From an uncultured Campylobacterales bacterium (GTDB taxonomy: Bacteria; Campylobacterota; Campylobacteria; Campylobacterales; Sulfurimonadaceae): a stretch of 44,877 bases of DNA. The stretch covers positions 1 through 44,877 of the forward strand of contig CAISHH010000034.1 in NCBI GenBank assembly GCA_903885085.1. The letters run 5' to 3'. Each line of letters begins with the position of its first letter. Position 1 is the stretch's first letter. Below, piece by piece: positions 1 to 44,877 of the stretch. The notes under the pieces are model-generated. The model made no database searches and was not told where the DNA came from. It was given only the letters and a program-made list of their open reading frames with translations. The position numbers were made by a program, and so were the translations under genes.

Positions 1-51
1 AACCAATTTTGCTTTGAACTCAGCACTGTATATTTTTCGTTTGATGCTCAT
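1..51 (-). CDS. IS3-family transposase OrfA, N-terminal fragment
   Basis: Seventeen codons are visible on the minus strand from the ATG at 51, beginning MSIKRKIYSAEFKAKLV, and the frame is still open at the window edge. This matches the start of IS3-family OrfA proteins, small helix-turn-helix proteins (basic-x-YSxEFKxK pattern) that act with OrfB, often as a frameshift fusion, to bind the element ends and carry out transposition. The leader contains only a weak purine stretch before the ATG. The call rests on a short peptide, but that peptide is characteristic and the neighbouring comEC truncation supports it. Confidence 0.65.
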   Translation of the reverse strand, partial: MSIKRKIYSAEFKAKLV

Positions 52-134
52 TTCTTAATCCCTATATATTCCGTATTTTATTCTAGCGTTTTGGAATTAA
101 AAAATAGATTTTACTGGTTTGATTTTAGGGGTTC
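1..134 (-). mobile_element. End of an IS3-family insertion sequence (partial)
   Basis: The left edge of the window is the terminal part of an insertion sequence that reads leftwards out of the window. On the minus strand the element seems to begin at 134 with TGAACCCCTAAAATCAAACC, starting with the TG dinucleotide usual for IS3-family ends. About 80 bases further in, an ATG opens an orfA-type transposase. The comEC reading frame stops inside this terminal sequence, so the junction lies at about 134/135. The other end and any target-site duplication lie outside the window. Family assignment rests on the orfA N-terminus and the TG end; the exact element is unknown. Confidence 0.7.
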
Positions 135-892
135 ATTATAATTTTCAGTCCTCTATCGTAAAGAAAATACCCAACAACGAGCATTCCAAAAGAGCGGATA
201 AGAGAAGGGGTAAAATCTAAAAACCAAACATAGGCAAATAAAAAAACTGCAACCACAAGAAACAAATCACGATTGGCATGTCTATATGGAAAATATCTTC
301 CCGCAATCGGTCGATAAATCCATCCAAAAAGAAAAAACAAAACACCGCTAAGCACTCCCAAATGAAAGCCGCTAATCGCCATCAAATGACTCACACCCAA
401 AGAGGAGAGTTTTTGACGAAGTTCGATGTTTTGCGGTGCGGCTGTATAGAGCGCTTTGTAGATCGTTACGGTATCTTTATCTTCATGTTGTGCGGCGATG
501 GAGGCATTGAGACGTGATTTAAAACTCTCGGATTCTAGCACATGAAAGTCTGTACTTTTGGCATAAAAACCTTTGAGATAGCCCAAAAAATCAAGCCGTG
601 AAAGACTAAACTCCGCGCTCACCTCTTTTTCCATCACATCGCCGATACCAAGCCCTTTTGCAGTGTAAATCACAGCCTCACCACAATCAAGTTTAAGCAT
701 AAAATATGAAGAACTAAAACGGCTCTTTTCATATTGGTTTAAAACCTTACATGTAAGCGTTACATTCTCTTGTGCAACAAACTTTTTATAGGAAAAATAT
801 TCATAGGAAAGGGAGAGCAAAAAGAGTAAAAAGAAACCAAGCAGAGCATAAAAAAAGTCACGTCCTCGAAAAAGTTCTGGACGTGCGATCAT
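125..892 (-). pseudogene. comEC: comEC, DNA-uptake channel protein, truncated by an IS insertion
   Basis: This is the N-terminal part (255 codons) of ComEC/ComE3, the inner-membrane channel that brings single-stranded DNA into the cytoplasm during natural transformation. Hydrophobic segments lie at about residues 14-30, 180-195 and 210-245. The start of the Competence domain is clear from SHLMAISGFHLG at about 168-179. Complete family members are much longer, with more membrane helices and often a C-terminal metallo-beta-lactamase-like domain. Only residues 1 to about 252 are native; the final MNP and stop come from the IS end. The ATG at 892 lies three bases after the dnaB stop, and the same dnaB-comE3 pairing is known in Helicobacter pylori. 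The rest of the gene, if retained, lies beyond the IS. Residues 46-49 (LTCK) are encoded by a palindromic repeat. Confidence 0.85.
746..757. repeat. CTTACATGTAAG palindrome in comEC
   Basis: Exact 12-base palindrome inside comEC, encoding LTCK in the gene's frame. On the minus strand it is preceded by G, giving GCTTACATGTAAG, the most frequent extended form in this window. Confidence 0.85.
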
Positions 893-895
893 AAT

Positions 896-2350
896 TTAGA
901 GGATAGATATCGATATGGAGTCATTACCTACATCCACACTAGCAGAGCGAGTATCGATATTTTCATAAACAGTTTCTATCCCTCTCGCAAAAGATGGAGC
1001 ATCCACAAAGCGAGTGAGTTTTTTCTGAAATAGCAGTTTCACATGACCTGTTGGACCATTACGCTGTTTACCGATGATGATCTCAGCTTCCTCTTCCTCT
1101 TTTTCGACAAACGAACCTTTATACTCTTTGCCCTCAGCTTTAGCCGCTTTTTCGCGCTCTTTTTCTTCTTTGTAAAGATAAACGTCATCTCGGTAGACAA
1201 AGAGGATGATATCGGCATCTTGCTCGATAGAACCCGACTCACGAATATCGCTAAGCATTGGACGCTTGTCGTTTCTTGATTCAAGTCCACGGTTAAGCTG
1301 AGAAAGCGCGATGATAGGAATGCCAAGCTCGCGCGCGAGCATTTTGAGACCACGGGAGATCTCACTTACTTCCAAGTGACGATCTTTCCCGCCAGTTCCG
1401 CTCATAATCTGCAAGTAATCTATCACAGCCACTTCAATCTCTGGATGCTGGTTTTTCAGCTTACGAAGTTTTGAACGAAGCTGATTGATATTGACAGAAC
1501 CCTGATCATCAACAAAAAGTTTTGCTCTATTCATCTTGTCTATCGCACCTGTAAGTCTACTCCATTCATCATCATTCAAATCCCCAACACGCAGTTTTTG
1601 TAAAAAGATAGAAGTCTGGATACTTAGAAGTCTTAGCATCAACTGTTCAGCTGGCATCTCAAGCGAGAAAAATGCAACACCTTTTCCATGGACAATTAAG
1701 TTATTGACCGTATTTAAAACAAAAGAGGTTTTCCCCATCGCTGGACGTGCTGCGATAATAACTAAATCCCCTTTTCCAAAACCTGTCGTCATCTCGTTGA
1801 GCTTATCAAAACCTGTATCGACACCGACAAGTTTTGTATTTCCACGCGCTTTCATCTCTTTGATATATTCCATCGTATCAAATATAACAGTCGGAGAATC
1901 TTTAAAGTCACTTGATTGAGAGTTTTGTGTGATCTGGTAAAGTTTTTTCTCCACCATATCTACGACATCTTCACTCGGAAGATCTTCTTCCAAAGTGACA
2001 CGTTTTATCTCAGTTGTGAGTGTTAAAAGATGGCGCTTGAGCGATTTATCTTTGAGGACATCGACGTAGGCTTTGATATTTGCGATAGGATTTGCAGAGA
2101 GAATATCAAGCATAATACTCTCATCAAATTTTTTCTCACGACTCAGCTCTTTTTTGATAAACTCTTCATCAATGGGCTCATTTTTTTGTGTCAAAGAGAG
2201 CATCGACTTGAAGATATCCTGATGCGCAGGAAGATAAAAATCATCAAATTTCAGTACAGAAGAAAGCTCATCAAATTGCTTGGGATCAAAAACGATGGAG
2301 CTCAAAACCGATTTTTCAAAAGTGAGATTATAAAGATTATTTTCCGTCAT
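896..2350 (-). CDS. dnaB: Replicative DNA helicase DnaB
   Basis: Hexameric 5'-3' helicase that unwinds the chromosome ahead of the replication fork and recruits primase. It has an N-terminal helical DnaB domain (about 1-130), a linker, and a RecA-like C-terminal ATPase. Walker A is ARPAMGKTS at about 201-209 and Walker B is [10 protein letters not shown] at about 307-316. I chose the ATG at 2350 (MTENNLYN), giving 484 residues. An upstream in-frame start at 2368 would add six residues inside the ispG gene and looks unlikely. The start overlaps the ispG 3' end by 14 bases, which suggests translational coupling. The truncated comEC follows three bases after the stop. Length and motifs fit the family. 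Confidence 0.96.
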
Positions 2351-3401
2351 TTTCTGCCATCTTTTCAACTTCCATTACAAATCTATCTACAAGTTCATGC
2401 TCATCCAAGTTTGCCACAACTTCTCCTTTTACCATTACAAGCCCTTTCCCTTTTCCATAAGCGATTGCCACATCTGCATGTTGCGCTTCGCCGATGGCAT
2501 TGACCACACAGCCCATTACGGAGACATTGAGAGGTGTTTTGATGTGCGCCGTTCTTCGCTCGATCTCACTCACGGCAGTAACCAAATCCGCTTCAATACG
2601 TCCGCATGTAGGACAAGAGATGATATTAAGTCCATCAGGCGCCGCGCCGCTGTCTTTTAAAATCGCACGTCCAACTTTGATCTCTTCTTCGAGCTCGCCT
2701 GTTATGGAAACACGCATAGTATCGCCGATACCATCAAGTAAAAGTGCACCCAAACCGATGGCACTCTTCACTGTCGCATGAAAGATAGTTCCAGCTTCCG
2801 TGACACCCAAATGAAACGGATAATGGTTTTTTGGACGGAGCATTCTATACGCATCCACTGTTCTTTGCACATCACTCGCTTTGAGAGAGATCTTGATATC
2901 ATCAAATCCAAGGTCTTCTAAAAATTTGATGTTGTACTCAGCGGAAGCCACCATAGCCTCAGCAGTGGGACCATATTTATTGTCAAACTCTTTTTCCAAA
3001 CTTCCTGCATTCACACCGATGCGAATAGGAAGATTACGCTCTTGACACGCTTTTACAACTTCACGTACTTTATCTTTAGAGCCGATATTCCCTGGATTGA
3101 TACGAATACAGTCCACTACTTCAGCCGCTACAAGTGCGAGTTTGTGGTTAAAGTGAATATCTGCGATTAACGGCAAAGAGATACGCTCTTTTATCGCTTT
3201 AAGAGCAAGCGCATCTTCCATATCTGGAACAGCCACACGGACGATATCACATCCTGCAAAATGCAAACGATTTATCTGCTCAACAGTCGCTTCAACATCA
3301 CGGGTATTTGAGTAAGTCATAGACTGCACACTAATAGGTGCATCCCCACCAACAGCAACATTTCCAACATAAATTTTTTTAGTTTCGTATCTTTTTATCA
3401 T
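2337..3401 (-). CDS. ispG: 4-hydroxy-3-methylbut-2-en-1-yl diphosphate synthase (flavodoxin)
   Basis: IspG (GcpE) catalyses the next-to-last step of the MEP isoprenoid pathway, converting the cyclic diphosphate MEcPP to HMBPP with electrons from reduced flavodoxin or ferredoxin at a 4Fe-4S cluster. The three cluster cysteines are visible: SCPTCGR with C263 and C266, and [11 protein letters not shown] with C298. The N-terminal TIM-barrel part carries the usual SVQSMT near residue 25. The 354-residue length is normal for the bacterial form without the plant insert. It lies between priA and dnaB on the same strand, 73 bases after priA, and its last codons overlap the dnaB start. Confidence 0.96.
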
Positions 3402-3474
3402 AAGAAGGATGATATCTTTTTTGGGATAAAAAACTGCTTTTGCTTTTTTGAAAAAAGTAATGTAAGAAAAAATA

Positions 3475-5334
3475 TTACGAAAACTCTATCGGATCCATAT
3501 CAATTTGAGAAAGAGATGTCTTACATGTAAGCAAAGCTTTAATGAGATCGGTACTTTTATCAGCTCGTAAAAGTACCATAAAACGGTACTTATCTGCAAT
3601 TTTTTCTATAGCAGATGCTCCAAAACCAATGACTTCTACTGTAGTAAAAAATTTTAATTTTTCTACCATTGCATTCATCTCATCTTGCGCTTTGATCCCA
3701 TTTTTGTGAGCAAATAAAACTCTAGCAAGCTTTTTAAAAGGTGGATAAAAACCTCGGCGAAACTCCAACTCATCTTTTAAAAATCTTTCATAGTCATCCA
3801 TGTACGCCTCAAAAAACTCGCGATTAAAAGTCTGCACAATTACTTTTGCCTCTTTTTTACGCCCACTTCGTCCTGCTATCTGTACAAGTGAAGAGAGCGC
3901 TTTTTCTCTAGCTCTGTAGTCACTCATGTTGAGCATATTATCAAGTCCCAAAACTACTGCCAAGGTTACATCGTGATAATCATGTCCTTTAGAAAGCATC
4001 TGCGTTCCCACAAGCACATCTATTTCTTTGTCGTTAAAACGTTTAAGCGTCTTGATCAGTTTATTTTGCGTCGTTATCACATCGCGGTCAAACTGCTCTA
4101 CATGCAAAGTGCCATCTGGGCATAAGGATTGGTGATTTTCTTGCAAGTGTTTTACAGCCTCAGCTGTTCCGAGTCTGGCACTTTTAAGTGCGGGCTCTTT
4201 ACACTCTGGACACACTTGTGGAATCTGTGTGGCGAAGTTACAATAGTGGCATTTGAGCGTTTTAGTTTTTTGATGCACGCTCATGCCGACACTACAATAT
4301 GGACATAGATATTTATGCCCGCAACTTGAGCAGATAAGGTATTTAAAGTTTGCACGCGTTGGGATAAAAACGATACTTTGCTCATCTTTTTGCTTAGTGC
4401 ACAGAATTTCATTTTCTATCAGCGGCGTTATCGCTTCCAGAGAGGTTTGATAAATATACTCTTTTTTGGACTCAAAATATCCGCCTTTGAGACGAAATGA
4501 GGGAAACTTTGCATAGCTCGTAAGTGAAGGCGTGGCACTTCCCAAAACTACTTTTGCGTTATAGAGTTTTCCCATGTAAATCGCCATATCACGGGCATTG
4601 TATCGCGGTTTACTCGATGATTTGTAGCTGTCGTCATGCTCTTCATCGACAACTATCAAACCGATATCATGCAAAGGAACAAAAAGCGCTGACCTTGCAC
4701 CTGCGACGATATCGACACTTCCCTCACGGATGCGTTTTAAAATCTTCTCTTTTTGGATTTTTGTGATTTTTGAGTGCCACATCACGACACGCTCACCAAA
4801 ATGAGCGGTAAGTCTTTGCTCCATTTGCGGTGTTAAAGAGATCTCAGGCATTAAAAAAATTGCCCTTTTTCCCGCTTGGATAGTTTGAGAAAAAAGTTTC
4901 ATATAAATCTCTGTTTTTCCGCTTCCCGTGTCTCCAAAGAGTAAAGATACATCTTTTATTTTTGTAAATGCAACGGCCTCATTTTGTTTATCTGAGAGTT
5001 CTATAGTATCTTTAAAATCAACTAAAACATCCTTACATGTAAAGGTTTTATCAAAGGGAACAAGTAAAGAAAAAGCCTCGCCGAGTGAGCAGAGATAGTA
5101 GTTTGATAAAAAATTTGCGAGTTGTATTTGAGGTTTTGAAAAATAAAGATTGCTACCATGCAAGATATCAAGCGTATTAAATTCTGGTTTTTCGCACGAA
5201 TCTACAACTACCGCTTGAACCGTTTTATTTTGAAGTAGAACCTCTACATGGTAGCCATTTTCAAGGTAAAGTTCACTTTGGTAAGTTAAAGGTTGTAATG
5301 GAGAGTTTAAGAGAGAAAGGTAGTAATAATTCAT
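3475..5334 (-). CDS. priA: Primosomal protein N' (replication restart helicase PriA)
   Basis: PriA recognises stalled or broken replication forks and reloads DnaB through the restart primosome. Walker A ([10 protein letters not shown]) is at about 133-142 and the DEEH helicase box at 230-233. Eight zinc-binding cysteines follow at about 335, 338, 344, 347, 362, 365, 375 and 378. At 619 residues it is shorter than the E. coli enzyme (about 730), mainly in the N-terminal DNA-binding region; I believe shorter PriA proteins are common in this phylum. No clear ribosome binding site precedes the ATG. Instead a TATAAT box lies six bases upstream (5341-5346), so the message may be leaderless. The gene carries two copies of the palindromic repeat, encoding LTCK near the C-terminus and FTCK near residue 99. 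Confidence 0.95.
3520..3531. repeat. CTTACATGTAAG palindrome in priA (3' end)
   Basis: Exact 12-mer in the last codons of priA, read as LTCK. Preceded by G on the minus strand (GCTTACATGTAAG). Confidence 0.85.
5032..5043. repeat. Palindrome variant in priA (5' part)
   Basis: CTTACATGTAAA, differing from the 12-mer only at the last base and keeping the perfect TTACATGTAA core. It is read as FTCK in priA. Confidence 0.75.
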
Positions 5335-5340
5335 AAAAGA

Positions 5341-5346
5341 ATTATA
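5341..5346 (-). promoter_or_regulatory. Candidate -10 box for a leaderless priA transcript
   Basis: Minus-strand TATAAT ends six bases before the priA ATG, with no Shine-Dalgarno-like sequence between them. At the usual spacing the transcript would begin at or next to the A of the start codon. There is no good -35 element. Supported only by sequence. Confidence 0.4.
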
Positions 5347-5359
5347 CTTGAAACTGACT

Positions 5360-5833
5360 TTACTTAGTCAGTTTGCTACAGTATGTTCCAGAAGTACAAT
5401 TAAAAGTCCCATCGAGAATGTTATAGTTAAATACATTTGGAGTTCCAGAAACGTAATAAGTATATTCATCAGTATTTGTTTTCATCCAACCACCATCAGC
5501 ATTCTTCGTTGTAATTCCATATGTTAGAAGTTTATTTGTGCTTATACCATTATTATCAAATATACTTGCGCCAACTCCTGGAGCTGCTGTTGCATTGCCA
5601 TCTAAATGGTTAATATAACTACTGTCACCCTTCATAAAACGCTTCTGTCTTTCAGTAGAGATCGCTGTACGGATCGACATAACATCTGAACGTCCACTTG
5701 CAATGACTGCTTGTTCAGAGACACCTGCAAATCTTGGAATAGCAATAGTAGCAAGAATACCAATAACAATAATAACAAAAATGAGCTCTATCATCGTAAA
5801 AGCATTTCGTGAAGTTTTATGTAACATAGGCAA
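5360..5833 (-). CDS. Type IV pilin-like / type II secretion pseudopilin
   Basis: A 157-residue prepilin-like protein. It has a short positively charged leader followed by the class III signal: cleavage by prepilin peptidase is expected after Ala11, before FTMIELIFVIIVIGILA. The conserved Glu at +5 and the hydrophobic helix (about 12-35) form the pilin stalk. The rest is a variable periplasmic domain ending with two cysteines near the C-terminus (FNCTSGTYC) that could form a disulfide loop. Such proteins assemble into type IV pili, type II secretion pseudopili or competence pili; the sequence alone does not say which. No assembly ATPase or prepilin peptidase lies in the window. It lies 70 bases downstream of a second pilin-like gene and shares the PxFxGVSEQA segment after the helix. 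Confidence 0.85.
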   Translation of the reverse strand: MPMLHKTSRNAFTMIELIFVIIVIGILATIAIPRFAGVSEQAVIASGRSDVMSIRTAISTERQKRFMKGDSSYINHLDGNATAAPGVGASIFDNNGISTNKLLTYGITTKNADGGWMKTNTDEYTYYVSGTPNVFNYNILDGTFNCTSGTYCSKLTK

Positions 5834-5903
5834 CCTAACAAGTTAAGATAGTGGGAGGAGAAAAGTATAACAGTCCCGCGAAGGGATTGTTATTACACTG
5901 AGA

Positions 5904-6384
5904 TTATTTTACTAAAATAGTACCATTTTGATCTTCTAAGAAGAAAAGTGGAGATGAAGTTGAGTTACCATCAGAACAACCTATGTAATACTGACTTGCA
6001 CCTATCGTTGTTGCTTTAGCAAAAGCACCTGTTCCGGACTTTAGAGTAGTATTATCTGCATCTGTTTTACCAACAGGTGCTACTGGATAAGTTAATGTAC
6101 AACTAGTAAGCGTTCCATTCGCATCCAACTCACTCGGCCCCGTAATTTGAGAATCTAACTTTGTTTGATAAGTCTTAATAGAACCATTTAAATCACCTGA
6201 AATAGACTCAGACCAAAGCGCAGGCGAAACAGTTCTGTTTAACGTACCAACATACGCTTTCAATTTACCAACGTGTGCTTGCTCAGAAACACCGAATGAA
6301 TTTCGGCAATGCAACCGCCGATAAAATACCTAAAATAACGATAACGAAGATCAATTCGATCATTGTAAAACCAGCTCTTTTCAT
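5904..6384 (-). pseudogene. Type IV pilin-like gene with a single-base frameshift
   Basis: From the ATG at 6384, preceded by AAGGAG, the minus strand encodes a prepilin start, MKRAGFTMIELIFVIVIL, then a stalk ending in ALPKFI. The frame next runs into RCF and a stop near 6283. The rest of the pilin (GVSEQAHVGK onward to VLVK-type C-terminus at 5904) is intact in another frame. The neighbouring pilin has PRFAGVSEQA where this one would have PKFIGVSEQA if one base near 6292-6296 were absent. The full span is 481 bases, one more than 160 codons, consistent with one inserted base. There is no homopolymer at the site, so phase-variable slippage is not obvious. It may be a true mutation or a sequencing error. 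Confidence 0.8.
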
Positions 6385-6534
6385 AAGAACTCCTTAGTTT
6401 AAAAAATTGGGTCACACCAGTAACCTTAAGTCAGATTATCTTAAAGTTATATTAAAGTGACGATACTATTGTAATATTTCAAGTATTCGGTTTTTTTATA
6501 TAAGCAAACAACTACAGCGATAATCTAAGAAAAA

Positions 6535-6550
6535 TTGGCACAACAATTGC
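6535..6550 (+). promoter_or_regulatory. Sigma-54 (RpoN) promoter of flgB operon
   Basis: TTGGCACAACAATTGC matches the sigma-54 consensus, with the -24 GG at 6537-6538 and the -12 GC at 6549-6550 ten bases apart. It lies 34 bases before the flgB ATG, so transcription would start near 6562. In Campylobacter and Helicobacter many rod, basal-body and hook genes are RpoN-dependent through the FlgS/FlgR system. No activator site was recognised. Confidence 0.9.
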
Positions 6551-6584
6551 TTTTACAGTCATAATAAATAAAAAAGGTTTGCAG

Positions 6585-7016
6585 ATGAGTCTTCAAATAT
6601 CACAAGCGCGCCCTTTAATGGAACAAGCTCTAAATTACCGATCTATGCGTCAGGATATGATCGCATCAAATATCGCTAATGCAGACACTCCATATTATAA
6701 ACCGCGTGATGTAAGTTTTGAATCAACTCTTGTACAAAAACAAAAAGAGGCATTTGGAAGTAATACGCAAACACTTCAAATGGCAAAAACAGATGGCGAA
6801 CATCTTGACGCACTTCCTCAGCTTGACAACTCAACAGCATCTCTGTTTTTTAGAGACGGACATATGGCGAGAAACGATGGAAACAGTGTGGATATAGACG
6901 TAGAAACAACAGAGATGAGTAAAAACTCTACGATGTACAATGCTGTTATCGCAGCGATTAAAAAAGATGAAAACATCTATAAAAGTGTTATCGACTCATC
7001 TGCGAAACTAAGCTAA
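6585..7016 (+). CDS. flgB: Flagellar basal-body rod protein FlgB
   Basis: FlgB forms the proximal rod of the flagellar basal body, next to FliE and the MS ring. The N-terminal rod motif is present (IASNIANADTPYYKPRDVSF, about residues 26-45), as is the C-terminal helical segment that packs in the rod. The ATG at 6585 (MSLQISQAR) is chosen because AAAAGG lies about nine bases upstream; an alternative TTG two codons earlier would overlap that site. The product has 143 residues, a normal length. It is first in the flgB-flgC-fliE-ftsI cluster behind a sigma-54 promoter. Confidence 0.96.
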   Translation: MSLQISQARPLMEQALNYRSMRQDMIASNIANADTPYYKPRDVSFESTLVQKQKEAFGSNTQTLQMAKTDGEHLDALPQLDNSTASLFFRDGHMARNDGNSVDIDVETTEMSKNSTMYNAVIAAIKKDENIYKSVIDSSAKLS

Positions 7017-7025
7017 GGATAGATT

Positions 7026-7520
7026 ATGAGCAATTTTTTAAGTAGTTTTGATATCAGCGGTTATGGGCTTTCTGCTCAAAGAACTCGCGTAAATGTTATC
7101 TCTTCAAATATCGCAAATGCACAAACAACTCGTACTGAAGAGGGTGGACCTTACCGCCGTAGAGAAGTTATCTTCAAAGCTATCAATTTCAATGATGCTA
7201 TAAATACAGCCATAAACAGCCAAAACTCTTCAAATAAATACGGAGATCCTTTGGATGAGGGACAAGCTGGCCGTAAAGTAAACCCTGCTATAATGACTGT
7301 TAAAGTTGATAAGATATCACGTGACGATTCACAGCCGAAAATGAAATATGACCCGACAAGTCCTGATGCTGATGCAAAGGGTTATGTTGCGTACCCAAAT
7401 ATTAATCCTGTAGTGGAAATGGCCGATTTAGTAGAAGCAACAAGATCATATCAAGCAAATGTTGCGGCATTTGAGAGTGCTAAAAATATGGCGACTAGCG
7501 CCATTTCTCTTTTACAGTAG
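7026..7520 (+). CDS. flgC: Flagellar basal-body rod protein FlgC
   Basis: FlgC is a proximal rod subunit exported by the flagellar type III apparatus. The 164-residue product starts with the rod-family segment ALS-like GLSAQRTRVNVISSNIANAQ (about 14-33) and ends with the C-terminal motif NPVVEMADLVEATRSYQANV seen in rod and hook proteins. It begins nine bases after flgB, behind a weak ribosome binding site (AAGGAT), and is followed 14 bases later by fliE. The order flgB-flgC-fliE is conserved in Campylobacter and Helicobacter. Confidence 0.96.
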   Translation: MSNFLSSFDISGYGLSAQRTRVNVISSNIANAQTTRTEEGGPYRRREVIFKAINFNDAINTAINSQNSSNKYGDPLDEGQAGRKVNPAIMTVKVDKISRDDSQPKMKYDPTSPDADAKGYVAYPNINPVVEMADLVEATRSYQANVAAFESAKNMATSAISLLQ

Positions 7521-7534
7521 ACAAGGAATAAATT

Positions 7535-7837
7535 ATGGCAATAACTAGTATCGATACTCTTTCATCTACAGATATTTTAAAAAATAAATTATCATCAGCG
7601 CAAACTCCAAGTACTGGAGACGCTTTCGCTCAGTCTCTAAAATCGGCTATGAATGAAGTAAATGACATGCAAGAAACTAGCGAAAAAGCGATGAGTGACA
7701 TAGCAACAGGTCAAGTTAAAGATCTTCATCAAGCGGCACTTGCTATCGACAAAGCAGAAATAAGTATGAAACTGATGCTTGAAGTTAGAAATAAAGCATT
7801 GAATGCGTACTCACAAATCAGTAAAACTCAAATGTAA
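7535..7837 (+). CDS. fliE: Flagellar hook-basal body adaptor FliE
   Basis: FliE joins the MS ring (FliF) to the rod and is one of the first substrates of the flagellar export gate. The 100-residue length is typical. The C-terminal part carries the family pattern QVKDLHQAALAIDKAEISMK followed by LMLEVRNKALNAYSQI, an alpha-helical segment that packs like the rod proteins. An AAGGA ribosome binding site precedes the ATG. It is third in the sigma-54-driven cluster, and ftsI begins 14 bases downstream. Confidence 0.95.
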   Translation: MAITSIDTLSSTDILKNKLSSAQTPSTGDAFAQSLKSAMNEVNDMQETSEKAMSDIATGQVKDLHQAALAIDKAEISMKLMLEVRNKALNAYSQISKTQM

Positions 7838-7851
7838 GTAACCCGTTTTTA

Positions 7852-9660
7852 ATGCATAGTATTTCTTATAGAACAAAATCAAAAAAGACTTTTTTACTTT
7901 TTTTTATTATTTCACTTGGTTTTATCGTCTTTTTAAGCGTAATGCTTTTTACTGCCATCAATCCTCGTGAAATCCCTTCACTTTTCACCTCTGAAACATC
8001 TGTCGCTAAACGTGGGAGCATCATCAGTGCTGATGGATTTCATCTTGCAACTACACAAAAGCTTTATAAAGCGATAGTCAATACCAGCTTTATAGATCCA
8101 AATAAGATGGATCTTTTCATTCAGCTTTACAGCATATACAGCAATGTCGATCCACAAACTGTGAGAACTCTTTTAAACAAAAAAAATGGGATTGTCGTTT
8201 TAAGTTATAACCTCAATTCCAAACAAGCGCAATCTCTTAAAAATCTCGGCTTTGAGTTAAGAAGATATAAGGTGTTTCAAGAGATAGAAAATCCTACAAC
8301 ACATACTCGAATCACACAGGGTCTTAGTGTCATCGAAAGTGGAGAAGCTAGAATATATCCTTATGGAACTCTGCTTACGCCTGTTATAGGTTATCCACAT
8401 AAAATAGAAGAAGACGGTTATACCAAAATACGCGGAGTAAAAGGTGTTGAAAAGCGCTATGAAGATGAACTCTCATCTAAACAAGATGCCAAACAGTTTG
8501 CTCCGCGCGATGTTAATAACTACATGATTCTCAACAAGGACAGCTATACCAAAGCCCAGACTGACGGCTTAGATGTTAAATTAAATATTCCTGTTGTGCT
8601 TCAAATAAAAATAGAAAATATTTTAGACAAGATGAAAGAGAAACTCAACGCAGAGCATATTATGATAGTTGTCATGTCATCAAAAGATGGCAGAATTTTA
8701 TCACTTGCGAGTTCAAATAGATTTCTTCCACAAAATATACAAAAACAGGATTATCCTTCGCTTAATACTTGGGCTATCGAGTATGCTTTTGAACCTGGTT
8801 CTGTTATCAAACCACTGACATTTACTCTTTTACTAGAAAAACATCTCATTAATCCTTATGATATGGTCAATGGTCATGGAGGAAAATTTCAAATGGGTAG
8901 AAAAGTGATCACGGATGAGCATAAGTTTGATATGCTCAGTGCCGAGGATGTTATCGTCTACTCATCAAATATCGGTATGGCGCAACTTGCACAAAAACTT
9001 ACAGGAATGGACTTTTATGAAGGACTCTCTAACTTTGGACTTGCACATAAAACCAACATCGATCTTTCATACGAAAAAGAGGGACAGATTCCCAACTCAT
9101 CACAACTCAGCGATGAAATATATAAAGCAACTGCATCTTATGGATATGGGATGAAAGTGACACTCATGCAGCTTGTCAATGCCTACAATGCTTTTAATAA
9201 CAACGGAAAAGAGGTTACTCCTGTCTTAGTAAATTCACTTATCGACAAATTTGGTAAAGTAACTCCGATCCCTATTGATCCTGGAAAACAGGTTGTTGAC
9301 CCTACAACGGCAAGTATGATGAAAAAAATTCTTATTAAAACTGTTATGGAAGGAACGGGAACAAAGGCGATCACTCCAGGATTGGAGATAGGCGGAAAAA
9401 CCGGAACTGCGCATATCGTAGAATCAGGATCGTATGTTGCTAAGTACAATACTTCATTTGTAGGTTTTGCCAATGATGGAAAAAATAGCTATACCATCGG
9501 TGTTGTCGTTATCCAACCAAAAGGTGAATACTTCGCTGCACAGACATCTGTTCCTATTTTTAAACAGATCATTGATACTATGATTGAAGAAAAGTACTTA
9601 AAGCCAAATATTGTCCAACAACCAAGTGACGCCAACAACAGCCTCCACCAAAATCACTGA
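7852..9660 (+). CDS. ftsI: Penicillin-binding protein (FtsI/PBP2-type transpeptidase)
   Basis: Class B penicillin-binding protein that crosslinks septal peptidoglycan in the periplasm. It has a cytoplasmic N-terminus, one membrane anchor at about 13-34, a PBP dimer domain, and a transpeptidase domain. The catalytic motifs are the SxxK serine at 317 (GSVIK), SSN at 371-373 and KTG at 516-518. The gene follows fliE by 14 bases; the same fliE-ftsI linkage occurs in Campylobacter jejuni and Helicobacter pylori, so cell division and basal-body genes may be cotranscribed. The start has only a weak ribosome binding site, which suggests coupling to fliE. The last 63 bases overlap the convergent panC gene, and the C-terminal tail there (about 21 residues) is probably non-essential. 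Confidence 0.92.
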   Translation: MHSISYRTKSKKTFLLFFIISLGFIVFLSVMLFTAINPREIPSLFTSETSVAKRGSIISADGFHLATTQKLYKAIVNTSFIDPNKMDLFIQLYSIYSNVDPQTVRTLLNKKNGIVVLSYNLNSKQAQSLKNLGFELRRYKVFQEIENPTTHTRITQGLSVIESGEARIYPYGTLLTPVIGYPHKIEEDGYTKIRGVKGVEKRYEDELSSKQDAKQFAPRDVNNYMILNKDSYTKAQTDGLDVKLNIPVVLQIKIENILDKMKEKLNAEHIMIVVMSSKDGRILSLASSNRFLPQNIQKQDYPSLNTWAIEYAFEPGSVIKPLTFTLLLEKHLINPYDMVNGHGGKFQMGRKVITDEHKFDMLSAEDVIVYSSNIGMAQLAQKLTGMDFYEGLSNFGLAHKTNIDLSYEKEGQIPNSSQLSDEIYKATASYGYGMKVTLMQLVNAYNAFNNNGKEVTPVLVNSLIDKFGKVTPIPIDPGKQVVDPTTASMMKKILIKTVMEGTGTKAITPGLEIGGKTGTAHIVESGSYVAKYNTSFVGFANDGKNSYTIGVVVIQPKGEYFAAQTSVPIFKQIIDTMIEEKYLKPNIVQQPSDANNSLHQNH

Positions 9661-10419
9661 GTTACCTGTCTCTACCTTTGTAAGTGGGACAAACTCGCGA
9701 TTTACAATCGCTATATAAGAAACTTCCAGCGGAGCTAGGATAGCTTCCATCTCCTTGATGATTGTCTCAACATCATACTCCTTTGCTATAACTAAACTCG
9801 TCGCCTTTTTTAAAGCTGATGGAATTTTTAGCGCTTCAGTTCTCTCATGAGCGCTAAGATAGTCATTTCTACTGCTTAGTGCCAAACCTAAACTATCGCG
9901 CATCGTTTCAACGGGCACAATATTGACATCCATAAACATCTGTTTGACCATCAAAGTAATCAGTTTTAACTGTTGCGCATCTTTTTTTCCAAAATAGGCA
10001 TTTGTCGGATTGACGATGTTAAGAAGTTTCATCACTACAGTTAAAACACCGCTAAAATGTCCGGGGCGCGTTGCACCTTCAAGGATATAACCACGTACAT
10101 TTGGAGCGCAAACTCTTACTTCATCTTTCTCATAAACATCTTCTGCATTGGGATAAAAAAGATAATCAACTCCTGCTAGTTCGCAAACACGCTTATCTGC
10201 TTGTTCACGTCTTGGATATTTCTCTAAATCTTCACCTTTTAAAAACTGTGTAGGATTGACAAAGATAGAGACAACTACAATCTCGTTTTCCTCTTTTGCT
10301 TTTTTGATCAGTGATAGATGTCCACTATGTAGTGCGCCCATTGTAGGAATGAAACCAATGCTTACATGCAAAGCTCTTAGCTCATCTCTAAGCGCGTTGG
10401 GGAATTGAAAAACTCTCAT
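9598..10419 (-). CDS. panC: Pantothenate synthetase
   Basis: PanC joins pantoate and beta-alanine with ATP to give pantothenate, the coenzyme A precursor, in the cytoplasm. The nucleotidyltransferase signature TMGALHSGHLSL is at about 26-37, and the second motif around residues 150-165 (NAYFGKKDAQQL) is present. I use the ATG at 10419 (MRVFQFPN), behind GAGG, giving 273 residues; a longer in-frame version from 10482 would run into the prfB start and adds an unrelated tail. The 3' end overlaps ftsI by 63 bases on the opposite strand, and the C-terminal WLLDNIWL still fits the PanC family, so both ends look genuine. Residues 17-20 (LHVS) come from a near copy of the palindromic repeat. Confidence 0.94.
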   Translation of the reverse strand: MRVFQFPNALRDELRALHVSIGFIPTMGALHSGHLSLIKKAKEENEIVVVSIFVNPTQFLKGEDLEKYPRREQADKRVCELAGVDYLFYPNAEDVYEKDEVRVCAPNVRGYILEGATRPGHFSGVLTVVMKLLNIVNPTNAYFGKKDAQQLKLITLMVKQMFMDVNIVPVETMRDSLGLALSSRNDYLSAHERTEALKIPSALKKATSLVIAKEYDVETIIKEMEAILAPLEVSYIAIVNREFVPLTKVETGNSVILVEAVVGVTWLLDNIWL

Positions 10420-10430
10420 TTTTAAGCCTC

Positions 10431-10453
10431 TATAATATATAATCACAATTATA
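10431..10453. promoter_or_regulatory. Divergent -10 boxes between panC and prfB
   Basis: The 55-base divergent spacer holds TATAAT boxes facing both ways: plus-strand boxes at 10431-10436 and 10438-10443 towards prfB, and a minus-strand box at 10448-10453 towards panC. No clear -35 elements are seen, which is normal for vegetative promoters in this phylum. Assignment is by sequence only. Confidence 0.4.
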
Positions 10454-10474
10454 CTATATGACTGGATAGAACTT

Positions 10475-11575
10475 ATGGACAATTATGAATATACAGAACT
10501 TTTAAAAACATTACAACTAAAAATGAAAAATATTGCGGGCGTTGTTGAGCCAAAAAAGATTGAGATAAAACTCCAAGAAATAAAAGAGATGGAAAATGAT
10601 CAGGATTTTTGGAATGACGCGGCAAACGCAGCGGTCGTACAAAAAGAAAAAACTCAACTGGAACGAAAATTAGAAAGATATCAAGACGCTTTTGCTGCTG
10701 TTACTGATGCTTCTGAGCTTTATGAAATGGCACAAGATGAGAATGATGAAGAAACCGTAGAAACACTTTTTAAAGAATCAAGTGATCTTGAAAACTATGT
10801 AAGACAGATGGAGATCAGTGTTTTACTAAGCGGCGAAACAGATGGAAATAATGCCATCCTTTCTATACACCCAGGAGCTGGTGGAACTGAGTCTCAGGAC
10901 TGGGCTTCTATGCTTCTTAGAATGTATACAAGATGGGCTGAGAGACACGGCTTTAAAGTCGAAACGCTCGATTATCAAAATGGTGAAGAAGCTGGTATTA
11001 AAGATGCATCCATCTTAATCTCTGGTGAAAATGCTTATGGATACCTCAAAGTTGAAAGTGGGATTCATCGTCTTGTTCGTATCTCTCCATTTGATTCAAA
11101 TGCTAAGCGCCATACCTCTTTTACCTCAGTTGTCGTTTCACCTGAGATTGATGACAATATCAACATCGTTATAGAAGATAAAGATATTCGTATAGATACT
11201 TATCGTGCTTCAGGCGCAGGTGGACAGCATGTCAATAAGACAGAATCAGCGATCCGTATCACTCACATAGCAACTGGTGTAGTTGTACAGTGTCAAAACG
11301 ATAGAAGCCAGCATAAAAATAAAGCTTTTGCGATGAAAATGTTAAAATCACGTTTGTATGAATATGAACTAGAGATTCAAAAAGCAAAAGAAGCGGGAAT
11401 TGAAAAGAGTGAAATCGGTTGGGGACATCAGATCCGTTCATATGTTCTTCAACCCTACCAACAAGTCAAAGACACAAGAAGTAATGAAGCATTCAGCAAT
11501 GTCAGCACTATCTTGGATGGAGATATTGATGCTATGATTGAAGGTGTTCTTATAGCACAAAATCGATCTTCATAA
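10475..11575 (+). CDS. prfB: Peptide chain release factor 2
   Basis: RF2 reads UGA and UAA stop codons and triggers peptide release on the ribosome. The tripeptide anticodon SPF is at 204-206 (RISPFDSN) and the catalytic GGQ at 249-251 (SGAGGQHVN). The 366-residue gene is one continuous frame. The in-frame UGA and programmed +1 frameshift that control RF2 in E. coli near codon 25 are absent; the equivalent region reads straight through AGVVEPKKI. Autoregulation by frameshifting is therefore not expected here. It is divergent from panC and followed 25 bases later by bpt. Confidence 0.96.
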
Positions 11576-11600
11576 GTTATTTTTAGAAAATATTACGTAT

Positions 11601-12314
11601 ATGAAACTACTCAGTGAATGTACTTTTACCGACAAATGCTCTTATCTCAAAGATAAGCAGCAAACTGCTCACTACAAAATACTCTCCGAATGTAGCACTG
11701 ATTATTGTTCTACCCTCGTACAAAGAGGATGGAGAAGATTTGGAAAGATGTTTTTTAGACCAATTTGTGCAGATTGCCATGAATGCCAGAGCATTAAAAT
11801 TGATGTTATAAACTATAATTTTTCAAAATCTGAAAGAAGAATTATCAAAAAAAATAGTGGTATGAAATCCATTATTCAAACACCTACAGTAAGCCATGAA
11901 CATATAGATCTTTTTAATAAATACCATGACTACATGCATGAAAATAAAAAGTGGGACAATAATCAAACTGATATTAAAAATTACTACACCTCTTTTGTTG
12001 CAGGTCATGATAATTTTGGATATGAGATCTTATATTATGATGACAATAAACTTATTGGAGTCGATCTTATAGATATTGTAGAAGATGGTATCTCATCTAT
12101 TTACTTTTATTATGATCCAAAATATCGACATTTATCTCTTGGAAAATACTCACTTTATAGACAAATCAATCTTGCAAAAGTGCTTAAAAAGCCTTGGATA
12201 TATCTGGGATACTACGTAAAAGATTGTCCGAGTTTATCTTATAAAAATCAGTTCTCTCCGTATATGATACTGCAAAACCGCCCAACAGATTTAGAAGAAG
12301 ATATTTGGAATTAA
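11601..12314 (+). CDS. bpt: Aspartate/glutamate leucyltransferase
   Basis: Bpt moves leucine from Leu-tRNA to N-terminal Asp or Glu of proteins, making N-degrons for ClpS/ClpAP. The product has 237 residues. The ATE-family N-terminal motif is clear: YCSTLVQRGWRRFG at about 35-48, then FFRPIC and the cysteine cluster CADCHEC at 56-62. The C-terminal acyltransferase (GNAT-like) half contains YFYYDPKYRHLSLGKYS. It lies 25 bases after prfB with no strong ribosome binding site, probably in the same transcript, and is convergent with fusA. Whether it is Bpt rather than arginyltransferase is inferred from the bacterial context. Confidence 0.88.
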   Translation: MKLLSECTFTDKCSYLKDKQQTAHYKILSECSTDYCSTLVQRGWRRFGKMFFRPICADCHECQSIKIDVINYNFSKSERRIIKKNSGMKSIIQTPTVSHEHIDLFNKYHDYMHENKKWDNNQTDIKNYYTSFVAGHDNFGYEILYYDDNKLIGVDLIDIVEDGISSIYFYYDPKYRHLSLGKYSLYRQINLAKVLKKPWIYLGYYVKDCPSLSYKNQFSPYMILQNRPTDLEEDIWN

Positions 12315-12367
12315 AAAGATTACTTATAAGCGTTAAATAAAAAATTGAGGGAAAAATTTGAGGTTGT

Positions 12368-12388
12368 ATTGCCCCAAAAAGGGACAAT
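12368..12388. terminator. Possible hairpin between convergent bpt and fusA
   Basis: ATTGCCCC-AAAAA-GGGACAAT forms an eight-base stem with one mismatch and a five-base loop, about 54 bases after the bpt stop and 12 bases after the fusA stop. There is no clear T-run on either side, so termination is only suggested by the convergent position. Confidence 0.35.
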
Positions 12389-12399
12389 AAAGTGAAAGA

Positions 12400-14490
12400 C
12401 TAGCCGTTGCGTTTTTTGATAATCTCTTCAGAAACGTTTCTTGGAACTTCTTCGTAATGGTGGAATTCCATAGAATAAGTACCACGTCCTTGAGTAGATG
12501 AACGAAGGTCAGTTGAGTAACCAAACATTTCAGATAATGGAACATAAGCGTCAACGATTTTGTTTCCAGAACGGTCACCCATGTTATTGATTTGTCCACG
12601 ACGACGGTTAAGGTCACCGATAACATCTCCCATATAATCTTCAGGAACTTCAACTTCAACTTTCATAAGTGGCTCTAGAATAGCAGCACCTGCTTTTCTA
12701 CAACCCTCTTTGAATCCCATTGAAGCAGCAAGTTTAAACGCCATCTCATTCGAGTCAACTTCGTGGTATGAACCATCATAAACTGAAACTTCGATATCTT
12801 CAAGTGGATAACCAGCAAGAACACCGCCTTGCATTGCTTCAACGATACCTTTTTCAATTGCAGGAATATATTCTTTTGGAATAACACCACCTTTGATATC
12901 GTTGTTAAATTTGAAACCACCACCAGCTTCATTTGGTTTGATACGTAAGAATACGTGACCAAATTGTCCACGACCACCAGATTGTTTTGCGTATTTGTAC
13001 TCTTGAGCAACTTCAGTTTTGATCGCTTCACGGTAAGAAACTTGTGGAGCACCAACTTCAGCTTCAACTTTGAACTCACGTTTCATACGGTCAACGATGA
13101 TCTCAAGGTGTAACTCACCCATTCCTGAAATAATAGTTTGACCAGTTTCTTCGTCAGTGTGAACACGGAACGAAGGATCTTCCGCAGCAAGTTTACTTAA
13201 TGCAAGACCCATTTTTTCTTGGTCAGCTTTAGTTTTTGGCTCAACTGCAACAGAGATAACCGGTTCAGGGAAAACCATACGCTCTAGGATTACTTTATCG
13301 TCTTCACTACATAAAGTATCACCTGTTGTTGAATATTTCAAACCAACAACTGCACCGATTTCACCAGCGTAAATCTCTTTTACTTCTTCACGTTTAATCG
13401 CATGCATTTTTACGATACGACCAATACGCTCTCTCTTATCTTTTGTAGTATTATGCACGAATGAACCTGCTTCTAGTGAACCACGGTAAACACGGATAAA
13501 AGTTAAAGTTCCAACAAATGGATCTGTCATAATTTTAAAAGCTAGAGCGGCAAATTTTCCATCATCAGTTGAAGGAACAATAACTTCAACTTCTTCATCA
13601 TCCATCATGGTACCTTTTATAGCAGCACATTCAGTTGGTGATGGAAGATAAGCAACAACAGCGTCAAGTAAAGTTTGAACACCTTTGTTTTTAAATGCAG
13701 TTCCAGCAGTCATTGGAACGATTTCCATCGCTAAAGTTGCTGCTTTGATACCTGCAATAATCTCTTCTTCAGTAAGTTCAATACCTTCAAGAAATTTTTC
13801 CATCAGCTCTTCGTTACCGTCAACGCCAGAGATTGACTCAATCATTTTCTCACGGTATTCATTTGCTCTGTCTACCATATTTTCAGGAATCTCTTCAACG
13901 TGGTAGTTTGAACCCATTGCAGCATCTAAATCCCAAACGATAGCTTTCATTTTTACAAGGTCAACGATACCTGTAAATGTATCTTCTGCACCGATTGGAA
14001 GTTGAATAGGAACCGGATTACCTTTTAGACGATCACGAATTTGACCTTCAACGTTATAAAAGTCTGCACCAGTTCTATCCATTTTGTTAACAAATACAAT
14101 TGATGGTACGCCATAACGATTTCTTTGTCTCCAAACTGTCTCAGATTGTGGTTGAACCCCACCAACTGCACAAAATACTGAAACTGCACCATCAAGTACA
14201 CGCATAGAACGCTCAACTTCAATTGTAAAGTCAACGTGGCCCGGAGTATCAATAATATTTATCTGTTTTCCATCCCATTCACAAGTTGTAGCAGCAGAAG
14301 TAATTGTAATACCTCTTTCTTGTTCTTGCTCCATCCAGTCCATAGTAGCAGCACCATCATGAACCTCACCGATTTTATGTTCAACACCTGTATAGAACAA
14401 AATACGTTCTGTTGTTGTTGTTTTTCCTGCATCAATGTGTGCAGCAATACCGATATTTCTTACATCTTCTAGCTTGTGTGATCTTGCCAT
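12400..14490 (-). CDS. fusA: Translation elongation factor G
   Basis: EF-G is the GTPase that moves tRNAs and mRNA through the ribosome after peptide bond formation and helps in ribosome recycling. The 696-residue protein has the G1 loop [11 protein letters not shown] at about 17-27, the G3 DTPGHVDFT near 80-88, and the G4 NKMD near 135-138, followed by domains II to V. It is the last gene of the rpsL-rpsG-fusA (str) cluster, 127 bases after rpsG with hairpins in the spacer. tuf is not next to it, unlike the classical E. coli str operon; tuf lies at the head of the superoperon instead. Confidence 0.98.
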
Positions 14491-14527
14491 ATTATTACCT
14501 TAAAAAAACTTTGATTTTGAAGAGCTG

Positions 14528-14602
14528 AACCTCTTTCCTAAAAGGAAAATTTCATCTTAGAAAAGAGGTTTACATGTAAGAACTTCACAGAAAGTGAAGT
14601 TC
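14528..14602 (-). other. Two stem-loops in the rpsG-fusA spacer
   Basis: On the transcribed strand a perfect nine-base stem, GAACTTCAC with its complement (14580-14588 and 14594-14602, five-base loop), is followed by the TTACATGTAA repeat. A second nine-base stem comes next (14528-14536 with 14562-14570) and holds a smaller inner hairpin. No T-run follows, so processing, attenuation or ribosomal-protein feedback is more likely than full termination. Confidence 0.5.
14569..14580. repeat. Palindrome variant in the rpsG-fusA spacer
   Basis: TTTACATGTAAG keeps the perfect TTACATGTAA core and lies directly between two stem-loops in the spacer. Confidence 0.7.
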
Positions 14603-14617
14603 AACAAAAAGTAGATA

Positions 14618-15088
<471 letters not shown>

Positions 15089-15227
15089 TTATTTTCCTTA
15101 TCTTCAATTTTTGTCAAATTTACTCAAAACATTCATGTTTGTTTAGAAAACTTAAAAAGTTTTTCTAGAAAACATTTCTGTCCTGTGCTCGCTTGAATCT
15201 TTTTTGCAACAATCTCGTAATTAGAGA

Positions 15228-15608
15228 TTATTTAGCAGCTTTTGGTTTCTTAGTTCCATATTTAGAACGAGCAACTTTACGATCTTTAACACCAGCACTA
15301 TCTAACGCACCACGTACGATATGATACTTAACACCTGGTAAATCTTTAATACGACCACCACGAACTAGTACTATTGAGTGTTCTTGAAGGTTGTGACCTT
15401 CTCCACCGATATATGAAATAACTTCAAAACCTGAAGTTAGACGAACTTTTGCTACTTTACGTAGAGCCGAGTTAGGTTTTTTTGGTGTAGTAGTGTAAAC
15501 ACGAGTACAAACACCACGACGTTGTGGACACGAAACAAGCGCAGGTGATTTAGATTTTTTAACCACTTTTTTACGCTCATTACGAATCAATTGGTTGATT
15601 GTAGGCAT
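15228..15608 (-). CDS. rpsL: 30S ribosomal protein S12
   Basis: S12 lies at the decoding centre and helps control translational accuracy. The 126-residue protein carries the signature [18 protein letters not shown] (about 40-57) and [15 protein letters not shown] (about 84-98). The two lysines in these loops at which streptomycin resistance changes arise are both unchanged, so the sequence looks like the sensitive form. An AAGGA site precedes the ATG. It is the first gene of the rpsL-rpsG-fusA group, after a 192-base spacer from rpoC that holds a candidate promoter and a palindromic hairpin. Confidence 0.97.
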
Positions 15609-15671
15609 ACAATTCCTTTCTTAAATGTTCCAGTAGAATTTAATTCTTCCACATCCGGCAAAGATGAGAGA

Positions 15672-15677
15672 ATTATA
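15672..15677 (-). promoter_or_regulatory. Candidate -10 box upstream of rpsL
   Basis: Minus-strand TTTATAATTC lies 64 bases before the rpsL start. The region 17 bases upstream has no good TTGACA match. Its place just after the rpoC-rpsL hairpin suggests an internal promoter for rpsL-rpsG-fusA. Confidence 0.45.
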
Positions 15678-15761
15678 AACGCGTAATTTTACAGAATTAG
15701 CGATTAAAGTTTGCTTATTTTAAGAATATATTAATGTGTTGTAAAAAGAGTGGATAGAATA

Positions 15762-15792
15762 TTTACATGTAAGCATTATGCTTACATGTAAG
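15762..15792 (-). repeat. Head-to-head palindrome pair downstream of rpoC (possible terminator)
   Basis: Two palindrome copies, TTTACATGTAAG at 15762-15773 and the exact CTTACATGTAAG at 15781-15792, form one larger inverted repeat: 14-base arms (15763-15776 and 15778-15791) around a single central T. It begins eight bases after the rpoC stop. No long T-run follows on the minus strand, so it may be a factor-dependent terminator, an RNA-processing site or simply a repeat hotspot. Confidence 0.8.
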
Positions 15793-15800
15793 GAGGCTAA

Positions 15801-24462
<8,662 letters not shown>

Positions 24463-24573
24463 CTACCTCTAAGTAAGTTAGTGCACAATCTATTGAAAAT
24501 AGATCGCATTTATCGTGTTCAAGCGTCCTTGAACTGAACCACAATTAAGCAATTATGGATATAAACGACAGAA

Positions 24574-24648
24574 AGGCACTTTTATAGTATGACGTAAATC
24601 ATACCACAAAAGTGCCTGTATCTTTTTTTGAAGGCAGATGCCTTCAAA
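24574..24648 (-). other. Double hairpin in the rplL-rpoB spacer (candidate attenuator or RNase III site)
   Basis: The first hairpin met by RNA polymerase has arms TTTGAAGGC and GCCTTCAAA (24640-24648 with 24627-24635) around a four-base loop. The second has ten-base arms AGGCACTTTT and AAAAGTGCCT (24608-24617 with 24574-24583) and, after a three-base bulge, inner arms GTATGA/TCATAC. Neither is followed by a T-run in the operon direction. E. coli has a partial attenuator and an RNase III site in the same spacer, which lowers rpoBC output relative to rplJL; a similar role is inferred here. Confidence 0.6.
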
Positions 24649-24660
24649 GAAATTAAATAA

Positions 24661-25029
24661 TTATTTAACTTCTACTTTAGCACCAGCTTCTTCAAGTTGT
24701 TTTTTTGCATCTTCTGCAGTTGCTTTATCTACGCCTTCTTTGATTGTTGAAGGAACGTTTTCAGTTGCATCTTTTGCTTCTTTAAGGCCTAAACCAGTAA
24801 GAGCACGAACAACTTTAATTACGTTGATTTTTTTATCGCCAGCATCTAAGATGACAACGTCAAATTCAGTTTTTTCTTCAGCAGCTTCAGCAGCTACAGC
24901 GCCACCAGCTACAGCAACAGGTTGAGCAGATACGCCAAATTTTTCTTCAAACTCTTTTACAAGTTCAGACAACTCAAGTACAGATAATCCAGATATGAAT
25001 TCTAATACGTCTTCTTTAGTAACAGCCAT
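24661..25029 (-). CDS. rplL: 50S ribosomal protein L7/L12
   Basis: L7/L12 forms the multicopy flexible stalk that recruits translation GTPases. I chose the ATG at 25029 ([11 protein letters not shown], 122 residues) because GGAG lies seven bases upstream; the ATG four codons earlier overlaps that site. The N-terminal dimerisation domain, the Ala-rich hinge ([14 protein letters not shown], about 40-53) and the C-terminal factor-binding domain ([20 protein letters not shown]) are all visible. It follows rplJ, its partner in the stalk complex, in the normal order. Confidence 0.97.
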
Positions 25030-25083
25030 AGTGTTCTCCATTTTTTTTATTTTATTTTTTATTTATTAATCAAAAGAGGCGAA

Positions 25084-25563
25084 TTATGCTTCTTCTTTTT
25101 GTCTTTTTAATGCATCTAAACCGATTGTGAAGTTTCTGATTGGACCCATCCAAACAGAAGCAAGCATACCAAGAAGTTCTTCACGACCTGGAAGTTTAGC
25201 GAATGCGTTAATTTTCGCAGCATCTGCTAGTTCTTTATCCAAGTAACCAGCTTTAACTACAAATTTATCATTTGACTTTGCAAAATCAGATGCAACTTTA
25301 GAAGCAGCAATAACATCATCAGACCATACAAATATATTTGTATCTCTTAGATCTAAACCTGTCATTCCAGCTTTTTCAAGAGCGATAGTTGCTAAAGTAT
25401 TTTTTACAACCTGAACACTTGTGCCTTTTACTTTTGCTGATCTACGTAACTCTTCTAAATTAGAAACAGTTAAACCTTTATAATCACAAACAACTACCGC
25501 AGTAGCGTTCTCTAGTGAAGATGCTAAGTTTTCAATTACTTCAGCTTTTTTTGCTTTTAACAT
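25084..25563 (-). CDS. rplJ: 50S ribosomal protein L10
   Basis: L10 anchors the L7/L12 dimers to 23S rRNA. The 159-residue product has the family N-terminal part with VVCDYKGLTVSNLEELRR near residues 23-40 and VKNTLATIALEKAG near 54-67. The ATG at 25563 is preceded by AAGGAG. It lies 192 bases after rplA. That spacer is where an L10 feedback leader would be expected and contains hairpins and a palindromic repeat. The order rplK-rplA-rplJ-rplL matches most bacteria. Confidence 0.97.
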   Translation of the reverse strand: MLKAKKAEVIENLASSLENATAVVVCDYKGLTVSNLEELRRSAKVKGTSVQVVKNTLATIALEKAGMTGLDLRDTNIFVWSDDVIAASKVASDFAKSNDKFVVKAGYLDKELADAAKINAFAKLPGREELLGMLASVWMGPIRNFTIGLDALKRQKEEA

Positions 25564-25680
25564 AAAATCTCCTTTCCAGACATAACTTCAAGATGGGAGG
25601 GAAAGGCCTATTAAGCTACTACAAATGTAGATGCCCCAAACTATCTTTAGTCCAAGTAATTCAGATTTTCTTCATGAAAA
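25564..25680 (-). ncRNA. Probable L10 leader (autoregulatory mRNA leader)
   Basis: In many bacteria the leader upstream of rplJ folds into a kink-turn structure bound by L10-L7/L12 to repress translation. The position fits, and the RNA just before rplJ carries short complementary segments around CTACATTTGTAG. I cannot fold it or compare it with the Rfam L10 leader model, so this rests mainly on position. Confidence 0.35.
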
Positions 25681-25716
25681 TCTTTATTTTGTCATACCAA
25701 TATCACAAAATAAAAA

Positions 25717-25730
25717 CCTTACATGTAAGG
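25717..25730. repeat. CCTTACATGTAAGG palindrome after rplA
   Basis: An exact 12-mer extended to a 14-base perfect palindrome. On the minus strand it is followed at once by TTTTTATTTT, so a five-base stem with a CATG loop plus a T-run could act as a weak intrinsic terminator. Confidence 0.8.
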
Positions 25731-25731
25731 C

Positions 25732-25751
25732 TAGCCAAGTTTCCTTGGCTA
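25732..25751 (-). other. GAAA-tetraloop hairpin just after rplA
   Basis: TAGCCAAG and CTTGGCTA form an eight-base perfect stem with a GAAA loop in the minus-strand RNA, starting about four bases after the rplA stop and directly before the palindrome and T-run. It could be the main stem of a partial terminator or a processing signal between rplKA and rplJL. Confidence 0.55.
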
Positions 25752-25755
25752 AGAC

Positions 25756-26451
25756 TTATCTGATTTCTGCTAACTCTAAAAGTTCAAGTTTAATTGCAGG
25801 ACTCATAGTAAGACTGAGTGCTGCATTTTTGATATAACGTCCTTTTGCAGTTGATGGTTTATGTTTGTTAATAGCACCAACAAATGCAGAAATATTTTCT
25901 GCAAGTTTTTCTGAATCAAAACTTACTTTACCAATACCTGCATGGATATTACCTTTTTTATCAACACGGAAAGCAACCTGACCGCCCTTTACATTCTTAA
26001 CTGCTTGTGCAACATCTGCTGTTACAGTACCAGTTTTAGGGTTAGGCATCATACCTTTTGGTCCTAGAATACGACCGATTTTACCAACAAGACCCATACA
26101 GTCTGGTGCAGCAACAACTACATCAAAATTGAAAATTCCCTCTTGAATCTGTTCAACTAAGTCATCAGTACCAACGATATCAGCACCAGCAGCTTTTGCT
26201 TCATCAGCTTTAATACCTTTTGCAAATACTGCTACACGAACAGTTTTACCAGTTCCATGAGGAAGTACAACTGCACCTCTAACCATTTGGTCCGCATGTC
26301 TTGGATCAACATTTAAATTTAATGCTATCTCAACAGTTTCATCAAATTTTGCTGATTTTAACTCTTTGATTGTTACAGATGCATCAGCCACTGAAAAGCT
26401 CTGTGCAACATCTAATTTTTCTTTTAATAATTTATAACGTTTACCCGCCAT
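25756..26451 (-). CDS. rplA: 50S ribosomal protein L1
   Basis: L1 forms the mobile stalk at the ribosomal E site and, in many bacteria, represses the rplK-rplA transcript. The 231-residue protein carries the family motif [16 protein letters not shown] near 128-143 and [20 protein letters not shown] near 158-177. It lies 114 bases after rplK, with two hairpins in the spacer. A GGAG-like site (AGGAGATATTC) precedes the start. Confidence 0.97.
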
Positions 26452-26484
26452 TGAATATCTCCTATGATTTCTGCCGCAATTTAT

Positions 26485-26553
26485 TTCAGAAGAGAAAAAC
26501 TCTTCTGAACGTGTATCATTTAACCATCAATGCGGTCGTTGATTTAGATACAC
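26485..26553 (-). other. Two stem-loops in the rplK-rplA spacer
   Basis: Reading with the operon, a nested hairpin comes first: GTGTATC/GATACAC (26511-26517 with 26547-26553) with inner ATCAA/TTGAT (26526-26530 with 26539-26543). A perfect ten-base stem TTCAGAAGAG/CTCTTCTGAA with a five-A loop (26485-26509) follows. There is no T-run after them. An L1 binding site or mRNA-processing site is possible. Confidence 0.5.
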
Positions 26554-26565
26554 TTAACTTAAAAT

Positions 26566-26991
26566 TTAGTCTACTATCTCTACACCCATTGAACGAGCTG
26601 AACCAGCAATTGTGTTTGCAGCCATTTCAATATCAGTAGTATTCATATCTTCCATTTTTGTTTTCACTATTTCCATAAGTTGGTCTTTAGTTATTTTACC
26701 AATTTTATTTTTTAGTGCGTTATCTGTACCTTTTTTAAGTCCAGCTGCTCTCATGATTAATTGTGATGCTGGTGGTTGTTTAGTAATAAAAGAAAAACTT
26801 TTATCGCTATATACTGTGATAACTACTGGAACTTTGAATCCCATTTTATCTTTTGTTTTTTCATTAAATGCTTTACAGAATTCCATAATATTAACACCAC
26901 GCTGACCTAATGCCGGACCTACTGGAGGTGCTGGATTAGCTGCACCAGCATTAATTTGCAGTTTGATGTAACCAGTGACTTTTTTTGCCAT
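26566..26991 (-). CDS. rplK: 50S ribosomal protein L11
   Basis: L11 sits at the GTPase-associated centre of the 50S subunit and is needed for RelA response to uncharged tRNA. The 141-residue length is exact for the family. The N-terminal Pro-rich part ([20 protein letters not shown], about 18-37) and the C-terminal RNA-binding domain with the final [13 protein letters not shown] are present. It begins 21 bases after nusG. Confidence 0.97.
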
Positions 26992-27012
26992 TTTGCTTCC
27001 TTTTTGTTGAGT

Positions 27013-27543
27013 TTAAATTATTTTTTCTACTTGAGTATACGATATATCTACAGGTGTTGCACGTCCAAAGATAGAAACATTGAGTTTCAATGTTCCATGC
27101 TCAAGATCATACTCATCTACAGTTCCTGTAAAGTTCGCAAACGGGCCATCAACGATACGTACCATCTCACCAGAATCAAAAAATACTTTTGGTTTCGGTG
27201 CTGCACGGTTATTTGCGCGATCCAAGATAACTTGAATATCGCTTTCACTTAGCGGCGTAGGATGGTTAGCTTCACCGACAAAACCAGATACACGTGGTAA
27301 AGACTGGATTAAGTGCTGAAGCTCATTATTTAAATCAATATAAACAAATACATATCCAGAATACAAAGATCTTTCAGTAATCTTCTTTTTACCATCTTTT
27401 ACTTCAATAACATCTTCTGTAGGAACAAGAAGATCTTTGATACCTTCTTGCAATCCTCTCTCGATGATAATATTTTCTATTGCAGCTTTAACACTACGTT
27501 CACTTCCAGAATATGTCTGAATTGAATACCATTGATGTGCCAT
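27013..27543 (-). CDS. nusG: Transcription termination/antitermination protein NusG
   Basis: NusG binds RNA polymerase through its N-terminal NGN domain to suppress pausing, and its KOW domain contacts Rho or S10, linking transcription with translation. The 176-residue protein starts MAHQWYSIQTYSGSE and contains the GYVFVYIDL segment near 63-71 and the KOW core VRIVDGPFANFTGTVDEYD near 124-142. It is nine bases after secE in the standard secE-nusG-rplK order. Confidence 0.97.
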   Translation of the reverse strand: MAHQWYSIQTYSGSERSVKAAIENIIIERGLQEGIKDLLVPTEDVIEVKDGKKKITERSLYSGYVFVYIDLNNELQHLIQSLPRVSGFVGEANHPTPLSESDIQVILDRANNRAAPKPKVFFDSGEMVRIVDGPFANFTGTVDEYDLEHGTLKLNVSIFGRATPVDISYTQVEKII

Positions 27544-27552
27544 TATATATCC

Positions 27553-27735
27553 TTAACTTAGTAAAGCTGAAACAGTTGAAGACATAATAAAATCAACTAA
27601 CGCTAAAAATAGTGATATAAATGTTACAACAATAACAACAGAGATATAAGCTTGTTTTACTTGCACTTTATTTGGAAAAATAACTTTGCTAAGTTCTAAT
27701 TTTGCATCTCTGACATAACTATTTAAATTTTTCAT
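27553..27735 (-). CDS. secE: Preprotein translocase subunit SecE
   Basis: SecE stabilises the SecY channel for protein export. This is the short 60-residue form with one membrane helix (about 28-50: ISVVIVVTFISLFLALVDFI) preceded by the amphipathic segment ELSKVIFPNKVQV that lies on the cytoplasmic face. It lies between tRNA-Trp and nusG, the conserved place in this phylum. Small size makes motifs few, but context is strong. Confidence 0.93.
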   Translation of the reverse strand: MKNLNSYVRDAKLELSKVIFPNKVQVKQAYISVVIVVTFISLFLALVDFIMSSTVSALLS

Positions 27736-27805
27736 TAATTATCCTAAATATATCTACATATTGCATTTTCAATAAATAAATCTCGAAAGATGTATTTATT
27801 GAAAA

Positions 27806-27881
27806 TGGCAGGCGAAGGGGGACTCGAACCCGCAACCATCGGATTTGGAATCCGGCGCTCTACCATTGGAGCTATTCGCCT
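27806..27881 (-). tRNA. tRNA-Trp (CCA anticodon)
   Basis: The minus strand folds with acceptor stem AGGCGAA/TTCGCCT, discriminator G and an encoded CCA (27806-27808). The D arm is GCTC/GAGC, the anticodon loop is TTCCAAA with CCA at 34-36, and the T loop is TTCGAGT. Two stem positions look unpaired: C27-A43 in the anticodon stem and C50-C64 in the T stem. It sits between rpmG and secE. Confidence 0.92.
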
Positions 27882-27921
27882 GTATAAACTTATAAGTAGA
27901 AAACTCTACTTATAGGCTAAA

Positions 27922-28074
27922 TTATAATTTCATCTCTTTGTGAACAGTATGCTCACGACAAAATTTACAAAATTTACGTACTGAAAATTTTTCAGTATGA
28001 GTTTTCTTATTTTTAGTTGTGTGATAGTTACGACGTGTACACTTCTCACAACCTAAGTGGATATTTTCTCTCAT
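27922..28074 (-). CDS. rpmG: 50S ribosomal protein L33
   Basis: A 50-residue zinc-ribbon ribosomal protein of the 50S subunit near the E site. It starts MRENIHLGCEKC and carries two CxxC pairs (CEKC at about 9-12 and CKFC at about 36-39), so this is the zinc-binding form. The body is highly basic (CTRRNYHTTKNKKTH). It lies between tuf and tRNA-Trp, 52 bases after tuf, a conserved position in Campylobacterota and many other bacteria. Confidence 0.95.
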   Translation of the reverse strand: MRENIHLGCEKCTRRNYHTTKNKKTHTEKFSVRKFCKFCREHTVHKEMKL

Positions 28075-28126
28075 TGTGTTTACCTAATTTAAAAGTTCAC
28101 TTCCACTTTCGTAGAAGCGACATCAA

Positions 28127-29326
28127 TTACTTGACGATTTTAGAAACAACACCTGCACCAACTGTACGTCCACCTTCACGAATAGCGAAACGAGTTCCCT
28201 CTTCCATCGCGATTGGGTGAATTAGTGTAGCAGTGATTTTAACGTTATCACCTGGCATAACCATCTCAGTACCTTCTGGTAAAGTGATTGCACCTGTAAC
28301 GTCTGTTGTACGAACATAGAACTGTGGACGGTAGTTAGAGAAGAATGGAGTATGACGACCACCCTCTTCTTTACTTAGTACATAGATCTCAGCTTCAAAT
28401 ATTGTATGTGGAGTAATTGATTTTGGTTTACAAAGAACTTGACCACGCTCAACTGCTTCTTTAGCAATACCACGTAATAAAAGACCACAGTTATCGCCAG
28501 CGACACCTTCAGTCATCTCTTTACGGAACATTTCAATACCAGTTACGGTAGTAGTCTGAGTATCTCTAATACCAACGATTTCAATTGTTTCACCAATTTT
28601 AACTGTACCACGTTCAATACGGCCAGTTACAACTGTTCCACGACCTGAGATTGAGAATACATCTTCAACTGGCATCAAGAAATCTTTATCAGTTTCACGG
28701 ATTGGTTGAGGAATATATCTATCAACTTCAGCCATTAACTTTTGGATTTTTGCTGACCATGCACCAAGAGTGCCTGATTTTGCTTCATCAAGAGCTTTAA
28801 GAGCTGAACCAGCAACGATTGGAGTATCATCACCTGGGAACTCGTATTGATCTAGTAATTCACGGATTTCCATCTCTACTAGTTCTAGTAGTTCTTCATC
28901 ATCAACCATATCTTCTTTGTTCATGAAAACAACGATGTATGGTACACCAACTTGTTTAGAAAGAAGAATGTGCTCACGTGTTTGTGGCATCGGGCCATCT
29001 GCTGCAGAAACAACTAATATAGCGCCGTCCATTTGAGCAGCACCAGTAATCATGTTTTTAACGTAGTCAGCGTGACCTGGACAGTCAACGTGTGCGTAGT
29101 GACGGTTATCTGTTTCATACTCAACGTGTGAAGTAGAAATAGTAATACCACGCTCTCTTTCTTCTGGTGCATTATCGATTGCATCGTAATCCATCATTTT
29201 CGCGCCATTTGTTACCGCTAGAACTGCTGTAATTGCTGCAGTTAAAGTAGTTTTACCATGGTCGACGTGACCGATTGTACCAATGTTACAGTGAGGTTTA
29301 TTACGCTCAAACTTTTCTTTTGCCAT
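28127..29326 (-). CDS. tuf: Translation elongation factor Tu
   Basis: EF-Tu carries aminoacyl-tRNA to the ribosome as a GTP complex. The ATG at 29326 ([12 protein letters not shown]) is preceded by GGAGG and gives 399 residues; an upstream in-frame start adds 16 residues that do not fit the family. G1 is GHVDHGKTT at 19-27, G3 DCPGHADY near 81-88 and G4 NKED near 136-139. It is the first protein gene after the four-tRNA group, as with tufB in E. coli. It is the only tuf copy in this window. Confidence 0.98.
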
Positions 29327-29426
29327 TGTGTCCTCCGACTTTATTTTTGTGAATAGAAATGGAATTGTATCCAAAAATTATTCAATTATTGCTTATATAA
29401 AAATAAAATATAAATTTTCTCTCTAC

Positions 29427-29501
29427 TGGAGCTGATGACGGGATTTGAACCCGTGACCTCTTCTTTACCAAGGAAGTGCTCTACCCCTGAGCCACACCAG
29501 C
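29427..29501 (-). tRNA. tRNA-Thr (GGU anticodon)
   Basis: Acceptor stem GCTGGTG/CATCAGC, discriminator T, encoded CCA at 29427-29429. The anticodon loop TTGGTAA has GGT at 34-36. D arm GCTC/GAGC and T arm ACGGG/CCCGT with loop TTCAAAT. It lies just before tuf, the position of thrT in E. coli. Confidence 0.95.
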
Positions 29502-29586
29502 AAGTTTTCTCAATAATAGATTCACATCTAGTATATTTTTTGAATATTTATATTTAAATTTTATGGGTATTTTTTCTGTAAATAAG

Positions 29587-29663
29587 TGGAGCGGGTGAAG
29601 GGACTCGAACCCTCGACCCTCAGCTTGGAAGGCTGACGCTCTAGCCAACTGAGCTACGCCCGC
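29587..29663 (-). tRNA. tRNA-Gly (UCC anticodon)
   Basis: Acceptor stem GCGGGCG/CACCCGC with discriminator T and encoded CCA at 29587-29589. Anticodon stem TCAGC/GCTGA closes loop CTTCCAA with TCC at 34-36. T loop is TTCGAGT. Third of the four tRNAs before tuf. Confidence 0.95.
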
Positions 29664-29679
29664 ATCCTGACTTTTTTCG

Positions 29680-29764
29680 TGGTGGTGAGAAGAGGAGTCG
29701 AACCTCTGAACCCGAAGGGAGCGGATTTACAGTCCGCCGTCGTTGGCCACTTGACTATCTCACC
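29680..29764 (-). tRNA. tRNA-Tyr (GUA anticodon)
   Basis: Acceptor stem GGTGAGA/TCTCACC, discriminator A and encoded CCA at 29680-29682. The anticodon stem GCGGA/TCCGC closes a loop with GTA, and the long variable arm (CCCTTCGGG hairpin) marks a class II tRNA. Second of the four tRNAs before tuf. Confidence 0.96.
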
Positions 29765-29786
29765 AAGTTTAACATTCAATATTCAA

Positions 29787-29863
29787 TGGTGCCGGCACGA
29801 GGATTTGAACCCCGGGCCTGCTGATTACAAATCAGCTGCTCTAGCCAACTGAGCTATGCCGGC
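29787..29863 (-). tRNA. tRNA-Thr (UGU anticodon)
   Basis: Acceptor stem GCCGGCA/TGCCGGC with encoded CCA at 29787-29789. Anticodon stem CTGAT/ATCAG closes loop TTGTA-type with TGT at 34-36. It is the first gene of the superoperon, directly after the consensus promoter. Confidence 0.95.
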
Positions 29864-29880
29864 TTTGAATTTGAGCCAGA

Positions 29881-29909
29881 ATTATAGACAAATTCATTTC
29901 CAATGTCAA
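29881..29909 (-). promoter_or_regulatory. Perfect consensus vegetative promoter of the tRNA-tuf superoperon
   Basis: The minus strand reads TTGACA (29904-29909), a 17-base spacer and TATAAT (29881-29886), with no mismatch to the sigma-70 consensus. Transcription would start near 29874, about 11 bases before tRNA-Thr. The discriminator TCTGGCTC is fairly G/C-rich, as in stable RNA promoters under stringent control. Campylobacterota promoters usually lack a good -35, so this full match marks a very strong promoter. Confidence 0.85.
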
Positions 29910-29919
29910 GCTTTTTTTA

Positions 29920-30696
29920 TTAAAAGATAATTTTTTCTCCATCTTTTAATATTTTCACCTCCAAATCACCCTGAAACAGGGCAATCTCTTTTGTCATCTC
30001 TTCTAAAAAAAGTGGTTTGATATGATTAATATAGATATTAATTTCTTGTTTTTTCATTATTTTCAACTTTTCAAACAATAGTTTCGGCGTCAAATGTTTT
30101 GAATCATACGCCAACTGTCCCATCCTTGATGGAAAAGAACACTCTACGACAAGAGTTTTAATATCATCTCTTGTATCGATTTTTTCAATTGTACTGTCTA
30201 AACTATAGGTATCAAGAGAAATTATCACCGATGATCCATTTTTTGTCACAATATATCCGCAACTTGCAACGGTATGATCTGTTTGATAAGGCTGCAAAGT
30301 TATCTCTTGCGAGATTTGATAACTTTTCTCATACTCTATCTCTTCATAAACAACACTCATCTCATCTGAATTTACAAGCTTTATTGATCCAAAATCCGGC
30401 CATATTCTATTATTTAAAAAATCCTCTTTGACAGCTTTTATTGTTTGCAGCAATCCATAAATCTTTAGCGGTTTCTTTCTACATGTAAAGTAGCTGTCCA
30501 TGATGTATGCAATATCTATAATATGGTCAAGATGGGAATGTGAAAGCCAGATGGATTCTATCTCTGCTGATTTTTCTCCAAGTGGCACAAGCAAGTTACC
30601 AGCATCAATGACATTCTTTACATCTATGTAAAATGCACTCGTCCCCACATCCGCACCCTTGGTTCCATATGCACCTAAAATAGTTATCTCATTCAT
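29920..30696 (-). CDS. Metallo-beta-lactamase-fold hydrolase, class II cAMP phosphodiesterase-like
   Basis: A 258-residue soluble protein with the binuclear metal motif SHSHLDHIIDIAY near residues 52-64. The remaining ligands are probably the His of YQTDHTVASCG and the Asp of SLDTYSLD, then a C-terminal INHIKP His. The spacing, and the start GAYGTKGADVGTSAFYID, resemble the class II cyclic-nucleotide phosphodiesterases and related RNase Z-like MBL enzymes. Substrate is not certain; a cyclic nucleotide is a guess from the family. I use ATG 30696; a TTG two codons earlier is possible. It is upstream of the tRNA operon on the same strand but that operon has its own promoter. Confidence 0.7.
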   Translation of the reverse strand: MNEITILGAYGTKGADVGTSAFYIDVKNVIDAGNLLVPLGEKSAEIESIWLSHSHLDHIIDIAYIMDSYFTCRKKPLKIYGLLQTIKAVKEDFLNNRIWPDFGSIKLVNSDEMSVVYEEIEYEKSYQISQEITLQPYQTDHTVASCGYIVTKNGSSVIISLDTYSLDSTIEKIDTRDDIKTLVVECSFPSRMGQLAYDSKHLTPKLLFEKLKIMKKQEINIYINHIKPLFLEEMTKEIALFQGDLEVKILKDGEKIIF

Positions 30697-30782
30697 CTTC
30701 AAACCTTATCTTTGTCCTCCGATTATAACAATAATATCGATATAATTTCATAAATTTGACACTACAAATAAAAGGTATAAGA

Positions 30783-31529
30783 TTGCTTACAATCCTATTT
30801 TCTCCCGCTGAGGGCAAACACCAAGGTGGAAACGAACCGAAAAAAGAGCTTTTTGGATCAGACAAAGCAAGAGTTGATATTCTTAGTATATATAATGAAA
30901 TAGTTTTAAATAATGACGAAAAAGAACTTGAAAAACTTTTTGGCATAAAAAACAGTAAAGATTTTGAGCCATATTTGGATGGAATTTACAACGAGGCATT
31001 GATGTGTGCCATCCAAAGATATAGTGGAGTTGCTTATGAATATCTCGATTTTGATTCACTCGAGGAATCTGCACAAGAGTATCTTAAAAAGAATGTCCTT
31101 ATTTTTTCAAATCTCTATGGTCCGATCTTAGGTTCTGATACTATCGCCAACTATAAAGTGCACCAAGGGACAAATATTGGCTCTATTGCACCAGATAAAT
31201 ATTATAAAGATAGATTTTCTTATCAGCTTGATCTTTATTTGGCAGATAAAGAGATCTTAGATTTGCGCGCAGGTTATTATGATAAGTTCTACAAAACAGA
31301 CAAACCATACACGACGCTCAAATTTTTAAAAGATGGAAAAACCGTGAGCCACTGGGCAAAAGCGTATCGAGGGATCGTGCTTCGTGAAATTGCAAAACAC
31401 AAGGTAGCTTCGATAGAAGAGTTTCACAAACTTGAGATTCAAGGCTTATACCCAGAGGGTACTTTGCATGTAAGGGAAATAAAAACCATCAAAAATAAAA
31501 CAGAAATAGTCTATGACATTGGAGCATAA
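30783..31529 (+). CDS. yaaA: Peroxide stress protein YaaA-like (UPF0246)
   Basis: A 248-residue cytoplasmic protein of the YaaA/DUF328 family, which in E. coli lowers free iron and DNA damage during hydrogen peroxide stress. The N-terminal LTILFSPAEGKHQGG corresponds to the family's LLSPAK segment, and the middle and C-terminal parts carry family-like patterns (RYSGVAYEYLDF, FSNLYGPILGSD, LDLRAGYYDKFY). I prefer the TTG at 30783 because AAAGG lies about eight bases upstream; a TTG at 30756 would add nine residues. It is divergent from the MBL-fold gene. A thioredoxin-like gene begins directly after its stop codon, suggesting one redox-stress operon. Confidence 0.75.
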   Translation: MLTILFSPAEGKHQGGNEPKKELFGSDKARVDILSIYNEIVLNNDEKELEKLFGIKNSKDFEPYLDGIYNEALMCAIQRYSGVAYEYLDFDSLEESAQEYLKKNVLIFSNLYGPILGSDTIANYKVHQGTNIGSIAPDKYYKDRFSYQLDLYLADKEILDLRAGYYDKFYKTDKPYTTLKFLKDGKTVSHWAKAYRGIVLREIAKHKVASIEEFHKLEIQGLYPEGTLHVREIKTIKNKTEIVYDIGA

Positions 31530-31850
31530 ATGCAAAATCTAGAATCAATCAATCAAACCATCAAAGAAAATCTAGCGGTAATGCTCTACTTTAGTGCGCC
31601 TACATGTAACGTTTGTCACGCACTCAAACCAAAACTTCTTGAAGCAGTGAGTGAAAACTTTGCAAGCTTTGAAGTTATAAGCATTGATGTTTCAACAGAT
31701 GCTGATATCGCAGCAGAGTTTAGTGTCTTTGCCATTCCAACTGTTTTAGTCTTTTTAGATAGCAGAGAGTTCCTAAGAAAAAGCCGCCACATGAGTGTTG
31801 GTGAGGTGATAAACGAGATCAAAAGACCTTATGAGATCATGATGAGCTAA
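31530..31850 (+). CDS. Thioredoxin-like protein with CNVC active site
   Basis: A 106-residue single-domain thioredoxin-fold protein. The redox motif is APTCNVCHALKP (Cys26 and Cys29), differing from the WCGPC of housekeeping thioredoxins. The cis-proline loop AIPTVLVF follows near residue 69. Its partner is unknown. The ATG directly abuts the stop of the yaaA-like gene, implying coupled translation. It ends one base short of the convergent sensor kinase gene. The first active-site cysteine is encoded within a TACATGTA core of the palindromic repeat. Confidence 0.8.
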   Translation: MQNLESINQTIKENLAVMLYFSAPTCNVCHALKPKLLEAVSENFASFEVISIDVSTDADIAAEFSVFAIPTVLVFLDSREFLRKSRHMSVGEVINEIKRPYEIMMS

Positions 31851-31851
31851 G

Positions 31852-33696
31852 CTAAAGGATGGGAAGAGTAATCACAAACTCTGCGCCAATAAGTCTGAGA
31901 TTCATATAGTTATACTCCCTTGTACAGGCAGATACTGTTCCATGAAGGTGTTGGGTGATAATGGTATAAGTGATATAGAGTCCAAGTCCTGTTCCTTTAG
32001 ACTTATGTTTTGTCGTAAAATAGGGTTCAAAGATTTTTTCTAAGATATCTTCTTTGATACCGCCACCTGAATCTTTCAAAGTGATCACAAGCTCTTTGGC
32101 ATTGCATTGGATATCTACAAAGAGATATCGATCTTTTTCTTGTTTTTCAACCATCGCATCTTTAGCATTATTATAAATATTTAATAATGCTTGGATCAAA
32201 AGATTTTCATTACTTAAAACTCTACAATCCTGTGTTGATAAAACTACGTGGATATTATTACTTTTAAAACTCTCTTTTGTAAGTTCATGGACTCTATCGA
32301 TCGCATCTTTTATATAAAAATGTGCCGAACTCTCCATATCTGAACTAAAGTAATTCTTAAAATCATCTATAGTCTGTGAAAGATATTGGGCTTGAATATT
32401 GATATCATTGCTGATTTTGAGAAGATCCTCTTTTTCTATAGCAGCCCCGAGGAGAAGAGATGTTTCCAATTTTGCTGTATGCAAAGAGATGATGTTTAGC
32501 GGCTGTCTCCACTGATGAGCGATATTACTCAGCATCTCGCCTAATGCGGCTATTTTGGATTGAATCATGATCACTCTGTTTTGATTATCTATCTCCTCTT
32601 TTTGCTTATCAATGGTCTGTTTTAGATGATTTTTTGTATGGATCCACTCTTTTTTTAGACTTATAAAAAGTAGAATAAATATCAAACTGATAACTGCAAA
32701 AAGAGAAATAAATACAATATATACTATATCTTTATAGTGAAGCTTAAAAGCAAGCTCTTTTGGATGATTATATTCATATACAAATGAATCATAATCAAGA
32801 TCTTTTGAAGTCATACCAAAGACTTTATAAACTTTTACGATGTCACTTAGTTGATCTTTATCCAAAGAGCCCAGAGGAACACCTTTTTTATAAGCCAGAC
32901 GCTTGAGCATTTCCCCCTCTTTTATCAGTTGGATAAGAGTTTTGTGTTGTGTATTATAGTGTTTGTATATGATCTCAGCGCTCTGTGTAATATTATCAAA
33001 CGCATATGTCCAGCCCCGCATCGTAGCTTCGTAAAAATTTTTTGTTGTTTGCGGATTGTTTTTAATATATACAGAAGAGGTAAATAAGATATCATCATAA
33101 AAACGAAACCCGCAATCCTTAGGATTGAAAATTTTATAACCAATACCTTTGTCTTCCATGCGTATGGGTTCATTTGATATATATGAAGCCATGGCATCAG
33201 TTTTTTTATCTATAAGATCATCAAGGTTAAAGCTATGTGGTATGAGTTTGACATCTTTTAGAGCTATCCCTTTAGAGGAAAGCATTGCCAGAAGTGAAGC
33301 CATGTCCTGTGCATCATTTGAAAGCATGATTTTTTTATTTTTAAGATCAGCAACAGTACTAATGTTTGTATCATCTCTTGTAAGTAAAATCATGGGCGAT
33401 TGCTGATAAATAGCACCTAATGCAACAATATCTGCACCGTTTATCTGACTGATTATTATCGATGAATGTCCAACAGCGAAGTCAGCTTTTTTTTCAGGGA
33501 TGACACTGAAGATATCCGTATCTTTTGTAAACTCTTTGATCTCAACATCAAGACCAGTATCCCTATAATAACCCAACTCTTTTGCCATGTAATATCCAGC
33601 AAACTGAAACTGGTTCAGCCAATCGAGCTGCAATACCACTTTTTGAGTCGCAAATAATGAGATAGATAATGATAAAACAAAAATAATCTTTTTCAT
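31852..33696 (-). CDS. Hybrid sensor: THI5/NMT1-like ligand-binding domain fused to a histidine kinase
   Basis: A 614-residue membrane protein. After a signal peptide (about 1-16) comes a periplasmic domain (about 18-310) starting VVLQLDWLNQFQFAGYYMAK, typical of NMT1/THI5-like binding proteins that recognise pyrimidine precursors or similar small molecules. One membrane helix (about 324-347) and a short coiled coil lead to the kinase. The phospho-acceptor His394 lies in GEMLSNIAHQWRQPLN; the ATPase domain shows NIYNNAKDAM, DSGGGI and KGTGLGLY. No response regulator is next to it, so its target is unknown, and the ligand is not determined. It is convergent with, and one base from, the thioredoxin-like gene. 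Confidence 0.85.
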   Translation of the reverse strand: MKKIIFVLSLSISLFATQKVVLQLDWLNQFQFAGYYMAKELGYYRDTGLDVEIKEFTKDTDIFSVIPEKKADFAVGHSSIIISQINGADIVALGAIYQQSPMILLTRDDTNISTVADLKNKKIMLSNDAQDMASLLAMLSSKGIALKDVKLIPHSFNLDDLIDKKTDAMASYISNEPIRMEDKGIGYKIFNPKDCGFRFYDDILFTSSVYIKNNPQTTKNFYEATMRGWTYAFDNITQSAEIIYKHYNTQHKTLIQLIKEGEMLKRLAYKKGVPLGSLDKDQLSDIVKVYKVFGMTSKDLDYDSFVYEYNHPKELAFKLHYKDIVYIVFISLFAVISLIFILLFISLKKEWIHTKNHLKQTIDKQKEEIDNQNRVIMIQSKIAALGEMLSNIAHQWRQPLNIISLHTAKLETSLLLGAAIEKEDLLKISNDINIQAQYLSQTIDDFKNYFSSDMESSAHFYIKDAIDRVHELTKESFKSNNIHVVLSTQDCRVLSNENLLIQALLNIYNNAKDAMVEKQEKDRYLFVDIQCNAKELVITLKDSGGGIKEDILEKIFEPYFTTKHKSKGTGLGLYITYTIITQHLHGTVSACTREYNYMNLRLIGAEFVITLPIL

Positions 33697-33739
33697 GTCA
33701 ATAATTCTATCCTAATATACGCATAGATCACGTTAGCTC

Positions 33740-35548
33740 TTAGTTTATACTTTGTAAAAGTTCCAAAAATTGCTCTCCGTAGCGCTCAAATTTCACTTCG
33801 CCGACACCGCTTACATGTAACATGGCTTCTTTATTTTTAGGAAGGAGTTTTGCCATCTCTTTGAGGGTTTTATCTCCAAAGATAATGTAGGCGGGTTTGT
33901 TTTCCTCTTTTGCTATTTGCGCACGCAAGGCTCGTAATTTTTCAAAAACTTCGCTGTCAACATCTTCATCTTTATGTACGACAAACTCTTTTTTCGCCTT
34001 TATATGTAAGCGTTCCTCTTTGATAGAAACTTTAAGATCATTTTTAAGTATTCTCATTCCGACATTATCCAAAACTAAAGAGAGGAATTCTCCACGTTTA
34101 AGCGCGCTGAGTTCCATTAAACGTTCGCTGATACGCTCCCAATAAGTTTTTGATTTCTCAGCACCGATGGCGTAAACAGAGAGTTTGTCGTGTCCGTTAT
34201 CAAGTATCTTTTGAACACTGCTTCCGCGAAGTACGTCTATCACATAGGCTTGACCGAAACTCTGGTTTGTTCTATAAACTGCGGAGAGAAACTTTTGTGC
34301 ATCAACGGTGATATCTGTTTTTTCACCCTGCACCTCTGTACAATTATCACAAGCTGTTTTACAGTTTTCTATCTCATCTTCAAAATAGGATGCGATGAAA
34401 TGGTGACGACACTCTTCCATCGTTGCGTAACGGCTCATTTGTTCGATCTTATTGAAAGCATTTTGTTTATATGGCGACTCATCGAGCTGTTCTATAAACT
34501 CTCTTTGCATCACAACATCACTTCCGCTGTACAAAAGAAGCACATCAGAATCGAGTCCATCACGCCCAGCGCGTCCAATCTCCTGATAGTAGTTTTCTAT
34601 CGTTTTAGGTAGGTTCATATGCACGACAAAACGGATATTGCTTTTGTCGATTCCCATCCCAAAAGCGATGGTTGCGACAACCACTTGAATCTCATCGCGA
34701 ACAAAAGCTTTGAAAGTATTTTCCTTTACATGTGAGGGAAGTCCAGCGTGAAAAGCTCTGGCTTTGATACCGTTTGTGTGCAAAAATACTGCCACCGCTT
34801 CGGTCTGTTTTCTTGAAAAAGCGTACACGATACCGCTCTCGTTTTTAAAGTTTTTCAAAAATTCTAGGAGTTGTGTACGTCCATCTTTTTCACGAGGTTC
34901 AACGCTGATATGCAAATTCTTACGAAACACTTTTCCGCGTATCTCTACGGGATTTCCCAGTGTAAGTGCGTGTATGATATCTTCAGCTACTTTTGGCGTT
35001 GCCGTTGCGGTAAAAGCGGCTATTGAAGTGCTAGGAAAATTTTCACGCAAGAGATTAAGCTTTCGATAATCCACACGAAACTCATGTCCCCATTCGCTCA
35101 CACAATGCGCTTCATCGATAACGAAAAAGTTGAGTTTCAGAGATTTTAGAAAGTTGATGAATTCGAATGAAGCAAAGCGTTCAGGAGCGACATAGAGAAG
35201 CTTAATATCCGAGTCCAAGAGTCTTTGACGGATAGTTGCTATTTCCTCTTCATTTTGCATAGAAGAGATCATTTCAGCTTTGACGCCGTTATTTCTCAGT
35301 GCCATCACTTGATCGTACATGAGCGCTAAAAGCGGAGAAACTACGACAGTCACGCCATCCATCAGCAAAGATGGAAGCTGATAACATAAAGATTTTCCCC
35401 CACCAGTTGGAAGGATCATCAGCAGATCTTTATGCTCTAGTATCGCATCTATCGCCCTCTCTTGAAGTGGACGAAACTCATCGTAACCGAAGTAAGATTT
35501 TAATATCTTGTGTTTGATACTTGTGCCTTTAGATAAACTGTGATGCAA
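33740..35548 (-). CDS. recQ: ATP-dependent DNA helicase RecQ
   Basis: 3'-5' helicase of recombination and fork repair. Walker A LPTGGGKS is at about 46-53 and DEAH at 145-148; the adjoining aromatic loop reads SEWGHEFR, with Glu in place of the usual Asp. Helicase motifs with GMGIDKSNIRFVVHMNLP and QEIGRAGRDG are intact. Zinc-site cysteines lie near 375-395 (CKTACDNC), followed by the winged-helix RQC and a C-terminal HRDC domain. At 602 residues it is a full-length RecQ. The ATG overlaps the trxC 3' end by 20 bases. Near the C-terminus LHVS is encoded by a palindromic repeat. Confidence 0.94.
   Translation of the reverse strand: MHHSLSKGTSIKHKILKSYFGYDEFRPLQERAIDAILEHKDLLMILPTGGGKSLCYQLPSLLMDGVTVVVSPLLALMYDQVMALRNNGVKAEMISSMQNEEEIATIRQRLLDSDIKLLYVAPERFASFEFINFLKSLKLNFFVIDEAHCVSEWGHEFRVDYRKLNLLRENFPSTSIAAFTATATPKVAEDIIHALTLGNPVEIRGKVFRKNLHISVEPREKDGRTQLLEFLKNFKNESGIVYAFSRKQTEAVAVFLHTNGIKARAFHAGLPSHVKENTFKAFVRDEIQVVVATIAFGMGIDKSNIRFVVHMNLPKTIENYYQEIGRAGRDGLDSDVLLLYSGSDVVMQREFIEQLDESPYKQNAFNKIEQMSRYATMEECRHHFIASYFEDEIENCKTACDNCTEVQGEKTDITVDAQKFLSAVYRTNQSFGQAYVIDVLRGSSVQKILDNGHDKLSVYAIGAEKSKTYWERISERLMELSALKRGEFLSLVLDNVGMRILKNDLKVSIKEERLHIKAKKEFVVHKDEDVDSEVFEKLRALRAQIAKEENKPAYIIFGDKTLKEMAKLLPKNKEAMLHVSGVGEVKFERYGEQFLELLQSIN
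33810..33821. repeat. Palindrome variant in recQ
   Basis: CTTACATGTAAC with a 5' G (GCTTACATGTAA), keeping the perfect 10-base core. Read as LHVS in the HRDC region. Two weaker relatives lie further upstream in the gene near 34001 and 34727. Confidence 0.75.
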
Positions 35549-35951
35549 GAGAAACTAGACTTCTCTCATCAAGCGCGCCTGAGACTCTATGAACCTCTTT
35601 ACCGCCTTTAAAAATGATGAGAGTCGGGATACTTCGTATGCCAAAGCGAGAGCCTAAATGCTGTTCCTCTTCTGTGTTGACTTTTACAAATTGCATCTTA
35701 AGCGGATACGAAGCCGCAACTTTTTCAAAAGTGGGTGCCATCATCTTACACGGTCCACACCAAGGCGCCCAAAAATCGACAATAACTGGAATATCACTGT
35801 TGACTACAAGTTCATCAAAATGTTGCGCCCTTAGACTTACAGGTTTTGTGTCTAGTAAAGAGTTTTTACATTTTCCGCAATTTGCCTTAACATAAGACTC
35901 TTTGAGTGGAACATTATTAACTGAAAAACAGTGAGGACAGACAATTTTCAT
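35529..35951 (-). CDS. trxC: Thioredoxin 2 (zinc-finger thioredoxin TrxC)
   Basis: A 140-residue thioredoxin with an N-terminal zinc site (CPHC at 5-8 and CGKC at 25-28) and a thioredoxin domain with WCGPC at 64-68 and IPTLIIFKGGKEV near 107-119. Such Trx2 proteins work in oxidative stress and their zinc finger is redox-sensitive. Its gene directly precedes recQ, with a 20-base overlap, and follows the RNA methyltransferase gene after 16 bases, so all are probably in one transcript. Confidence 0.93.
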   Translation of the reverse strand: MKIVCPHCFSVNNVPLKESYVKANCGKCKNSLLDTKPVSLRAQHFDELVVNSDIPVIVDFWAPWCGPCKMMAPTFEKVAASYPLKMQFVKVNTEEEQHLGSRFGIRSIPTLIIFKGGKEVHRVSGALDERSLVSLASQFI

Positions 35952-35967
35952 ATTTTTTCCTTTATAC

Positions 35968-36723
35968 CTATCTCGGTAGAAAACTTATCAATGCCGCAGT
36001 TACGGCTACGTTGAGTGATTCTACGCCTCTGTTCATCGGAATTTTAACCGATGCGTTACAAAGAGATTGTACTTCACGGCTGATTCCATCACTTTCATTT
36101 CCTAAGATGAAAACCGCTTTTCTACTTACATGCAAGCTGTTTAAGTCATCTTTCGCAGAAGAGTTTAGCGCAAATATATCACATTCATTTTTAATCTTTT
36201 TTAAAACGTCTTCCAATGCATTACAATAATATATAGGGATTTTAAAAAGTGTTCCCGCACTTGCTTTTATCACAAGCGGAGAGATTTTTGCGCTATTTTT
36301 CTTTGGCAAGATGATCCCATCGATATTTCCAGCCGCTGCACTTCGGATAATCATCCCAAGATTTTGCGGGTTTTGCACACCATCGAGGGCTAAAAGTCTA
36401 TACTCTTTTAAGTCAGCTATCTCATTTGCGTTTTTGTAAGTCTCAGCGATAATATCCGCGCACACACCTTGATCTTGTTTTGCATTTTTCGAGATACGTG
36501 AAAGTGCATTTTTATCATGGTACGCTATCTCGACACCTCTTTTTTTAGCAAGTGAAAGAATCGTACTTATCACGCCGTCTTGCTTATTTGAATCTGCCAA
36601 ATGCAATTTGTGGATCGTTACATTTTCATCTTCTAAAACTTCCACGACGACATTACGTCCATAGACTGTTATCACTCGATCAAAAAACGCTTTTTTATCG
36701 AGATACTCTTTTGAATCATTCAT
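35968..36723 (-). CDS. rlmB: SpoU/TrmH-family RNA 2'-O-methyltransferase (RlmB-like)
   Basis: A 251-residue SAM-dependent enzyme with a trefoil-knot (SPOUT) fold. Motif 1 is LDGVQNPQNLGMIIRSA at about 113-129, motif 2 FILGNESDGI near 210-219, and motif 3 IPMNRGVESLNVAVTAAL near 227-244. The N-terminal substrate-binding domain is present. RlmB methylates 23S rRNA G2251; TrmH acts on tRNA. Which substrate applies here is not certain. The start overlaps the hemD stop by four bases (ATGA), so the two are translationally coupled. SLHVS near residue 200 comes from a one-mismatch copy of the palindrome (36125-36136). Confidence 0.82.
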   Translation of the reverse strand: MNDSKEYLDKKAFFDRVITVYGRNVVVEVLEDENVTIHKLHLADSNKQDGVISTILSLAKKRGVEIAYHDKNALSRISKNAKQDQGVCADIIAETYKNANEIADLKEYRLLALDGVQNPQNLGMIIRSAAAGNIDGIILPKKNSAKISPLVIKASAGTLFKIPIYYCNALEDVLKKIKNECDIFALNSSAKDDLNSLHVSRKAVFILGNESDGISREVQSLCNASVKIPMNRGVESLNVAVTAALISFLPR

Positions 36724-37349
36724 TCTTGTGCCTTTTGTATGCAGCTTTGCATTGTTGGTTGTGAAGCTATTTTATAGCTTACATGGTAAGGGATTGCCCT
36801 TGCTGTCGTCGTACCGATGACGATAATATTTTGCATCTCTTTAAAATCATGGTGCTTTAAAAAACACTCCACACTTGAGGGTGAAGTGAAGATAAGCGTC
36901 GCATCATCTTCGATGCTTACATGTAAGAGCTCATGCGAACATGAAGTCTCATATAAAATCACTTCGTCGATATTGTATCCATTTTGCTTACATGTAGAGA
37001 CAAAATCTGATGCGACCTCTTTTGCTCGAAGATAGAGCCATCTTTTTTCTTGAGGGTAAGAAGTGATAATCTCAGCTAAATTATCTCCATATCCACTTCC
37101 AAATTCCAAAATCTTTCCGCCTGCTTTTACCACTGCGTCTGCTGTGGGTTTTGCAACTGCCAAAACAGCTAAGCTTTTCCAACTCTCATCATAATTTTTT
37201 AGTACCTCTAAAATCTGCTTGGAAGTGATAATAAGAAAATCATAGTTTTTAAAGTCGATATCGGGAGTAAAAGTGCTTACATGTAAGGAGTTTATATGAG
37301 TAACACCTTCACTAGGTGTCAAAGAAAAAAGATAGATATTTTTTTGCAT
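36720..37349 (-). CDS. hemD: Uroporphyrinogen-III synthase
   Basis: HemD closes and inverts the D ring of hydroxymethylbilane to make uroporphyrinogen III for haem, sirohaem and cobamide synthesis. The protein is short (209 residues) and poorly conserved, as usual; the recognisable parts are the two-domain pattern, FLIITSKQILEVL near 39-51 and LIFTSPSSVECFL near 155-167 followed by IGTTTARAI. Three copies or near-copies of the palindromic repeat fall in this gene (36916, 36987 and 37276), giving LHVS, STCK and LHVS in the protein. It lies between guaA and the RNA methyltransferase gene on the same strand. Confidence 0.85.
   Translation of the reverse strand: MQKNIYLFSLTPSEGVTHINSLHVSTFTPDIDFKNYDFLIITSKQILEVLKNYDESWKSLAVLAVAKPTADAVVKAGGKILEFGSGYGDNLAEIITSYPQEKRWLYLRAKEVASDFVSTCKQNGYNIDEVILYETSCSHELLHVSIEDDATLIFTSPSSVECFLKHHDFKEMQNIIVIGTTTARAIPYHVSYKIASQPTMQSCIQKAQE
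36916..36927. repeat. CTTACATGTAAG palindrome in hemD (middle)
   Basis: Exact 12-mer with a 5' G (GCTTACATGTAAG), read as LHVS. A shortened relative, GCTTACATGTAG, follows at 36986-36997. Confidence 0.85.
37276..37287. repeat. CTTACATGTAAG palindrome in hemD (5' part)
   Basis: Exact 12-mer with a 5' G, read as LHVS near residue 22 of HemD. Third copy within about 370 bases. Confidence 0.85.
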
Positions 37350-37368
37350 ATTGGGAAAAGCCTTTGGC

Positions 37369-38919
37369 TTATTCCCATTCTATTGTAGCTGGCGGTTTTG
37401 ATGATATATCATAAACCACACGGTTAATACCATCAACTTCATTGATAATACGGCGAGAGATTCTCTCTAAAAGATCATGCGGAAGATGAGCGAAAGTTGC
37501 TGTCATTCCATCTACTGCCTCAACGACGCGTACACAAGCTGTGTTGTCGTACGTACGGTTATCTCCCATAACACCGACTGATTTTACGTTGAGTAAAACC
37601 ACAAAGGCTTGCCATGTTTTTGCGTAGTATCCGCTAGCTTTTAGCTCATCGATTAAGATCACATCAGCTTCGCGTAAAAGATCTAAATCAGGAACATTTA
37701 CATCACCCATGATACGAATCGCAAGACCTGGTCCAGGAAATGGATGACGATTTATCATAGCTTCTGGAAGACCGAGTTCTAGTCCAATTTTACGAACCTC
37801 ATCTTTGAAAAGTTCACGAAGTGGCTCGATAAGTTGAAAATCCATCCAATCAGGCAAGCCACCAACATTATGGTGAGACTTGATAACCTCTGAAGGTCCA
37901 TTGACCGAGATAGACTCGATAACATCAGGATACAATGTCCCTTGAGCGAGAAACTTGATACCGTCATGTTTTTTAGCTTCAGCTTCAAAAACTTCTATAA
38001 AAGTATGTCCAATGATCTTACGTTTTGTCTCAGGATCACTGATCCCTGCAAGGCGACCTAAAAAGAGTTCACTCGCATCTGCAACAACTAAAGGAGCTTT
38101 TAGATTGATTTTAAATATCTCTTCTACTTGTGCACGTTCCCCTTTTCTTAAAAGTCCATTATCCACAAATACAGGAATGAGTTGATCGCCGATCGCTTCA
38201 TAAAGCATAGCCGCAACAACAGAACTATCCACTCCACCGCTAAGTCCACAAAGAACTTTACCAGTTCCTACTTTCTCACGAATAAGCTTGATCTGCTCTT
38301 TTAAGAAATGTTCCATTTTCCATTTTTCTTCGATACCACAAATCTTTCTAGCAAAGTTGCGAAGCATCAAATAACCCTCTTCTGAGTGTTGAACTTCTGG
38401 GTGAAACTGCATTGCATAAACGCGTTTTTCCTCATTTGCAATAGCCGCAAATGGAGAGTTTCCAGAAACTGCGATAGGAAGAAAGCCCTCAGGTAAGACA
38501 TCAACTTTATCACTATGGCTCATCCAAACGATACGGTCATTGTCACAGTTATCAAGCAAAGGAGAGATTTTCCCGTCATTCTCTAAAATAGTCAGTTCTG
38601 CTTTTCCATATTCATGGTGAGAACTTCTCACAACTGAACCACCGAAATCTACAGCGATTCTCTGCATACCGTAACAGATTCCAAGAACTGGGATACCCAT
38701 ACTGTATACGCCCTGATCTACTGTATATGCATGTTCATTATATACAGAAGATGGTCCACCACTAAGGATAATTCCTTTTGGATTTTTGGATTTGATCTCA
38801 TCAACTTTTGTGTAATATGGAAGAATTTCACAATAAACTTTCTCTTCACGAAGACGACGAGCGATAAGCTGAGTGTACTGGGAACCAAAATCTAAAACGA
38901 TAATGCTTACATTTGTCAT
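37369..38919 (-). CDS. guaA: GMP synthase (glutamine-hydrolysing)
   Basis: GuaA converts XMP to GMP with ATP and ammonia from glutamine. The N-terminal class I amidotransferase has catalytic Cys82 (GICYGMQ) and the His/Glu pair in MQFHPEV. The ATP pyrophosphatase domain has the PP-loop LSGGVDSS near 226-233, and the C-terminal dimerisation domain ends with PPATIEWE. The length, 516 residues, is normal. The preceding 110-base spacer has short inverted repeats but no recognisable riboswitch. Confidence 0.97.
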
Positions 38920-39029
38920 GATAAATGCCTTTAATATGGAGTATTTATGAGTGCCAAGTGGCTTATGAAGAGGTGTTGTACCCCTTCAAATTGTATGAAA
39001 GGATACAATAAAATAGATTAATCGATGAT

Positions 39030-40331
39030 TTAGTAAAGACCTAAAATCTCAAACTGAACATACCAAATAGCAATAGAAACGCCATATCCAACAAGAATAG
39101 TCCATGAGTGTTTCATATGAGCTGCAAAAGTATAAATTCCCTTCATTCTTCCCATAACACCAACACCCGCAGCACTACCAAAACTAATAAGACTTCCACC
39201 AATACCCGCTGTCATAGTTACGAGTAGCCACTGATCCATTCCCATCTCTGGAGAAGACTTCAAAATAGCACTCATAACTGGAACATTATCGACGATAGCT
39301 GATAAAAATCCGACGCCGATATTTGATGCCGTACTTCCAATTGCTCCATAAAGGTTATGAACATAATGAAGGAAACCTAAAAAGTGTAGGGCACCAACAG
39401 CAGAAAGGATACCAAAGAAGAAAAGAAGGGTATCATTCTCAACTTTTTGCATATTAACAAAAATATTAAACCCTTCTGTACTCTTACGATTGAGCGTAAA
39501 TGAGTAGAGTTTGAGAATTGAAAGACCAAACATCATACCCCACATTGCAGGAAAATCAAAAAACTGATGACCCAAAACAGCAATGATAATCGTCAACGCT
39601 CCAAGATACACAACAACCATACCACCTTTTCTTAAGCGTGGTTTTTGTTCAGTCTGCGGATCAAATGCTGGTTTGCCTTCGGGCACTGAAAAAGAAAGCA
39701 AGAAGGCAGTTACTAACCATCCCACTACAGATGCGGGGAAGAGATAGAGAAAATCTACAAAATTCGCTTTTCCTGCAGTCCAAGCCATCAATGTCGTAAT
39801 ATCACCAAATGGAGACCAAGCACCTCCGGCATTTGCCGCTACAACAATGTTTATCGCTCCGGGAACAAGAAAAAGAGTTTTCTCTTTGTCTATAGTAAAA
39901 AGAACAGTCGATAAGATAAGTGCCGTCGTAAGGTTGTCAGCAACTGGAGAGATAAAAAATGCCAAAAGTCCTGTAAACCAAAACAATTTTTTATAGGTAT
40001 AGCCTTTTGAAACAAGCTTATACTTCATAAGCTCAAAGACACCGCGTTCTATCAATGTTTCGATATACGTCATCGCAACAAAAAGGAAGAAAAAGATCTC
40101 CGCAATCTCTAAAATAAGAGTCTCAAGCTCATTATGCATGGCATGATTATCCAAGCCGTTTATAGCATAGTAAATTCCAATAAGCATAAACATAAACGTC
40201 CCTGCAAATAGCGCAGGTTTTGCTTTGTTGATCTCATATTTTTCTTCTGTCGCTATAAAATAGTATGCTATTATAAAAACCGCTAAAGCGACTATACCCA
40301 CCCAACTGGTAGTTAAATCCAATTCGTGCAT
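39030..40331 (-). CDS. nhaD: Na+/H+ antiporter, NhaD type
   Basis: A 433-residue integral membrane protein with about 11-13 predicted helices. The IT-superfamily NhaD motifs are visible: PVADNLTTALIL near 128-139, NAGGAWSPFGDITTLM near 163-178, and VDNVPVMSAIL near 346-356. NhaD antiporters exchange Na+ or Li+ for H+ in marine and halophilic bacteria, which would suit a marine Sulfurimonas-like host. It lies 11 bases after nadB on the same strand and 110 bases before guaA. Confidence 0.9.
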   Translation of the reverse strand: MHELDLTTSWVGIVALAVFIIAYYFIATEEKYEINKAKPALFAGTFMFMLIGIYYAINGLDNHAMHNELETLILEIAEIFFFLFVAMTYIETLIERGVFELMKYKLVSKGYTYKKLFWFTGLLAFFISPVADNLTTALILSTVLFTIDKEKTLFLVPGAINIVVAANAGGAWSPFGDITTLMAWTAGKANFVDFLYLFPASVVGWLVTAFLLSFSVPEGKPAFDPQTEQKPRLRKGGMVVVYLGALTIIIAVLGHQFFDFPAMWGMMFGLSILKLYSFTLNRKSTEGFNIFVNMQKVENDTLLFFFGILSAVGALHFLGFLHYVHNLYGAIGSTASNIGVGFLSAIVDNVPVMSAILKSSPEMGMDQWLLVTMTAGIGGSLISFGSAAGVGVMGRMKGIYTFAAHMKHSWTILVGYGVSIAIWYVQFEILGLY

Positions 40332-40342
40332 TCCTGAACTCC

Positions 40343-41785
40343 TTAATTTTCTATGGTGTGTACACCAATAGATTTCTCTCGGCCTAATGCCCCAACAACT
40401 ATTTCTCTTGCTGTTAGTAAACGAAACTTGAGCAGTCTACCAATTTTTTCATTCAAAAGAGCATCAATCTGCCCTAAAGCCTCATTTAGCCCCACTTTCG
40501 TTCTCACAATAGAAACTTTCTCCCACATGATTTTACGAAGCAGATTTTTCTTCTCTTTATCTTCTTTATAGCTCATAACCTCATCTACAATATCAAACTC
40601 CACAGACTCTTTTTTTGTATGATCTGCGAGGATATCCTCCACAGCGCGCTTTGCAAAAACAAGACCTTCCAAAAGAGAATTTGAAGCAAGTCTGTTAGCT
40701 CCGTGAACTCCAGTAGAAGCCACTTCTCCGATGGCATAAAGTGAATGCACACCTGCAACTCTAGCACTCAGATCTGTTTTAATTCCACCGATTGCATAAT
40801 GAAAAGCTGGAGAGATAGGTACTCTATCTTGAGGTAAGTTGTAACCAAAATCTTTCATACTGCTATAGATATTTGGAAATCTTTTTACAAAGTACTCGTA
40901 AGAAAAGTTTTTCATACAAAGGTAAACTTCTGAACCGGTTTTTTGTTTATAGTCATAGATTGCTTTGCTGACAATATCACGAGAAGCCAGCTCACCACGA
41001 GGATCATAATCAAAAAGAAATCTTCTTCCATCTTTATCTTCGATGCTTGCGCCCTCGCCTCTTAGAGCTTCTGTGAGTAAAAGTTTTTGCGCTCCATCAT
41101 TGCCAACATAGACAGTCGGATGAAACTGCATCATTTCCATCATCTCTAACTTCAGCCCTTTTAAAACACATAACCCTTGCATGTCACCACTGATTGTCGG
41201 AGCATTGGTATGAAACTCATACAAAGAACCCACTCCACCGCTTGCGATGATCACTTTGTCCGCGTAAATATTTCTCTGTTCTCTATGATCTAACACAGTA
41301 ACGCCATAGCATTCGCCATCTTTTATAAGCAGATCAACCACTCTTGAATCACAAAGCATCGGATGTGGATTATGTTCTAAAAGAAAAAGATGTACATATC
41401 TTCCCGTTGCATCGCCGCCAGCATGTAAAATTCGCTCTCGTGAGTGTGCTGCTTCTTTTGTGTAAAGCAGATTTCCCTCGCTGTCTTTGTCAAACTCAAA
41501 TCCCATATTAATGAGATTATCAATGACAATACGGGAATTTTGGCTTAACACATCCACGGCATCTTTATCGCAAAGTCCATCTCCAGCGTTTAGAGTATCC
41601 TCTACATGTAAAGGAATATCCTCTTTATCAACCGCCAAAGCAATGCCGCCTTGTGCATAAAAACTATTACATTTAAAAGTCTCACGCTTATTAATAATAA
41701 GAATTTTTTTCTCTTTTGGCAGATTCATAGCAGCGTAAAGTCCCGCAATTCCAGCTCCCACAATTATTACATCATACTTTATCAT
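40343..41785 (-). CDS. nadB: L-aspartate oxidase
   Basis: NadB oxidises L-aspartate to iminoaspartate for quinolinate and NAD synthesis; in anaerobes it can pass electrons to fumarate. The 480-residue flavoprotein has the FAD dinucleotide motif VGAGIAGLYAA near 9-19, the active-site region HAGGDATGRYV near 129-139, and the catalytic arginine loop HGANRLASNSLLEG near 355-368. The C-terminal domain is shorter than in E. coli but complete. No nadA or nadC is in the window. Confidence 0.95.
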   Translation of the reverse strand: MIKYDVIIVGAGIAGLYAAMNLPKEKKILIINKRETFKCNSFYAQGGIALAVDKEDIPLHVEDTLNAGDGLCDKDAVDVLSQNSRIVIDNLINMGFEFDKDSEGNLLYTKEAAHSRERILHAGGDATGRYVHLFLLEHNPHPMLCDSRVVDLLIKDGECYGVTVLDHREQRNIYADKVIIASGGVGSLYEFHTNAPTISGDMQGLCVLKGLKLEMMEMMQFHPTVYVGNDGAQKLLLTEALRGEGASIEDKDGRRFLFDYDPRGELASRDIVSKAIYDYKQKTGSEVYLCMKNFSYEYFVKRFPNIYSSMKDFGYNLPQDRVPISPAFHYAIGGIKTDLSARVAGVHSLYAIGEVASTGVHGANRLASNSLLEGLVFAKRAVEDILADHTKKESVEFDIVDEVMSYKEDKEKKNLLRKIMWEKVSIVRTKVGLNEALGQIDALLNEKIGRLLKFRLLTAREIVVGALGREKSIGVHTIEN

Positions 41786-41877
41786 TTATTCGGTACTTTC
41801 GTTTGATTTAAATCTTTCTCACCAATATAATATGGAGCCGCTTTATAGCCACATCCAAATAAATTTAATGATAGGAA

Positions 41878-41886
41878 TGTTATAAT
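41878..41886 (+). promoter_or_regulatory. Extended -10 promoter, probably leaderless transcript
   Basis: TGTTATAAT is an extended -10 box ending six bases before the ATG of the DUF721 gene. Transcription would start at or next to the start codon. No ribosome binding site lies at a useful distance, so a leaderless message is likely. Confidence 0.45.
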
Positions 41887-41892
41887 CACAAC

Positions 41893-42339
41893 ATGAAAAA
41901 TGCCAATCAGATTCTTTCTTCTTTGCAAAATAAACCTCAGTTTTCAAAATTATCTAAATTTCGCTGTATCAAAAAAATTCAAGAACTTTTTCCACTACAT
42001 CTTCAAAATATGATCGTGTATGGATACTTTAAAAATAATGTTCTCAATTTCGTCCTCAGCCACCCATGGGCTAAACAAGAGTTTGATATTATAATACAAT
42101 CTATTAAAACACCTTTAAGACAAATGCCACCGCAAGAGTGCTGTGAAGTCAGCATCTCAGATATCAGAGCCTATGTTTCTTTTAAACCGCACAAAGAGGA
42201 CGACCTTCATGGTGGTTGCAGCACAAATGAACTCTATCCAGAAAGAGCAAATGCAGAATTTACAAATAATGCACAAGAGTCAAAACTACACAATGTCATA
42301 GAAGATATCAGAAAGATTATCCATGATAGACACAATTAG
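41893..42339 (+). CDS. DUF721 / DciA-like protein
   Basis: A 148-residue basic protein resembling the DUF721 family. Its N-terminal part (about 8-75) carries the family-like pattern [17 protein letters not shown], and the C-terminal tail looks disordered. In many bacteria lacking DnaC, DUF721 proteins (DciA) load or regulate the DnaB helicase, so a link with the dnaB gene in this window is possible. Membership is judged from pattern only and homologs are divergent. It has no clear ribosome binding site and probably a leaderless start. The uvrC gene begins 17 bases before its stop codon, suggesting coupled expression. Confidence 0.6.
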
Positions 42340-44119
42340 AAACCTTCCCCAGACTGCAGGAATCTATCAGTATTTTGATGCAAAAGGACAGCTTCTTTAT
42401 ATAGGAAAAGCCAAAAATCTTAAAAATCGCGTCAAAAGCTACTGGGTTCTCACTCCATCTTTACGTCCAAATTCATCACTCAATCCACGAATTTTTAAAA
42501 TGCTGAGTGAAACAGTATCGATGCATTATATTGTTGTAAATTCTGAACATGATGCGCTTATTTTAGAAAACTCGCTTATCAAGCAGCTCAAACCAAAGTA
42601 CAATATACTCCTTCGCGATGATAAGACATATCCTTATATTTATATAGATCAGACACAAAGATATCCACGCTTTGAGATTACAAGAAAAGTGATAGATTCC
42701 AAAAATGTCAAATATTTTGGTCCCTACTCAGTAGGTGCAAAAGAGCTTTTGGACTCTATTTATGAACTTACTAAACTTGTGCAGAAAAAAAGCTGTCTTG
42801 GCGGGAAAAAAGCGTGTTTGTATTATCAGATCAAAAAATGTCTTGCACCTTGTGAATTTAATGTACAAGAAACTCTCTATCAAAAAGAGATAGATAAAGC
42901 GATAGGCTTTATAGAAAATAAAAAAGAACTTCTTAAACAACTCAAAGAAAAGATGTTTTTTTATGCTAATGAACTTCGTTTTGAAGAAGCACATGAGATA
43001 AAAACAAGAATCCAAAAAATAGAAAAATCCAATATCTCTTCGCAAATCGATCTTGCAACAAATGATAATTACGATATCTTTGTTGTCTCACATAAAGAAA
43101 ACCGCGCCGTTGTTGTAAGAATATTTATGAGAAATGGTAAGATCATCTCATCCTCGCATGATTTTATCTATCTCAATGAGGGCTTTGATAAAGATGAGCT
43201 TTATTATCGCGCCCTTTTGGAGTTTTACGCCAAAGAGATTCCGCCTATCATCGCTCCGATTTTAGTGGCGGAAAGTTTTGAATCAGAGGAACTTTTAAAA
43301 GAATATCTCTCTGTTTTATTTCAAAGAAAAGCTGAGATAAATGTCCCAAAAATCGGGGATAAAAAACGCCTTATAGAGCTCGCTCTTTTAAATGCGAATG
43401 AACTCCTGAGTAAAACTAAAGTCGATGATTCTTATGAACTCTCACTCTCCTTAGGGGAGCTTTACCAACTTCAAAGAGTGCCGTTAAGAATAGAAGTGTT
43501 TGACAACTCTCACATGAGTGGACAAGCAACCGTTGGAGCGATGGCTGTATATGATGATGGAACATTTGATAAAAAATCTTATCGTAACTATCATCTTGAT
43601 TCACGTGATGAGTATTCACAAATGAGAGAGATGCTCACAAAAAGAATAGAAAGTTTTGAAAAAAATACGCCTCCCGACCTTTGGGTTCTCGATGGGGGAA
43701 CAACACTTCTAAGTCTCGCTATCGATCTTTTAGCCTCCAATGGTGTTTTCTTGGATGTTATAGCAATCTCCAAAGAGAAAATCGATGCAAAAAGCCACAG
43801 AGCAAAAGGGGAAGCAAAAGATATAGTCCATACCAAAGAGAAAAGTTTCAATCTCAAAACAACAGATAAAAGACTCCAATTTGTACAAAGACTCCGAGAT
43901 GAAGCGCATAGACTTGCCATTACTTTTCATAAAAAAACAAAACTCAAACTTGATCAAGAGAGCCAGCTTTTATCACTAAATGGGATTTCAAAAGCAAAAA
44001 TACAAAAACTTTTAAACTATTTTGGAACATTTGAAATGATAAAACATGCGAGTGAAGCTGATATTGCATCTTTATTGAATCAAAAAGATGCAAAAAGTAT
44101 CAAAGATAGTTATAAATAA
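42323..44119 (+). CDS. uvrC: Excinuclease ABC subunit C
   Basis: UvrC makes the two incisions in nucleotide excision repair after UvrAB finds a lesion. The GIY-YIG 3'-incision domain starts at residue 13 ([20 protein letters not shown]). A cysteine-bearing segment ([20 protein letters not shown]) follows near 155-175, then the UvrB-interacting UVR motif near 210-235 and the RNase H-like 5'-incision domain with VFDNSHMSG near 393-401. The C-terminal helix-hairpin-helix ([19 protein letters not shown]) is complete. At 598 residues it is full length. Confidence 0.95.
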
Positions 44120-44142
44120 GTGATTTTTAGTTGAGAATATGC

Positions 44143-44148
44143 TATATT
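44143..44148 (+). promoter_or_regulatory. Candidate extended -10 promoter for the PAS gene
   Basis: TGCTATATT gives an extended -10 box with a predicted start near 44155, 25 bases before the PAS-gene ATG. There is no clear -35. Supported only by sequence. Confidence 0.35.
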
Positions 44149-44179
44149 ACCCCCAACTTAGAATTTAAGGTTTTTTTAT

Positions 44180-44593
44180 ATGCATACGCGGGATGTAATA
44201 GATGAAGAATATCACTTTGAGGGAAGAGCTATTGTAAGCGAAACTGACACGAAAGGTGTGATAACGTTTGCAAATAGAAAATTTTGTGAAATTTCTGGAT
44301 ACGAAAAAGATGAATTGATCGGCAAGCCTCACAATATTGTGAGGCATCCAGATATGCCACGTATTGCATTTGCTCAAATGTGGCATGATATTCAAGCAGG
44401 TAAAGCATGGCATGGCATTGTAAAAAATTTACGAAAAGATGGCTTGTATTATTGGGTTGAAACAGAGATCACACCAGTGTTTGATGCCGAGGGCACAATC
44501 ACAGGTTATATTGCCGCGCGAAAACCAGCTAATAGAAAAGATATAGAAGAAGCTCAAACCCTGTATAAAAAAATATTAGAAAGCGAAAAATAA
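44180..44593 (+). CDS. PAS domain protein, Aer/CetB-like energy sensor
   Basis: A 137-residue single PAS domain. The Aer-type features are clear: GVITFANRKFCEISGYEKDE near 36-55 followed by LIGKPHNIVRHPDMP near 56-70, then AKAWHGIVKNLRKDGLYYWV-type beta strands. In Campylobacter jejuni CetB is a soluble FAD-binding PAS protein that works with the CetA transducer in energy taxis, so this may be a redox or energy sensor. No CetA-like transducer is in the window. AAGG lies about ten bases before the ATG. The next gene follows after nine bases. Confidence 0.8.
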   Translation: MHTRDVIDEEYHFEGRAIVSETDTKGVITFANRKFCEISGYEKDELIGKPHNIVRHPDMPRIAFAQMWHDIQAGKAWHGIVKNLRKDGLYYWVETEITPVFDAEGTITGYIAARKPANRKDIEEAQTLYKKILESEK

Positions 44594-44602
44594 GGAATCA
44601 GC

Positions 44603-44797
44603 ATGCTTATTTACAATCATCAGCAAGAGTTTGTAGGGATCAACGAAAAAGATCTCAAGAGTCTAGGATTTAGAAACTTGGCAGATTTACAAAGTGAGTG
44701 CAAAGATTTTGCCGACTTATTTGTCAAAAGACCTACTTATAGAGCCTTTTGCAAATCTCCAACTTCATTCTCTAATTTAAGGTTTTTGGAAGTTTGA
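44603..44797 (+). pseudogene. Truncated gene of a signalling-associated protein, N-terminal part only
   Basis: A 64-codon frame behind AAGGA, begun nine bases after the PAS gene. The first 45 residues (MLIYNHQQEFVGINEKDL, then LGFRNLADLQ and DFADLFVKRP) resemble the start of a longer protein family seen in Campylobacterota next to sensory genes, as far as I recall; I cannot name its function. After RP the sequence changes character (TYRAFCKSPTSFSNL) and soon ends. The tail resembles noncoding mobile-element sequence rather than protein, so the gene was probably cut by an insertion near 44738-44745. Confidence 0.5.
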
Positions 44798-44877
44798 AAA
44801 AAGCTCATAAAAGTCGAGTTTCTCGATGTTTTAGGTAAAATTTCTTTACGACAAAAAACCACCTAAACAGAAGAAAC
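44741..44877 (+). mobile_element. Possible edge of a second insertion sequence
   Basis: From about 44741 the sequence AGAGCCTTTTGCAAATCTCC looks like a terminal inverted repeat of IS5-type elements (G-rich start followed by TTTGCAAA). It is followed by AT-rich leader-like DNA with a TCGAG-TTT-CTCGA hairpin (44814-44826) and a TTTAGGT/ACCTAAA inverted pair near the end, as upstream of a transposase gene. No transposase codon is inside the window. This is a tentative call based on similarity of style and on the truncated gene next to it. Confidence 0.35.

Follow-up and report, generated by a model that had tools for sequence, protein, structure and literature searches.

In natural transformation, DNA crosses the inner membrane through the channel ComEC (PMC8579336). 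In Piscirickettsia salmonis, comEC is split by transposable elements in all genomes, and dprA and other transformation genes are kept (PMC12955456). Another example is found in pneumococcus, where a mefA-carrying cassette is inserted in comEC, a case discussed under an intragenomic-conflict model (PMC4774983). Breakage of comEC by transposons is thus already published, and the present case is a further instance. It adds Campylobacterota to the examples of mobile elements breaking comEC, in a group that nearly always keeps the gene.

As in P. salmonis, comEC is cut here by a transposable element in a transposase-rich genome, and dprA is kept (intact, 259 aa). While several elements and all strains are involved in that fish pathogen, here a single IS3-family insertion is found in one uncultured Campylobacterota genome. 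The likeness to the pneumococcal mefA case is that a mobile element destroys the uptake-channel gene and should block transformation. The pneumococcal element, however, is a cargo-bearing genomic island, whereas the one described here is an ordinary IS present at least 29 times in the genome.

The best explanation is that comEC received, after codon 250, a transposed copy of an IS3-family element (about 1.35 kb, at least 29 copies). Translation of the hybrid frame stops after four IS codons, leaving ComEC without its C-terminal 168 residues, among them most of the membrane channel domain. A second event beyond the gap would have removed the end of the neighbouring yihY. This account as a whole (transposition after codon 250, loss of ComEC function, no transformation, and a second event at yihY) is considered very likely.

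The truncated comEC frame and its junction

The window is the whole stretch analysed, contig C34, which is 44,877 bases long and comes from a Sulfurimonadaceae draft genome of 2.34 Mb. The genome looks metagenome-derived because it consists of 172 contigs with an apparent 1.5-kb cut-off: the shortest of 60 contigs checked is 1,528 bases, and anything shorter than about 1.5 kb appears to have been left out of the assembly. The closest relative found (G007) was used as the reference for comEC, yihY, and gene order, and the 17.8 kb of the window compared with it (dnaB, ispG, priA, and further genes) are colinear.

The 5' part of comEC lies at 141-892 on the minus strand, and its product shares 92% identity with residues 1-252 of ComEC from G007. 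It consists of 250 codons and two bases; the full gene in G007 has 418 codons. The minus-strand open frame that contains it, 892-125, encodes 255 aa (255 codons). Its match to the Pfam Competence domain (PF03772, E = 1.6e-17) covers profile positions 12-90 of 270, and in the intact G007 protein positions 12-256 are matched. The channel domain is present, but the complete channel is not (255 codons, 250 of them native, vs. 418). The truncation of comEC in the window is real. A natively short ComEC was considered and ruled out: the gene is full-length in all seven same-genus genomes, with open frames of 419-427 codons.

The remainder of the hybrid frame (125-140, minus strand; read from the codon table) is supplied by the IS. 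It provides the third base of the split codon 251, followed by Ile-Met-Asn-Pro and a TAA stop. Positions 1-140, on the minus strand, are the left (orfA-side) end of the element, with the tip 5'-TATAATGAACCCCTAAAATC at 140 (IS tip, TATAATGAACCCC), and the element runs off the contig at position 1. As the initial annotation had proposed, comEC is interrupted by an IS: its frame runs into a sequence shared by 29 contig ends. Identity among the copies holds up to position 140 and breaks down from 141 on (26 flanks listed), which places the edge at 140/141. This base is also the boundary of homologous elements in G065, G052, G072, G018, and others, all of other genera. Agreement over as many as 140 bases at numerous independent sites is far beyond chance. 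An edge at TGAACCCC (134/135) is ruled out by the 26 different flanks, all of which start beyond 140.

The initial annotation had set the edge near 134, six bases short of the real one, and had counted about 252 native codons and three IS codons instead of 250 whole native codons, the split codon 251, and four IS codons with a stop. The count of 252 arose because the IS tip TATA by chance continues the native reading (Ile-Ile). Its placement of the orfA codons from position 51 on the minus strand holds. The first 17 codons of the transposase, the orfA part MSIKRKIYSAEFKAKLV (1-51, minus strand), match the N-terminus of the G065 transposase (MSTKRKVYSAEFKAKLV; 402 aa).

The IS3-family element and its target duplication

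The sequence of positions 1-140 recurs whole or in part at 29 contig-end places, C34 included, with 98-100% identity, so that the copy number in this genome is a lower bound of at least 29. Left ends are found at the ends of contigs C4, C19, C20, C26, C33, C34, C36, C38, and C42, as well as C49, C50, C62, C66, and others. Right ends of the same element, found by blastn of the window start on C4, C33, C38, C77, C112, C145, C9, and C23, finish in ...GGGTTCATTATA. The left end carries a long, imperfect terminal inverted repeat (92-140, minus strand; about 49 bp), which by blastn is 82% identical to the right end within this genome.

The nearest complete relative of the element is in G065 (locus L125, 1501-2852). 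It is 1,352 bp long, matches positions 1-140 of the window at 87%, and contains a single 402-codon transposase with the Pfam domains HTH_Tnp_1, HTH_21, and rve. This transposase scores 321.8 bits against the NCBIfam IS3 transposase model NF033516 (cut-off 160). An IS3-type transposase is thus found in the relative, and the window copy shows 17 codons of it. Together with 3-bp target duplications at four other sites, within the 3-5 bp of the family, this score upholds the IS3-family identity given initially.

Members of the IS3 family usually have 5'-TG...CA-3' tips, although this is not an absolute rule. In this element, both ends are TATAAT..., as they are in other genera. It shares with the family the HTH_Tnp_1, HTH_21, and DDE (rve) transposase, the GAACCC near the tip of the inverted repeat, and the 3-bp duplication. 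It differs in that its tips extend to TATAATGAACCC instead of starting with TG, and in that orfA and orfB form a single fused frame of 402 codons in G065, which has the nearest complete copy.

At four other insertions in this genome, a left and a right flank with three bases in common give a continuous open frame when one 3-mer is taken out. The rejoined frames encode a response-regulator receiver domain (CCG duplication), a heavy-metal-binding domain protein (ATA), and two sensor-kinase-like proteins (ATA and TTG). Three of the four have Pfam matches, and that of the TTG frame is weak, below Pfam's cut-off. The count of shared 3-mers among flank pairs (8 observed vs. 4.3 +/- 2.3 expected) is not convincing alone. 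It is the restored reading frames at the four sites that indicate a duplication of 3 bp. By analogy with these insertions, the duplication at comEC should be AAT, at 141-143 on the minus strand; at this site it is a prediction, the right end and the second copy being absent from the assembly. The initial annotation had expected it at 135-137, bases that lie within the IS.

Several regulators and a metal-binding protein gene are split by the same IS, and the assembly is fragmented by its copies. The element is recently amplified, in a burst of transposition in this genome. No match to the IS end was found in G007 or in plasmids, and none to the IS tip in viral contigs. A PF00665 profile search of the genome yielded five frames for transposases or integrases, on C159, C86, C160, and C164, none of which was matched to the IS in comEC. 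This is consistent with a 1.35-kb IS body that falls below the contig cut-off.

Since the IS is present in at least 29 copies, several of which split other genes, no targeting of competence is needed. comEC appears to be one gene among many hit by the IS burst, not a chosen target. The reverse order, with the burst following or made possible by the loss of comEC (29 or more copies here and no match in G007), seems improbable. Its rationale is that cells without DNA import cannot swap IS-bearing loci for clean copies. If it were true, this genome would offer a natural experiment on whether transformation rids cells of mobile elements.

Beyond the gap, and alternative explanations

The DNA downstream of comEC in G007 matches another contig of the same assembly, C29, from base 198 on, and the two are colinear along C29 with one small gap. 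This order suggests that C34 and C29 are neighbours. Extension to the left had been expected to lead through the IS to the 3' part of comEC. Instead, C29 (L055, G000:C29) opens with 197 bp of unrelated DNA, single-copy in the assembly, fused to a truncated yihY. A search for bases 1-197 in 120 genomes (this one and 119 relatives) gave nothing in the relatives but two short chance-like matches, and a search of plasmids gave nothing useful. yihY (BrkB family) is convergent with comEC. On C29 it is a 259-aa frame with a foreign tail (152-931), compared with 282 aa in G007. There is thus a second lesion beside comEC, at the end of yihY. Of the G007 sequence, an interval of about 554 bp (L023, 2253-2806), comprising the ends of both genes, has no counterpart in the assembly.

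With the 3' part from G007 as query, no DNA or protein match to the 3' part of comEC was found in any contig. Because contigs shorter than about 1.5 kb were apparently dropped, its absence is weak evidence for a deletion; a short fragment between two repeats could have been lost below the cut-off. In a variant of the IS insertion account, a deletion or an island insertion between comEC and yihY took the 3' part, with the IS as one edge and another element as the other. This variant is plausible, if somewhat short of an even chance. It would account for the missing 554 bp of the G007 arrangement and for the single-copy 197 bp that, apart from the two short matches, the 119 relatives lack. The same picture, however, would result from a simple IS insertion and a separate insertion in yihY, with a middle piece below the size cut-off.

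Two further explanations question the junction itself, and the length of the IS sequence on C34 bears on both. Five contigs, four with a left end and one with a right end, include exactly 140 bases of the IS before they break off. An overhang of this length would be expected at a repeat if the assembler used a de Bruijn graph with k = 141. In that case, there were k-mers spanning the junction, and the assembler retained no native path in competition with them. As C34 carries all 140 bases, we infer that the assembler followed the IS-bearing version at comEC. The IS insertion might be one allele in a mixed population in which many cells have an intact comEC, and a metagenome-like genome (172 contigs, apparent 1.5-kb cut-off) makes strain mixtures possible. 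Two alleles at similar depth, however, would branch the graph at 141, and a contig would start there; C34 instead bears the full overhang, like the other insertions, and the 3' part of comEC is in no contig. A mixture of this kind is therefore regarded as unlikely. That the IS end was wrongly joined to comEC is less likely still, and only a slight chance is given to it. A high-copy repeat at a contig end is the classic place for such a misjoin, but the comEC junction falls at the same IS base as in every other copy. Moreover, like junctions are real at the four sites whose flanks rejoin with a 3-bp duplication, and the length of the overhang is that expected from a graph assembler where a junction is genuine.

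Natural transformation and other genes of the pathway

Truncation after residue 250 should abolish DNA transport by ComEC. A search of the 172 contigs for an intact comEC, suggested in the initial annotation, found no second comEC or other frame with a Competence domain. Since the assembly has just this one comEC, the population it represents is probably unable to bring DNA through the inner membrane by natural transformation. A minority intact allele may exist alongside the IS allele, as the view is that of the assembly alone, a 172-contig draft.

In the window, two small frames lie between priA and a flagellar rod gene on the minus strand (5360-5833 and 5904-6314). Both are apparently intact. 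The former adjoins priA and has a prepilin-type, GspG-like N-terminus. The pair may encode pseudopilins for transformation or for a type II system.

Across the order, a comEC match is found in 145 of 150 sampled genomes, a few of which also have a short or broken gene (G131 and G139 among them). In G131, a single-contig genome, comEC (C1:1001233-1002407) appears to be broken by many stops, and this genome appears to represent another natural loss of comEC.
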